Positions 1 to 64,000 of a DNA stretch of 64,000 nucleotides are shown in pieces. Under the pieces are notes generated by a model. It saw nothing but the letters and a program-made list of their open reading frames with translations, did not search any database and was not told the origin of the DNA. The stretch spans positions 179,358-243,357 of the forward strand of contig NW_005178470.1 of NCBI RefSeq assembly GCF_000341285.1, read 5' to 3'. A program made the position numbers and the translations under genes. The number at the start of each line of letters is the position of its first letter. The stretch's first letter is position 1. Source of the DNA: Galdieria sulphuraria. Its lineage: Eukaryota > Rhodophyta > Bangiophyceae > Galdieriales > Galdieriaceae.

Positions 1-72
1 AGCGTAATTTATGTGAGCTGTGCAAAATTCGGCGATGGGGGAGTTGTTTTGAGGGGAGGGTTCGTAAATTTT

Positions 73-1026
73 ATGCAGGTGCGGGCAATGTCTTGGATGA
101 TTTCTGGCTTTATTGGCAACGGATGTTGTGTACCAAAAGCTTTGTACCAACGTGGAAATACTTTTATTTGCAGCAATAAACGTTTTCATTTGAGTAATTA
201 CAATCGTCGTAAAGTGTCGACAATAAAGTGTCAGAAGGAAAACCGAGCACCAGATGTTTCGGGAGGTTGGAGAGTAGAAGAGGATGCTGACTATTCACTG
301 GCCCGTATCTTTTCCGTTGGAGCTTGTGATTCGGGATATGCAGTGCTTTTACATCCCGTGTCGAATCCTTTTCGCTTTCTAGCTGTCTTTGTAGGTGAAT
401 TTGAGGCTCACGCTATTGCGGAGGCGTCATCCTCCTCGTTTTCTTCAAGACCCTTGACACACGATTTTATAAGCGTTACTTTAAAGTTGATAGGTTCCTT
501 TATTTCAAAAGTAGCGATTACCCATTTGACCCAACGTGCCTTCTGTGCCCGTATCTGGGTATGGACTATGGCAGGATATGAAATTTCATTGGATGCTCGA
601 CCTTCGGACGCAGTAGCGTTAGCACTTAGATTCCATGCTCCTCTTTATTTGAATGAAAGACTTGTCAATTCTGCAGGAATTTCTCTAGAGCAGATCAAGA
701 GAGAGCTTAATGAAGGCATTCTTCGAAATTTTTCACCAAAAAAGACCAACTTTTCTTCTTGGAAAAATGCAGATAGCTTTAACTCTGTCGCGCTCAAAGG
801 ATTGGAGCCTTCTGAGGAAGCTCTCAAACTTCGTTCCTTGGAAGATCTTGCTGGAAGGATCACAAATGAAAATCTTTTGAAGTCGGTAAGAGAAAAGATG
901 AAAATAGCCGATCCAGTACAGCAGTTCCAAGAAGAATTTAGTAAAGCAATTAGAGAAGAGCGTTATGAAGACGCATCATTGATTCGGGATAAAATATATC
1001 AGTGGCTTATGAGCAATCGTCTTTGA
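73..1026 (+). CDS. BFN (bifunctional nuclease, DUF151) domain plus UVR motif protein
   Basis: The central part (about residues 90-210) matches the bifunctional nuclease/DUF151 family, with the characteristic PLTHD and LDARPSDAVALALR motifs. The C-terminal 40 residues form a UVR motif (EEFSKAIREERYEDASLIRDKI), a helical hairpin seen in UvrB and Clp-type proteins. Plant relatives combine the same two domains and have been described as stress-related nucleases. About 60 basic, Ser/Asn-rich residues precede the domain and could be an organelle transit peptide (inference). The ATG at 73 is the first in frame, but the frame stays open to the window edge, so the 5' end may lie outside. Intronless as read. 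Confidence 0.85.
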   Translation: MQVRAMSWMISGFIGNGCCVPKALYQRGNTFICSNKRFHLSNYNRRKVSTIKCQKENRAPDVSGGWRVEEDADYSLARIFSVGACDSGYAVLLHPVSNPFRFLAVFVGEFEAHAIAEASSSSFSSRPLTHDFISVTLKLIGSFISKVAITHLTQRAFCARIWVWTMAGYEISLDARPSDAVALALRFHAPLYLNERLVNSAGISLEQIKRELNEGILRNFSPKKTNFSSWKNADSFNSVALKGLEPSEEALKLRSLEDLAGRITNENLLKSVREKMKIADPVQQFQEEFSKAIREERYEDASLIRDKIYQWLMSNRL

Positions 1027-2105
1027 TAGCAATATTGTGCTTGTGTTAATTATTTTGTGGGCTCTGAAACTAAGGTAGTTGTTTTCATGTACAGTGCATG
1101 CATGACAGATTTAGGGATTTTTTTCAGTGTCGTGAAGTGTAAATACAATTTTTGAGAAAGCTCTATAAGATTAAGTTGGATTTCCATAACTTAAGCAAAT
1201 GCAAGTGTTTCTCTGACGTTCACAAGGGGAGTGGGAGTTAAATCAAATTGCGGAAATTTTCTAAAATAAATGTATCGTAAATGCATATTCCACACGCACA
1301 CAGTGAAAAAAGAGATTAATTCTACAGGTTTCTAAACAATTGAATTTTAAATCACTGGGGTCAAATCGTAAATAATTTTATTCTCATTAAAATAAAAATT
1401 GGCTTAATGAATTTGGACAAAAGCCATTAAAACTTTCTTAATTTTAATTGCGGCTATTGAAAGCATTTAAAATTTGCTTAGGAAATAATTTTTTTACATA
1501 TTAAAACATGTTTTTTCTAAAATTTTTTACTTTCTATTTGCGGCGAATTTGAGAAACAGTTTTTTCCAACGCTTGTAGAAAGTTTTGATGCAAATTAAAG
1601 AATTGCTGTTATAAATAAGTTTCTGTTTCTATGAAGATCTGGACATGGATATGTCTAAAGTTTTGTAAAATGATGACCTTAAAGTATACTCTCTCGATTT
1701 TTTTTAAAGAAAATTTTTTCTGTTTATTTTGAAAACAGCCACTTTATTTAGTTTTTTGTTCGTTCGTGAACTCAGCAAATTATATGCATCATTTGGTTTT
1801 CATAGTGAAGGGCCTAAACAATTCATCTCACTGATTCAGTATTTTTAGCTTTCTTTTTCCTGATTGCGCCGAAAATGTCCACTGAATATTTTTCAATTGT
1901 CCAGAGAACAAAATGACACCACTGTTAAACACATTTACTGAGCATCTCTTCTACCATCAATTGAGTGCATAGAGAGTACATTTTCACTGATCCGAGTATT
2001 CTCACAGGAAATCATGATCATATTGAAATAAATATGTTGATTGAATTTGCTGATAAATACGATACGCTACATTTTATTTGGATCCCTTGCAATGCTATGA
2101 TACAA
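1027..2105. other. AT-rich intergenic stretch, no gene seen
   Basis: About 1.1 kb between the BFN gene end and the kinase stop. It is visibly more AT-rich than its surroundings, with long runs of T and A and no reading frame or splice pattern that I could turn into a protein. It must hold the 3' ends of two convergent genes. No tRNA-like T-loop and no long inverted repeat was recognised. Confidence 0.6.
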
Positions 2106-4020
2106 TCAACTTCGTAGGTATTCATGAAACGCTGCTTGGTGTACATCTAGACGAAGGTCAACTCTACAAGTAAGGCATCTACGAATAAAGTTTTTGCCTT
2201 GTTCAGAAATGTTTGGATGATCAGGGAATACCAAAGGACATCCATGAACGAGGCCTTGTTGCACCAACTGTTGTTGTGAGAGACCATGACCAAAAGGCTT
2301 CTTTCCGTAAAGCATTTGATAAAGAATCACTCCAACGGACCAAATATCCACTTTTGGACAAATCTGGGGCACATCATCGTCACTAGCAAAGCACTCTGGT
2401 GGGAGATACCAGTAGGTTCCAGCTCCTTGAGATGTTAGTTCGGTAGTTTCGTTGCGATCTCCCACTGCGTCGATCACCTTACAAAGTCCAAAGTCCGCGA
2501 TTCGGACTTTTCCATCTTTAAACAGAATGTTCGCAGGTTTCAAATCATAATGAATAATTTTCTTCGGCTGGTTGTTCAGATACAATAGACCACTGAGCAC
2601 CTGACAGATGATTAGTTTTGCTTCATTCTCCTCTAATGATCCTTTGGCTTTGAGATATGTATCCAGATCGGAACCATCACAATATTCCAGTACTGTACAA
2701 AAAGAGTTTTCATCTATTTCGAACACGTCATAGAGTTTGACAACTCTAGGATGCTCTAGCGTTTTGTGAATTTCATATTCTCTCGTTGTGTGTCGAATGT
2801 AATTTGACTTTTGTTCTTCTGTCCAATAGTGGTTAAGTTGATGAATCTTACAAGCAACCCAACGGAATTCATTAAGGTCGAACGCTTTGAAAACCTAAAA
2901 AGATTGAATCCTCCAGCTACTCTCTTTTCGAGGTTCTTACCTCACTAAAACCACCCTTTCCGACAAGCTTCACCAATAAATACTGGTGACTCAAAACGAT
3001 GAAGTTGGAGAACCGGGACGCAGATTCTTCACGCTGCCGCCGTAGTTCCTGCATCATTGAAAGTCTTTCATTTTCAAGAGTTCGCCGCTCAAGAAGCAAC
3101 TGCTTTTCTTCTTCTAGTAGTATACTTCTTCTACGTGCTAAAATTGCTTCGTTTTCTTGTCCAATAAACCTACAAGAAGAGCTATTGGAGTTTTCATTGT
3201 CTCCGTTTTCTATAAATTCCGCATCAAGGACTTCCATACGTTCCCTCAAAGCTTCCAATCTTCTTTCTGTTTCACGAAAACAAGAACCCGGTTCCCAATA
3301 TTCTTTTATTCCTGTTCCTTGTCGAGTCAACATGAGCCTTCCCAACCTCATGCTTTGTTCATCCAACCACTTTTTTGACTCGATTCTTTTCTTTGTTTCG
3401 CTTTCTAAAATCAGTTGACGTATAAAGTCTTTCGAACGAGACAAATACGTCTCCAATTGACTTATCTTGTTATCTTTTTCTTTCATACATTGCTTATACT
3501 GTTGGATTTCGTTTATCAATTCAGCTACAACGAGTGATGTCTGTTGTCGTTCATGATCCTCGTCGATCTTTCTAGTAACGAGTTGGTGTTCATCGTTTTC
3601 TCTAACATTGCTTCAGCGACAAGGACAAAATCAAGATGTCGTAAATACCCACATTGATGAAAAACTCCACGATTCTTCTTCATGGTTAGGCGTCACGGGT
3701 GATGTACTGTCTCTTTGCAAGTTTTCTTGAAATGGCTTAAAATACATTTGAATATCACAAGATGAGTTAGAGTCTGATTCCTTGCTCCGTGATGGTTGCT
3801 GTTTATAGGAGCCGTTGCTGTCTTTGTTGCATGCTACTTCGTTGAAAGGACAAGATGAAAACGATCTATTGCGTCGGTTGTTTTCGGAGGTTGCCAAACG
3901 ATTGTTCCTAAGCATCGCATCGGTTTGCTCGGCTGGCTTTCTCTTTTTCGCACCATGTGATGGAGCTATTCTTTGTTCCAACAGTTGCTGTTTGTACGGA
4001 TCATCAAACCACCCTTTCAT
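2106..4020 (-). CDS. TLK: Tousled-like protein kinase (TLK)
   Basis: Serine/threonine kinase of the Tousled family, which in animals and plants phosphorylates the histone chaperone Asf1 and acts in chromatin assembly in the nucleus. The C-terminal kinase domain carries the Gly-rich loop VGKGGFSE, the catalytic IIHYDLKPANI, DFGLCK, and the family hallmark ELTSQGAGTYWYLPPECF. Upstream lies a coiled coil (QLETYLSRSKDFIRQL onward) as in other TLKs. Three exons are visible. A 46-nt intron at 2895-2940 interrupts GFSE|VFKAF, and a second intron near 3.60-3.65 kb joins the polar N-terminal exon. The start ATG at 4020 (MKGWFDDPYK) is the first in-frame ATG. An upstream exon is possible. The exact N-terminal splice site (a GTGGGT donor) is uncertain. 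Confidence 0.95.
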
Positions 4021-4233
4021 CGCAACAGTGGGGAAATAACGAAGCAATGTCTACCGAGTCATCAGAATCTTGGTCTTCTTGTTGAATTCAATAGGAAATC
4101 CTCTAAAGAAATAACCAATCAGAAGCGGGCGATACAGAGCCCTCCCATCTGTTGTTGAAAACCCGCCAAATTTGGTGAGGCGGGGTCTCCTTGAGGGTCC
4201 GCAATATCCCGCAATTGGATGGATTGATTGAGA

Positions 4234-7200
4234 TTAGGCAGACGCAGCCATATCGTCAACTTGTTTTTTCAAATGCAAAAGTTCCTGCTCCAGCGACGCC
4301 AACAACTCCTTTGCTACTTCCTTCAAACCATCTGCCGTGTAAGATGCTATAAACATGATGGAAAGGAAGAATATGTGTTTCTCTGTAAATGATGGCCCAC
4401 TATATATCTCATAAAGGTTGTAAAGTACCCTGTCATCCGAAGAAACAGCATGCGAAGCCTTTTCGAATGATTGTAATACTAACTTTCGATAAAAATCCAC
4501 TTCTAACTCTATGTGTTTGAGGAAGAATCTTCCTTGCGCTTCCCTAAACAAGTCAATCTGTCTTTCTAGATTGGTGACAATGACAGGCTCTTCTTCAAAT
4601 GCTGCAGCGGATGTCGTTCCAAGAACACTAACAAGTGGCAATGACTGAACTGTCTTGATAACTGCTTCGCCGACACCCTTAAAAGCCTTCCAATCGGTGC
4701 GGAAATACTTTCGAAAAATGTTGAGGACGTTCCAACGACTCTGTAGGTATGATGGTGAAGATGTTTCCCCTCTTTTGGACAATTCCGAAGAATGCATGAA
4801 ATCTGCTTTACCAATCATTTCGCTGCTACTTGCTTCCCAAACCATTCCCATTTGTTTTGTGAAGGTTAGTTCGTCTTCCATCTCATCCTCTTCTTCACTT
4901 GTCCCATTTGGTGAAGCGGCTACCAATTCCGAGGAATTTGTTACAAACGGTGCATTATAGGAGAGTGCATTATCTTCTGCAACTGTGAACATGGAAGATG
5001 CTTCAGAGCCTTTGGCTTTTTTGACCCACTCTGGGAGTACAGACTGTATCGCCAATCCTCCACTTTTTGTAGAATAAGAAACAGAACGGTTCAATGTGTG
5101 GCGTCTCATACTTGGGGCACTGACTGGTGTAGTGACTGGAGAACTTCTTAACATGATTCGCTTACTCACTTGTCGCACGAAATCGACATGTTTTGGCTCC
5201 AAATGTAGCTCGGTGAAAGGTTCTTGCTTCAATTTATTCTCCAAATTTCTACTGATTCCCAAAGATGTCCAAGCGTCTCTATGTTTGTCCTTGTCTGCAA
5301 CGGTATCTTGAGTTGGAGTAATGCTTGTAGCGTCAGCCAATATGCATGATACGATGACATGAACCAAGGAATGTCTAGCTTCCCTTAAAAGCTGAGCTTC
5401 TCTAGATGATAATTTGAAGAAACGCTCATGTACAGAACGCCAATACAAGTCAATAAACTCTGGATCAAACGATAAAAGACTAGCAAACGCAACCAATCTT
5501 TGCCGCAACATTTTTTCGGCTGCTAACATTGTTCTAAGAGTAGAAGGAACACCATAAATTTCTCCTCCAAAACCACCTGAAACAATATCAAGCCAGAATT
5601 GCACTTGTTCCAGTTGCTGACCGATTCTTTTGGTATCCATCAAAATTTTTTCCGATGGAGAAACTTCCTCTTCATACCTATTCTACTCAACCACATTATT
5701 TCCGAAATTTTTCCGAGCAAGGAAATCTAACCAACCTCTTCATCTTGTGGAATTGTTTGATATCCCTTATTGGGACGATGACAAGTCGATGTTTTTCGTT
5801 TTCTTTCTCCTTCTAGTGATGTTCGAAAGGCAACATTTAATAACTGAGAATGGATACTTGACATTTCCCTAAGACAGGATGCCAAACTACAACGAACTTG
5901 AAGAATAATAGAACTGGGCCATAAATATTCATTTTCAAAGACAGCAGCGAGAGTTCCAATGGACATCATAATACATCTTCCTATAGGTACATACCAATGT
6001 GCTTCATATTCCAATGGATTATATTGGCCTAATACGACAACATACTGAGTAATGATGGTGTTGAGAATTGTAAGCGAATAAGTAGAATTGATAAAATATA
6101 CAGCGACAAAAGTGGATATCATCAGATATATATCTAATAATAAGGCACTCATGGCAATCAAAGGAAAACTCATTAAAAGCCCACCAATCAAAGCACCAAA
6201 GAAAACCCCAAGCAAGTTAGCTAAAGCACCAACCAAAGTTCCTTCCAAAGTCGGTTGTATATACAACACAAAAGCCATCCATATTAACAAGCCATTCCAA
6301 CGAGAAAGAAACCTCGGCAACCAACCATAATAGACTAACACCAATATTAACATTTCCCCTATCCATTTCTTTAAACAAAATCTAAACTCAGCGCTATCCC
6401 AAAGTTGAAGAAAAGAATCGAAATCAAGAGGAATACTCTTCAGTACAAAAGTCCATCGTTCAAAAGGAAATGTTAGTATTCTTGCCCATCCAAGAAAGTT
6501 TCGGGAACCTAATCATGTTGTTTGATGTCACTCAGAACTCTACTCATCAACAACTTACCTCTAAAAAATGAACGAAGCTTTCTTTGTTCGTACAGAATTT
6601 GAGCATTTTCATTAAGAATGTCAACTTTCTTTCTAATAGAGTCAGCCATTACGAGAACGAACATGAACGGTCCCATTTCTAAAGTGCTGGGAAACGAAAA
6701 TGTATCACTATATCCTTTCAAAAATTGTAAATATTCAATCTTAGCGCGTTCTCTTATAACTTGAATGCGTTTGCCATCGACAGAATTATTTACAGTCATC
6801 TCTTTCTGTCTTATCTCAAATGACGAAGAAGGCTTCAGTCGGTACAAAAAGTCACCAATTCGATAGCATTCGGATGCAACTTGAGCAAAAGAATACTTCA
6901 AATCCATCACGATAGAAGGCCAATGTTCCAAAAGGTCACCAAAATATCTTCTTCTTTCATTGTGAAGTACAGAATGAAGTGCACCCACTTCGTCCAATAG
7001 GTCTTCCAACTTGCTTATGACCAGATTCCATTCCTCTTGCGGTTCACATCTCAGCAACCAGAATAAGTTTGGTTCATAAGGAAGATACTGTGACATCTTT
7101 TTGGCTCTGGAGATTTGTTGTCGAGAGAATTCCAATCTCTTGCCATTGACACACGAAAGCAGAAATGAAGGATTATGTTGGATACCGTTTTTCCAGCCAG

Positions 7201-7957
7201 AATCTCCAAAATCGATATGTTCCTCGATATAAGGCTCCACTAAAACGGAGCTTATAGCAGATAAAGAAGCACCCAATTCTAGTAAGGATTCTTTGATGCA
7301 GACTCGTAACTCATCTTTGGCCAAACGAGGAAAGCACAGTATGGAAACCAGTATAGAAGCTCCATGTGCCACTAAAGCTGCTAGCATCGTATTACAAAAT
7401 ACTAGCCAGATTGCTCTTGTGCCACCAGTTCTGCTGCCTAACAAGTTAAACACAAAGTTAAGCTCTCCTGTGCTGGTGATCATATCGAGTCTGTTGTCGC
7501 CACGTAAAGAGGTAAATAAGGCAGTTCCCAAGAAAATGGTGAATAAAGTAAGAGCACTGTTAGTCTGAGTCAATATGGCCCCTAACGCGCCCAGTAAGGA
7601 ACCGAAAAGTTGAGCAAAACTGCTAAGAACTGCACCTTCCGAAACAAAACCGAACTCGAGTTCTTCAACTCCAAAAGTTACTATTATAATATAATCTACA
7701 GCTATAAGAGATGAATAAGGAAATCTTTCAGCCAAAGTTGGAATGAACACCAACAAAGAGAGCAAAAAATATCCTGCAGTAGCACGAATGGCAACCTTTG
7801 TATTCTTTCTTAGATATTCTCTGTGAGTCTTCCGCCCAGTCGGCAAGAGACAGTCTCTTTGACAAGCAAAAGTATCGGCTGTTTCTCCTCTTACTGGAGA
7901 GCTGGAAGAAAGACGCAAGGGTTTTGGACGTCTTTCCTTAAAAGGTGACGTAGCCAT
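4234..7957 (-). CDS. FUSC/ALMT-like multi-pass membrane protein, about 1206 aa
   Basis: Three exons (7957-6559, 6508-5736, 5682-4234) join with matching phases through introns of about 50 nt and give one frame of 1206 codons. The protein has two hydrophobic blocks (about residues 60-250 and 500-640), each with five or six membrane segments rich in Gly/Ala. A long soluble helical region separates them, and a soluble C-terminal domain of some 480 residues follows. This plan is that of fusaric-acid-resistance (FUSC) and aluminium-activated malate transporter-like proteins, which export aromatic or organic anions. The family assignment rests on architecture rather than a catalytic motif. Start ATG at 7957 gives the polar N-terminus MATSPFKERRP. 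Substrate unknown. Confidence 0.75.
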
Positions 7958-8342
7958 ATAAGAAAGGAGGGAGAGAAAAAAAAAGAGAGGAATGGTCTGA
8001 GCCAAATGTCCCTGTCGTCTAAAGAGAATGACAAATTCCAATCCACTTGAAGCGTCCTTTTCAACGTTGGTAAGTATCGAAACTGGAATTCACGTAATAT
8101 TTGACTCCAAATATGTTAAAGACGAGTTGAAAAGTCTACCATTATCGTATTTACGGATGATTCGTTTATTCACGTATTTCAAATAGAAAATTTTCCTTCC
8201 ATCCCTCAGCTGTTATCTATCAATATATTTATAATTTCGACAATTTCCCATACAATTTGATCGTATTTTCAAATCATTCTTGGTAATAGAGTGAGGTTTC
8301 TCCTAATCATTATTCCTACCACAACCATTTTTATTACAACAA

Positions 8343-9878
8343 TCAAATAATAGAACAACGCCAGTTTGCTGTCTCTCGATTTTCCGTTGGTTCCTCATCA
8401 TCATCATCATCATCTTCTTCTTCTTCTTCTTTATTCAGAAAACCTTCTCCAGCCACTGCATCTTCTTCTATAACACATTCAATGGAAACACAATCAACAT
8501 GTTAAGAAACGCATACCAAAAAGGCGGGCAACAAGGTTCAAAACTTGAGGTTTTCTGGCAGGTATGGGAACAAAGGTGCTCTATGTAGAGAATATTACAA
8601 ATTAATGATAAAATTGGCTGAATTCTTACGTAAGAATCTACATCGTCCATTTCACTGACAAAAGGATGCCTTTTCACTTCCTCAAGAGAATATCTTCTCT
8701 GTTGAACAGGGTCCAGAACATGTAACAACAGATCCTTCGCGCTTTCTTCTACAAAGGAAGGAATTTCGAACTCGCCTTTTCCAATCTTCTCAAATAGCTC
8801 AAACAAGTTGTTTCCATCAAAAGGTAGACGTCCAGTCAAACAATAAAACAAAGTAACCCCAGCAGCCCATATATCTACTTTTCTACCAGAAAAGTCACTT
8901 TCTCCTTTGGCAATTTCTGGTGCTTGAAAAGCAGGAGACCCCTAAAGAGATTGGTGACCAAACGATATTTTAGCACCATCACTTACTGTCGAACGCGTAA
9001 CTAAATCAAGTTCTGCATAACGATCGAGAAATTCTGCAACTCCAAAGTCGGATATTTTGATTTCTCCTTTTGTTGTCAGCATCAAGTTGGAAGGTTTAAT
9101 ATCACGATGAACCACATTTCTACTGTGCATAAATTCTAAACCTTCTACCAATTGTCGGAAATAATATCTCGCCTGGTGGTGAGGTAATCGATTGTTTGGG
9201 GCCGATTCTGTAAGCTGTTGAAGACTACAACCGTTGGCTAATTCCATAACAATATATAATTTGGGTGCATTGGGTTCATCAATGACTTCGATAAGTTCTA
9301 TGATATTTTTATGTCCCTTAAGCTGTTTCAATATGGCTAAAGAGAGCGTCTTATAAGTATTCGGAATACCAAAAAGGAAACAAATGCTCACAAATTTCTC
9401 GCTTTACATTTTCCATGCCTCCTCGAACCTGGTCGCAACAGCAGAGTTACTTTGGTCTATTAAAGAAACGAAGACCAACCTTTTTAAGGAAACGCTTGTC
9501 TATAATTTTCACTGCTACGATGCGCAGAGTTTGACTATCAATACCTTCTTTCACTTTAGAGTATGCACCTTCTCCTAGTTTCTGACCCAAAATATAGTGT
9601 TTCACAAACTTGGGTCTAGGTTCTGTCTTCTTAAAGTGAACTCGTAAAGAACCCATGTCCTTATGAATGTCCATCGAAGGACGAACAAACTTTTGAAACT
9701 CTTCTTCAGTGGGTATTCCTCCCACTACTTCATCTTTGGAAGTTTTCTGTCGGGAGCTTCGTGAACTTCTGTTCGAGTCACTTTCCGACGACTCCATTGG
9801 AAATTTCTTTGATTCGAATCTTGAGGAAATCATGTCCATAATACTAATGAAGCAACTATTGAAATCCATTTTATACAT
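8343..9878 (-). CDS. LKB1/STK11-type serine/threonine kinase
   Basis: The kinase domain spans almost the whole protein. Visible are the Gly loop LGEGAYSKVKE, VAVKII, VVHRDIKPSN, DFGVAEF, and the LKB1-diagnostic activation segment GSPAFQAPEIA followed by DIWAAGVTL. LKB1 phosphorylates AMPK/SnRK-family kinases in their activation loop. Five introns can be read. One (8468-8516, 49 nt) splices on an acidic tail, a run of Glu then Asp encoded by GAA/GAT repeats, ending at the TGA at 8343. Another lies just before GSPAF (donor GTAAGT). A third joins ENVKREI to ILKQLKGH. Start ATG at 9878. A CaMKK/GRIK-type activating kinase is the main alternative, but GSPAFQ and the VKEG region favour LKB1. Confidence 0.85.
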
Positions 9879-9909
9879 CAAAATGATTATAGTATTCTAA
9901 AGAAATTTT

Positions 9910-10486
9910 CTAAAATCCTAAACCAAGCAGCCAGGCTTGAATAGCTGCTCGATGGTCTCCCACAACAGCCACACTACCAGCACAATGATATACTTCCGAC
10001 CCTGGACAAATCTTCCGAAGTTCTTCCGCAATTGCCTTTCAAATACAAGTTAGTATCGCTAAATAGCCCTTGTCACTCACTCTCACCTCCTGATCTCCAC
10101 GAAATCTTCGAACTGCGGTAATTGTTTTCCGCTTTCGTTCTAAATATACAGGTAGGTTGTTTCCTGCCGAGGAACGATAAAACTAAAACTCATTTGCAGT
10201 TGTACAAAAGATTTTCTAGAATTCAACATACTCTAAAAGGAAGATTTTCATAACCCCCTTGTGGTGGAACCCAACCACTTGGAGTTACCTTCGAGGGATC
10301 TACCGCACGCACGGGGTACTTCAGATTAGGAGGTGGTATCCAGTAGTCAAATACTGGCTTGGAAGTAGGTAGATTGGACTCTTTGGTTTTTTTCTTGACG
10401 GGGTTTGCTGCCTGTGAAGAAAACCTATGTCTAGGAAACATTCCACTTGTATATTTCCATACACAAAAGACTGGCTGCGACTGCAT
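9910..10486 (-). CDS. MRPL49: Mitochondrial ribosomal protein mL49 (MRPL49/Img2 family)
   Basis: Small protein spliced from at least three exons. The first (from ATG 10486) carries a basic, hydroxylated N-terminus suitable as a mitochondrial presequence, then the family signature VDPSKVTPSGWVPPQGGYENLPF. After short introns the frame continues with LPVYLERKRKTITAVRRFRG and ends AWLLGLGF followed by TAG at 9910. The family is a component of the mitochondrial large ribosomal subunit with an Img2-type fold, and its members end in a very similar AWLxxxGF. It sits 32 bp from the start codon of the LKB1-type gene, both on the minus strand. Confidence 0.88.
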
Positions 10487-10880
10487 TCACAAGTGAACCA
10501 ATCACTGAATGTTTGTCAAGAATTCTTTTTCTTTCAATGAAGAGTTGATCCATTCAAGTTTGTTGTTGTATTGTTAGCTCATGAAGACCTGTAATAGTCA
10601 CATTGTTTTGGTAGGGGTATAAGTTACGGTGAGACTGTTGAACCGTCCTTGTTAGTTTCCATGGCACATATATTCAAGGGCAAGTGACTGGATATCACAA
10701 ACTTGATGGTTTTTCAAAAGTGCAACTTGTTCTTGAATTCGTAGGTCCCAAAGCCACAAAAAAGGCAACTGTGTGTGACACTAGTAACTAGACACTGTTT
10801 CTCGTATTAACACTTGCCAATTTATGTTAGACTGTTCATACAAAAAAGAGGAGGAAACACGTTCACCAGAAATAAAATAA
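10487..10880. other. Intergenic, no gene seen
   Basis: About 390 bp between the start of mL49 and the stop of NF-YA, both on the minus strand. It should contain the mL49 promoter and the NF-YA 3' end. I see no coding pattern and no notable repeat. Confidence 0.6.
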
Positions 10881-11402
10881 TCATTCACACGAAACTGACA
10901 AACGTTCAGCTTGTCTCTCAAAGCATTGAGAACTTCCTTCATCACTCTGTTGTAAGCTTGCCGTTTCCATTTCCGACTTGCTTAGAAATCTTCCACCCGT
11001 GCCTCTCTGCCGGTTCTTGGCGTGTCGATGGCGAGATTCATGGCGATACGGCCGTTTAACTTTTCTTTCTATAAACGCTTCTTTTCCAAGTTGTCTCTTT
11101 CGCGCTTCTCTTCTCTTTAGGATGCGATGATATTGCTTGGCGTTCACATAAACTGGTGGTTCTTGATAATTTTCAAAAGGAATAGTCTTCTCAGGACTCT
11201 TCTCTAGCTGACGCATCACGTCAAGATGTCGTAATTCAGGGAAGGGAGGCAAAATAAGTTGATTAGGAACCTCATGGGTACTTTGTGGAGCCCCCGGAAA
11301 CTGAGAATATATTGAAGACGGTTCGTAACTAGTCAAGAACATTTGCAAGTTATGAAAAGGTCTGCCAGAGTCTACAGATGGTAAATGACTTTTTGCTTGC
11401 AT
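10881..11402 (-). CDS. NF-YA: CCAAT-binding factor subunit NF-YA (HAP2)
   Basis: The conserved NF-YA core is complete. The subunit-association helix PVYVNAKQYHRILKRREARK is followed by a linker and the DNA-binding part KRPYRHESRHRHAKNRQRG with GGRF. NF-YA joins the NF-YB/NF-YC histone-fold dimer in the nucleus and inserts the second helix into the CCAAT minor groove. The protein is about 173 aa from the ATG at 11402. The frame is open a little further upstream behind an acceptor-like AG, so a 5' exon or leader intron is possible. The N-terminal part is not conserved, and the C-terminus is short and polar. Confidence 0.95.
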   Translation of the reverse strand: MQAKSHLPSVDSGRPFHNLQMFLTSYEPSSIYSQFPGAPQSTHEVPNQLILPPFPELRHLDVMRQLEKSPEKTIPFENYQEPPVYVNAKQYHRILKRREARKRQLGKEAFIERKVKRPYRHESRHRHAKNRQRGTGGRFLSKSEMETASLQQSDEGSSQCFERQAERLSVSCE

Positions 11403-11646
11403 GGAAAGAAGGGTTTCGAAAACCAAAACCTCTCAGAAAACTTTCCACTACCCAGTCTCCTAACTTAACAAACACAGTTGGACTCGGTACAACATTCTTG
11501 TTCGATTGATTTCAGATCTCCCAAATAGTCTGTGGATCCAATGTCGTAGTTTCTTGTTTTTTATATCTCATTTTTACTTTCAAGTCACAAGTAACCAATT
11601 TCACAAATAATAAGCTTATCAGAACTATATATATTTGAAATTTCTA

Positions 11647-13869
11647 TTACTCCGAAATCCCAAGGGAAGGAAAATTCTCCAAGACCTCCTTTGCCCCTTG
11701 AGTGTTAGCCTTTTGCAAAATATTCACGAGACTAGCACGAAGCTGAAGAGATAGTTCTCGACAGAGACCTTCAAGGTAAAGATGATGTTTGGACAGAGCC
11801 CAGTTCACTTCAAAAGCAGCAAGTTCCTTTCCGGTGTTGGATAATACCGAACAGAACAACTTCCGTTTTTCTACGTCATGAAAATCAAACAAACCTTCTT
11901 CCTTCGAGTTATCCTCTATTAAACAGTGATAGTAGCGATGGCGAGTTCTCTCCAGCTTTATTTGTAGCTCGCTGTCCAATCTTTCTGCTCGTTGTTGAAA
12001 GTGCGTTTGGATACGTTCGAAATCAGACACAACACTGTCCTTTGCTTGTTCTGACAACCCAACAGAATCCTGTAAAGCTAAAGCCAAAACTCTCTGAGCC
12101 TTGAAATAATAGCGTTGTAAGGTGTTCTTCCTTTGTCTATATAAGCGGATAAACATACCTCAATCAATCCATCGTACAAAGCTAGGCGAGTACGGAAAGG
12201 AATGAGTTCCAAAATAGAAACAACATTGTCTCTAGTAAAGCACGATTGAGGACCTTCAAAGCACGCGACAGCAGGATTTGATGTTTCTGGCGGGGCTTGC
12301 ATACGAAGCATAGCACTGTCTATCTCAGTGATTCTCCACATTCGAACAATTTTATCGGAAAAAGTTGCTATGATCAATAATGCATCAAGATCCGCAACTA
12401 TACTGCTTACTGCCGCTCGTCTATTTTTGGAGCGCTCATGAAGTTTTCGAACAAGTTGAAACTCTAGTCTTGAAAGTGACATTACCACAAGACGATAAAG
12501 GTCAACCTGGCCTTCCGAACCCCCCACTAGAAAATGCAAATCTTGCCTTTTCACCACATCATCTTCTGATGAAATATCTATATCCTTCAAATGAAACAAA
12601 ACGGTGGGAACATAATGTAAACGTTTTCTTGCCATACAACGTCCACTAATGGTTTCCGTCACTGATAGCATACTATCACGCCCAACACTCAACAAAATCA
12701 GGCCATCCAATAAAGTGGCTAGGCCAGTAACAGGTCCTGAGTGTGCTGCAACACATGGTGAAGTCCACTGTCGAGTGACGTTGATAGCCTCCGGAGTAAC
12801 CTTCTGCATTGGCATAGAAAACAGCAACAGCTGCATCATGTAAGCCATCTGATGACAACATTTCATTCGGAAGAGAAGCGACCGAAACGGCTGTTATGGT
12901 TGGCTTCAACATTAAAGGAAGGTTTCCTAAACTCGGTTCATATGTTTCAGTAAGAAGAATGGTATCCATTGCCTTTCCCTCTGCGTCTTCGACAGCATCA
13001 AAATGCCAAATTCTAATGCAACCATCAGCACAACCACTGATGAGAAAATCCTTATAAAAACTGATAGAGACACTTCGTTGAGAACTTGGTAGTTGACTTC
13101 TCTTTTCTACAGAACTACGTGAACTGTCTTTTGACCTAAAAGTCGCAAGACAAGAGTTTCTACTCTCCACACCCATGCTGCCACTACTACAGCAATATGA
13201 ACGAAGTGAGCCGTCCTCATGTGCAACAACAACTTCGTCTAAATGTTCGATATAGCACGCCGTGATAGCTGGTATAACCTGAGGACCACCAATACCACCA
13301 ACATGTGTAAATCTTTTGGGCGCTTTGACATCGTCAGCACTCTCCGCAACTATCGAAGGATCTTCCCAAGCAACAGGTAAACGAATATCAAGGATCTTGT
13401 TGCAATAACTGTCAAAGGTTTCGATAGTTTTGGAAGTGATGAAGAATATATTTCCCGTGTTACGTTGACAAAACGCATATAGAGGATGACCTCCAGTAAT
13501 CCGAAACTGTCTCAAGAGCTTGAAGGAATCTGACCATAAAGGAAATCCTTCTACTGACTTGGAGCGTCTGATCTGACAAGAAGCAACGTCAAATTTGGCG
13601 GTATTCCTTTGAGGAGAACCAGACAAGTCTTCACCTTCAGCAACTAGGTCTCCGTCCTTTTTCACCAAGTCTTTCGCATATTCCAGTTTTGACCCGAGAG
13701 TTTTTTTTGCACTAGAAATAAACGTAAAGAAAGGTGCATACCTTGCTTTCTCGGAGTGAGGTGAACCTTTGGAATGATTGGTGGAAGGCGCCAATAATTT
13801 CGAACCAGAACGTTCCTCTTCTTCTCTTTCAGAATAAACCGCATTAGATTTTGAGCCACTAGCTTCCAT
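11647..13869 (-). CDS. WD40-repeat protein with C-terminal helical region, function unknown
   Basis: Spliced frame of roughly 700 residues. The N-terminus is polar and basic. The middle shows degenerate WD40 blades such as ISGCADGCIRIWHF, LHFLVGGSEGQVDLYRL and LIIATFSDKIVRMWRI, so a beta-propeller of about seven blades is likely. The last 150 residues are charged and helical (coiled-coil-like). Two introns are clear. One at 12746-12800 (55 nt, phase 1) joins YANAE to HSGPVTGL. Another follows YDGLIE (donor GTATGT) and joins AQRVLAL. The start ATG at 13869 (MEASGSKS) is the first in frame. I do not recognise an orthologue. A Rab3GAP2-like propeller was considered but the match is too weak to claim. 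Confidence 0.75.
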
Positions 13870-14497
13870 TCTTGCAACCTTAAAGATCCACTTTCTCTAC
13901 AATCAGAAAGCGACTGCTTCAAAATCCCCCTTCAAGCGGTCCTTTTTGAAACATCTTCCCCATTTCGCCAAGAATTCTAGGTTTACTATGAATTCAGAAG
14001 AAATCCAGTAAAAATGTATATGACTATTTTGCCTACATTTGTCATTTCAAGGTAAGGCTTAAACTCTGACATATAAGCTTCAACTAATTGAAATTCTTGC
14101 TATTCCTTTTTCTTCTAATACTATAATTAACCCACGTTGAGAAACATTTGAAGTTTGAGAACTATCTGCAATTTCGCCATCAACAATGTCCAAATAAGAG
14201 AATAACTTTGTAGCGATACAGATGAAACCTTACTACATTCCTTTTAGACTTTTTCGTTTCAAAGGTACTTCCTAGAAATGTCACTTCCGAGTTGCAATGT
14301 ATGTGTGAAAACAAGCTATTTATTTTCGACATAGAACGACCTATTGAAAGCTTTCGCAACTACTTTTAGAAGTACGGTTGGTTTTATATTCTATAATATT
14401 ATCTTTATTGTTACTTTATTATACGATGGGCGTCAATTATTTATAAAGTCGATAAGATTCTTATTAGTTTCCAAACCACAATACCAAGTGAGTCAAA
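13870..14497. other. Divergent intergenic region between the WD40 and GT31 genes
   Basis: About 630 bp shared upstream of two divergent genes, AT-rich with no convincing independent coding frame. A donor-like GTGAGT at 14489 and an acceptor-like CAG 45 nt later suggest that the GT31 transcript may carry a leader intron containing the A10 run, in which case translation would begin at the ATG at 14540. Confidence 0.5.
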
Positions 14498-15448
14498 ATG
14501 TGCCAAAAAAAAAAGTTGCAAGGCGCCAAAACAGGAATTATGCGCCACTGGCATTATTCTATTTGGGTAATTTTGGTGTTGCTTTTATGGAATATCTCTT
14601 TGCTTTCCCGCCCCAAAAAGTTCATTTTTATAGCAATAGGAAGCGCTCCAGAAAATAGGAATAGGAGAGATGCCTGTAGAAGGAGTTGGCTTTCTTGGAG
14701 ATGCCCCACCGTTGCATATCGATTTTTTACGGAACTGAATACGGCCAACAGGGAACAGTCTGTTTCTCTGAACGTGGAACGTCAAACTTTACGTGATATC
14801 GAATTTCAACCGTTTCCTCAAGGTAGACAAGTAATGCAAGGAGCAAGGTTTCTCTATCAAGCCGCCTGGGCTTTAGGCCACTACGAGTTTGATTTTTACT
14901 TGAAGACAGATGACGATGTACTTCTTTGTATTCAAAAGTTGCAGCACTTGTTGAGTGAAAAGAGGAACAAATTTTTTTGGGGAAAATATTGGTGCAAGCA
15001 GGATCGAAGTTATCCAGATGAAAGCTTTCTGTTGTTCTCTACTGATCTCTTACGTTTTCTGGTAAAAAACCGGGAATTTCTGTTGTTCGATGAGGAAGTT
15101 TCTATGGCATGGAATTTTGGATTCTTGTCGAGGTTTTTAAATATTAGCATTTTTGATGATAGGACCTGCATCGATTCACAGCAAGGATACCTAACATATT
15201 TTATGCATCAACCTGGATTCAACTTTACGAGGCAGATAAGTTCTGACCTTTCATTTTGCGATAAATACTTATTTTCACATCATGTTGAGTCAACGATCGA
15301 TATGCGTATTTTTAAGGAAAGCTCAATCATACCTCCTTCTCATCGGATAATGATACAGCATCCACGTGATACTTGCGGGACAAATTATTCTATTATTCCT
15401 TGTAGAAAATCTCGTAAGCTACCTAGCATACAGATTCGTACAGTTTAG
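14498..15448 (+). CDS. Type II membrane glycosyltransferase, GT31 (beta-1,3-galactosyltransferase) type
   Basis: A short basic N-terminus is followed by one membrane segment (YSIWVILVLLLWNISLL), then a lumenal domain. This is the usual Golgi type II layout. The domain begins with FIAIGSAPENRNRRDACRRSW, close to the GT31 opening (I.S.p.N..rR.aiR.TW). It contains the metal-binding DDD in YLKTDDDVLL and later a possible base region FDEEVSMAWNFGF. Such enzymes transfer galactose or GlcNAc to glycans. Length 316 aa is normal for the family. The start is ATG 14498 or, if a 5' leader intron is used, ATG 14540 (MRHWHYSIW). The acceptor specificity cannot be told. Confidence 0.75.
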   Translation: MCQKKKLQGAKTGIMRHWHYSIWVILVLLLWNISLLSRPKKFIFIAIGSAPENRNRRDACRRSWLSWRCPTVAYRFFTELNTANREQSVSLNVERQTLRDIEFQPFPQGRQVMQGARFLYQAAWALGHYEFDFYLKTDDDVLLCIQKLQHLLSEKRNKFFWGKYWCKQDRSYPDESFLLFSTDLLRFLVKNREFLLFDEEVSMAWNFGFLSRFLNISIFDDRTCIDSQQGYLTYFMHQPGFNFTRQISSDLSFCDKYLFSHHVESTIDMRIFKESSIIPPSHRIMIQHPRDTCGTNYSIIPCRKSRKLPSIQIRTV

Positions 15449-15665
15449 GATGGTTAGGCATTTTTGATCTGCTGTTGGATTCCTAAGACTCCTGAGTTTT
15501 AACATGAGAATATTTGATTCATAAAGACCATCTCTCATTGAGATGAGAGTCCTTCTGAGTGTTGAGTAAACATTTAGATAAATTTCAAGCAAGTAAGATA
15601 GCCTCTGAAGAAGATTTTTATGATCTAAACTTTAGTGGCATTCTTAATGATATGTTAGTTTATAG

Positions 15666-15875
15666 CCTCCAGATACCACTATCATTGTCTCTGAAAAAAT
15701 TTTCAAGAATGATTTCCAATACAACTCTCGTAGTCGGGATAACATTCTTCGAGCTCTAAACAATGTTTGGAGACCAGGTTTTTGGTCATTTCACCACTCG
15801 ACTCCTTTAGAATGCGATATTCGTCATCTTAAATTAGAAACCAGTTCTTCTCAAACATACTACTTTGCAAACTAA
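15666..15875 (+). other. Possible orphan exon or gene relic
   Basis: The 600-bp gap between the GT31 gene and panC contains one coding-like stretch. After an acceptor-like TTTATAG at 15665 a frame runs 70 codons to TAA at 15873, with a balanced composition (for example WRPGFWSFHHSTPLECDIRH). I could not find a start codon or a preceding exon with matching phase. A GTAAGA donor at 15594 opens a 73-nt possible intron, but the frame before it has no ATG. It may be the last exon of an unannotated small gene or a remnant. The rest of 15449-16049 shows nothing I can support. Confidence 0.2.
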
Positions 15876-16049
15876 TCATGTCATGTTAACATGGCCATTT
15901 GAGGTGCTTTGGCTTTAAAGAAACAACATCATGAGTCACCTTTTCATTAGGCAAAATGAGTAAAAGAAATTCAATGGTCTGATTTAGTTTCAAAGAATTC
16001 AAGAGACCGCCTTTTTGGTAACTTCAGCAGAACGACGCATAAGAGCCAT

Positions 16050-17369
<1,320 letters not shown>

Positions 17370-17394
17370 CTGTTTTCTACTACATTTAAATACA

Positions 17395-17595
17395 ATGTTG
17401 CTACAAGATAAGCATCACATTCTTTTGGATAGAAATGAGCTTCCCAGTTTCCGCGCCAAATTCTGGGAGATTCTTATCATTTGGCGGTTATTGGGCGAAT
17501 TTGAAAATCAACGTGGCATTTCTCAACTCGTTCCGGAAGTCAGCAAAGGGTTTGAAGAAAGAGAACAATATGCACATGAAAACAACTTAGCTTGA
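17395..17595 (+). CDS. Short open frame of unknown status, 66 codons
   Basis: An ATG-started frame directly after panC and before the ABC-like gene. A second frame of the same strand is also open over most of it, so the coding frame is not certain. No family recognised. It could be a 5' exon of the ABC-like gene or noncoding. Just after it the 11-mer TTAGCTTGAAA occurs twice (17588 and 17603). Between here and 17809 two further frames look weakly coding, and the true N-terminus of the ABC-like protein may involve them. Confidence 0.2.
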   Translation: MLLQDKHHILLDRNELPSFRAKFWEILIIWRLLGEFENQRGISQLVPEVSKGFEEREQYAHENNLA

Positions 17596-17809
17596 AAATA
17601 GTTAGCTTGAAACTTGAAATGAAAGACCGCACTCCTTCCACTGTTTCACCGAAAAGACCAAAACCTATAGGACACAAGCCTTTGTTCTTATCGCAAACTT
17701 TAGAATCACTCTCTTTTCAAACAGTCAATTTCCAGACCTGTCTCCAAGACTACCTCATCTCTTCAATGATCTTATTTTGGGAGAAGAGCACGGTTCACAG
17801 GGAGCACCA

Positions 17810-19960
17810 ATGTCTCCTCCTAAACAAGAAGCCTCAAAATCTACTGCTGACGAAATGTTTGGCTTCCATAGCATCTTTCAAGGGGATAATGAAACGAGTC
17901 TACAAACCAATCTTACGAAAACTCAACCGGAGAAACCTGTAGATTCTGATACTCAGCATTTGCCTGACTTGGACAGTAACGATACAGTCCAAGAAGTGCA
18001 GAGTCTCGAAGATAAATTTATTAGCACTTTATTTTTTGGAATGTCACTCGGTACATTCAGCACTCGCTATAGACTAACCAAACTTCACTGGATCAAATAC
18101 TTTTTAGGAGACGGAAGGTATTTATTGGGTGGAGTAGTTCTGTCCATAGTTTATGGAATGTTACTGCCCGTGTTTGCTCTGTTGATTGGTAGAATATTGA
18201 ACTATTACTTTGAGTTGGCTGATGGCACTCGTCTGTCGAATGCATCGTATGAAGATTCCATCCTTATTCCTTTCTTTCTTTTAGGTGGTGTCGCGTGGTT
18301 CCTCAACTTTGGACAGAATTGCATGTGGTACCGACTTGGTATGAAGCAGACATATCTAGTTCGGAAAAGAGCTCTTTACATACTTATGGATATGCCGACT
18401 CATCGAAAGGAATTTGCGTTGAGCATGCTTCGTGAGAAACACTTGACTGAAGAGGATTCGCCAGCTTTTAGAATGATGGAGGATTTTGGCAACTTTTTTT
18501 ATTATGGCTCGGAAATGGTTTGCGCTCTAGTAATTGCTTTTGTTGGCAGCTGGCAGCTGACGCTACTCTTGTGTGGCTCTGGTCTGCTTTTAGTCGGCAC
18601 TGGCATATTCGAGATAAAGATGCTAGAACAGTCTTTGCAACGAACTCGTACTCAAACTGAAGTAGAAAGTCATGAGAAACGTATCTTGGATAGTCTCCCA
18701 TTGATTCACGAATGTAATACAGAACGCGAAGAATATCAAGTCTATTGCCAACTTTTAGATGATTTCTTCCTTGAAAATCTTAAAAGAAGAAGATTATACA
18801 TCGCTTCTGCAAGCGTCTCTGTTTTGCTTGTCACGGAGATTTACATCATTGGCATTTGGTTTAGCGCTTGGCTAGCAGAACAGAAAATGATAAGCAAAGG
18901 GGATATCGTCAGTGTTCTTTTAGCTATTGGATTGGCTGCTGTGGCTATTGTAAGGTCGGTGCGCTTATTCCAGAGCGTTCGTGACTCCCGTTTTCACGTC
19001 GAAGAATTTTTTAGTACGTTTCGTAGAGACAACTCCGAGAATTCATGGTTTAAGAGTCATGCCTTGGTCATTTCTAAACGTCGCCTTCATGGCGAATTAG
19101 AAGTTCAGAATTTGAGGTTTCCAAATGAAAATTGGCAAAGAAGCAAGGGAATGTCCTTTTATGTGAGAAGAGGGGAAATTGTTGCTCTGGTCAGTAGAGA
19201 TTTGGAAGAAGTTCATAAGATAATTGCCATGATTCAACGCAATATTCCTAGTGAATGTGGATTGATTACAATTGATGGCGTTGATATTACGCGGTTCAAT
19301 GGAACCAGTTTCCGTTCCATTGTAGGCAATGTTTGCAATGCGAAAACGTTATTGGAGGGTACAATTGTGGAAAATCTTCAGTATGGGATGCGCGATGTGA
19401 ATTTTAGTGATATTGTTACTGCTGCGCAACAGTCCTACATTCACAAATTTATTCAATCATTGCCACGAGGGTATCAAACCATGATCGGAACTCCCGATAG
19501 TCCTCACTTTCCTGAATGGGCTTATCATCGCTTAGCTTTATGTCGAGTCCTAGTTCGGCAACCTATTGTATTATTGCTTGATGCAAAGACTGTGGAGGCG
19601 TACATATACCACGATGATATTCCTGTAGATGCTTTGAAACAAATAGCAAAGGATCGTACTTGTGTGTTTGTATCCAATAGTGCCCTTGTTGTTCAAGCTG
19701 CAACAAGAATATGTGTATTTAAACATGGCGAAATTATCACACAAGGCAAACATTATGATTTGTTCGAAAATTGTTTGTATTATCGAGATGTTATTACGGA
19801 GGAATCCGAACCTTTCAACAATAGACTTTCTGTTCAAACATCTTCTCAAAATAACAAATCCTCAGAACCCCAAGCCTCGTTACTACATTTTCCGAGTAGC
19901 CTTTCGAGAAGCTCATCTGGCGCACTTGAAATGGACGATATGAACAATGGCATGGTATGA
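17810..19960 (+). CDS. ABC transporter-like protein with inactivated nucleotide-binding domain
   Basis: The layout is that of an ABCB-type half transporter: a polar N-terminus, a membrane domain with about six hydrophobic segments (roughly residues 100-410), then a nucleotide-binding domain. The NBD keeps the fold signals (AAQQSYIHKFIQSLPRGYQTMIGT, RLALCRVLVRQPIVLLLD), but the catalytic motifs are gone. Where Walker A (GxxGxGKS/T) should be it reads VSRDLEEVHKI. The LSGGQ signature reads FPEWAYHR. The glutamate after Walker B is Ala (LLLDAKT). It therefore should not hydrolyse ATP like a normal ABC protein. The frame is uninterrupted for over 700 codons, which argues for a kept function. The first ATG in frame is 17810; upstream frame without ATG suggests a missing 5' exon. 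The apparent stop at 19958 may be inside an intron. Confidence 0.8.
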   Translation: MSPPKQEASKSTADEMFGFHSIFQGDNETSLQTNLTKTQPEKPVDSDTQHLPDLDSNDTVQEVQSLEDKFISTLFFGMSLGTFSTRYRLTKLHWIKYFLGDGRYLLGGVVLSIVYGMLLPVFALLIGRILNYYFELADGTRLSNASYEDSILIPFFLLGGVAWFLNFGQNCMWYRLGMKQTYLVRKRALYILMDMPTHRKEFALSMLREKHLTEEDSPAFRMMEDFGNFFYYGSEMVCALVIAFVGSWQLTLLLCGSGLLLVGTGIFEIKMLEQSLQRTRTQTEVESHEKRILDSLPLIHECNTEREEYQVYCQLLDDFFLENLKRRRLYIASASVSVLLVTEIYIIGIWFSAWLAEQKMISKGDIVSVLLAIGLAAVAIVRSVRLFQSVRDSRFHVEEFFSTFRRDNSENSWFKSHALVISKRRLHGELEVQNLRFPNENWQRSKGMSFYVRRGEIVALVSRDLEEVHKIIAMIQRNIPSECGLITIDGVDITRFNGTSFRSIVGNVCNAKTLLEGTIVENLQYGMRDVNFSDIVTAAQQSYIHKFIQSLPRGYQTMIGTPDSPHFPEWAYHRLALCRVLVRQPIVLLLDAKTVEAYIYHDDIPVDALKQIAKDRTCVFVSNSALVVQAATRICVFKHGEIITQGKHYDLFENCLYYRDVITEESEPFNNRLSVQTSSQNNKSSEPQASLLHFPSSLSRSSSGALEMDDMNNGMV

Positions 19961-19998
19961 TAAGTATCAACAGTGATAACTATCGAGGTTTTAGAAAG

Positions 19999-20614
19999 CG
20001 CATCTTTGCTTGTTTAGTTTGGAATCGAACTGTGAAATTTTTACAAGTAAATGATAACCATTGTATTCTATCTGTTGGTTTCATTGAAGAACAAGAGTTT
20101 TCAAGAAGCCCATCCATGACGACTTTTCAAAAAGGTATATTGACTTGACAACCATATTATTTGTTTGCCTCAACTAGAGAATATCCATTTCTGAAAAGTA
20201 AAAAAGGGTCATTTCAAGTCGGCCGTAGGGAATATATCCCTTTCTCCAAAACCTACGAAAGTATGAAACGAATGGAAGATAATGGAAAAGTGAACACAAA
20301 CATCATCTCTCAACAAGCATTAGGGAAAACATCTTGTGCAAAAACTTGTCGTTTCTCTTTTTAAGAACGGTGGATGGGTAGTCATAGTATTACTCATCCT
20401 GCTAGTCACAGTTTCTAGAGTCATTTTGTAACACAAAAAAGAGAGAAAAAGTAGTTTATGAGAAGTTGTTTTTTAGGAAAAGGACGTGTTGACTATCCCT
20501 ACTCGTATAGACGATAAGTATATGGAGGAGGAGTTGTCACAATTGATTTATGAAAATGACTGTAGTCCCTGGGTTGGTTATGCTTTTTTTCTGTACGTAT
20601 TTATTGCCTTTTGA
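19999..20614 (+). CDS. Possible downstream exons of the ABC-like gene, or a separate small membrane protein
   Basis: A 44-nt GT-AG intron (19955-19998, donor GTATGA, phase 0) would splice the ABC-like frame past its stop into an open frame. That frame then continues across a 45-nt intron (20135-20179) and a 76-nt intron (20290-20365, acceptor after a strong pyrimidine tract) into a clear membrane segment (NGGWVVIVLLILLVTVSRVI). A last exon from 20477 reads EKDVLTIPTRIDDKYMEEEL and ends with a second hydrophobic stretch (VGYAFFLYVFIAF) at TGA 20612; its donor is weak. Alternatively, an ATG at 19957 starts an independent protein of about 120 aa ending at 20364. The composition is protein-like in all pieces, but the model is unproven. 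Confidence 0.4.
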
Positions 20615-20675
20615 AATAAGGAACATTGATTGGTTTGGAATATGTACAGAATGATGGCGTGGAATAGGAGTTGAG

Positions 20676-20722
20676 AGGCATCGGATGAAAGAGACTTTAA
20701 CCCTTCATAACATCCAATGCCT
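20676..20722. repeat. Inverted repeat, 12-bp arms with one mismatch
   Basis: AGGCATCGGATG (20676-20687) and CATCCAATGCCT (20711-20722) pair at 11 of 12 positions around a 23-nt loop. It lies in the 400-bp space (20615-21013) between the convergent ABC-like and glyoxalase genes, where no coding is seen. A second inverted pair, ATGATTCCAT (20908-20917) and ATGGAATCAT (20961-20970), follows. It could be an RNA hairpin or chance. Confidence 0.5.
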
Positions 20723-21013
20723 AGAAAATATATTTTTCATATAGGATCCCCATATCCATGATATAGTGCATCATAAACTGAAAAAAGAAAGTGGGTATAA
20801 TGATTATCACGATAAACACTTAAATGGAAGTTATAGAAGGATAACAAACCCTAAAAAATAGGACTTGTGGTGCTTATCCGGTACAAACTTCCTAGAGAAA
20901 ACGAGGAATGATTCCATCTTACTACTTGTTCTCAAGATATGATAGTATACAAAGTGAAGCATGGAATCATGACAAATAGATCCACATGATAACAACAAGA
21001 TGACGCATTTTTA

Positions 21014-22314
21014 TCACAATGGTTTGCTATAAGGTTTTTCAGGTCCCGAAGAACTACGCTTGATCAATTCCACCCAATATCTAATAAGTGATAATGTCAA
21101 ATATATATATATATATATATATATATACTTTTCTACAAAACCTACCCATCGGGATCGGCAACAAATGCAATCTCTCCCACATCCTATATTCAAAATAGAT
21201 TCATCTCATTCTTCTTCCATTTATCTATCTCAACTTACTTGAAAAGGACCTGGTTTTCGAACAATCTTGTATCCTGCCCTTTCTACATTTTCACAAGCAC
21301 GATAGATATCTAGTAACCAATCCATCAAAAATAAACCCTAAATAATCCCAAGACTTTCTCTAACCATCCACTGTCAAACCAATATGACCAAATCCTCGAG
21401 GATCGACATTTCCATTATGATATATTACGCTATTATCAGATTCCGTTCCCCACTTGTGTTCCAATACCATTTTGGGGAATCGGGTACGAAGAAGAAACTC
21501 TAAACGTTCTTTGTCATCAGAAAAAGAGACTGGAATGGAGCTATCGGTGTATCCATAATAATAGTGGGTTATCTTATCATCTGAATAATCGATACGACAA
21601 AGCAACTTCATTCCCAACCCATTTTCATAAAATGATTGACTTTGAATAGGATCTTTGATACGGAACATAGTCTAGATACATATGTGTATACATAATACAT
21701 AAAGAATGAAAAGGAAGACTTACATGAGACAATACCGGATCTCTTCCAATAAGTGTTTGTTCCCCAGAAAAAGTGGGTGAATTTCTCGACATCAACTGAA
21801 TCCAATAGCCATCGGGATCAGCAACATAAGCAACGGGTGCATTCTATATAACCCAGTTGGAAGGGTTAAAAGTGTGTTGCCAACTTACCTTCGATTCACT
21901 TGTTGTGATGACTGCTACATTATGCTTCTTTAAAGCTTCTACTGCTTGATGTACGTCATCCACTATAAAGCCAATGTAACCAAACCCTTTAGGTTCTTTG
22001 TTACCGTTGTGATAACAAAAATGGGGATCCTTTTCTGTACCCCAGTTATGAGTCAGTTCCAAGGTAGGGTAAGGAACATTCCATAACCACTGAGCACGTT
22101 GTGTTTGTGATTGTTCCATAGAAGGTGGTGTGTCTTGAGTATACGCAAAGAAATAGAGTGAAAACGTGAGACTGGGAAAGTCCAACCGAGTCAACAATTT
22201 CATTCCTAGTTTGTTTTCATAAAAGTCTTTGCTCTTTTCAGGGTCTTTGATGCGAATCATAGTTTGAGCAAATACAGGGTTCCTTCCTATCAAAGCCAGT
22301 TGTGGTGAAGTCAT
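21014..22314 (-). CDS. Glyoxalase I (lactoylglutathione lyase), two-domain form
   Basis: Isomerises the hemithioacetal of methylglyoxal and glutathione to S-lactoylglutathione. Two tandem glyoxalase domains are visible. The first starts TMIRIKDPEKSKDFYENKLGM and ends VAYVADPDGYWIQL. The second repeats it as MFRIKDPIQSQSFYENGLGM and ends FVADPDGYWVELIKR. Both have the GxGHIGL/GFGYIGF turn with the metal-ligand region and ELTHNWG/LEHKWG. Six exons join through about 45-60 nt GT-AG introns; the tail is spliced across an intron holding a TA microsatellite, ending at TGA 21014. The two-domain form is known from plants and yeast. No transit peptide at the ATG 22314, so cytosolic (inference). Confidence 0.93.
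21101..21127. repeat. (AT)13 microsatellite in a glyoxalase I intron
   Basis: Uninterrupted AT dinucleotide run lying inside the last intron of the glyoxalase gene, between ADPDG and YWVEL. Likely length-variable. Confidence 0.9.
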
Positions 22315-22361
22315 AGTGGTTGAAGAAATGGAGTCGAAATGTTACAAGTTTGTTATGATTG
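22315..22361. promoter_or_regulatory. 47-bp divergent promoter region of glyoxalase I and signal peptidase I
   Basis: Only 47 bp separate the two divergent start codons, so both promoters and both leaders must overlap here or reach into the opposite gene. No TATA box is evident. Confidence 0.5.
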
Positions 22362-23126
22362 ATGGCCTCAAGAAGCTCTTGTTTTGCTATTCTTTGTTTG
22401 GGGAAACATGGTACTTGTGGTGTTTGTCACTCTTTTTTCTTTAGGAGTAATAAAAGATGGAGTTTTTGTGAATTGTCATTCAGAAAGCAACCAAAAACAC
22501 TCAAGTTGGGCATCGGAAGGCTTTCTTGTTGTCAACACGTTGAGGACGAAGAGTCTCCTCCTCCTCCTACTTCTTCTTCTTGGATGGAACGACTGAAGAA
22601 GGACCCAAGATGGGAAGATATATTTACACTGACATTATCATTGGCAGTTGCTTGGATGTTCCGAGTGTTTGTAGTGGAACCGCGATTTATTCCTTCGTTG
22701 TCCATGTATCCCACATTTTATGTAGGTGATCAATTACTGGTGGAAAAAGTAAGCAAATGGGTAAGACCCATTCAACGAGGTGATGTTGTCGTGTTTCATC
22801 CTACTGACCAACTCGTGGCTTATGGATATCAAAAGGATGAAGCTCTCATCAAACGAGTGGTAGCTGTGCAAGGAGACTTTGTATATATTAGAGATGGCAA
22901 AGTATTCGTGAACGCTATTCCAGTAGTAGAAAAGTATATTGCAGAAGAACCGAATTATATTTGGGGTCCAATCCAAGTTCCAAAAGGCTATTTGCTTGTT
23001 TTAGGTGATAACCGAAACAATAGTTTTGATTCGCACGTGTGGGGTCTTCTTCCAACTGAAAAAGTTATTGGTAGAGCTATATTCAAATATTGGCCTATTC
23101 ATCGAGTTGGATGGATTGAACACTAA
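22362..23126 (+). CDS. Type I signal peptidase, plastid thylakoidal processing peptidase type
   Basis: Removes signal peptides from proteins crossing the thylakoid (or plastid envelope) membrane. The S26 family blocks are all present: one membrane segment (about residues 85-105), the catalytic serine in IPSLSMYPTF, RGDVVVF, the catalytic lysine in IKRVVAVQGD, and GDNRNNSFDSHVWG. An N-terminal extension of about 75 residues, rich in Ser, Cys and basic residues, precedes the membrane segment and fits a transit peptide (inference). A mitochondrial IMP peptidase is less likely because of the long extension and the plant-like sequence. Intronless; first in-frame ATG at 22362. Its stop lies 9 bp from the stop of the convergent hydrolase gene. 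Confidence 0.93.
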   Translation: MASRSSCFAILCLGKHGTCGVCHSFFFRSNKRWSFCELSFRKQPKTLKLGIGRLSCCQHVEDEESPPPPTSSSWMERLKKDPRWEDIFTLTLSLAVAWMFRVFVVEPRFIPSLSMYPTFYVGDQLLVEKVSKWVRPIQRGDVVVFHPTDQLVAYGYQKDEALIKRVVAVQGDFVYIRDGKVFVNAIPVVEKYIAEEPNYIWGPIQVPKGYLLVLGDNRNNSFDSHVWGLLPTEKVIGRAIFKYWPIHRVGWIEH

Positions 23127-23135
23127 AGTCGGGGT

Positions 23136-26100
23136 TTATATCATATTGACATTTTGTGGTGTGGTCACAAACCGAAATGTTCCTCCACTCGTTGCAAATA
23201 AGCGAGAACGTCGCTCACTCGCACGTCTTTGGAAAACAATCAATTCATAAAGGTCATCCACCATGGTTCGATGGATATTCCAATAGGCATGATAGGTGAA
23301 ACTCATATTGCCAGCCAAATCGGAAGCATCAATAATATCCATATCGCAAAACTATCCTGTTAGATAAAAACAACAACACACACAACTCCCAAGTAACTTA
23401 CTTGTTCAAAAGTATCACAAAAGGGAGCAGTTTGGTGACCTAATGAAGGTTGATACCAACAAAAAGTTTCCGCAATTTGAACAGCACGATCTCGTTTATC
23501 CGCATACAACGTAATCTGCCCAATCAGACAAAATATATTCAAATGAATGAAAACTTACACAATTACAAACTTCGTATAAATCAGGAAAATCCGTTTGGAA
23601 GGCATCCAACTCATAATCAGGATTCAAAAAGATGAGTGTAGATAATTCCATGCCTGAATATTGTATAGACTGATCGAGAGTTGAACTTTCAAAAGGAGGA
23701 GGAGGAGGAGGAGGAAGATCATCATTTGTCATGGAAACCTTATCGCAAACCATACAACGATCTTGTTGGACTTGATTCGTTGCAGGTAATATATCCATAT
23801 CTTTCGTAGGTATAGATATGGACTGAGAAGTATTCCTTCGGGTTTGGAATCGTTTTCGAATCAAAGGAAAAGCTCTTAAAAAGAGTCGAGCACCCATACT
23901 ATGTATCATAAAGTGTACTTTTCGTATTCCGGCATAATGAAGGCTTTGTAAGAATAAATCCAAGTCTCTGAAAAGCAAGCTCAAATCATCTTTTTGTATT
24001 CATAGGAAACCAAGAACAACCATACCTTTGTACATTGTTACTACTAGCATTGCCAACTGCTAATGAATAAGAAAGTGGACTAGTAAAGGTTTCATATCAT
24101 CGGCATTTTTCAAGTGTATGTTTCTTACTTACCTTGTTCCTGCAGGCCAATTGAAAACAAATGTCTTAAGATGAGCTGGTAAGTGGGCCATTGCTAAAAA
24201 CTGACCAAATCTCTTAAGTGCATCGACCAACATGTGATTATAGCCCTATATATTCGAACAGAATGAAAATAAACGAGAAGATTATAAACTATTATCTTAC
24301 ATGAATAAACACAAGTGCTTCAGTATCCACGGTCTTCTCCCAACCCTTGTCCACTATCAAGTTTGACAAATTGAGAAACTGACTGCTAAGGGAACCAAAC
24401 CGTCGCTCCGGATTCTCTACAAAAGCAGCCAATGAAGAATTACCTCGAGAATGACTCGCTGTACTTTGTTTCTCCACATTTTCTAAATAAATAGTAACTT
24501 GTTGTGGTCGAATACTAGTAAGTGATGATGACTCGTGTTTGGGATAATGGCCTTGAACTTTCAATCCATCGTTATCCACAGATACTAGAATAGAAGTTAA
24601 ACGTTTGGTATCTTCTAAATGACGATAATATTTCAATAACATTTCCTTTGCACAACTGCAAGAGTCTTCCTTGCTATGAAGACATTGACATGTTTTTGAC
24701 TTACAAATATCTCGAACCACTGGATAACTAGAAGAATAGAAAATGATAAGAATACAAAGACGACTCATCCATTGACTTACCCATCCAAAGAAATATTCCC
24801 TGAAACACAACATTCGGCAGATGCTACTCCCCATTGAGGTTTTGCACGAGTCAATGTTTTTATACCTTTTACATCCGACATATATATCATACGAATGTTG
24901 ATAAGCACATTGCCTCGTTCTGCTCCAGTTACATTCTCTTGACTTTCAAATGGACCTACGGGAATGCCATGATCAAAATAGCCTATGAGATTCTCTCCAT
25001 TGGGACTGCTATCAAACCAAGCTCCGAGTCCATGAGGTAAATCTTCCTTCAATGGACCAATCTATAGATACAAATAGGCTCTGCAAAGTATAAGTTGAAT
25101 GAAGCCATACTTACAAAATAACATTGATGAGCTTCCGAAATCGTTGGTTTGACAAACCAAGGAAACAACAAATGGAGATATCCTTGATACTGGTGAATCG
25201 CAAACTTTCGAATCCAAAAATGATAACGTTCATCTCCATGTTGCATCAATAACCATTCATGCATAGCATATGCTGGTGCAACAGAACTATGAGAAGTCTT
25301 GATATATGTTGCCTGACTATCTCTGCCTGTAGGGATATTCTCATCGGAACAACGAGTAGATGAAACACGAGTTTCTCCTCCTCCTGTATCTTCCACAACT
25401 CCTGCAAACTGAGTCCATTGGGTTAAATATCCTCTCAATAGGAAAGGCCAACAGTAATAGAACAATATAGTAAATATCACAACGCTTGCACAAATAACCA
25501 AACAAAAAAATCCCGTATAAGTCAATCCAGAGGATAACTTCTTGTCAAGAGTATGGTTGTGTGTACGACTCAGTATGTAATATATGTATAGAGCTAAGAC
25601 AAGTGATTCATTGATATTCTGTATGATAACAATAAGAAAACAAGCTCACCTGTATATATTTCTGCAATAACCCACTGAAACATTTCACCTACTCGAGGAG
25701 ACAACACAAACGCCAACAAAAAGACCAATCCGAGAATGAGATACTCATTCTCATCGTGATTCTTCAAAAGAAATATACTAATAAATACAAAGATAAGGTA
25801 ACTTAGGAAAAACAAGGAGAGCCAGCTTTGAATATGTCAATCTGTTGGTTTTCATAGTGACACAGGTATACTTACAAAGGGATGTGTTTCGGAACTGTTA
25901 AAACAACACCCGCATTTTTCCTACTCCAAGAACGCCTCTTCATATAATTATAAGTCCTGTTCGAGTTTATCGGAGAACGAGTGGAACACATATAAAAATA
26001 GCATACTCTTCTAACCCAGTCAGTTCTCTTCTTCGCCTCTTCAAAAGTAACACAGAAGCTTGTGCACCACCAATTTCCAGTATACCTCTTAAAGAGAACG

Positions 26101-26294
26101 GAGAAGACCTTAGACTGGAAGCAAAACGACGTTCTTCTTCAACACAAGCTGCAATGTCACCCACTTTGGGATCCAACGGACTCGTATCCTGATATATAGA
26201 CATATATAAACGAATTGGAAGAATACAATTCTTTAGATAGATAGCTTACTTGCCAACTTGTTTCCATAAGCACTGGACTGGTGACTAGCACCAT
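23136..26294 (-). CDS. DUF900-type alpha/beta hydrolase with N-terminal membrane region
   Basis: A gene of about twelve short exons. From ATG 26294 (MVLVTSPVLM) it encodes a polar start, then several hydrophobic segments (for example FWLSLFFLSYLIFVFISIFL and GFFCLVICASVVIFTILFYY), then a soluble domain. The C-terminal third is an alpha/beta hydrolase of the DUF900 group: EALVFIHVRGYNHMLVDALK, NWPAGT, the nucleophile elbow HSMGAR in place of GxSxG, LNPD, and a final histidine in FTYHAYW. The GT-AG introns are mostly 43-60 nt and phases agree at each join that I checked. The substrate is unknown. The lipase/esterase type is inferred from the fold. A proline run (P7) interrupts the hydrolase domain. 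Confidence 0.8.
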
Positions 26295-26338
26295 TCAACG
26301 ATAACTAACAAAGCTTGTTGAACCAGAATAATCTCATT

Positions 26339-28362
26339 TTATTCCAATGCACGACTTCCTTCAAACCCTCTCCTAGGAATGTTACTGAACAAAACTCGAA
26401 CTTTCTTCTTCTTATTCTTCATAGGAGAAGAACCAAGAATATTTGTCTCTTCTGTGTCAGCTGATATGGAATACGCTTGTGATATGTTGTCAGGACTCTT
26501 TCCTGACCAAGGAATAGTGGAAGAACCACATTCTCCATAAGGAATACTAGGAAAATATCCCATATGAGAAGTTACAGCTGCATAACTCGATTCTTCTCCT
26601 CTACGAACTTCAGTCTGTCCAACAGAGTCATTTGATAAGCCAACAAGACTAGGGAAAGACTGCTCATTCATATCAACTGAAAATGAAACTTCACGCTGAA
26701 ACCATTTCTTCCTTTCTTCTTCATATGCAGGAATCGAGTCCCTTTCACGGTGAAAGGCTAGCTCTTCCTCTTCTCGTCGAAGCCGTTCTTTTGCCCTTCT
26801 TTGTAGAGTTTTGGCAAACTTGTTCAATACATTTGCAGGAAGAACAGGGGATAAATCGAGCTACCAAAAACAACAACAACGTAAGTAAACATGACTAGAA
26901 GAATAGAGTTGCATAATCACACCTCGACAAAGTAAAACTCACAACCCAAAGGTAAATGCGATAAAAAGCGCATTCGTCTTTTCAGTTGTTCAGTCATCGT
27001 ACAACGTTCCACTTCCACCACCTTTCCTTGAACGACTTGTGGTGCCAAGCACAAATGCTCATAATGTTCTAACAAGCATTTTACATTAAACGGATGCAAA
27101 TACACATCTTGACCACTCTCTGCTTGAAAAATAAATCGAAAGTCATAAAGCTGAGAGGGATCCACCTCCCGGGATGGCGTTTCCATTTTCGTAGTTTGGC
27201 CATTTTCAGATGAAATTTCAAAGAATCGTTCTCTTCTTTCTTGACGGAGATTTTCTTCCAAATGCTTCCTTTTCTGCACCAACTCTTCTATTGCATAGTC
27301 TGCATAGGGAATATAGGAAGAGTCGTCTGTCACCATTTGCTCTATATCCTTTTCATCTCTCTCCAATAGATATAAAAGACGTTGGTCATTTGCAATGAAT
27401 ATCCTCGAATATATAGGCTGCATATAGCAACCGTGATGATCTTCTTTGTGATCATCCGGAATACTGCAATCTGCCAAATATGCCTGCCAAGACTCACGGA
27501 AAAATGGCTTTGCTATAAAGGACTCTTTTCTTCTAATAACAAGTCTCATACACTGTTCCATTCCAACATAACACGGAGCAACTAATCGAATATCTACTGG
27601 ACGTAAGTCTTCCAACCGAATCTTCTTTCCACAAAGTGGACATTTACAGGCTGCCATATCATGAAAAGAAAAAAATCTTAAAAGACACAAAAGACAAAAC
27701 AAATGTCCGCTAAAGGAAACCATTCAGAAAAGAAAAATGAGCTCATAGTTTCTGCTATACATACCACTTTGTCACTCGTGGGGCTCGAACCTTATCTAGA
27801 CACACTGGACAGCACAAATTCTCCTGAACTTCATCATGGAATATAACAACTGCTTCCACATCTGGCCACTCCACTGAAACATCCAATAGACTATTTCCAG
27901 TATAAAGTTTTGCATTTCTACAGATGGCAAAATGATAGCTAGCTAAGGGAAAATTTTCCTTGTTGAATTCCGACCCTTCCAAGTTGATAAAGTGCAACTG
28001 CGAACCGCCGTATTTTTGACTGGCAACTCTTTGTACGTTCTCAAACGAACCTTGCAGCGAAGAACATCTATTGCTTGTCCCAATTTTTTCTTCATAATGA
28101 ACATGGGTATGGTTCCCATAGGTGCTGCCTTCAGGCCAGTCAATCTAAATACAATACTCAAAAACAAGGAGCAGACTAGTCTCAGTAAGCAACTTACCCG
28201 ATTACAAGTCCATTTCTGTCGACGGTTGTCCTTGTTACTTTGTTTCTTCTTGTAAGAACCTATTTCAAGGGGCTCAGTTGGTTGCGTGGCGTCCTTATTA
28301 AGAGCGACAGTACCGGTAGCCTGAGTGGCGTTGAGCTGCGAATATTCGTTCCAGTGACTCAT
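26339..28362 (-). CDS. RNF10: RING-finger protein, RNF10 type
   Basis: The C3HC4 RING is split by an intron: CCPVCLDKVRAPRVTK then CGHLFCLLCLLRF and CPLC. Flanking conservation with RNF10 includes the QAIDVLR and DVEAVVIFHDE regions before the RING and the helical segment with FEISSE, the LAPQVVQGKVVEVE block and SHLPLGCEFYFVE after it. RNF10 is an E3 ubiquitin ligase that in animals and yeast (Mag2) ubiquitinates 40S ribosomal proteins in ribosome quality control. The C-terminal exon is charged, with a coiled coil and a FPSL motif. Start ATG 28362, stop 26339, five or so exons. Confidence 0.88.
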
Positions 28363-28959
28363 TGTTTTTTAAACCACAATCTCTTAAACGATAGTTTCTG
28401 GGGTCAAATAAGTGCGGCATGATACACTTCAATTATTCATCTTTTCAAAACACATATGGCAAAACTGTTCAAACTTGAACCGTTGCAGTATTTCCTTCAA
28501 TGAGAATACAATACTTAAAAAAACTCTTTCAAGTGAATAAATTGGTAGCAAGTTGGTTAAAACTCCCACACTTGCGCGCGCACACACACACACACACTCT
28601 AACCCAATCTTCGATGATAAGAAAAGAATAAAATAATTGTGCAGAGGCTTTCGGCTCTTTCCTTCAATGAGCTTCTGGAGGGTGCGTAGGGACTTTTATT
28701 CCTCATCAGATTCTTTTCACTTAAGCAATTCCGTATAGATAGAACAAGATACTCTAGTGTTATCATTCTGACAAAAAGGACAGAAATTCCAACAAATCAG
28801 AATACTTCCACTTTTCTAAATAAAAGATTTTGGCTGGAGAGTTTTCCATAGGTGTCTCAAAGAAAGAAATTTTGAACTGACCTGGAGTATCCAAACTAGT
28901 AAAAGCTCTTAAAAAAGGTCTACCCAAAGTCTGCGTTGTCCGAACTCGAAAGTTCGAAA
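28363..28959. other. Divergent intergenic region
   Basis: About 600 bp between RNF10 and a small plus-strand gene. Apart from the GC/CA alternating run at 28574-28597 I see no structure or coding frame. Confidence 0.5.
28574..28597. repeat. (GC)n(CA)n alternating purine-pyrimidine run
   Basis: GCGCGCG followed by CACACA repeats, 24 bp of strictly alternating purine and pyrimidine. Such tracts can adopt Z-DNA and are length-variable. It lies in the shared upstream region of two divergent genes. Confidence 0.85.
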
Positions 28960-29507
28960 ATGAACCAACCCGATCGGAGTCCAGAAACTCTTTCAGCTGG
29001 AGACACTCGTCAGAAGATGCAAAAGATGCTGGAAAACAACCTCCTTACAGCGTCATATTCGGAAACTAGAAACTGCTTGGGCGGGGTCACCAATTCTATT
29101 TTGACAAAGTGCCAGTTTCTATCGTCTTCACTTCCCAGCTCTTTTGAACAACATTCTTGTTACACGTGTCTAGTGAGACGTTGAAAATAAAAAAAGAGGT
29201 AGACCATCTTACGCTGACAATCCTCTGCTATCTGTGCAAGTTGTATGGCAGAACAAAGTTCACAGGGAAGTATTTCAGTTTCGAATCCTTTCATAGAACA
29301 ACTGTTTCCTGCTACGGAAACAAAAAGAAGAAATATGAAATGGAACCAAAATATAGTTGTAGCAAGAGTCAAGTTATTGCGTGCAACTCCCATTCCAAAC
29401 AAGTCTACTGCAGCAGACGAGAGAGTGAAGTTGTGAAAAGCATTCACTCAGTCGATTTCTTCCAATGGAATGAATTGGAACAGCTAAGCTTTGTCATGTT
29501 CAGTTGA
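28960..29507 (+). CDS. Hypothetical small protein, two exons
   Basis: An ATG at 28960 opens 71 codons of polar, Ser-rich sequence (MNQPDRSPETLSAGDTRQKM) up to a GTGAGA donor at 29173. Two acceptors are possible. The one at 29240 gives a Cys/Lys-rich second exon to 29507. The one at 29265 gives a more ordinary second exon (NPFIEQLFPATETKRRN) ending at TGA 29434-29436. Both keep frame. No family is recognised. The second model has more typical composition and may be the true one. Confidence 0.45.
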
Positions 29508-29598
29508 CTCATGAAGTACCATTTTCCTCAAGTGCTTGCGCCATTCTTCACAAAACAAAGAAAAATCATCTCTAAAACTCATTTTGTTTATTTCTCTA

Positions 29599-31191
29599 TC
29601 ACTGTCTCATAGTCGCAATATCGACTTGAGGATCTCTCATTAGTCTCCTCGACTGACCACTACCTATAGCAAACCTATTCGCAAAGTCTTTCAACTTAAG
29701 ATAACGTGCATCTCCAAATAATATACTAGAAACAGATTCTTGTCTTATCAAAGTGCTGGCAAGTCTTTGCTGCAACAAAGAGTCAATGAAAACTTGCTAT
29801 AAAATACAAGCTTTCTCACCTTGGCGTCCAACAGAGGTTTGTTGTCTACCACATCATTCACAATAATATCCACTACTCCTGCGGTTGAAGCTATTTTACG
29901 TAAGCCCCAATCCTTTTCTGCTATAGCTTCAAGTACGATAAACACAGCAATGGACTGAGAAAGAAATGGTTGATGTGCCAAGGAAAATAAAGTTTCCAAT
30001 AAAGGACCCTATGCAAATAAAAGTACTGCGTTGAACTGTAAAAGGTTGTATTACCTTGCGGTACATTTCAAATAGTTGCTTTGAACTAGTCTCATCCGAA
30101 CTATTCAATAAAGACGCTATACAATATAAACAAGCTGTACGAATTCGTTCCTCTGGAGTATCCAAACCAGCCAAAACCGAAATAAATAATTCCTTGTTCC
30201 AAACCATTTCCAATCCTTTACGAGTGCTGGCGATGGCACTAAGTGCATAGTATGCTGATTCGCGTTTGTCAAGATCCTCTCTATTATCAATTAACTGGCC
30301 TAGCAAAGGCAAAAAGGGTTTAATTAGCACCAGTTGTTCCACCTTCTCCAAACTAGCGACTCGAGCAATCCACTTGAGGATAGCACTTTGAAGTAATCGA
30401 AGCTGCAGATTATCCATATGTGCGCAGTCACCCGATAAAAACGAATATAACGTTGAAAGAACTCCACTATTTGTCACATACGAAGATGCATTTTCTACAG
30501 AGACAAAAGTCGCTAATAATTCCAAGATATTTAGTTGGAAGAGCACATCCGAAGAAGACTGTAGTTGTTCCACCAGAATAGAACATACACTAACTGCCAG
30601 CGTAGGATTCGAGAATTGTACTAGCCAATCAATCAGCAACTGTAAAGCTCGAGTTCTAGTAGTTGTATTCACTCCATTCCCTCCCCTGGCACAAAGTTCC
30701 AACTTGGAAGCAACATATTCACAGGTGACTTGGGAAGCCATCCTAAAGACACAAAGAATTGCACTTTTCAACTGTTTCAATAATTCGAGGTCCTCATCTC
30801 GAATAAGCTCCAACATTCTATCGATAATTTTCTGTTCCTTGAGAGTTTCAATACTGACAGGATTCCATAACGCCAACTTTTCCACAGCCATGCAGCATAC
30901 TTTCTGTGTCTCATACTGCTCCGATAGGAGGCCTTGTCTTATCAAATAAATACCTTCCTTCGAGTTTAACTGTTGTAGTGTAACTGGATAACCTAACACT
31001 TGCTTCCAGGCACTGCTCAAAATGAGGACGTTCTCTTGTCTCTGATTCTGGTCTTCCACAAACAATAATTCACCCAACCTTTGAAGTGTTAACTGTTGAA
31101 AAAGTTTTTCACAACTAATCTGTGTATTGGGTTCCTGAAGGTACTCTTTGACAAGCTCAATGTCTTCCTCAATAGGACTTGCCCTCATCAT
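29599..31191 (-). CDS. PSMD5: 26S proteasome assembly chaperone PSMD5 (S5B/Hsm3-like)
   Basis: Armadillo-type helical repeat protein of about 500 residues, matching PSMD5 along its length: helical repeats containing QNVLILSSAWKQVLGYP-like and GLEMVWNKELFISVL segments and LDKRESAYYALSAIAST. PSMD5 binds the ATPase subunit RPT1 and aids assembly of the proteasome base. Three exons are read: two introns near 30.01-30.06 kb and 29.77-29.82 kb (donor GTGAGA) join the last repeats to the C-terminus, which ends at TGA 29599. Start at one of two adjacent ATGs (31191, 31188). Its start is only 23 bp from the stop of the upstream SMP/C2 gene. Confidence 0.85.
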
Positions 31192-31214
31192 TCTCCCAAA
31201 AATAACAAAAACAT

Positions 31215-33880
31215 TTATTCAACTGTTTGTGATGACGCAGTAAAAACTATTGAAACTTCAATCGATCCAGCATATTTAGGGTTCAAAGCAAATACTCCTT
31301 GTAGAACAGGCGTATCCATGCAGTTAGCCAAGGGAAAGGTAACTTTGCCAATTGGTTCGTGTTGGGAAAGACTATTCACAGAGACTAGATGTATAGTCAA
31401 TTCTTGCCTTAGAATGTTAACGCAATAGAGCTCAAAGGTTTCATTCCAATAGGGATTCTCACGATCTTCTCCTTGGAAAGGAGCTGTTTCGAATATTTGG
31501 TCTTCTAGTTGCAATAATATCATTGGAAAACCAAGTAGATGACAAGAAGAAGAACGAGACTTGTTTCCAAAAGATAGTCCAAAACCTCGAATAATGGTTA
31601 CTTGCAAAACACCGCCAAAGTTACTTGCAACGAGACTTAGATGTTGGTCATGATCGTACAAAAGTGGAGCATTCATTGACTTTCTCATAGGATGTTGTTT
31701 GTCTTCCTCCTCTCTATATTCAGAAGAACTGAAATGCATTCTAAGAGGATCAAAAATGGAAGTTTCACAACTATTGGTTATTCTTTGGCTGCTTGTTCCT
31801 GGTGAAGATTCTTCGAATGGGGCCTTATTCGAAGCCGTTCTTAACGACGCCAACGCGGCAAGTGCTATTTCATTCAGTTTTCTTTTCGTTGTTTGAAAAC
31901 CAATAGTCATTGAAGACTCATTTTTCTTATCGGAGACTTTATCCAGCAAAGAATTGACTGACACCTTACTTTCAGATGTAACAACAGATGAGGAATCGTT
32001 GGTCTTCTTCGCTTCTAAAGAGCCAAGTTCAAAGAGACTGCGACTTTTCTTTACGGGTGGTGAATGGGAAGGAGATGCAAATCCTGGATTGGCTGGAATA
32101 GTTCCATTAAGCCACCTATAAGAAAACATTTTAATCAATGAGAATGGAAGAGCTTATCCAATCCTACCCGGCAACCCAAGGATTGGTTCGTTGTGTTTCT
32201 CCACTTTGTGAGTAATAATCGTGTTCAAACTGAAATGCAGTCACATTCGAAGAACTTTGTTGTAGAGGAGGTTGATTTCTGCTTTCCATTGGGCTTTTCT
32301 GTCCTTTCCAAGCTCCTCTCCAGTTGTAAGATTTATCTTTTCCACCATCAAAAGGAATATAAAAGGCTTCGATAAATAACGAACCACTAGCGGCATCATC
32401 TAAAGAATACCAGTTCGAAATAGTTTCTCCACCAACCAAACCTTTCAAAGGCAATTCCAATAAACCCAACAAGTCTTCCTTTTCTCCTTTTCCTGTTGGA
32501 GCATTTAATACATAAATAAAAACATTCTGAACCAATGGATCCTTATTCAGCTGGAGTCAAATTTAACCAAAGAATATAAGAAACAAAGTTACTTGTACAA
32601 AGAATTCAAATGACTGAGACCATACAGGATGAAGACTTCCATGAACGACTCTAGTCCTTTTCTTTTGTGTACCCAAATAAAGTACAACGAATGCATTGAC
32701 TGTTCCTCCAAATACCGGTGGATGTAAATCTCTTGCTTCCTTAATTTTGACTCTAACCATGCCAACCATCACATCCTTTAGATCCTTTCCCTGTTGACTA
32801 GCTTGATACCAAGATTCAATAGGAAAGGATACCTTTTACCCATAAGTCATCATAAAGAATAACAAATGAAACTTACTTTTCGTGGATATACTGCCCAATC
32901 TTGAATGGTATCAGTTAAATGTCTTCGAATCCAATCCGATAAAACAGGAATATCCCTAAACAATGACATTACTTTATCATAATGAGTCGATACAACTCAC
33001 ATCATATCAAGTGTCTTGAGTGGAACCAACTTCAAGTCAATCCAAGGCTTCCTTATAAATGAAAAATGTACGACACTAAAATAAGGAGCTCTATCAACCA
33101 ATTGTACATGTACCAAAGCCTAAACATTCCATTCCATAAAAGCGATATTAATAAGTAACAACAAAACGAACTTTTGCAGCAAATGCAAAATCAGAAAGCA
33201 AAATAGGGATTTGAACTCCAAATATTTGACGACTAAAATTGATGACAAGAATAACAAATGCTGTTCCTGTATAATGCAAGTCGAATTCTAACTGCATTTC
33301 ATAAGAGGACTTGATTCGGTTCACTCTTACACGAGAACATTCAGGTGCCTAAGATATTGCTTGACACTTTTCCCGATAGAAATAGAAAGAAACGAACCTT
33401 TGTTCCCAACTTGAGTTCAGGTATTTGAAACACTTCTACAAATTTTGGGCGTGTTAGGTTGAGTCGACTGGCAATTCTTTCTCTCAACCATCTACTCAAG
33501 CCTACATTTTCAGTGACCCATAACTTTTTAACCAGAACGTTGAACCATTCACAGGATTCTTCTCTCCATATGTTCACTCCTGGTACCCACTGATGTTCCG
33601 TAGTAGACGGTAGTTCTGTACAAGTGTCTTCTTGAGCAACAGATTCCCTTCTAGACAACTCTATTCGGTCACGTAACTCACGACGGACTTGTCTCTCTCT
33701 ATCAAATAAATAAACAGCGTATGCTAATAAAACAATATATATAACAGGAAACTGTGACTTTCCCAAGATGTACGCCAATAATAACAATAAACAGTGCACT
33801 TTGTAACGTTGCAAAGGAAACCAAACAACTAAAAACGTTCGAACCCTATCTATCCACCTCCAGTCTTGTAAGTAACGCAT
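31215..33880 (-). CDS. Extended synaptotagmin-like protein (SMP plus two C2 domains)
   Basis: N-terminal hydrophobic hairpin (VHCLLLLLAYILGKSQF, VIYIVLLAYAVYLF) for ER anchoring. It is followed by an SMP lipid-transfer domain that begins WFNVLVKKLWV and includes SSYEMQLEFDLHYTG. A first C2 domain reads GMVRVKIKEARDLHPPVF and VVHGSLHPVWSQSFEF. After a Ser/Lys-rich linker,a second C2-like domain (LQVTIIRGFGLSFG, NPYWNETFELYC) ends the protein. The order matches extended synaptotagmins/tricalbins and plant SYT1, which tether ER to plasma membrane and move lipids. The first C2 lacks most of the usual Ca-binding aspartates, so calcium control may be absent (inference). At least six exons; ATG 33880. 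Confidence 0.82.
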
Positions 33881-34162
33881 ATTGCATTATATTGAGTTAA
33901 AAGATGAAAAGCTTTCTAAAACAACTTGTCGACTATTTCGATCTTTCCTCAAAAAATAAAAGATGAATGAATTGTTGTGGATCTTTCTGCCACTCATAAG
34001 AGACAAACTCTAAAGTTGTGCCTTTTTTGTATAATCCTATTCAGTAATCAATGTTGGAAAGAGAATCGTTTATATTCTGTTTTGTATACTGATAACCGTC
34101 ACTCCCAAAACCCTCTTGTGGATTGGCAACTGTAGCAACTGAGACTATCGTTCTTCCAATAA

Positions 34163-35043
34163 CTATCGAACTTTGGATAAATACCTTTCCTTGGCTATTC
34201 TTTCAAGTAGATTAGGTGACATTTCTTCAAAACTATCGAATACAATATCTGCAAAAGGTTCCAACACTTCACGAGGTAAACTTGTAGCTATTCCTATAGC
34301 ACAAGCACCAGCCTAATTCCAATAATTATCTTAAAATACGTTTGAGGAAGCACAACGACTTACATTTTTGGCAGCTAAAAGTCCTGCACAAGCATCTTCG
34401 ATAACTACCGACTGTTCAGGAGGACAATTTATACGCTTCAACACTTCCAAATACACATCGGGAGCAGGCTTTCCTTTGGCAACTTGGGTAGAACTCACTA
34501 TATATTCCTTTTTGAAATAAGAAAGGATACCTGCCTATCAAAGCAAATATCATAATCACAGCCAATAAATAGACTATTAACCATACTTCTCTCAGATTGA
34601 ATTCAATCTTTTCCGGTGTTCCAGAAGAGCCAACACCCAAATGAATATTACTCACGGACGCTTCTTGAAGAAGAGCTTTTAACCCAGGGAAAGTTGATAA
34701 CTTTCCTCTCGCTAGTTCTTGATAGATTGCATCCTTATGTTCGTCCACCTTTCTAGAGACCCAGTCTATATTTGTGTCTGCAGGTAAGAAGCCTTTCTTT
34801 ACGTAGTGTTCTACGGAAGAATAAACGGATAAACCAAAGACCTCATAAAAGTCTTCAGGAAACTGATGAGGAATATCAACGCCTGTAGCTTTGAGAATTG
34901 CTTGCCGAAGAGATTCACAAGACCAAGGTTCCGAGTTGACAAGCACACCTAAATAAAGAATAAGTTCATTTTTCAAAACACTTGGTGAAGCAACAGTTCT
35001 TACCATCGCAGTCAAATACGATACAAAATGAACATTGAGTCAT
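34163..35043 (-). CDS. HAD-superfamily phosphatase (beta-phosphoglucomutase/GPP-like)
   Basis: All four HAD motifs are present. Motif I is FDCDG|VLVNSEP with the nucleophile and acid aspartates, split by an intron (donor GTAAGA) after GATG. Motif II is the Ser in LGVGSSGTPEK. Motif III is the Lys in AKGKPAPDVYLE, and motif IV is VIEDACAG. The cap insertion after motif I is helical, typical of subclass I enzymes that dephosphorylate small sugar phosphates or isomerise glucose phosphate. The substrate cannot be read from sequence. The start ATG at 35043 (MTQCSFCIVFDCDG) leaves no room for a transit peptide. Four exons. Its start codon is 29 bp from that of the divergent DUF1992 gene. Confidence 0.88.
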
Positions 35044-35072
35044 CTCCAAATTGTGTTGGAAATGGAACGAGA
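35044..35072. promoter_or_regulatory. 29-bp divergent promoter region
   Basis: Only 29 bp lie between the divergent start codons of the HAD phosphatase and the DUF1992 protein. The two transcripts must have near-zero leaders, or their 5' ends overlap. Confidence 0.5.
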
Positions 35073-36134
35073 ATGCTTTGGTGTCGTTACTTTGCAGTAA
35101 GAGCAGGCGGTGTTGGAGGTAAATATCAAACTATAGTTGTTCAGATTCTGACCATTGTAACATAAAGGCGTTTGGAAAGTTTCTAATGCAGTGAATCCTT
35201 CTCGACTGGAACGCTTAGAAAAGAATGAAAGAATGAGGAGGGCAGGCTGGGAACTTTATGACTCCAAATTGCCCAAGGTTAGTTGTAAACTATCAAGTTC
35301 AGATTCAATTGTCTATTGTCAAGTGTAGGAACTTCGTGCACAATTATTACCAAACTCTGACAAGGAAGTACGAAGCTTTGTGGAAATGCGGATACGAGAA
35401 ATGATTTTGAATGGTATCCTTTCTTGTTCGTTGCTTATAACTTAAGTGGTATTTGGGTGATTAGGAGACTTTGAAAATCTAAAAGGAAAAGGGAAACCGT
35501 TTAACTATTCTGATTCCGCAGTGCGGGATGGGTAAGGCAGCATTCTTACGCAAGAACCTTTGAGATTTATTGAATTCGTAGTACCTTTGATCTTGCCATG
35601 AAGATGCTAAAGAATAACGATCTAAAACCTCCTTGGTAAGAGAACAGAAAGATATATTCGATGAAAGTGGTTGATGCTGTTTTCAGGATTGAGTTGATGC
35701 AAGAAATAGACAAAGAAAAGAAAGCTATTCGACAGTTTCTTAGGCTTCAGTGGCTAAACTATTTGGTTGTTTCGGGAAATTGTCTTGACCAAGATGTATC
35801 TCCTATTGATGCTGGAATATGGTGCAAGCAAGAAGAAGAGTATTTGAAGCAGCAAATTGCGCAATTGAATCGCAAAATAGATGACTTCAACTTGCAAAAA
35901 CCGGAGAGGATGGACTTTATATTTAGGCTTCGTCTTCGTTGGATAGAAGAAGTGAAACGAGCTCAACAGCCTTTGAGTCAACAAGAAAGTGAATGGGTCA
36001 AGTCAAAGCAAATGGAGAATTTAGCTAAGCGTTCTTTCAATGAAAAGCCAAAGGAAGTCTTTCAAGTTTCAAGTGGCAACGAAAGACGTGCATCTCTATC
36101 TCAGTTTCGTCGTCTAGTTGCTTTATTTTGGTGA
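35073..36134 (+). CDS. DUF1992 / DNAJC28-like conserved-domain protein
   Basis: Five exons join in phase: a 46-nt first exon (MLWCRYFAVRAGG), then one with ELYDSKLPK, then ELRAQLL, then the conserved domain. The domain has IREMILNGDFENLKGKGKP, then LAMKMLKNNDLKPPWIELM, which is the DUF1992 signature found at the C-terminus of DNAJC28 and in small bacterial proteins. No J domain is present. The remaining C-terminus is a basic helical region with two coiled-coil stretches. The short N-terminus with Arg and no acids could be a mitochondrial presequence (inference). DNAJC28 has been linked to Golgi trafficking in animals; the function here is unknown. Confidence 0.85.
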
Positions 36135-36417
36135 ATGGTTTTCATCGTTACATGGAAGCAAATACTCAAGGCATTCTTGATAAACAGTGAATAAGGGTAT
36201 TCATTAAACTGTGATATGACTTTAATGAAAGTTTTCTTGTTTGTTTAGAATATGTAATTTGGAAATTGTGCACATCATGGCACGTATCTTCTGTATATCT
36301 CATTGTGTTGGATAAAAATATTTAGTATTCTAACGATACGTACAATGAGAAAAATAATTGACATGACTCGTTTGTTTTGCAGTCTTTAATGAAAAGGAGT
36401 ATTAACATTATATCGTC

Positions 36418-38130
36418 TCAAACGACTGTCGAAGAAAGCAATTCTGTATTTTCTTTGATATAGTAAGATGCTTGATCAGCAAGTTGCATACCAAATGACA
36501 CACAATCTCCAAAAGAAATTCCGCTGACATAATTACCACCCAAAAACACACCTGGAAGAGTTTCACTGACTTGACTTTGAATAGTTTCCATTCGAGAGAG
36601 ATGACCTAGTTCATATTGCGGAATGGCCTTGTTCCAATGACGTACTCCCAAAACCTTTGGAAGAGCTGCATCTTGCCTTAAAAGTATTTTCCTTATATCA
36701 GAATCAACTTGTTTCACAACTTGGTCTTCAGATAGCGAAGCAATATCCGTATCCTGAGCACCTCCAATGTAAGAGGATAAAAGATGATAACCTTCAGGTA
36801 CTCGATATGGAAATAGACTACTCGACCAAATGGTACCCAAAGTACGAATTTTTGTACTTCTTGGAATCAAATGACCAAAACCAGATAAAGGAAATCGAAA
36901 AGATGAAGAGGGATACGCTAAGGATACTGATACTACACAAGGATAATAGATTTGCTCCAACAGATCTGATGCATTGGGAATGAAAGGTCTCAAAAGAGAT
37001 GCAGTGATATAAGCAGGACTAGTAAATATCAATGCCTTCGTACGTATTACTTTGGTGATTCCATTGGGTATTTGAAACACTGCAAAGTAATCCTCACATG
37101 ACTGATGACTGCTTCCATTTCCGCTCTTCTCCAGTCTTATCAACTTCCATCCAGTCTTCACTTTGTTCGAAAGCTTCGACTGTACTGATTGGGGGTACAT
37201 TTGTAAGCCATCTTTGAATGAACCAAGAGAGCCTCTTGGAACCTTGAGAGAACCTTTTGTTTCTTTCTTTCCTTTACTGTTCTTTGTTTCAAACATTCGA
37301 ATAATAGCACCTTCAATAAGGCTTTGGGTAACACCTTTTTCTTCCAAGGCTTGAACTCGTTTGAATGCTGCTTTCATACTCAGCTTGGAAGGATCACCAG
37401 CATATACTCCACTAATAAAAGGATCCACAAGCCGTTCATATACCTCTTCCCCCAAATGTCTCGTTACAAAATCTCTTACGGTTTCCTCTTTCTTTTTGAG
37501 ATTCATTGGAGCAAAGCCAATAGCTCCTAGAAAGGCACGCAATTTTCCTCTTGTCGACAACAGAGAAAATTGGCAGGCTTCAAAAGGACTTGAAGGAATC
37601 TTATGAAGTTTATCCTGGTAGAACACATATCGTGGCAGCTTTGCATCAGCTAAGACCAGTTTGTCTACCAAACCTAACTTTTCGATCATAACAAGAATAT
37701 CTGGAGTAGGTTGGAATGTATTTGGACCTTCTTCCCAAATGAAACCTTGCTCCTTTCTAGAAATGATATTTCCTCCGACTTGTTCATTTTTCTCAGCTAC
37801 TAAGACATCAATGCCACTTTCGGCCAATTGAAAAGCAGCAGTACTTCCTGTGACGCCAGAACCAATAATCAATACACTACATTCGCCATCTTCCGTGTGC
37901 TGAGCTGAAACAGCTTTCCATGTTTGACGAAAAGGCAACTTAGAAACGTGGCTAGTTGTTCTCTGCTGTTCGACCACTTTACGTCTCTTTATATACAACT
38001 CATTGCCGTAAAACCAACTATTTCTATTTTTGCAGGTATAGTGCTTACACGAAAAAGTGTTTTTAGGTCTCACATACTGAGCTGCTTTGATAACCGCGTT
38101 TGGACAAAAACACAAGAATCCACTGCTCAT
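36418..38130 (-). CDS. PPOX: Protoporphyrinogen IX oxidase (HemY type)
   Basis: FAD enzyme that oxidises protoporphyrinogen IX to protoporphyrin IX, the last step shared by haem and chlorophyll synthesis. The FAD-binding dinucleotide fold VLIIGSGVTGSTAAFQLAES begins at about residue 85, followed by EKNEQVGGNI and EEGPNTFQPT, both typical of HemY-type PPOX. The C-terminal FAD contact GVFLGGNYVSGISFGDCV is also present. The first 80 residues are basic and Ser/Asn-rich, as expected for plastid import (inference). Intronless; ATG 38130 is the first in frame. Confidence 0.97.
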   Translation of the reverse strand: MSSGFLCFCPNAVIKAAQYVRPKNTFSCKHYTCKNRNSWFYGNELYIKRRKVVEQQRTTSHVSKLPFRQTWKAVSAQHTEDGECSVLIIGSGVTGSTAAFQLAESGIDVLVAEKNEQVGGNIISRKEQGFIWEEGPNTFQPTPDILVMIEKLGLVDKLVLADAKLPRYVFYQDKLHKIPSSPFEACQFSLLSTRGKLRAFLGAIGFAPMNLKKKEETVRDFVTRHLGEEVYERLVDPFISGVYAGDPSKLSMKAAFKRVQALEEKGVTQSLIEGAIIRMFETKNSKGKKETKGSLKVPRGSLGSFKDGLQMYPQSVQSKLSNKVKTGWKLIRLEKSGNGSSHQSCEDYFAVFQIPNGITKVIRTKALIFTSPAYITASLLRPFIPNASDLLEQIYYPCVVSVSLAYPSSSFRFPLSGFGHLIPRSTKIRTLGTIWSSSLFPYRVPEGYHLLSSYIGGAQDTDIASLSEDQVVKQVDSDIRKILLRQDAALPKVLGVRHWNKAIPQYELGHLSRMETIQSQVSETLPGVFLGGNYVSGISFGDCVSFGMQLADQASYYIKENTELLSSTVV

Positions 38131-38758
38131 TTCCTCAATACACTCTCCCAACAATCTCGATATCCTTGTAAGCCTCTTATTTATGAAAGGTTTTCGTACA
38201 ATGATAAATAGTAGAATGCAAAAATATCGAAAAGTTCTATAATGAATATATTTGTTTCCAAGTTTCTCCTTTTAGAGCTGTTCTGTGACCACAAAAATTC
38301 TAAGACTTGTTTCCATTGAAAAGAAACAAGTCCACATAAATGTTGTTAAGAATATCTATCCAAATGGAGGATACTATAAAGTTAGATATAAGGTACTGAC
38401 TATAGTGAAGATTGCCAGCCTAATTCGAGAATGCTAAGATACATTTGAACAAACACTGAGTTCAAACAAGGATTGTTTTCCACCTTATCTTTTTCCATCC
38501 GTGACAAAATGTGCAAACTTTATTCTTTCAAACCACAGCAACTTGCAATTGAAAATGTCAATATTTTCTGAAAATGCAAATTTGAAGAGAAGGCGGCTTT
38601 TGGAGACACTTCCAAAATAATATTTCCTGTATTATGAAGTTATCCAAAGTCATAGGCAATTCATTAGCGTTCAAAGGAATCACCCGATAGAAGTTGTCAT
38701 ATATGACGTTATATTATGGTCCTTGTATTTGCTTCAAGGAATTTAATTATTGTTTACA
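38131..38758. other. Upstream region of PPOX, no firm gene
   Basis: About 630 bp of AT-rich sequence between the divergent PPOX gene and the candidate gene at 38759. A frame at 38617-38746 (QSHRQFISVQRNHPIEVVIY) is protein-like but has no start codon, and a stop sits just before it. It might be an upstream exon of the next gene; I could not find a phase-matching join. Confidence 0.4.
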
Positions 38759-39456
38759 ATGCAGGTAATTCTTCTTCGTCAGTTTTTGTCGCTGTGCCTT
38801 TTTGTAATAGAATATAAATACATTCGAATGGGTTGAAGAGAATTGGATAGTGAATTTTTCTAGAACCAGGTCAACTATATGTTGTTGTGAAAACCAAGAT
38901 AACAGAAATCCTAGGTAAGTAGTCTAGTCATCAAAGTATGTGTCCAGATGATTATGGGTCGTTGCTACTCCTTGATCAATCATGAGGAAAACTACACCGC
39001 CGTTGAAAGGCATATGATGGACACCATTCTTTAGATAATTATCTTTTGCTGATTGTTGATCGGTTGTTTCTTTTTCTGAAACCTTTTTTATAGGAAACTA
39101 CTCAACAACTTGTTCTTAGACCAAGTTTTGTTTTCTGGTTCTAAAGTTTTGTGTCTGTATCCCAACAGAAGGATAATATTTGATAAAAGTTGTGGTTCCT
39201 TTTTGAGGAACACCCTTTATTATACTTTGAGCAAGCAGAAAGACGATTGGCTTCTTTTGTTGATTACATCATAAAAAGTGAGGTAATTCATTATGTACGA
39301 ACTCTTGTATACTGCAGCTCTTTGGAATACCACAATTCTGGTGCAAGGCTATCGTTTCTTTTGGGACTTTGGATTCAAAAGACCTTAAATAACCAAGATT
39401 CCCTGGTGTGGCTGTTAGGTTCAGTAGAGGTTCTCTGCTGTAAATATGAAGACTGA
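38759..39456 (+). CDS. Candidate unknown protein, four exons, about 142 aa
   Basis: Not a known family. Exons 38759-38764, 38811-38914, 39094-39145 and 39190-39456 join with correct phases into 143 codons. The introns are 46, 179 and 44 nt with GTAATT, GTAAGT and GTTTTG donors and pyrimidine-rich acceptors. Sequence includes FEWVEENWIVNF, NNLFLDQVLFSGSK, then LYFEQAERRLASFVDYI and a hydrophobic helical C-terminus. The 6-nt first exon (ATG CAG) is the weakest part, and the start could lie elsewhere. In the last exon a second splice (GTAATT donor at 39283) could give a shorter alternative end. It lies between the PPOX and PPR genes. Confidence 0.4.
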
Positions 39457-39551
39457 AAATTGAAGTGTATTCAAAAAAATCATAAGATTTATGGCCTGCT
39501 CAGTTTAGACTTGCTATCACAACATATGGCCAGTCTTATCACAGAAATAAA

Positions 39552-41099
39552 CTACCCTTTCCATTCTTCAAATTGTTTCTGAGCTTTTTCGTCCATAAGA
39601 TCGGGATAGCGAGAAAGCAGTTCACGTACTTCCCAGGATCCCGGAATATTTCTCAGATTATCCATAAAGTACTGTATGATAGCTGCATCCAAAGGATTTT
39701 GAATGTTGCGTATGTCATTCAATACGAGACAAACTCCTTCGATACATAACTTTCTTGTGCAAAAGGTTAGAACAGAGTAAGCAAGCTTCAAATCAGGAGT
39801 AATGTTTTCATCTTTCATTTGTCCATACCAGTACATCACCGTATCTGGATTCTCACCAGAAGCTATCTGACCCTGCACAAATGCTTAAGAAAACATAGAA
39901 ACTCACAATTTTACATACTACCTTGATAATTGTAGAATAAGTTTTAACATCTGGCTTCAAACCCAATTCCTTGAGCTGTGCAAATAGTTCCAATACCCGA
40001 GAAAACTTCTTGTCCTCACAATATCCATTCATGAGTGTATTGAAGCCAACTATAGAAGTTCAATGTATTTCCATATTGTTTCATCAGATGAAGAAATGTA
40101 ATTACCTAACTGTGGACCAAATTTTGAAGTCTGTTGTTTAAATGCTGCTTCTGCAAGATCGTGACGTCGCATATAACCATATGCCTTTATCAAAGTATTG
40201 TATGTAACTCTATCTGGTTCTATTCCATCAGATTCCATTAAATACAAGATTTCCTCCACTTCACGTCTACTTCTTCGTCTGCCAAAAAAATCTAGAAAAA
40301 TATTGAATGTTATAACTGGTACACGAAAACCTTTGCTGTGTAACTCTTTAAATAACGTCCAACCCCTTATATCCGACCTTTCTCGTACTAATTTTCTAAT
40401 AAGCCAATCGAAACTGCTTTGAAATGGAATAAATTGGTTTGAAAGAGAACTTTTGGCCAAAAAGTCATATACAGTTGCCACAGCCTCTTCAACAAGATTC
40501 GCACCTACAAGACAATAAACATAACAGCTGTACATAACAAAGTCCTTTTCTATTCCAGTTTGTGAACAATATTTCCATATATACTGAACCCCGGCTAAGT
40601 TCCGTTGTCGGATAAAGAATCGTACAATTTCTCGAAAAGTAAAAGATGTCGCCTGGCCACGCTTTGTCAATTCTTCCGCAACTTTCAGAGCAAAGACCAC
40701 ATCCCCTTCACGACAACAAAGCTGCACCAATAAATTTAACAGTACGGCACTCGCTATGTGGCTCTTGTCCAACGAGAGGGAGTATGCAGCGGCTGATTGA
40801 AGACCATACATCTCATAGAGGTTTAACACCTTTTTTCTGTTTTGCTCAGTAATGTCAGCAAAGTCTGTAGACGTCCTGGACCCATTTGTAGACTTGTTAC
40901 AAAACACCTCGCATCTTCGACAGATCCAAGGACGAGACCAAGACACGTGTTTGGTAAAACAAGCTACAAACGATTTTGAGTTGATAGCGAAAATATAAAG
41001 AAAAAAGGTACCTTTGTGTTTCAAACGCTCTGAAATGTTTGTAGAAGAGCGGTACGGTGACGAGAAAAGAAAACCTGTTCTGGATACACTGCACAGCAT
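39552..41099 (-). CDS. Pentatricopeptide repeat (PPR) protein, organellar
   Basis: Tandem degenerate 35-residue helical repeats, best seen in VITFNIFLDFFGRRRSRREV, GIEPDRVTYNTLIKAYGYM, VGFNTLMNGY and GLKPDVKTYSTIIK. PPR proteins bind organelle RNAs with one repeat per base. From ATG 41099 the N-terminus (MLCSVSRTGFLFSSPYRSS) has the Arg/Ser-rich look of an organelle targeting peptide. Introns: one with donor GTACCT joins ERLKHK to ACFTKHV, two more near 40.05-40.1 and 39.88-39.92 kb. A CxxC pair (WICRRC) occurs before the repeats. About 9-10 repeats, P class. Confidence 0.85.
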
Positions 41100-41184
41100 G
41101 AGATTTGCAAGAATCCAAATTATCTCGCTTCTTGAAAGATAGCTTCAGGATGCGTTCCAATTTCTTTCGTCATTGTTTTTCTCT

Positions 41185-42908
41185 TCATTCCAAGTGCTCT
41201 GTTTTAAGTAGAGCCTTTTTAACGAGTTCTAATATGTCGTGTTCAGAGATTACGATATCAGCATTTCTTCTCCAGCGCGTACAGTTATCTGGTGAAATAT
41301 ATGAATACGACATGTAGTTCCTATCCAATTTGGTTATGATCTTACTAGCGACCAAAGGCCTCCAGTTCCAGTATAACAAACCACTCAGTTCGGCCAAAGT
41401 TCCAAAATATGGTTCTCCACAGCAGCCAAAGTTGGAGATTTCTATAACTGCACTTCCCTGTCTCATATATATAACGTTTGTGAGTCCAGCTCCGTGAGCA
41501 GCTATGAATACTCTAGTGGTCTTCATTATCATAACCTACAGTATCTGATAACAAGTCTCTTTTAAAAGTTGGAAGAGTATACTACCTGATACCAAAAGGA
41601 TGTATCTTCAAAACTAACCATCCTCGTATTTACTCCAAAAAAATCTCTTATTGCAGTAGCAAGTGACTCAATATTGATGATTCGCCTTGTTTGTTTCCTC
41701 TGTAACAAGGTAACTGGAAATCTTTGCTGGAACCTTAGTCTCCAAACAAATGGAATATGACTATGAACTGTTTTACGTAGCATTGAAATTACTTTGATGT
41801 TATAGACCCAAAGAACATCGTGACCAAGACGAGGAACATGTCTTACATTGTAAACAATTTGATCGAAACAAACCAATCTATTCTTTGTATTCATTGAGGA
41901 GTTAATTGGGGACAGTAGGAATACATCCAGTATATCTTCCTTAAATAGGAACTGCATTCGACCATGAGTCCATTGTTCCAGTAATATTTTGCTGATCGCA
42001 AGTGTGTTTCTAAAGTATGGATTCTTGCCCATGATACAATTTCTCATGGAGATTTCAGGTAATATGAAGTGGAATTCCAAGTCATTGTGTGACTTTGCTA
42101 TTTTTGATTGATAAGCAACGGATAACAGCGCAAGCAGATCCTCAATGAAATGGGGAATATGACACCAGAATCTTCCAATGAATGTCAGTCCTGAAAGATG
42201 TGTCAAATATTCGTTACTAATATTGGAAATTCTCTTTGCTGCGTTGTTGCTTTTGTTGAAACAGTAAAGATAATCATTACCTCCGGTAATGTTTGCAGGT
42301 TGGGTTGAAATAAGAACATCCGAAAAAGAAGCGAGACTTGGTCTGAATAACTTCCTCATCTGCTCTGATAATATACTTATGCCATACTCTTCCGATGCAT
42401 CTACCACTTCGAAAGCACCAACATGTTTTGCGAGCAACAATGCCCATCTTCTTGTATTGACAACTGCGCAGACAGAGTTGAATCGAATTAATTTTTCTGT
42501 CCAGTTCTTTTGGATTTTTCCAAAGAGTTGTTGAGCTTGTGCAGAATTTAGATGTATCTGACTTGCCATTACAGTGCCTGGAATTTGTAAGCTACTGTAG
42601 CCATCGCATTTCTTTATTATTGAATTGTTTTCCGTTGAAAGGAAGCTTTGTTCCTGGTTAATTATATGAGAATACAAGTATATTGACAGAAAGTTCAAGA
42701 ATACAACTGCCAAAATTCCTTTGACAACCTTTTCCTTATTCCAGTATATTAATAGTCTTAATTTTGGCCTTTTACAGAACAAAATAAAGCTTTTTCCATT
42801 GCCCATGAATAGAGCATTCCTTTGCAAGACTTCAGATAGCTTCACTGAATCCTTTTTAAAATGCACAAAAATATAAAATATACCAAATGCGCCAAATTCG
42901 AATGTCAT
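41185..42908 (-). CDS. GT61-family glycosyltransferase (DUF563), type II membrane
   Basis: The C-terminal exon has the family hallmark VFIAAHGAGLTNVIYM followed by GSAVIEIS. Upstream are FIGRFWCHIPHFIEDLL and, before a short intron, the NIESLATAIRDFF segment. GT61 enzymes include plant xylan arabinosyl/xylosyltransferases and animal EOGT, acting in the ER or Golgi lumen. One membrane segment (GILAVVFLNFLSIYLYSHII) near residue 70 gives a type II topology. The start is ATG 42908 or the later ATG of MGNGKSF, which would give a more usual short cytosolic tail. At least two exons. The acceptor is unknown. Confidence 0.85.
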
Positions 42909-43142
42909 TTTTTATCTCAAACTTTGGCCATTTCATAAAAAAAATTATCCAATTATCTGCAGCCTATGAAAGACAAGTTTTCATCAAACAAATGTTCTCA
43001 GCTTGGACAATGAGTCAACTCTCATCTCACGACAATTAGAAAAGTTCAAAAACAATTTGGCAGTAATGAAAATATTTGAATTCCTCATTTGGATCAAACA
43101 GACAGATATGCCCTCAGGAAACAAAGTTCAAAACTGACTTTA

Positions 43143-44056
43143 TTACATGAAATCTTCGTAGTCGTCTTCTAATGAAGCCAGGTCATCTTCTGCATCCACT
43201 TTTACAACTGCCTTCTTCTTTTGTTTGCCCTTTTTCTTCTCCTGATTCGCTTTCAGTTTTTCATTGGCAAGGACATTTACATGAGTTGCCAGATCCCTGC
43301 GGTCAAATGAGTTCTTCATGAGAAGAATAGGAAAAATTACATACTTGATATCCTCCACCTTCATTTCACCCGTCACATTCTTCAAAAGCGCTTTGTAAAA
43401 ATTCAATACTGTGGCTCCTCTTCGATTGTTCTGTTGCTACAAATAAGTCTCTTCAAGAAATAACTAACCGAAACTTACGGTAACTTCTATGAGTTTCCTA
43501 CTAATAAGCGTACAGAACCTCTCGAGATCTGCATCCGTTTCCGGTCTGAAAGCGTCCAGACTCTCGTCGACGCCTCCATTTCCAAATAATTCTTTTGCGT
43601 TCTGAAAGTCTGCTTCCCTCTCAAGGGCTTCTAAAAATTTCTTTCTCTCTGCCTCACTCATACCCATCAACTCGTCTTCATTCTCAGCCTTTCCGGCGAG
43701 TCCACGCTTCTTTGTACTTTCTCGTAACTCTCGCTCTTGGATTTTCGAGGCAAGTTGGACTTTCTGACCCTTCTTTTGTTGTTTCTTCTGAACCTCCGCT
43801 ATGGCAGCTTGCTTTTCTGATTCCTTTTTCGTATGGACCTATTCAAGACAGTCTTAACGCTGAAGCTAAAAGACAACGAAACCCGACGTACAAGAAGCTC
43901 CTTGGCTTCTTCAAGTTCCACGTTCCAACTCCAGTCTGAAGTCTTTCGGTCACTGGGAATTTTAACTTCCACCTCTTCCAAGTCCTCTAGAGAGAAAAAA
44001 TGAAATTATCCGGAAGCTATGTTGTCGGAGTTAACCTTACCCCAGCTGTCTGCCAT
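43143..44056 (-). CDS. eIF3j: Translation initiation factor eIF3 subunit j (HCR1)
   Basis: Starts MADSW|EDLEEVEV, the usual eIF3j opening, with an intron (donor GTAAGG) after MADSW. A basic coiled coil follows (KKESEKQAAIAEVQKK). The conserved C-terminal part contains AFRPETDADLERFCTLISRKL, FYKALLKNV and a final acidic tail DDYEDFM. eIF3j binds the 40S subunit near the decoding centre and helps recruit and release eIF3. Four or five exons with introns of about 45-55 nt. About 220 aa, normal for the family. Confidence 0.93.
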
Positions 44057-44311
44057 GCTCTCCCGTTTACCCTCTCAAATACATTTGACCAAAGAAACTA
44101 TTTCATGTTCGAACAAGTATACATGGGCAATCATCGTGGTCCAACAAACACACAATCTCTGAGTTCTTCATGTGCAAACTGTATATCGAGTTATTTTTCA
44201 TTTCGCTCATCTCCTTCAAGGTTAAAGGAGTCTTTCGAAGCCGCACCTTCTCTTAATGATTCTATATTCCTAGCTTCTAAAGACACAATGCGAATGAAAT
44301 GAAAAGCGATA

Positions 44312-45547
44312 ATGGAAAAGCCCATTGTCATTGACAATGGCACGGGGTTCATCAAGGCTGGTTTCGCTGGAGATAAGCTTCCTAGAGTTGTTAGTCCTTC
44401 CGTCATTGGTCGTCCCCTATATGGAGACTGTGTAGACTTTCGTGGTACCCATAAAAGCGTTTATGTTGGCGACGATGCCGTCCAAAAACGAGGTGCAGGT
44501 TTGAAGCTAACGTATCCTCTGGAACACGGAATAGTTTCCAACTGGGATGACTTGGAGCTTTTATGGAAAAATTGCTTGGAGAACGAGCTAAGAGTCGACC
44601 CTACTGAACATCCCATTCTTTTGACAGAGGCGCCATTGAATCCAAAGAGAAATCGAGAGGTACGGATCAACTTGTTTGTGTTGACAGAAGAATTGAGAAA
44701 AAGTATAGTTAATGGCAACCATAATGTTCGAAGGCTTCGGAGTTCCCGCTTGTTATGTTGCTGTCCAAGCGGTGCTTTCGTTGTATGCTACTGGAAGAAC
44801 CACTGGTTTGGTTTTGGATATTGGCGATGGAGTGTCCCATACCATTCCTGTTTATGAAGGATACGCTTTGTCGCATGCCATATGTCGCCTGAATGTAGCT
44901 GGAAGGGATTTAACAAAATACTTAGCAAAGTTGCTGCAGCAAAACGGCTTTCCCTTTACCACCACATCAGCTATGCAAACTGTACGGGATATTAAAGAAA
45001 AGTTTTGCTATGTTTCGCAAGATCCTGTTTCAGAGGAAAAATATTTCGAGCAACACCAGAAGACTCTTTGCAAAAGTTATATCTTACCTGATGGAACGGT
45101 TAGTTGAGCATAGACTTCTGTTTATTGTAAATATTTTGTTCTAATTCCTCTTATATTTCAGGAATTGTTCATTGGAAGTGAAATGTTTCAGTGCCCAGAG
45201 ATCCTGTTCAATCCTAGTTTATTAGGAATGGAGGCGGAAGGTATTGACTCACTAATTTATCTCTCAACGCAAAAGTGTGATATAGACTTGAGAAGATCTC
45301 TTTTAACTAATCTCGTGATAAGCGGTATGAATTTCTTTGAAAATCGTTTCTGAAGAGTTTAAATATTGACTTAGGAGGTACTAGTATGTTACCGGGGCTG
45401 GTTGACCGATTACGTACAAGTTTACAGAGCCGTCTTCCAGCTAATGCCAAGTTAAAAATAACCGCTCCGGAAGAGAGAAAATATTCTGTGTTCTGCGGAG
45501 GTGCGACACTGGCTGATATGCAAGCCTTTCAAAGCCTAGATGGATAA
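44312..45547 (+). CDS. Divergent actin-family protein (actin/ARP1-like), C-terminus short
   Basis: Actin fold with nucleotide-binding loops [38 protein letters not shown] and [12 protein letters not shown], plus [21 protein letters not shown] and [11 protein letters not shown]. Four exons with introns after NRE, DGT and VISG. It is closer to actin than to ARP2/3 but has changes in conserved places (Ile in place of Ser in the P2 loop, a rewritten D-loop, and several ARP1-like residues such as YATGRTTG). It ends at MQAFQSLDG, about 30 residues short of the normal actin end. Downstream codons in two frames still resemble the missing end (W-I-T-E-K at 45541, then E-W-E-E-S from 45557), so an indel or sequence error is likely. 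Cytoskeletal role inferred. Confidence 0.85.
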
Positions 45548-45705
45548 CTGAGAAAGGAATGGGAAGAATCTTGAAAACAATATCATTTTTCGGAAATGTT
45601 TATAATTCATCCTGCAGATAACTTCTAAACACGGCTCATATTCAGATAGCTAGCTTTCTTTATAGAAAATCATTCATGAACATTTCAAGTCTTTTTTAAA
45701 GCAAG

Positions 45706-46461
45706 TTAAACAGTTGTTACGGGCTTTCTTGGCCAAACTTGGTACCAAGCCACTAAAGAAGATATCACACCGCAAAACCCAGTCAAGGTAGGACTGAGTT
45801 GTTCCTTGCGTGATATACTGATACCTACAACGATATCAAAGCCATAACGAACTATACCTACAATAGCTTCCTGTTGCTGTTTTTGCAAGGTTTGAAGCTC
45901 ACGCGAAGTGTTCCCCGAGTCTCTTTTGTCACTAGACGAAGTTTCCAGCATAGTGGATCTCTCGCGTTCATATAAAAGTGACAACTGTTTCCTAACATTT
46001 CTGAATTTCCATAGAGAGTCAAGAAAGCCAGCTATCACAGCCAACAAAAAGAAGCGCTTCCCTCTTAGTTGATAAGCATTAGCATCCCTTCCGTCCAATA
46101 TTGTTTTACAAAGGAGAGCATAGTTGTCAAAAGCAAAGTAAAGAAAGTTACCGAGGTCATTTAAAAGTTGCAACGTGGCTCCTATCGAATTCTGACCTTT
46201 GAGACCAAACGATGTCTGACCAATGCGTTTGCTCCAAATATTCACCCATTTGGCAAGTCTCAACACTTGTCTTGCGTTGCCAAGAATTTGTTCGAGAGCC
46301 AAAGATTTTTTGGAGAGTGAACTGCTTCCTGCATCCACACCTCTCACAAGCTTGCAGGCATATTGTAAAGTTCTATATAGCTTATCTCTACCTTCTGTCT
46401 GTGATAACAATATTTTCCAAGTTTCAGAACTATCAATGGTCATAAGTTTCATTTCAGCCAT
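45706..46461 (-). CDS. PEX11: Peroxisomal membrane protein PEX11
   Basis: Matches PEX11 from end to end: an N-terminal amphipathic region (GRDKLYRTLQYACKLVRG) that bends membranes during peroxisome proliferation, then LGNARQVLRLAKWVN, then hydrophobic segments around FLLAVIAGFLDSLWKF, and a C-terminal segment (FCGVISSLVAWYQVW). About 250 aa, usual size. Start ATG 46461 in a good context (GCCATGG). Intronless. Confidence 0.93.
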   Translation of the reverse strand: MAEMKLMTIDSSETWKILLSQTEGRDKLYRTLQYACKLVRGVDAGSSSLSKKSLALEQILGNARQVLRLAKWVNIWSKRIGQTSFGLKGQNSIGATLQLLNDLGNFLYFAFDNYALLCKTILDGRDANAYQLRGKRFFLLAVIAGFLDSLWKFRNVRKQLSLLYERERSTMLETSSSDKRDSGNTSRELQTLQKQQQEAIVGIVRYGFDIVVGISISRKEQLSPTLTGFCGVISSLVAWYQVWPRKPVTTV

Positions 46462-46672
46462 GGCACCCACAAAAGACAAAAAGTGAATCGAATTTCTCCA
46501 CAACAGCCCAATGAGAATTATCTAATGGACATTTCAGGTCTACTTATCAATTTGTCATTCCGTCCCATCGTACTAAATCCTTTAACAACGTCTTGTAAAA
46601 CTATTCCCCATTCTATTCTTTATTTTATACGAATAGTATTAAAACCCCTTATATTTAAGCATCTACAACAAG

Positions 46673-48976
46673 CTATGCAGCAACTGCAGTAGTATCAATC
46701 ACCTCGTCATACTCATAGGGCATCATCTGAACCTCATTATCCGCTATTAACATTTGTAGTTCTTCGGATGTGACAGTTTCTTTTTCCATAAGAAGACTAG
46801 CCAACTGGTCTAAAACCTTTCTGTTGGCTAGCAGCAAATTTTTAGCTCTACTATATGCTTTGTTCACCAACTTGGAAACTTCCGAATCTATTATTGTCTT
46901 TGTCTCTCCACTTATTTGTGGACCACTTCCACTGAGTGCCATATCACGTCCCATAAATGGATTACCAGCAGGTCTATCAACATAAATCTGACCAACTTCT
47001 GGTGACATTCCAAACCGTGTGACCATCATTCGTGCAATGTTGGCCACTTGTTGGAGGTCATTAGCAGCACCAGTCGTCACTTCTTCTTCACCAAATACAA
47101 TTTCTTCCGCAACTCGTCCACCCAAAGCTACAGCAAGTTGAGACTCTAAATAATGTCTTGAATATAAACCAGTATCAACTTGAGCTTCATTTGGAGCAAA
47201 GAATGTCAGTCCGCCTGCACCACCACGAGGAATAATAGTAATCTTTTGAACTTGATCATAATCAGGACATAATGCCCCAACAAGTGCATGACCACCTTCA
47301 TGATATGCAATAAGACGCTTTCGTTGTTCCGAAATGACAGGATCCTTCTTCTCAGGACCAATAGTAATCCTATCAATAGCATCGTCAATTTCTTCATATC
47401 CTATTTGTAATTTGTCTCTTCTTGCAGCTAAAATTGCGGCTTCATTGAGAAGATTTTGTAAGGATGCTCCTGAAAAGCCAGGAGTCCTTCGGGCGACGAC
47501 TTCAACGTCAACATCCGGTGCTAAAGGCTTTCCTCGCATATGGACTTTCAAAATGTCCACTCTGCCTTTAAAGTCTGGTAAATCCACAATAATACGTCGA
47601 TCAAACCTTCCAGGACGTAATAATGCACGGTCTAATACATCGGAACGATTAGTTGCTGCAATAACAATGATACCATTGTTTGCTTCGAAACCGTCCATTT
47701 CTGTAAGCAATTGGTTGAGAGTTTGTTCTCTTTCATCATTTCCGCCCGCAATACCGGCTCCTCTTTGCCTACCTACTGCATCTATTTCATCAATAAAAAT
47801 AATACAAGGAGCATTCTTTTTGGCTTGTGCAAATAAATCACGAACACGACTAGCGCCAACACCAACAAACATCTCAACAAACTCTGAACCTGCAATAGAC
47901 AAAAAGGGTACTCCTGCTTCTCCAGCTACAGCTCTTGCAAGTAGTGTTTTTCCTGTTCCTGGTGGTCCCTCAAGAATAACTCCTCTTGGAATCTTTGCTC
48001 CTAGCTGCGTAAAACGATCTGAATCCTTCAGAAATGAAACAACCTCTTCAAGTTCCACTTTTGCTCCATCACAACCTGCAACATCGTTAAAAGTTACTCC
48101 AGTTTGGGGAACCATGGAAACACGTGCTCCTGATCTTTGAAGTTCAAACGGACCCATTCCTCCGCCACTGCCCTGAGAGAATCTTCGTGAAAGAAGAAAC
48201 AAACCTCCAAATAACACACCGGGTACTATAAGTGACTTGAGAAAGTCAAAGGGGCCGCCTTCTTGTCTTTGTGGAAGTACCCTAATATCAACGTTATGTT
48301 CTGTAAGAAGTTTTAACAGGTTACTGTCATTTGGAAGAGCATCCAGTTTGTGTCGGTTTCCATCTACATCGATTGCCAGAAGTTGATTACCATCCGGAGA
48401 AAAAGTAACCTTCTCAACTTGGTCTTCCTTTACTGCGTGAATCAATTCAGAGTATCGCCATTTCTGTACTGCACCAGGAGCAAAGTGTCTACGTACTGAA
48501 GTTGAAGTTTCTTGTGGAAGTCCAGAACCTGCTGGAGCTTGCAAAATTTGCGGAGAGCTTTCTGCCACTGCTGGAGGAACAAAATTGATGTTGGTTCCCA
48601 AAACAAACATGAACAACAAGGCAAGCAAGTAAGGTTCCCACGATTGATTCTTGACAACACTATAGGGAACTATTACTTTGCTCCACTCGTGACGAAATAG
48701 GTCAGCTAGTTGAGTATTGACTGTATTAAGATCCAATTTTCCACGTTCCATATTTTCTCTTATAGCATCTTGAATAATTCTTTTCAACGAAACTACTTGG
48801 GGCTTCTTTCTTGAAAGAGAACCTAATAAAACAAAACGAGTAACACTTCTTCTCTTTTCAACACAGTTCTTGTGTTGACAACCTTCTTTAGGCACTGAGA
48901 AAATATTATTTCTCTTTAATGAAAATTTCAAACAAGTGTTAAGGTTTATACTTGAACTAAAACAGAGGTAAGACAT
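46673..48976 (-). CDS. ftsH: FtsH ATP-dependent zinc metalloprotease, plastid type
   Basis: Membrane-bound AAA protease that degrades damaged membrane proteins, in plastids notably photosystem II D1. The order is: a transit-like N-terminus rich in Ser, Asn and basic residues (first ~65), a membrane segment ([16 protein letters not shown]), a second one near [12 protein letters not shown], and an AAA domain with Walker A GPPGTGKT, Walker [12 protein letters not shown] and the arginine finger region LRPGRFDRR. The protease domain has the zinc motif HEGGH and a C-terminal zinc ligand area. About 767 aa. Intronless; ATG 48976 is the first in frame. Red algal plastid genomes often carry their own ftsH, so this would be a second, nuclear copy (inference). 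Confidence 0.95.
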
Positions 48977-49148
48977 CTCTCTCAATCAATCCACACCAAC
49001 AATTCTAATAATAAATGGTATAGATGAAAGACGCACACATTTCATAACAAGTTGTATGAATATCATTTTAGTTTTGCCAAGACTCAGTCTTTCAAAAGAA
49101 ATTCAAAGTAATTCATTGGTACAAGAACCTTTATAATCTTTATTCCTA

Positions 49149-49567
49149 CTATTTGTATATAGTGGCTTCGGCATTGAAGAGTAGATATCTATGCAATTCT
49201 CTTTCTGTCTCAGTGACTTTTTGGAAACCTAACAACAACCAAAGTCAGTCAACTGTCAAGTAAGTATATATACTGGTCGACACAATAGGGCATGTTCTAA
49301 AACTTTCAGATGGTTGTGTTTTCTCAACGTCGTCAACTTGTATTGCCTCTATACAAATTGAACTCAAACGGCACTTCCTATTACTACAAAAAAACTGTAG
49401 TGACACTAACTATCATCATATCGCCCATTCCTTGCATAATCCATAAAGAACACTCATAGATATACTTACCTCAACAAACCATTTATCGACGGCGATTTCC
49501 TCCAAACATGAAATTTCACCTTATTCCATCTATTGGCAGATTGAATATATATAATCATTAGTTTCAT
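49149..49567 (-). CDS. Candidate small unknown protein, three exons, 95 aa
   Basis: Exons 49567-49470, 49383-49274 and 49228-49149 join exactly into 96 codons including the stop. The introns are 86 nt (GTAAGT...TTTTTTTGTAG) and 45 nt (GTATAT...GTTAG), both with good splice signals. The protein starts MKLMIIYIQSANRWNKVKFH, continues CIEAIQVDDVEKTQPSES and ends in a charged helix (KVTETERELHRYLLFNAEA). No family recognised. An alternative first-exon frame (CLEEIAVDKWFVE) with the acceptor at CTACAG would also fit, so only the last two exons are firm. It lies between FtsH and the Ser/Gly-rich protein, all on the minus strand. Confidence 0.5.
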
Positions 49568-49757
49568 TTGGGTAATACTTGTTACAAGGAATATTAAAAC
49601 GATTCTGGTATAACAGAAACCTGGTTGATATATAATATCTTGCACAATTCTTTACTCCTACTTGGTTTAGAATACCTTCTCAAAGCGCATTTTATTAGCT
49701 TCCACAAAAAACACTTTTGCATACTATTCTTTAGCTACGTCAGTATACAATATAGAT

Positions 49758-50543
49758 TTAGACTCCATAACTTTCTGCATATGGAGTTGAAAAAGGATAA
49801 TCGCCAGCTGCAGCTGGAATAGTAAAACTGGGTAATAAGTAAGGAAGATCAGGATAAGATCCGAAACCATTGATTTGGGAATACGATCCTTTGTTGGTGG
49901 AGCTTCCAGTAGCCGTACCCTGATAAGATATTGGAGATGAACTTGCTACAGCTTCGGTAATAACTTGGGAACCACCATTACTTGACGAGTGACCAGTAAC
50001 AGATGCGATATAGCCTTTTCCATTTGAGGCAGTATTGAATTCAGCAGATCCACTTCCTTGTGTGGTGACGTCACCTGTAGTTGCTCCTACAAAGTTGGAA
50101 TAGTCACTAACTGATGTATCTGCAGAATTTCCATTTCCCTTAGAAACACCTTGAACAGCATCAGTGTATTTGCCAAAAGTTCCAGCTTGACCATCTGCAG
50201 TGCCTTTTCCTTTAGATGAACTTGAGGAACTTGTGTATTCATGATTATTTTCTCCTGAAGAAGAAGCAGATGCATCTCCGTTCTTTGTGGAATCGGAAAT
50301 GGTTGCTGAGAATAAAGAGTTGGTGTTAGAATCACTTGCATCAAAGCTTCCAGAAGTTGCACTTCCACCAGATTTCGAAGAAGCTGAAGTTGATCCTTTT
50401 AAATCAGTATTTGAGCCTATTCCAGCAGAATATGATCCAGAAGCAGAAGCATCTCCCGACGTAGAACTCTCGGAGAAGCCAATGGGTGAAGTAGTGGCGA
50501 TAACAACGATGCAAAGGAAAAGGAGAGAGAGAAGGATTTTCAT
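49758..50543 (-). CDS. Secreted Ser/Gly/Ala-rich low-complexity protein
   Basis: A clear signal peptide (MKILLSLLFLCIVVIATTSP) is followed by about 190 residues made almost entirely of Ser, Gly, Ala, Thr, Asn and Asp with irregular GS/SA repeats and no cysteine. The C-terminal 40 residues differ: Tyr/Pro-rich and partly hydrophobic (YPDLPYLLPSFTIPAAAGDY). No known family. It is probably an extracellular or wall-associated structural protein (inference). Nucleotide composition is balanced enough that the frame is real: a long ATG-started frame with a perfect signal peptide. Intronless, 261 aa. Confidence 0.75.
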   Translation of the reverse strand: MKILLSLLFLCIVVIATTSPIGFSESSTSGDASASGSYSAGIGSNTDLKGSTSASSKSGGSATSGSFDASDSNTNSLFSATISDSTKNGDASASSSGENNHEYTSSSSSSKGKGTADGQAGTFGKYTDAVQGVSKGNGNSADTSVSDYSNFVGATTGDVTTQGSGSAEFNTASNGKGYIASVTGHSSSNGGSQVITEAVASSSPISYQGTATGSSTNKGSYSQINGFGSYPDLPYLLPSFTIPAAAGDYPFSTPYAESYGV

Positions 50544-51031
50544 ATTTAAAAATTGTTATAGCAACGATGACTAAAGTATGTGATGTAAACAGATCCAGCT
50601 TTTATAGCATGGCTAGACTTAACGTTCCACGTGTAGATTCTCCATTTCGACGACAAATGGCATCTTGATTCCTAGATCCTACGATAAGAACTTTGCTGGA
50701 TATATTCCACGTGTATCAAGTGTCGCTTGAAATACGAATAGACAATGCAATGTTGCTTGTTTTAGTTCCATTTGTAAGGATATGAGCGATTCTCGTGGAG
50801 CTAATGTTTTCAAGAATCTCGGAGGGTTGATGGATGATTGTGTGGTGGAGAATTGCTTATAATCCTTCGGAAAGCCCAACGAGATATACTCTCATAACAT
50901 CCACCTACTGATTGTACTATAATCAAGCATTTGAAGATATCCCTAACTAGTCTTCTTTATAATTTATATATGTATATATTGATAGTAAATAATCTCTTAT
51001 GATCAACGAAGTCCCTACTCATATAGCTTAT
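50544..51031. other. Intergenic, one doubtful 66-codon frame
   Basis: About 490 bp upstream of the Ser/Gly-rich gene. A minus-strand frame at 50679-50879 (PPRFLKTLAPRESLISLQ) has a protein-like composition but no ATG of its own and no convincing upstream exon. The CACGTG-like TTCCACGTG occurs twice (50626, 50706), possibly a regulatory element (inference). Confidence 0.3.
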
Positions 51032-52102
51032 CTATGTATGAACCGAAAACTGGACAACTGGATCTCTCGTTTTACGTTGAAATTGGACTACTTCTGATGG
51101 CTGAACTATTCTTTGATGAGCTAAATTCTTTGCAAATTTTCTCTTCAGTCGTCTTCTTTCTCTTCGTAATTCTTTTTTCTGTTGACGACTTTGAAACAAC
51201 ATTGAGAGTTCTCTTTCTTTCTCATTTTTCATTTGTTGCACATTGTCGACCTTGGAACCGACCTCTTCTGCAACTCTTAACAACATGTCCTAGTTGAAGA
51301 TATAAATTCCCACCATATCAAACTCACAAGTTAACCTCAACTACCTTTGTTGGCTTCGGCTGTGATACTTTCTGAGGAATATCATCATCACATTTCAATT
51401 GTCTCGAAGAAACAGACTTTCGGCTAGTTTTCCTAAACCTTTATCCATATTCAATACAACACGATGATCCTACCAAACTCAAAACTTCTTCATAAAATAC
51501 CTATTTACAATTTGCTTCAACTCCCAAAGTGACAAGTTTCCTCTTAGATAACTGAAAAAGCTAGAACGAAACGAAAGCAATATTCTTCTTCTTCTATATG
51601 CACTTGGAATATCTCTCATCAACCTTTGACAAAATTGTTTGTAAACTGAACGAAACAAGGGCAACTTCTCCATAAGGAAAGGAGTTTGTTCTTCTTTTTG
51701 GATTTCGCTGGACTCTTCTCTCCCTTTGCAAATCTGCTTCTCTTCAGCAAGGTCATCGGCTATATTACGTGAGGGTGAGCTTTCTTCTTCCTTATGAGCA
51801 AAAGGTACATTCACCAAAATATATCCCTTGTCTGTGGAAAATGCATTGGCTCTATACGGATTGACTTTACACTCTTCTGGAAACTTGACATCAAGTTGAT
51901 ATTTTCTAGAAAAACGAAAAGTGTTTAGAGAAATATGCGTGGGTTCTACTTGCAAGTCAATAAGATGGAAAGGAACTTTAGGGAGACAGACGCGAAGTGT
52001 CACAAGTTGCTTTTTGTGTGAAACAAACCATTTGTGTGATGGCGTTCTAATCATAAAGCTGAAATATTGATTTCTGATGATTCCTTTACATTCTATTTTC
52101 AT
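51032..52102 (-). CDS. CS/p23-like domain protein with basic coiled-coil tail
   Basis: The first 115 residues look like a CS domain (HSP20-like beta sandwich) of the PIH1/p23 type: LVTLRVCLPKVPFHLIDLQV, FRFSRKYQLDVKFP and KGYILVNVPF. The rest is charged and helical. Two introns are read: a 53-nt one (phase 2) after MKK, and one after PKPTK. The last exon is a strongly basic coiled coil (QKKELRRERRRLKRKF). CS domains bind HSP90, so a co-chaperone or complex-assembly role is possible (inference); the combination with this tail is not one that I recognise. Start ATG 52102, 24 bp beyond the SLX1 stop. Confidence 0.65.
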
Positions 52103-52126
52103 ATTGTATTGGGTTTCAAAAGAGAC

Positions 52127-53281
52127 TCAATCCATTTTCTCAACAATTCTTCTTCGAGAACAGTATCTTGAACAACTTGGACAGTCTGGCGAACAAGCAT
52201 TTCTCGAATGCAATATATCATTCTTCTTCGGAGTATTTGTCAAAGCTAAAGTATGGAAATGTTCACTTATTTGTATCTCATAGAGAGGTTTTGAATCGTC
52301 TCGAATTTTCGTTAAAGTTTCCATTGGGCACTCGAATATTTTTCCAACTCTAAACGTAGAATCCGAATCACTTGGAAGTTCATCAGAGTCTGTGGAAGAA
52401 ACTTCAACTACATCTATTTCACTACCTAATAAACTATACATGGTATCCCATTTTTCTTCTGTTTGGTTATCTTTGTGCTTCTCCACTCTAACAGTGTCTT
52501 GAAGAGACTTTTGTGGAGGAAATCTTTGTTTCCTTTTCGACTCATTCAAGCAACCCATCTCTTCAAAAGGTAAAATATTGGTCTGAACATTCAAAGGCAA
52601 ATGACTTGTTTTGAATAACAACTCTGAACAATCAGCGATTGCTTCTTCTAGAAATGTCACCATCAAAGTATGATTGGACCAATGAGGAGAACGAACTAAA
52701 TCAATCAGTATTTTTACCTTTCCTGAAATACCTGAAGAATACTTGCTCGACTTTCGTGAGTCCTGTTTGTTTGTCTCGTTGGTGTTTTTAGAATGAAGAG
52801 AACTATCATTATTCACTGGTTTGAGTGCTCTTGTTTTGGTTGGATGTTGCCAAGCCCATTCAAACTGTAGAGCTTCAGTCTTAGTCTCAAATCCATGAAT
52901 AAAGAGAACCATTTGCCAAGGACGAAAACATTTTGTTCTCAAAGCACCTCCAGCCTTCAAATCACCGTTGTGTTGACGCAAACGTCTTGCAGGATTTGTA
53001 GTAAATCCGATATAAGTACGATTCTTTCCATATGGATGTTCGGACAGTGACCTTAATAGATAACAGCAATAGAAACCATCACTATGTGTTTCTTCGTGAC
53101 AATGCAAATCTCCTTCCAAAGAGGAAGCAGGACACTGAGTAGTGGTGTTGAATTTATTCTCCAATCGTACTCGAAGTTCAGGAAAAGGAAATGAGTCTTC
53201 TTCTTCCGAAATAGTTCCTGTAGGAGAAGATAATAAAGTCGTGTTGAAAAGTTCTTCTACTCTATTTCTAGTCAAAGACAT
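52127..53281 (-). CDS. SLX1: Structure-specific endonuclease SLX1 (GIY-YIG)
   Basis: The nuclease core is unmistakable: [28 protein letters not shown], the long insertion [14 protein letters not shown], and [14 protein letters not shown]1 with SLX4 cuts branched DNA such as Holliday junctions. The catalytic Tyr, Arg and Glu are present. A middle region of about 150 polar residues follows. The C-terminal RING/PHD, which normally supplies two zinc sites and binds SLX4, is reduced: the first cysteine pair is missing and only ACSPDCPSC resembles the end. Start ATG 53281 ([10 protein letters not shown]); 385 aa; intronless. Confidence 0.9.
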
Positions 53282-53697
53282 AAGAAATGGTCTAAGACAA
53301 GTTGTCAAATATGGAAAGCCACATTTCCCATTTCAAAACGGTCCACCAAAATTCTCTTTTTGGTACAAACCATTTTTCCATCTGCGAGTTGCTTTGAAAG
53401 AATCGAATAGTTTGGAAGTCTTCTTATCTATTATTTTCTATAGGTGTGCATGTGATAACAATGGGAATGGAAAAAGACTAGTGCCAAAAGAAAAAGTAAC
53501 AACATGCAGAAGCTCATATGACTTTTCAAGCTTTGCTCAATTGAATTTCATTCAAAAGATACTATCTCAGAATGTTTGTTTTATGTCAGTAGGAAGAATA
53601 AGCAGTTTATCAGTAGTTCAAATCTTATAAGGAAACTACTCTTTCACAACATTTCTTTAAGAAAATAAAATCTGATTGAATCCCTTTTGGAGGAGAT
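53282..53697. other. Divergent upstream region of SLX1 and the citramalate synthase-type gene
   Basis: About 415 bp. A plus-strand frame is open over most of it but shares composition with neighbouring noncoding DNA and starts inside SLX1, so it is not called. No repeat seen. Confidence 0.4.
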
Positions 53698-55650
53698 ATG
53701 GCCTTCTTATCTTGGAGGCCGCTTACGATGAAACTTGAAAACAGCATAACGGTTCGGAATAATAAGTGTTGGATTAGTGATTCTTGTCAATCTCTTGGGT
53801 TTCCTGTTCTTACAAAGTTTCCTTCCACACTCTGGATCAAAAGGTACAAGCAGCAAGTATTCTTATGTCGAAAGAACAATCAACACTGCAACCCTTTCTT
53901 GATAGTGAACAGAATGGACATATATGATACAACCTTAAGAGATGGAGCACAGGGTGAAAATATCTCTTTTACAGTTATCGACAAACTTCGAATTGCAAAA
54001 GCTTTGGATGAATTTGGAGTTCAGTACATAGAAGGTGGTTGGCCTGGAAGTAATCCTAAGGATGTAGAATTTTTCAAGAGAGCCAAGCAAGAACTGCATT
54101 TGTGTCGTGCCAAGTTGGTAGCTTTTGGGAGTACTCGAAGAAAAGGCATTCGTTGTCAAGATGATGTTAATCTTAGGCTACTAATAGAAGCAGAAACTTC
54201 AGTAGTAACCATTGTAGCCAAGTCGTGGAAGGAACAAGTGATTAACGTTTTAAATGTTTCTTTAGAAGAAAATTTGGCTATGATTGAGGAATCAGTTCGG
54301 TTTTTGAAGGAGCATGATAAGGAAGTGATGGTAGATGCTGAACACTTCTTTGATGGATATAGCCACAATGCTTCTTATGCTTTGGCTTGTTTGGATGCAG
54401 CAATTCGTGGCGGAGCTGATGTCTTAGTATTATGTGATACGAATGGAGGTTGTTTGCCTTGGCATATTTATGAAACAACCAGTTCTGTTGCCAGTCATTT
54501 TGGTAGTCAACAAAGGATTGGCATACATTGTCATAATGATATGGAATTGGCTGTATCTAATAGTTTATCAGCTGTTTATGCTGGAGCTTCACTTGTACAA
54601 GGAACTATGAATGGTTATGGAGAACGCACTGGGAATGCCAATCTAATCAGTATTATTCCAACTCTTCAACTGAAAATGAATTATAATGTAGTTGGTTCGA
54701 AGTTGATATCTTTGACAGAATTATCAAGATGGATGGATGAAGTAACCAACGTTCCTCATCAACCTTCACGACCTTATGTTGGAGATTGTGCTTTTGCCCA
54801 TAAGGGTGGATTGCATGTATCTGCAATTTTAAAGGATGAGCGATCTTATCAACACATTGATCCTTCTCTAGTAGGAAATCGAAAACGGATGTTGATTTCA
54901 GAGCTTTCAGGAAGAGGAAATATTGTTGATAAGATGAAGCAGATGGGAATCGTAACAGACTCTCAGTTGCAAGATCCTGAATGGAAACGACGTATTCAAG
55001 GAATCTTGGAACAAGTCAAATCATTAGAGAATAAAGGTTATACCTTTGAAGGTGCGGAAGCTTCCATAGAATTGATGATACGACGAAGTTTGAATAATTA
55101 TCGTTCTCCTTTCGAATTGTTGGATTTCACAGTGTTGACTGGCAACAAGAGAGTGTATTATGCAGTCGGAGAGTCTAACAATATTTTAACTCATGGAGTT
55201 TATTCATCTGAAACTTTCCGTAACGAATCTATCACACAAGCTATTGTCAAGCTTGGAATTTTGGAGACTTCAAATGGTGCATGCCCTATAGAAAGGACTA
55301 GATGTTTCGAAGCAGCTGAAGGAAATGGTCCTCTGAATGCTGTCAACCTTGCACTGAAGAAGGCTCTTGTTCGGGTTCATGCTCCTTTAGAACATGTCAA
55401 TCTTCAAGATTACAAGGTGCGTATTTTGGATAATGAATCTGCAACAGCTGCTGTTACTCGTGTTATGGTGGAGTTTTATGATGCAGAAACCAAATGTGTT
55501 TGGAGTACAGTTTGTGCACATTCCAATATTATTGTTGCAAGTGTTCAAGCACTGATGGATGGATTCGAATATGCGTTGCTTCAGAGATTGCCTGCTTGTT
55601 TTATTGCTTCTGAAGGAGAGTCTTCTGAAAAAAGCGCCGTTCTTTTATAA
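53698..55650 (+). CDS. (R)-citramalate synthase-type enzyme (LeuA-like superfamily, CimA)
   Basis: Condenses acetyl-CoA with an alpha-keto acid. The catalytic barrel starts DIYDTTLRDGAQGENISF at about residue 73 and contains EGGWPGSNPKDVEFF, HCHNDMELAVSNS, GTMNGYGERTGNANL and DCAFAHKGGLHVSA. The whole-length pattern, especially EGGWPGSNPKD, resembles bacterial citramalate synthase (pyruvate plus acetyl-CoA, a route to isoleucine that bypasses threonine) more than 2-isopropylmalate synthase. The C-terminus carries the LeuA regulatory domain. About 75 extra N-terminal residues, basic and Ser-rich, fit a plastid transit peptide (inference). Intronless, ATG 53698. Substrate must be tested, since a few residues distinguish it from LeuA. 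Confidence 0.85.
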   Translation: MAFLSWRPLTMKLENSITVRNNKCWISDSCQSLGFPVLTKFPSTLWIKRYKQQVFLCRKNNQHCNPFLIVNRMDIYDTTLRDGAQGENISFTVIDKLRIAKALDEFGVQYIEGGWPGSNPKDVEFFKRAKQELHLCRAKLVAFGSTRRKGIRCQDDVNLRLLIEAETSVVTIVAKSWKEQVINVLNVSLEENLAMIEESVRFLKEHDKEVMVDAEHFFDGYSHNASYALACLDAAIRGGADVLVLCDTNGGCLPWHIYETTSSVASHFGSQQRIGIHCHNDMELAVSNSLSAVYAGASLVQGTMNGYGERTGNANLISIIPTLQLKMNYNVVGSKLISLTELSRWMDEVTNVPHQPSRPYVGDCAFAHKGGLHVSAILKDERSYQHIDPSLVGNRKRMLISELSGRGNIVDKMKQMGIVTDSQLQDPEWKRRIQGILEQVKSLENKGYTFEGAEASIELMIRRSLNNYRSPFELLDFTVLTGNKRVYYAVGESNNILTHGVYSSETFRNESITQAIVKLGILETSNGACPIERTRCFEAAEGNGPLNAVNLALKKALVRVHAPLEHVNLQDYKVRILDNESATAAVTRVMVEFYDAETKCVWSTVCAHSNIIVASVQALMDGFEYALLQRLPACFIASEGESSEKSAVLL

Positions 55651-55693
55651 AATGAATATGAATGAATGACAACCATACAGACTTTTTATATAC

Positions 55694-55696
<3 letters not shown>

Positions 55697-55733
<37 letters not shown>
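55697..55733. repeat. (AT)n microsatellite, about 37 bp
   Basis: Long AT dinucleotide run just beyond the stop of the citramalate synthase-type gene, in the space before the convergent TLDc gene. Confidence 0.9.
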
Positions 55734-55734
<1 letters not shown>

Positions 55735-55891
55735 AAGAATCTTATCATAATAGCTTTTGATATCATCATATTTGAATGAGTTTTCTTGATATAATCGTAA
55801 TGTCCTTATGAGAATTACGAAAATATCTAAACTTTACATTTGGGATGACTTTCCAATAAACCAACTTGGCAATATATAGTATGTTACCTAT

Positions 55892-57274
55892 CTAGTTAGA
55901 AATGGGACACCAAGCTTCTAATATATGACAAGTGAACTCCCTATAAGAACATAAAGTAGGACTGTGAAATGTATCACATTCTCCAGATGAACCACTGACA
56001 AAGTCTGAATCGATCCATATAGCAAAATGCTTACCACCCCCTATAGCTAGGAAATCCATACTGCTTAGTTGAAAGGAATGATTTTCGGAAGACCATCGAT
56101 AAACATGATATTCTGGAGATAGAGTAAATACAAAACATTCTCCAGTGCCATAATAGTGTAAGCAAGGCTTCCAAGGCTGTGATGCATAACAACCAAAGCA
56201 ATCACCGTCCGTATTCTTGATAAGAAGCAATGTAGGACTTTTCTCCGATACTCGACTATAAAAAGTGTGAATGCTAATTCCATGATCATTGGTCGAATAC
56301 AGAAGACTCCAATCGCAGTTCTGATAACGTCTAGGCATACATAAAGAGAGCAATATCAAATCATTGGAACGAAGAATGGCAGAATTCTGCAACAATTTTG
56401 GAGTAAAATGAGATAATGAATTGCCAGTTTGCAAAGTTCTGAAGCGCGAATGCAATTGTTGCGTTGAAAAGTATAAAGATTCCATAGGGCTTTGTAAACC
56501 TACAAAAGTTATATCTTGTTTTTCACAAACATGAATAAAACCCAATGGCACAGAAATATTGGCGTCTTTCAGCACTCGTTTGGAAAAGGATAACTCTGGA
56601 ATATCCTTCAGCCTTTTCTCCAATGATACTTTGGCAATTTCTTTCTCACTTTGAAAGACAACTTCTGAATCTAAGGGCCTAAATACAAGCAAATCATGGC
56701 ATAGTGAAAGAGTTCCTTGCACTCCTTGGTCTTGTCCTTGATTGCTTGTTCTTAAAACGTCAACAGTTATTTCGTTAGAAAACATTTCCTTTTCCAAAGA
56801 GGTTTCTTTTTCTTCTGAAACGGACTCAAACGAGCTACGTTCCGGTTGTATATCTTCCCTGCTTTTCTTCTTCACAGGTTTCTTCTTGTTCCAGAAATGA
56901 GAACCCATAAAATTTTCGTGTTCAGCGTTTTGTGAAGTCTTGTTGAACAAACTTATTCCAACATTTGGACTCTTCCGCTCGGAAGAGTCTTCAGTTTGCA
57001 CGAATCCAGAAGTTTGCAGTTTTCCTTGAAGATTTTGTAGATTTCTCAATTGCAGCGAGAGAGACTCATTTTCAAAACGCAATTGTGCCAATTCCACTTT
57101 CAAAGCAGCTATTTGACTTTCCCAACCTTCTTTCCAGTAGCCAGAAGAATTCGTTGGCTTGTCTTGTCCAGTTACAGTTACCGAACGGTCTATGTCGTTC
57201 ACATTCAAAGACTCCTGACTTGCTTTGTTCACAAAGTTTGCTTCCTCAGAAAGTTGTTGTTGGGAAACTTGCAT
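55892..57274 (-). CDS. TLDc-domain protein (OXR1/TBC1D24 type) with N-terminal coiled coil
   Basis: The C-terminal 200 residues are a TLDc domain: a start near LILLSLCMPRRYQNCDWSLLYS, the GISIHTFYSRVSEKSPTLLLIKN core, FGCYASQPWKP, YGTGECFVFTL and IGGGKHFAIWIDSD. TLDc proteins bind the V-ATPase and protect against oxidative stress. Before it lies a region with possible GRAM-like strands (LSLCHDLLVFRP) and an N-terminal coiled coil (IAALKVELAQLRFENES). 460 aa, intronless, ATG 57274. The domain order recalls OXR1/NCOA7 without the LysM domain. Confidence 0.88.
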   Translation of the reverse strand: MQVSQQQLSEEANFVNKASQESLNVNDIDRSVTVTGQDKPTNSSGYWKEGWESQIAALKVELAQLRFENESLSLQLRNLQNLQGKLQTSGFVQTEDSSERKSPNVGISLFNKTSQNAEHENFMGSHFWNKKKPVKKKSREDIQPERSSFESVSEEKETSLEKEMFSNEITVDVLRTSNQGQDQGVQGTLSLCHDLLVFRPLDSEVVFQSEKEIAKVSLEKRLKDIPELSFSKRVLKDANISVPLGFIHVCEKQDITFVGLQSPMESLYFSTQQLHSRFRTLQTGNSLSHFTPKLLQNSAILRSNDLILLSLCMPRRYQNCDWSLLYSTNDHGISIHTFYSRVSEKSPTLLLIKNTDGDCFGCYASQPWKPCLHYYGTGECFVFTLSPEYHVYRWSSENHSFQLSSMDFLAIGGGKHFAIWIDSDFVSGSSGECDTFHSPTLCSYREFTCHILEAWCPISN

Positions 57275-57407
57275 TTCACCAGTCTACTTTCTAACACAAC
57301 TGGTGAGTTTGCAATCTCAAGAAATCATCATTTGCCAATTCATTTGTGCGTTGTGGTGTCGCGTGTCTCACACTGTTCAAAGAGCTTAAAGGCACCAAGT
57401 ATTTGAT

Positions 57408-58346
57408 ATGGATGTTTTAGGAGTTGTGGCCCGAATGAATACAGTTTCAGAAGATTTTCTTGTTTATTGGGTTAATAGTCATGTGCTGGACCCTTTACTT
57501 TCTACCCAAACAGCTCCCGAGGCCATCCCTTTGTGGAGACGTTCACTTGTTACTTGGTTTCTTGTATACTTTGGTTCAATATTTATCTATTACTTTTTTG
57601 GTTGGATTGATTATTACTTTATCTTCCTTCGTAACGAAAAACGTAAGAACCCTCGTTTTCGTGTGAACAACAATATATTGTGGAAGGAAATATGGATGAG
57701 CACTTGGAGTTTGTTTGTTATGTCAGCGTTCACAACTCCTATGGAAGTATTGGTACAATTGGTACGTTATATTGTTTTGGTTTTATAATTTGTTCTTGTC
57801 TGACTTTTAGATAACTATATTGAGGGTTACTCAAAAGTCTATCACCGTGTCGAAGACTATGGTTGGTTTTATCTAATTATATCTCCGTTTTTGTTTGTAT
57901 TTTTCTCAGACACTCTTATTTACTTTATTCATTTGGGACTTCATCATCGACTTGTCTACAAACATCTTCACAAGCCACATCATAGTTTTATAGACACAAC
58001 TCCTTTTGCTGCTTTTGCATTTCACCCTATTGATGGTTTTCTTCAAGGAGTTCCATATCAATTATATGTATTTTGTTTACCAATACATGCAAGTCTTCAT
58101 TTAGTAAGCTTAACAGTGGTAGGAGTGTGGACCATTAATATTCATGACAGAGTTACTCTTCATATTCCTGGTGTGAATGGAGCAGGACATCATCGTGTTC
58201 ATCACAAGACCTTTAAAAGTAATTATGGACAATATACCGTCTTTTGGGACAAAGTATTTGGAACTTTTAAAGATCCCATGGAATGGATGCATCAAGGTGC
58301 TTGGGAAGATAGAGAAGAAGACGTATATGGTAAAAAATATCTTTAG
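57408..58346 (+). CDS. ERG3: C-5 sterol desaturase (ERG3/SC5D)
   Basis: ER membrane enzyme that makes the C5-C6 double bond of sterols. The fatty-acid hydroxylase fold shows the three histidine boxes HLGLHHR, HKPHH and HHRVHH, and the conserved NAGYSKVYHRVEDYGWFY-like segment (here GYSKVYHRVEDYG) just after a short intron (donor GTACGT at about 57762). Hydrophobic segments lie at WFLVYFGSIFIYYFF and FLFVFFSDTLIYFIH. About 290 aa in two exons. The first box has Leu where most have Arg (HRGLHH in others). Confidence 0.93.
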
Positions 58347-58528
58347 AAATGGAGTGGATATCTATGACGATGATTTTTATCTATTTGTATCAAATATGAA
58401 TTTTGTTATTGTAAGGTTTTATTATTCCGATAAATAATGTATCAAGTGCAATGTGGTTCATTTTCCTTTTCTTTTCTTTGGTTAAATCGTTCTATTCATT
58501 TTTCTTTGTTTACTTTTTGCTTTGGATT

Positions 58529-58765
58529 ATGACAACATCAGCAGCTCGCAAGAGAGTTGTAGCTTCTGAAAAATTTGAAGATAAAGTAGTAAAGAAGAAC
58601 ATAGGCCAAAACAAAGACAAGAAAAAGTCTATATGGTCATCCATTCCTGTGAGTCCTGTAACGTTGGGTTTCATTTTGTTTGTTGTTGTTGGTAGCAGTT
58701 TCCTTCCCATCATACGAGCTGCCTTTGGTAGGAAATTGGGTATTGAAGCAGCACCAGAGTTGTAG
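58529..58765 (+). CDS. RAMP4/SERP1-like ER protein
   Basis: Small tail-anchored ER protein associated with the Sec61 translocon. A basic, Lys-rich cytosolic part (SEKFEDKVVKKNIGQNKDKKKS) is followed by one C-terminal membrane segment (LGFILFVVVGSSFLPIIRA), the layout of RAMP4/YSY6. 78 aa from ATG 58529. An in-frame ATG at 58451 would add a hydrophobic 26-residue stretch that is not typical; the shorter form is preferred. Confidence 0.75.
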   Translation: MTTSAARKRVVASEKFEDKVVKKNIGQNKDKKKSIWSSIPVSPVTLGFILFVVVGSSFLPIIRAAFGRKLGIEAAPEL

Positions 58766-58961
58766 ACGTTTATGGTTTGTCGTTGTCTTCCATGTTTTGA
58801 CAGAGGCTATAACACTGTCTATGGATAGGGTGCCATCAGCAACGTAAAAACTATTTTCTTTATTGGCGCAACTTGTCTCAAAAATAAAACACTGTTGTTA
58901 TTATAGCATCAAGAAATATATATTCATTAAGACATATTGAGTAGTCACTAGGACGTTGACT

Positions 58962-59774
58962 TCAAATGAGCTTCTTCTGACGGAAAAAGTTACGCAAATA
59001 ATATACAAGATAAGCACCCGCAGCTGTCATCATAGTTATGGACAAAACACTATACCAAACAACCCTTGAGTTGGTATTCTCGTTGGTTTCTTTCATATGT
59101 GCTTCACGGGTTCTTACATTTTCTAGTTCAACAACGATCTGACCAAACTGCTCTTCCATACGACGTAAGGCAGCTTCTAAGCTGTTTAAGTGTTGTACTT
59201 TGGCAATATCCGTAAACCCCGATGATACAAAATCAGTTTGTACGTTCAATATTATCTTTCTCTTTGGGGGAGGTGAACCAGAAGGAGGACGAAGAGGAGT
59301 TGTTTCAAAACAAAAGTGATAACTTGCAGGAGGCCAATGGATATCATTAGTTGCAAACCCAGTTTCTTCAGAAACCACGTGTTGTGGAGTAGTGAAACCA
59401 AAGGATTGCTTATCTATATTCTTCTGTTGAACTATAATCTCCCCTTGCGGTCCTCTAATCTAGAACAACTTCAAGCTCAATATGGATTTGACACTTTGAC
59501 AACTTACCAACAAATCTACAGACATTGATCCTTCTGCACCAACTACGAGACACTCACCAAATACCTAATAGAGTCTTCATTTAGAACCAAGAACATCAAG
59601 TCACTTGCATTATGTCTCCGATACCTTTGTATTAGAAGTAATCTCTTCCGAGAAACAACGTTTGGTTCCCGCGTTCATATAAAACTGAATGGAGTGACAA
59701 TATTCAAACAAGTTACTTATAACCAACAAATAAAGAAGTAAACTCCAACACATTCCAAAAGTACCCCGACTCAT
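58962..59774 (-). CDS. p24/TMED family cargo receptor (EMP24/GP25L)
   Basis: Type I membrane protein of COPI/COPII vesicles. A signal peptide (MSRGTFGMCWSLLLYLLVI) is followed by the GOLD domain (KRCFSEEIT, VFGECLVVG, WPPASYHFCFE). A coiled coil comes next (LEAALRRMEEQFGQIVVELE), then a membrane segment (VLSITMMTAAGAYLVYYL) and a tail RNFFRQKKLI. The tail has the FF motif for COPII and a Lys-Lys pair near the end for COPI. Three exons with introns of about 45-70 nt; ATG 59774. Confidence 0.93.
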
Positions 59775-59883
59775 CTTTACCAAAAGGAATAGATTAGTTG
59801 AACAATTTTCTCGGAATTTTATATATCAACGACATTCGATATAATAATACATATGAAGCTTAATCTACAAAACACGGATTATT

Positions 59884-62800
59884 TCATTCAGAGACATTAT
59901 GCAACAGATATTGGGACCATTCTCGAAGTGTACCTATGGGTAACAATCCATCTCGATAGGTAAAGGCAATGTTGCCTCTTGACTGTTGACGTAGTTGTTC
60001 CAATCCTTCTAAAAATGTTGCAGCTTCTAAAGTGTCTTCTGCATATCTTTCTGCGTCAATCATATTATCCCATAAGTGAGGTGATAAGGTTGGGGGTAAC
60101 AGAGCTGGAGGAGCTTCTCTATAGGAATAGAATTGTTTGGACACTTTTCCAAATACAGTTTGAGTACTAGTTGAGGAGTTGCCATTATAAGGCTCCTTTG
60201 TCAAAGATGCCCATTTTTCAACAAGATAATGAAGCACTGGATCATTCTTGTCCAATAAGTTTGTCGCATATCTTGCCATCACAATTCCCTTACTTTCTAA
60301 AACAGAAGAATCAGATGACACCTGCTTCATGAGCTGTTCTGCAAGTTCTTCTGATAGACACATAAGACATACTTGAATATTTCGATACATTCCTTTTTCA
60401 CGTCTTCTCACAAAGTTATCCAACATCTTGGATACCAAGGGTGAAAGCTGTTCATCTCGGATAAAGAACTTGCGACAAAAATAAATCCACAGCTCTATCG
60501 AATATATCCATTGCTTCTCTAACATAGCTCGATATCCTTCTTCACAAACTTTTGTGGCTCTAAAGGCTATTCGATAGGCTATCATACTTGAATCAAGTCT
60601 TTCTGCAAAGGAGTGACACGTGTCCTTATTCGAAAATAAAGCAATAACCGTTCGAGTCGAGTAATGATCATCCGTATGTCCATTTTGTAACCAATCAGAA
60701 TCCTTCATTTGGCTCAATAACCTTTCCATTTGCAAAATTGTCGACAAAGAGTTGGAAGCTTCCAAAGAATTTCCATTGTGGTTATTTCTCTTATGATGCA
60801 ATCGTTGAATATCGTGCAATAAACTTGTTGTTGCTTCTGAATAGTTTGCATAAGAGACTGCCAAGTTCAGGAAGATAGCCAAATCATATTGTTCTGTTGC
60901 TAAGCAAAAATTGGGAAGAAGTGACAAGCAATATCTAAAACTATAATCGGAATCTTTGATTTGCTTAAATGAAGTCTTCATTGCCTCTTGTGCCTGTTGA
61001 ATCAGTTCCTGCACTCTTTGCTTCCATTCTTGCTCACTCTTTTTCCAATCATAACGATTCAATTCATTCATGAAAGCGTCGTTTTCCTTTTTGATTTGTT
61101 CCAAAATTTCGGGAGGAAGCAACTCATAAGCCTCTTTCCTAATTTCATAATACCATTTACAGTCCATCGAGATCTGACCATCAATAGAGGAACTTTGAGA
61201 GTCTCTTGAATGACGAAAAGACTCTACCAAATAGTCATCAATATAAATGATTCCATAAGCTGACGCAAATTTGTTTCCACCAACAGAATCTAATAAAACT
61301 TGATCCCAAGAGACTGCATTCACTACAACATCATTATACATATACCACTGATCAGCAAACCAATCTTTGATAAAAGTCCAATAATGGCCACTGTCTGGAG
61401 CTCCATCTATGAACGAATACAACAAGAAAAGCATAAAAACTTAAATACTGCAAATAAACAGACATCAAGTCTTTGTTCTTCTTCTAAAAGTTGTTCCTTT
61501 TTGTTTACAAGTCTTTTCTCCAAAGCAAGTTCCTTTTCATTCAGCTTTTTCAAAATAGAAAGACAACTTTCTAATTCTTGTTGAGAAACGTCAAAATCAT
61601 TTTCATTCATTTCTGAAAGATAACGCAATCGTTGAATTACTCTGTTCAATGCACTGGAAAACTTTAAAGTTTCCATAAAAGGAAATGTTTGCTGCTCACT
61701 TTCGTTTAAAAAGCCAAACCATCGCTGTTCATTCAACTTCTTTATCGTCTCCTGAAATTGCTGTCTCAAGAATTCTGACTTTCTTCGAAGTTCTTCTGCA
61801 GCCTCCTTTTGATGTTCCAAATAATGACTCATTTTCAAAGAACCTGGAAAATGAAACGAATCGTGAACCTTTTCTGGCGTCAATGTCTCCTTATTGAATC
61901 GAACTCGTTGTAAATAGATGGTTACTACCGGAGCAATATGAACAAACCACAATCTTTGATAGGCTGGAATGCTGCTTGACTGAGTCCAATCTACAAAATC
62001 ACCCTTGTTGACATAAGGAGATCGGAAAAACTCTATAGAATCTGTCATGGAATGAGGCAATTGCTTCACAACATCGGACTCTTTATCGATATGAAATTCT
62101 ATCTCAGAACATGTCAACTCATCCAATCCTCGATAAAGATTTCTTTCATCTCCAGATGGAGTAGTTGCATCGATAATAACTGAGTTGGTTTCGTGAGTTT
62201 GTTCCGCAACTTTGATAGTCTTTCGTTCTTCATCTAAAGCTCGAAAATCTACAAATATTTCTTGCTTCAACTGCGATGTAAATGTATTCTTCACAATATT
62301 ATCGAATGATGACTGGATAGAGTCTTCACAACTTTTATGAGAGCCAACTATTTGTTCTACATGAGAATTAGTTTCCATATTCTTCTTAGAATCATTGAGC
62401 TTTCTCTCAAGTAGTTGAGTTGCTGAAACTCCCATTTCTAACAATTCTAAAAAGATTTGATTGAATTCTGAAGCATCTTGTTGACCACCTATTTGTAAGC
62501 CATATTTAGTATCACTCTTTAAGGTCTCAATGAGTCGTTGAGGATCTAAATATTTTTCTTCACTCAATGCCATTCTTCCAAATAGATTTTGTAACTCAAC
62601 AACAAAGTCAACTGCATTACGGAGCTGAACAAGTGAACAACCTCCTTGCTCATCTTCCAAAAGTTGTGAATGGTTCTCAGCCTCTTTCATAAGTTGCTCA
62701 AATTCTTCGTGTTTAAAAGAAAATACTGCCTTCCGAATAGCTGGAAGTGTAAAATATACTTGTAACAGAGAGTTGACATAGCAAATATTGGCAACATTCC

Positions 62801-63404
62801 TTAAACCAACGGGAGCAAAAGGTGAACTTCGCTTACGTCTCGAAGGATCGAAAGGCTCAGATACCGAATACGCATGATGAGGATCACTTGTCATTAGAGA
62901 CTCTTCGATGGCTCTTTGAGTGTCTTTGTCTTCCAAGTTTGATGGCTGTCTTTCTTCTGGAGGACTCGTTTCGCGCTTACTAATGGCTAGAGCTTTGGTT
63001 AGGTCATTCTCAGAAGGTTTCTTTTCTTTACTCAACCCATTCGTTGGAAAACCTGAATGGCTTGAACGTTTATTTCCTTCACTTGACTTTTTCTTTCCGT
63101 TGGACAAACTTGACGTGCCTGCAAAGAAGAGAAGGGATGGTCCTTCTGTATGATCTTCACCATATTCACGAATAGAAGTTTGTTGTGGACCATGATTGGT
63201 ACCTTTACTTTTCTTAGTTTGAGTGGTTCCCAAGTTGACTGTTCCCGCTATTCTTTGAATAGTACTTTTGTTGGTACTTGACTTGTGTTCGAAAAGAAAG
63301 TTTACTGCTTCGTCAACGGTGCTACAACCAGCTGCTTCAGCTCTATCAACGTCTTGTTTTGAAAAGCCCATTTCAGTCAAGTGAGTTTGTAGTGAGGCGT
63401 TCAT
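59884..63404 (-). CDS. Ubiquitin-specific protease, USP25/28-like, 1155 aa
   Basis: Two exons (63404-61460 and 61406-59884) joined by a 53-nt intron, phase 1, total 1156 codons. N-terminal UBA-like domain (LTEMGFSKQDVDRAEAA), then Ub-interacting motif-like EDKDTQRAIEESL, then the peptidase: Cys box GLRNVANICYVNSLLQVYF and His box APDSGHYWTFIKDW, with the finger region between. The C-terminal half is helical. The order UBA, UIM, USP and helical tail is that of USP25/28, which cleave ubiquitin chains. In the Cys box GNT is replaced by ANI, but the catalytic Cys, His and Asn/Asp regions remain. Confidence 0.85.
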
Positions 63405-63614
63405 CTTTTTCAAGGTTTCCTTTAAGACGACATAAATAAATGACAAGCCACTTTTTGTGACAATATTGAATCTGAAATACTCGTAATCATCATCATGTTC
63501 AACAATGTGAAACTTTATACCAAGTTAATGAAAAGTATTTGGTATTCATTCCTTTTAGTAGTCTTCATATTTCTTAAAAAGTAGAATTGGCATATGGCTT
63601 TGAAATATATTTCG

Positions 63615-64000
63615 CTATTGGGAGAACGACCGCTCTCCTAAGATACGCTTGTTTCTATTGCGACGATGCTTATCATCTGATTCAAAGTGCGAATCTTCAT
63701 AAGAAGATAATGGCTGTTGAAAGAATAACGGGTCATACTGGAAATAGAAGAGAGAATATTAAATTGTAAAGCTCTATCAGCAATGCACTTACATTCTTCA
63801 CTTGATTAACCAATTCCTTTGGTAAAGAGTGGATATTTTTGAGTTTCTTACTCACAAGATAACTTGTACATTTGCCTTTACCATACCAAGAAGGACAATC
63901 TCCATAACGAACCCAAGACAGAATAGGACTCATGAACAATCTACTCAAAAAATGAGTATAATGATACAAGTCTATAACGTTCAACTTTCAATCCCATCGC
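63615..64000 (-). CDS. Partial unknown gene, last exons
   Basis: The 3' end of a minus-strand gene that continues past the window. One exon reads MSPILSWVRYGDCPSWYGKGKC and then, across an intron with donor GTAAGT and acceptor TTTCCAG, YDPLFFQQPLSSYEDSHFES with a basic tail ending at TAG 63615. Composition is ordinary coding, and a CxxW..C feature could be a zinc site. Another splice before MSPILSW may join an upstream exon beginning MGLKVERYRLVSLY near the window edge. I do not recognise the family. Confidence 0.5.

What the first reader, a model, noticed from the sequence alone, without database searches (positions are those of the whole stretch)
17810..19960. An intact ABC transporter-like protein that has lost Walker A, signature and catalytic glutamate
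Over 700 uninterrupted codons keep the membrane domain and NBD scaffold, yet the P-loop reads VSRDLEEVHK, the LSGGQ site reads FPEWAYHR and the Walker B partner is Ala. Losing all three at once while the frame stays open suggests a transporter turned receptor, channel regulator or ATP-independent partner. A young decaying gene is the other option.
Basis: partly seen in the sequence, partly recalled or inferred. Interest (0 to 1): 0.75.

Follow-up and report, generated by a model that had tools for sequence, protein, structure and literature searches.

The report
Conserved ABC transporter without ATP motifs
A membrane protein of hot-spring red algae (Galdieria) keeps the shape of an ATP-driven pump while its ATP-using residues have been replaced, and the relatives found in the genus share this, so it is probably a kept non-pumping protein rather than a dying gene.

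Summary
Window 17810-19960 (+) encodes an uninterrupted 716-residue half-size ABCB protein. Walker A, LSGGQ and the catalytic Glu are gone, as are the A-loop Tyr, Q-loop Gln, D-loop Asp and H-loop His; the Walker B Asp remains. Three orthologues were found: G. partita (86% identity), an unnamed JGI contig (74%) and G. phlegrea Soos (60%). None has a normal Walker A, signature, Q-loop or H-loop, and the signature position reads PEWA in all four, so this is not a young decaying copy. The frame is open at 60-86% identity, where simulated neutral drift gave a mean of 6-18 stops and 0 of 100 runs per level stayed open. NBD changes are conservative; the tree shows a very long stem and short crown branches. 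Because one chain lacks both its Walker motifs and its signature, both composite ATP sites are damaged in any dimer, unlike one-degenerate-site transporters. Best reading: a conserved pseudo-ABC protein working without ATP hydrolysis at a normal site, as a regulatory partner or as an ATP-independent channel or receptor. dN/dS, expression and partner are untested. The conserved N-terminal leader lies in another frame in this assembly.

The parts
17810..19960 (+). CDS of the pseudo-ABC half transporter, 716 aa from the first ATG (a database model, P0002, starts at 17855)
   Evidence: ORF; P0002 of 701 aa on a contig of 291449 bases, the length of contig C6; PF00664 64.4 bits, cut-off 28
18080..19054 (+). 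transmembrane domain (residues 91-415), ABCB exporter fold
   Evidence: AF2 model, 21 of 32 ten-residue blocks over pLDDT 90; PF00664; 90.5, 82.5 and 66.8% identity to the three orthologues
19088..19795 (+). nucleotide-binding domain (residues 427-662), ATP site lost, scaffold partly kept
   Evidence: PF00005 20.1 bits, under its cut-off of 25; AF2 blocks at 75-97; 86.4, 77.9 and 62.7% identity to orthologues
19193..19219 (+). Walker A position (residues 462-470) reading SRDLEEVHK; Lys468 is Val; acidic residues in the former phosphate loop
   Evidence: orthologues Val, Val, Leu, Gly at 468 against Lys in 110 of 110 others; modelled helix begins at 465
19337..19339 (+). Q-loop Gln510 replaced by Asn
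   Evidence: Asn in 4 of 4 orthologues, Gln in 108 of 110 others
19508..19522 (+). signature position (residues 567-571) reading FPEWA
   Evidence: PEWA in 4 of 4; Ser568 in 110 of 110 others, Gly570 in 109 of 110
19580..19585 (+). Walker B Asp591 (kept) and Ala592 in place of the catalytic Glu
   Evidence: Ala, Ala, Ser, Asp in orthologues; Glu in 94 and Asp in 16 of 110 others
19601..19603 (+). D-loop Asp598 replaced by Tyr
   Evidence: Tyr in 4 of 4, Asp in 110 of 110 others
19676..19678 (+). H-loop His623 replaced by Asn
   Evidence: Asn, Asn, Asn, Arg in orthologues; His in 104 of 110 others, Gln in 5, Ser in 1
19796..19957 (+). C-terminal tail with a Ser-rich SSSG..E.D motif
   Evidence: 83.3, 63.0 and 27.5% identity to orthologues; S701 S702 S703 G704 E707 D709 invariant in the alignment
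17619..17809 (+). conserved N-terminal leader of two orthologues, present here in two frames with a change of frame at about 17714-17725
   Evidence: tblastn of P0003 residues 1-34 (82%, frame 2, 17619-17720) and 33-110 (76%, frame 1, from 17714)

Best explanation
This is a conserved pseudo-ABC transporter of the genus Galdieria. A half-size ABCB protein from the eukaryotic P-glycoprotein-like branch went through a burst of change in both its membrane domain and its NBD before the sampled Galdieria lineages split, and lost its ATP site. It has since been kept as a folded protein under purifying selection. (Sequence and conservation are shown; the fold is predicted; selection is inferred from protein data and a simulation.) Mechanism, inferred: the chain still forms an ABCB-type dimer, but since it lacks both its Walker motifs and its signature, neither composite ATP site is normal in a homodimer or in a heterodimer with a canonical half. 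The NBD would then serve as a rigid dimerisation and docking module, and the membrane domain would work without an ATP power stroke. The two leading forms are a regulatory or scaffold partner that holds a canonical half transporter inactive or localised, and an ATP-independent gated channel or receptor. I give them about equal weight.
For: None of the four orthologues has a normal Walker A, signature, Q-loop, D-loop or H-loop; the replaced signature (PEWA), Q-loop (Asn510) and D-loop (Tyr598) residues are the same in 4 of 4. Frame: neutral drift to 86, 74.5 and 60% protein identity gives means of 6.0, 11.2 and 18.0 stops, with 0 of 100 stop-free runs at each level; for the NBD alone the means are 1.9, 3.2 and 5.7, with 11, 3 and 0 of 100 stop-free. 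NBD replacements are conservative: mean BLOSUM62 +0.91, +0.56 and +0.16 against simulated neutral -0.41, -0.46 and -0.52 (sd 0.31, 0.22, 0.20). Other conserved NBD positions are kept more than ATP-site positions. ATP-site positions are invariant among the four orthologues about as often as the rest of the NBD (11 of 23 against 118 of 213). Tree: stem 3.94 changes per column against 0.036-0.28 for branches inside the family, within a clade of P-gp-like halves and own C35 (100/99); TMD alone and NBD alone also have long stems (2.85 and 3.13 on the family side of a midpoint root). AF2 model pLDDT 81, pTM 0.74, matching P-gp, CmABCB1, TmrAB and MsbA structures.
Against: No function, expression, dN/dS or partner was tested. 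Only three orthologues were found, two of them with a species name. At Walker A, the Glu position and the H-loop the replacements differ between species, so there the data show loss, not a new motif; P0004 keeps the first Walker A Gly, and P0005 has Asp at 592, as 16 of 110 others do. Between the window and G. phlegrea the Walker A and H-loop stretches are less alike than the NBD as a whole (6 of 11 and 1 of 8 against 148 of 236). Changes in the C-terminal tail are not conservative (mean BLOSUM +0.33, -0.60, -0.70), so the tails may drift. The AF2 model was fed 110 canonical homologues, which pulls it towards the canonical fold; with the five family rows alone it failed (pLDDT 33.9). In this assembly the conserved N-terminal leader is out of frame. 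In a smaller tree own C50, outside the clade, joins C35 (88/92), so the exact branch is unsure. Weak or unusual nucleotide binding is not excluded.
Confidence: 0.68

Rival explanations
1. Young or ongoing pseudogene: the gene recently lost its function and has not yet gathered stops.
For: The leader shared by P0003 and P0004 is split between two frames in the window. The Pfam NBD score is below cut-off in the window and in G. partita (20.1 and 23.0, cut-off 25) but above it in P0004 and P0005 (30.1 and 28.2), so the window lineage has drifted a little further. The C-terminal tail changes look unconstrained.
Against: Loss of the Walker A, signature, Q-loop, D-loop and H-loop residues is shared by all four orthologues. 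The main frame is open at 60-86% identity against means of 6-18 stops expected. NBD changes are conservative.
Confidence: 0.06
2. Regulatory half of a heterodimer with a canonical half transporter, best candidate the P-gp-like half gene on contig C35, where the pseudo-half controls or silences the active half. This is one form of the best explanation.
For: C35 falls in the same clade and, of the four own-genome halves compared, is the only one that aligns with the window protein over nearly its whole length (584 columns, 21.6%). Heterodimeric ABC exporters of unequal halves are known (PMC5216877 passages; PMC7756269 passages).
Against: The four own-genome halves compared (C35, C50, C5, C43) have canonical Walker A, signature, Walker B and H-loop motifs, and none shows the complementary degeneration of a co-evolved partner; two further half genes (C13, C24) were not assembled. 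A sister relation to C35 is neither supported nor rejected (p-AU 0.483). The genes lie on different contigs.
Confidence: 0.4
3. Homodimeric ATP-independent channel, facilitator or ligand receptor built on the ABCB fold. This is the other form of the best explanation.
For: The membrane domain is slightly better conserved than the NBD (90.5 against 86.4%, 82.5 against 77.9%, 66.8 against 62.7%) and has moved far from other ABCB sequences: a search with the membrane domain alone returned only the four Galdieria proteins among the 7998 candidates scored (a capped list).
Against: Nothing in the sequence names a ligand or ion, and the conserved NBD needs a separate reason to be kept.
Confidence: 0.35
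4. Ordinary transporter with one degenerate site, as in TM287/288, TAP, ABCB11 or Pdr5, where the other site still drives transport.
For: Changes of the signature, of the catalytic Glu and of the H-loop are typical of degenerate sites (PMC7756269 and PMC7544095 passages). G. phlegrea has Asp at the Glu position, the commonest change there (passage).
Against: In the cases described in those passages the damage is split between the two NBDs, so that one composite site stays whole (for example Pdr5 and ABCB11). Here one NBD has lost both its Walker side and its signature side, so no whole site can form with any partner.
Confidence: 0.1

Closest known systems
P-glycoprotein / ABCB1 and plant ABCB1, ABCB19 (full-length ABCB exporters)
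   Same: Membrane domain and NBD align over residues about 100-666 with both halves of P-gp (whole-chain E about 1e-80); the family falls in a clade with halves of such proteins; fold matches.
   Different: Half-size; ATP-site motifs missing; membrane domain about 14-17% identical to the halves of full-length relatives compared.
CmABCB1 (3wme, 3wmf, 7vr5; Cyanidioschyzon merolae, organism recalled)
   Same: Half-size ABCB protein, of a related alga; fold match TMq 0.62.
   Different: Scores 98.8 bits against about 270 for P-gp in the PDB search. Titled a multidrug transporter, so presumably ATP-driven; its motifs were not inspected here.
Exporters with one degenerate site (TM287/288, TmrAB, TAP1/2, ABCB11, Pdr5)
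   Same: Natural change of ATP-site residues; in ABCB11 the non-canonical residues are conserved (PMC7544095, PMC7756269 passages).
   Different: They keep one whole composite site; here Walker A, catalytic Glu, A-, Q-, D- and H-loop residues and the signature are lost in the same NBD.
CFTR and SUR (ABC fold turned channel or channel regulator; recalled, except CFTR's Ser at the catalytic Glu)
   Same: Precedent for an ABC exporter fold used as channel or channel regulator.
   Different: They still bind ATP and keep one whole site (recalled).

Membership tests
ABCB-type exporter | ABC membrane domain | tested here: met
   PF00664 64.4 bits, cut-off 28; met also by P0003, P0004, P0005
ABCB-type exporter | NBD recognised as ABC_tran | tested here: inconclusive
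   PF00005 below the cut-off of 25 in the window (20.1) and P0003 (23.0), above it in P0004 (30.1) and P0005 (28.2); fold modelled as NBD; P-gp alignment spans it
ABCB-type exporter | overall fold | tested here: met
Functional ABC ATPase | Walker A GxxGxGK(S/T) | tested here: not met
   Lys468 absent in 4 of 4 orthologues, present in 110 of 110 others
Functional ABC ATPase | signature LSGGQ | tested here: not met
   PEWA in 4 of 4
Functional ABC ATPase | catalytic Glu and H-loop His | tested here: not met
   Ala, Ala, Ser, Asp and Asn, Asn, Asn, Arg; the Asp of P0005 also occurs in 16 of 110 others
Functional ABC ATPase | ATP hydrolysis | not testable with these tools
   needs purified protein
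P-gp-like branch | phylogenetic placement | tested here: met
   12-row clade with P-gp-like halves and own C35, 100/99; position within it unresolved and the stem is very long
P-gp-like branch | full-length TMD-NBD-TMD-NBD chain | tested here: not met
   one TMD and one NBD in 4 of 4
One-degenerate-site ABC exporter | one composite site remains whole | tested here: not met
   both the Walker side and the signature side lost in one chain
Pseudogene | broken frame and neutral drift over the domains | tested here: not met
   no stop in 716 codons; simulation; but the leader upstream changes frame

The most novel reading that the evidence does not exclude
A genus-wide ABC exporter-fold protein with no working nucleotide site of its own: its NBD is a pseudo-ATPase kept as a structural or regulatory module with its own conserved replacement residues (PEWA at the signature, Asn in the Q-loop, Tyr in the D-loop), so that no normal ATP site can form with any partner. 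It would act as an ATP-independent channel or receptor, or as a dedicated pseudo-subunit that silences or places an active ABCB half.
Probability: 0.6. Interest if true: 0.75.

Novelty: new variant of a known kind. Interest (0 to 1): 0.62.

Why it matters
ABC transporters are defined by their ATP motor. The naturally degenerate ones in the passages seen here (PMC7756269, PMC7544095, PMC5216877) keep one working composite site. A conserved ABCB protein that has replaced nearly every ATP-site residue in one chain, and stayed under constraint across sampled species of a genus, would be a natural test of what the exporter fold can do without its motor and of what an NBD is kept for when it cannot bind ATP normally. 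It can be studied: PMC13353863 (passages seen) reports that gene manipulation has been transferred to Galdieria partita, which carries the 86% identical orthologue.

Tried and rejected
Young pseudogene: rejected for the membrane domain and NBD. Chance or alignment error at the motifs: rejected; the Walker A region aligns without gaps to P-gp, and 110 of 110 aligned others carry the residues. In a loose regex scan of all 231 proteins held, P0003, P0004 and P0005 lacked both motifs; P0001 and P0002 escaped that list only through a chance SKGM match, and none of the other 226 lacked both.

Origin from one half of a split full-length transporter: tried with halves of five full-length relatives; unresolved. 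GAL with C-halves is in the best tree at support 51/95; GAL with N-halves p-AU 0.5; GAL with C35 p-AU 0.483; C35 with N-halves 0.09; C35 with C-halves 0.28. The long stem makes any placement weak.

Orthologues in Cyanidium or Cyanidioschyzon: none seen in the lists of three protein searches, but one search listed 120 of 159, each search scored only about 8000 candidates sharing most words, and ABC proteins crowd these, so absence is not shown. The first AF2 model with five rows was useless (pLDDT 33.9). dN/dS: no nucleotide sequence of the orthologues was reached, so a neutral simulation on the window CDS (substitutions only, one lineage) stood in for it.

Literature: searches for Galdieria with ABC transporter and pseudogene (2 papers), with ABC transporter (20 of 41 listed) and with ABCB (3 papers), and for degenerate, ATP-independent or pseudo-ABC wording (none; each) showed no title or abstract start that describes this protein. 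Dates were sought (10 of 17 listed). PMC9812998 was seen in passages. PMC12252169 was seen as abstract and outline plus a term search in which ABC did not occur. PMC13353863, PMC13062707, PMC5216877, PMC7544095 and PMC7756269 were seen in passages.

Full report
What is there. The window belongs to a 12.0 Mb, 102-contig genome (contig C6:179358-243357). A frame on the + strand is open from 17777 to the stop at 19960; the first ATG is at 17810 and gives 716 residues. A database model starts at 17855 (P0002, 701 aa, on a contig with the length of C6). It is the only close match in its genome: the next best covers only NBD residues 444-652 at 28% identity (a lower bound on copies). Pfam finds the ABC membrane domain (64.4 bits, cut-off 28), while ABC_tran scores 20.1, under its cut-off of 25. 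Both halves of P-glycoprotein align over residues about 100-666 (whole-chain E about 1e-80).

The ATP site. The four Galdieria proteins were aligned with 110 other homologues, hand-picked from the 226 non-family proteins listed; I left out those over about 1000 residues, near copies, some partial proteins and the weak tail from P0178 on. The others are canonical: Walker A glycines and lysine, signature Ser568, Walker B Asp591 and D-loop Asp598 in 110 of 110; Gln510 in 108; His623 in 104; Glu592 in 94 with Asp in 16. The window protein has Ser, Leu, Glu and Val for the Walker A residues, Asn at 510, Pro-Glu-Trp-Ala at 568-571, Ala at 592, Tyr at 598, Asn at 623 and Asn at the A-loop Tyr439 (that alignment is less certain). 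Asp591 remains. At positions conserved in at least 80% of the others, the four orthologues all keep 1 of 16 ATP-site positions and 26 of 54 others (Fisher p = 0.0027; p = 0.034, 0.0041 and 0.0036 at cut-offs of 90, 70 and 50%).

Orthologues. Three searches of the protein collection found three: P0003 of G. partita (86% identity), P0004 from an unnamed JGI contig (74%) and P0005 of G. phlegrea Soos (60%). None has a normal Walker A, signature, Gln510, Asp598 or His623. PEWA, Asn510 and Tyr598 are the same in all four; residue 468 is Val, Val, Leu, Gly; 592 is Ala, Ala, Ser, Asp; 623 is Asn, Asn, Asn, Arg. P0004 keeps the first Walker A Gly, and the Asp592 of P0005 also occurs in 16 of the 110 others. 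So most of the loss predates the split of these lineages; at some sites the replacement is fixed, at others only the loss is shared. PMC13353863 places G. phlegrea Soos in one of two major Galdieria clades (passages); no date for that split was found in the passages seen.

Is it kept? A neutral simulation of the window CDS (transition weight 2, GC 0.40, substitutions only, 100 runs each) gave means of 6.0, 11.2 and 18.0 stops by the time identity had fallen to 86, 74.5 and 60%, with 0 of 100 runs free of stops at each level. For the NBD alone the means were 1.9, 3.2 and 5.7, with 11, 3 and 0 of 100 free. Observed NBD differences are more conservative than simulated ones (mean BLOSUM62 +0.91, +0.56 and +0.16 against -0.41, -0.46 and -0.52). 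Those in the C-terminal tail are not (+0.33, -0.60, -0.70), so the tail may be under little constraint apart from its SSSG motif. The NBD is nearly as well conserved as the membrane domain (86.4, 77.9, 62.7% against 90.5, 82.5, 66.8%). ATP-site positions are invariant among the four proteins about as often as the rest of the NBD (11 of 23 against 118 of 213), although between the window and G. phlegrea the Walker A and H-loop stretches are less alike than the whole NBD (6 of 11 and 1 of 8 against 148 of 236). A true dN/dS was not possible without DNA of the orthologues.

Where it comes from. In a tree of 33 rows the family falls in a clade of P-gp-like halves with own-genome C35 (100/99) on a stem of 3.94 changes per column, while branches inside the family are 0.036-0.28. 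In midpoint-rooted trees of 14 rows the membrane domain alone and the NBD alone give 2.85 and 3.13 on the family side of the root, with 0.19 and 2.1 on the other side. This is a burst followed by slow change. Long stems may be misplaced: in a 16-row tree own C50, outside the clade, joins C35 (88/92), and whether the family came from an N-half, a C-half or a C35-like gene is unresolved. A search with the membrane domain alone returned only the four Galdieria proteins among 7998 candidates scored (a capped list).

Fold. An AF2 model from 114 rows has mean pLDDT 81 and pTM 0.74, with NBD blocks at 75-97. In the model the helix after the first NBD strands begins at 465, inside the former Walker A loop, and that loop holds acidic residues (Asp464, Glu466, Glu467 in the window). 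Foldseek and VIA-align match P-gp, CmABCB1, MsbA and TmrAB, with many rows tied. The alignment held 110 canonical proteins, so the model leans towards the canonical fold; the family alone gave no usable model.

How it may work. [quoted passage not shown] In the degenerate exporters described there the losses are split so that one site stays whole; Pdr5, with one of the largest deviations, has its Walker and H-loop losses in NBD1 and its signature loss in NBD2. The Galdieria chain has lost both sides in the same NBD, so in a homodimer neither site is normal, and in a heterodimer with a canonical half each site has one dead side. ATP hydrolysis by the normal route is therefore unlikely whatever the partner (inference). 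The NBD is kept, so it probably serves dimerisation, docking or regulation. Four own-genome half transporters (C35, C50, C5, C43) have intact motifs and none looks like a co-evolved degenerate partner; two more (C13, C24) were not assembled. I cannot choose between a regulatory pseudo-subunit and an ATP-independent channel or receptor.

The upstream leader. P0003 and P0004 carry about 63 further N-terminal residues (51 of the first 64 identical between them); the P0005 model lacks them. In the window the matching DNA lies at 17619-17720 in one frame and continues from 17714 in another, with 82 and 76% identity to P0003. Either this strain uses a later start, or the assembly has an error, or this strain has begun to lose the leader. 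The domains themselves are intact.

Verdict. The gene is most likely a kept pseudo-ABC half transporter shared by the Galdieria lineages sampled; its function is not known beyond the inference above. It is a new variant of a known kind.

Noticed in passing
17619-17809 (+): Leader conserved in two orthologues lies in two different frames here; a real change or an assembly error could not be told apart.
   Followed up: partly
16225-17153 (+), N run about 16648-16998: Pantoate-beta-alanine ligase gene upstream (PF02569, 76.4 bits, tested on the piece 16225-16563 only), with a masked stretch of N inside the region.
   Followed up: no
21360-21668 (-) and 21844-22314 (-): Two neighbouring minus-strand frames that look alike by eye; the second is glyoxalase-like (PF00903, 52.5 bits), the first has no Pfam match and may be a fragment, an exon or a decayed copy.
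   Followed up: partly
L035 (own contig C35:110500-116500): Canonical half-size P-gp-like ABCB gene with four short introns as I drew them, the only one of four own-genome halves aligning with the window protein over nearly its whole length.
   Followed up: partly
19796-19957 (+): C-terminal tail with an invariant Ser-rich SSSG..E.D motif in all four orthologues, a possible phosphorylation or docking site.
   Followed up: no
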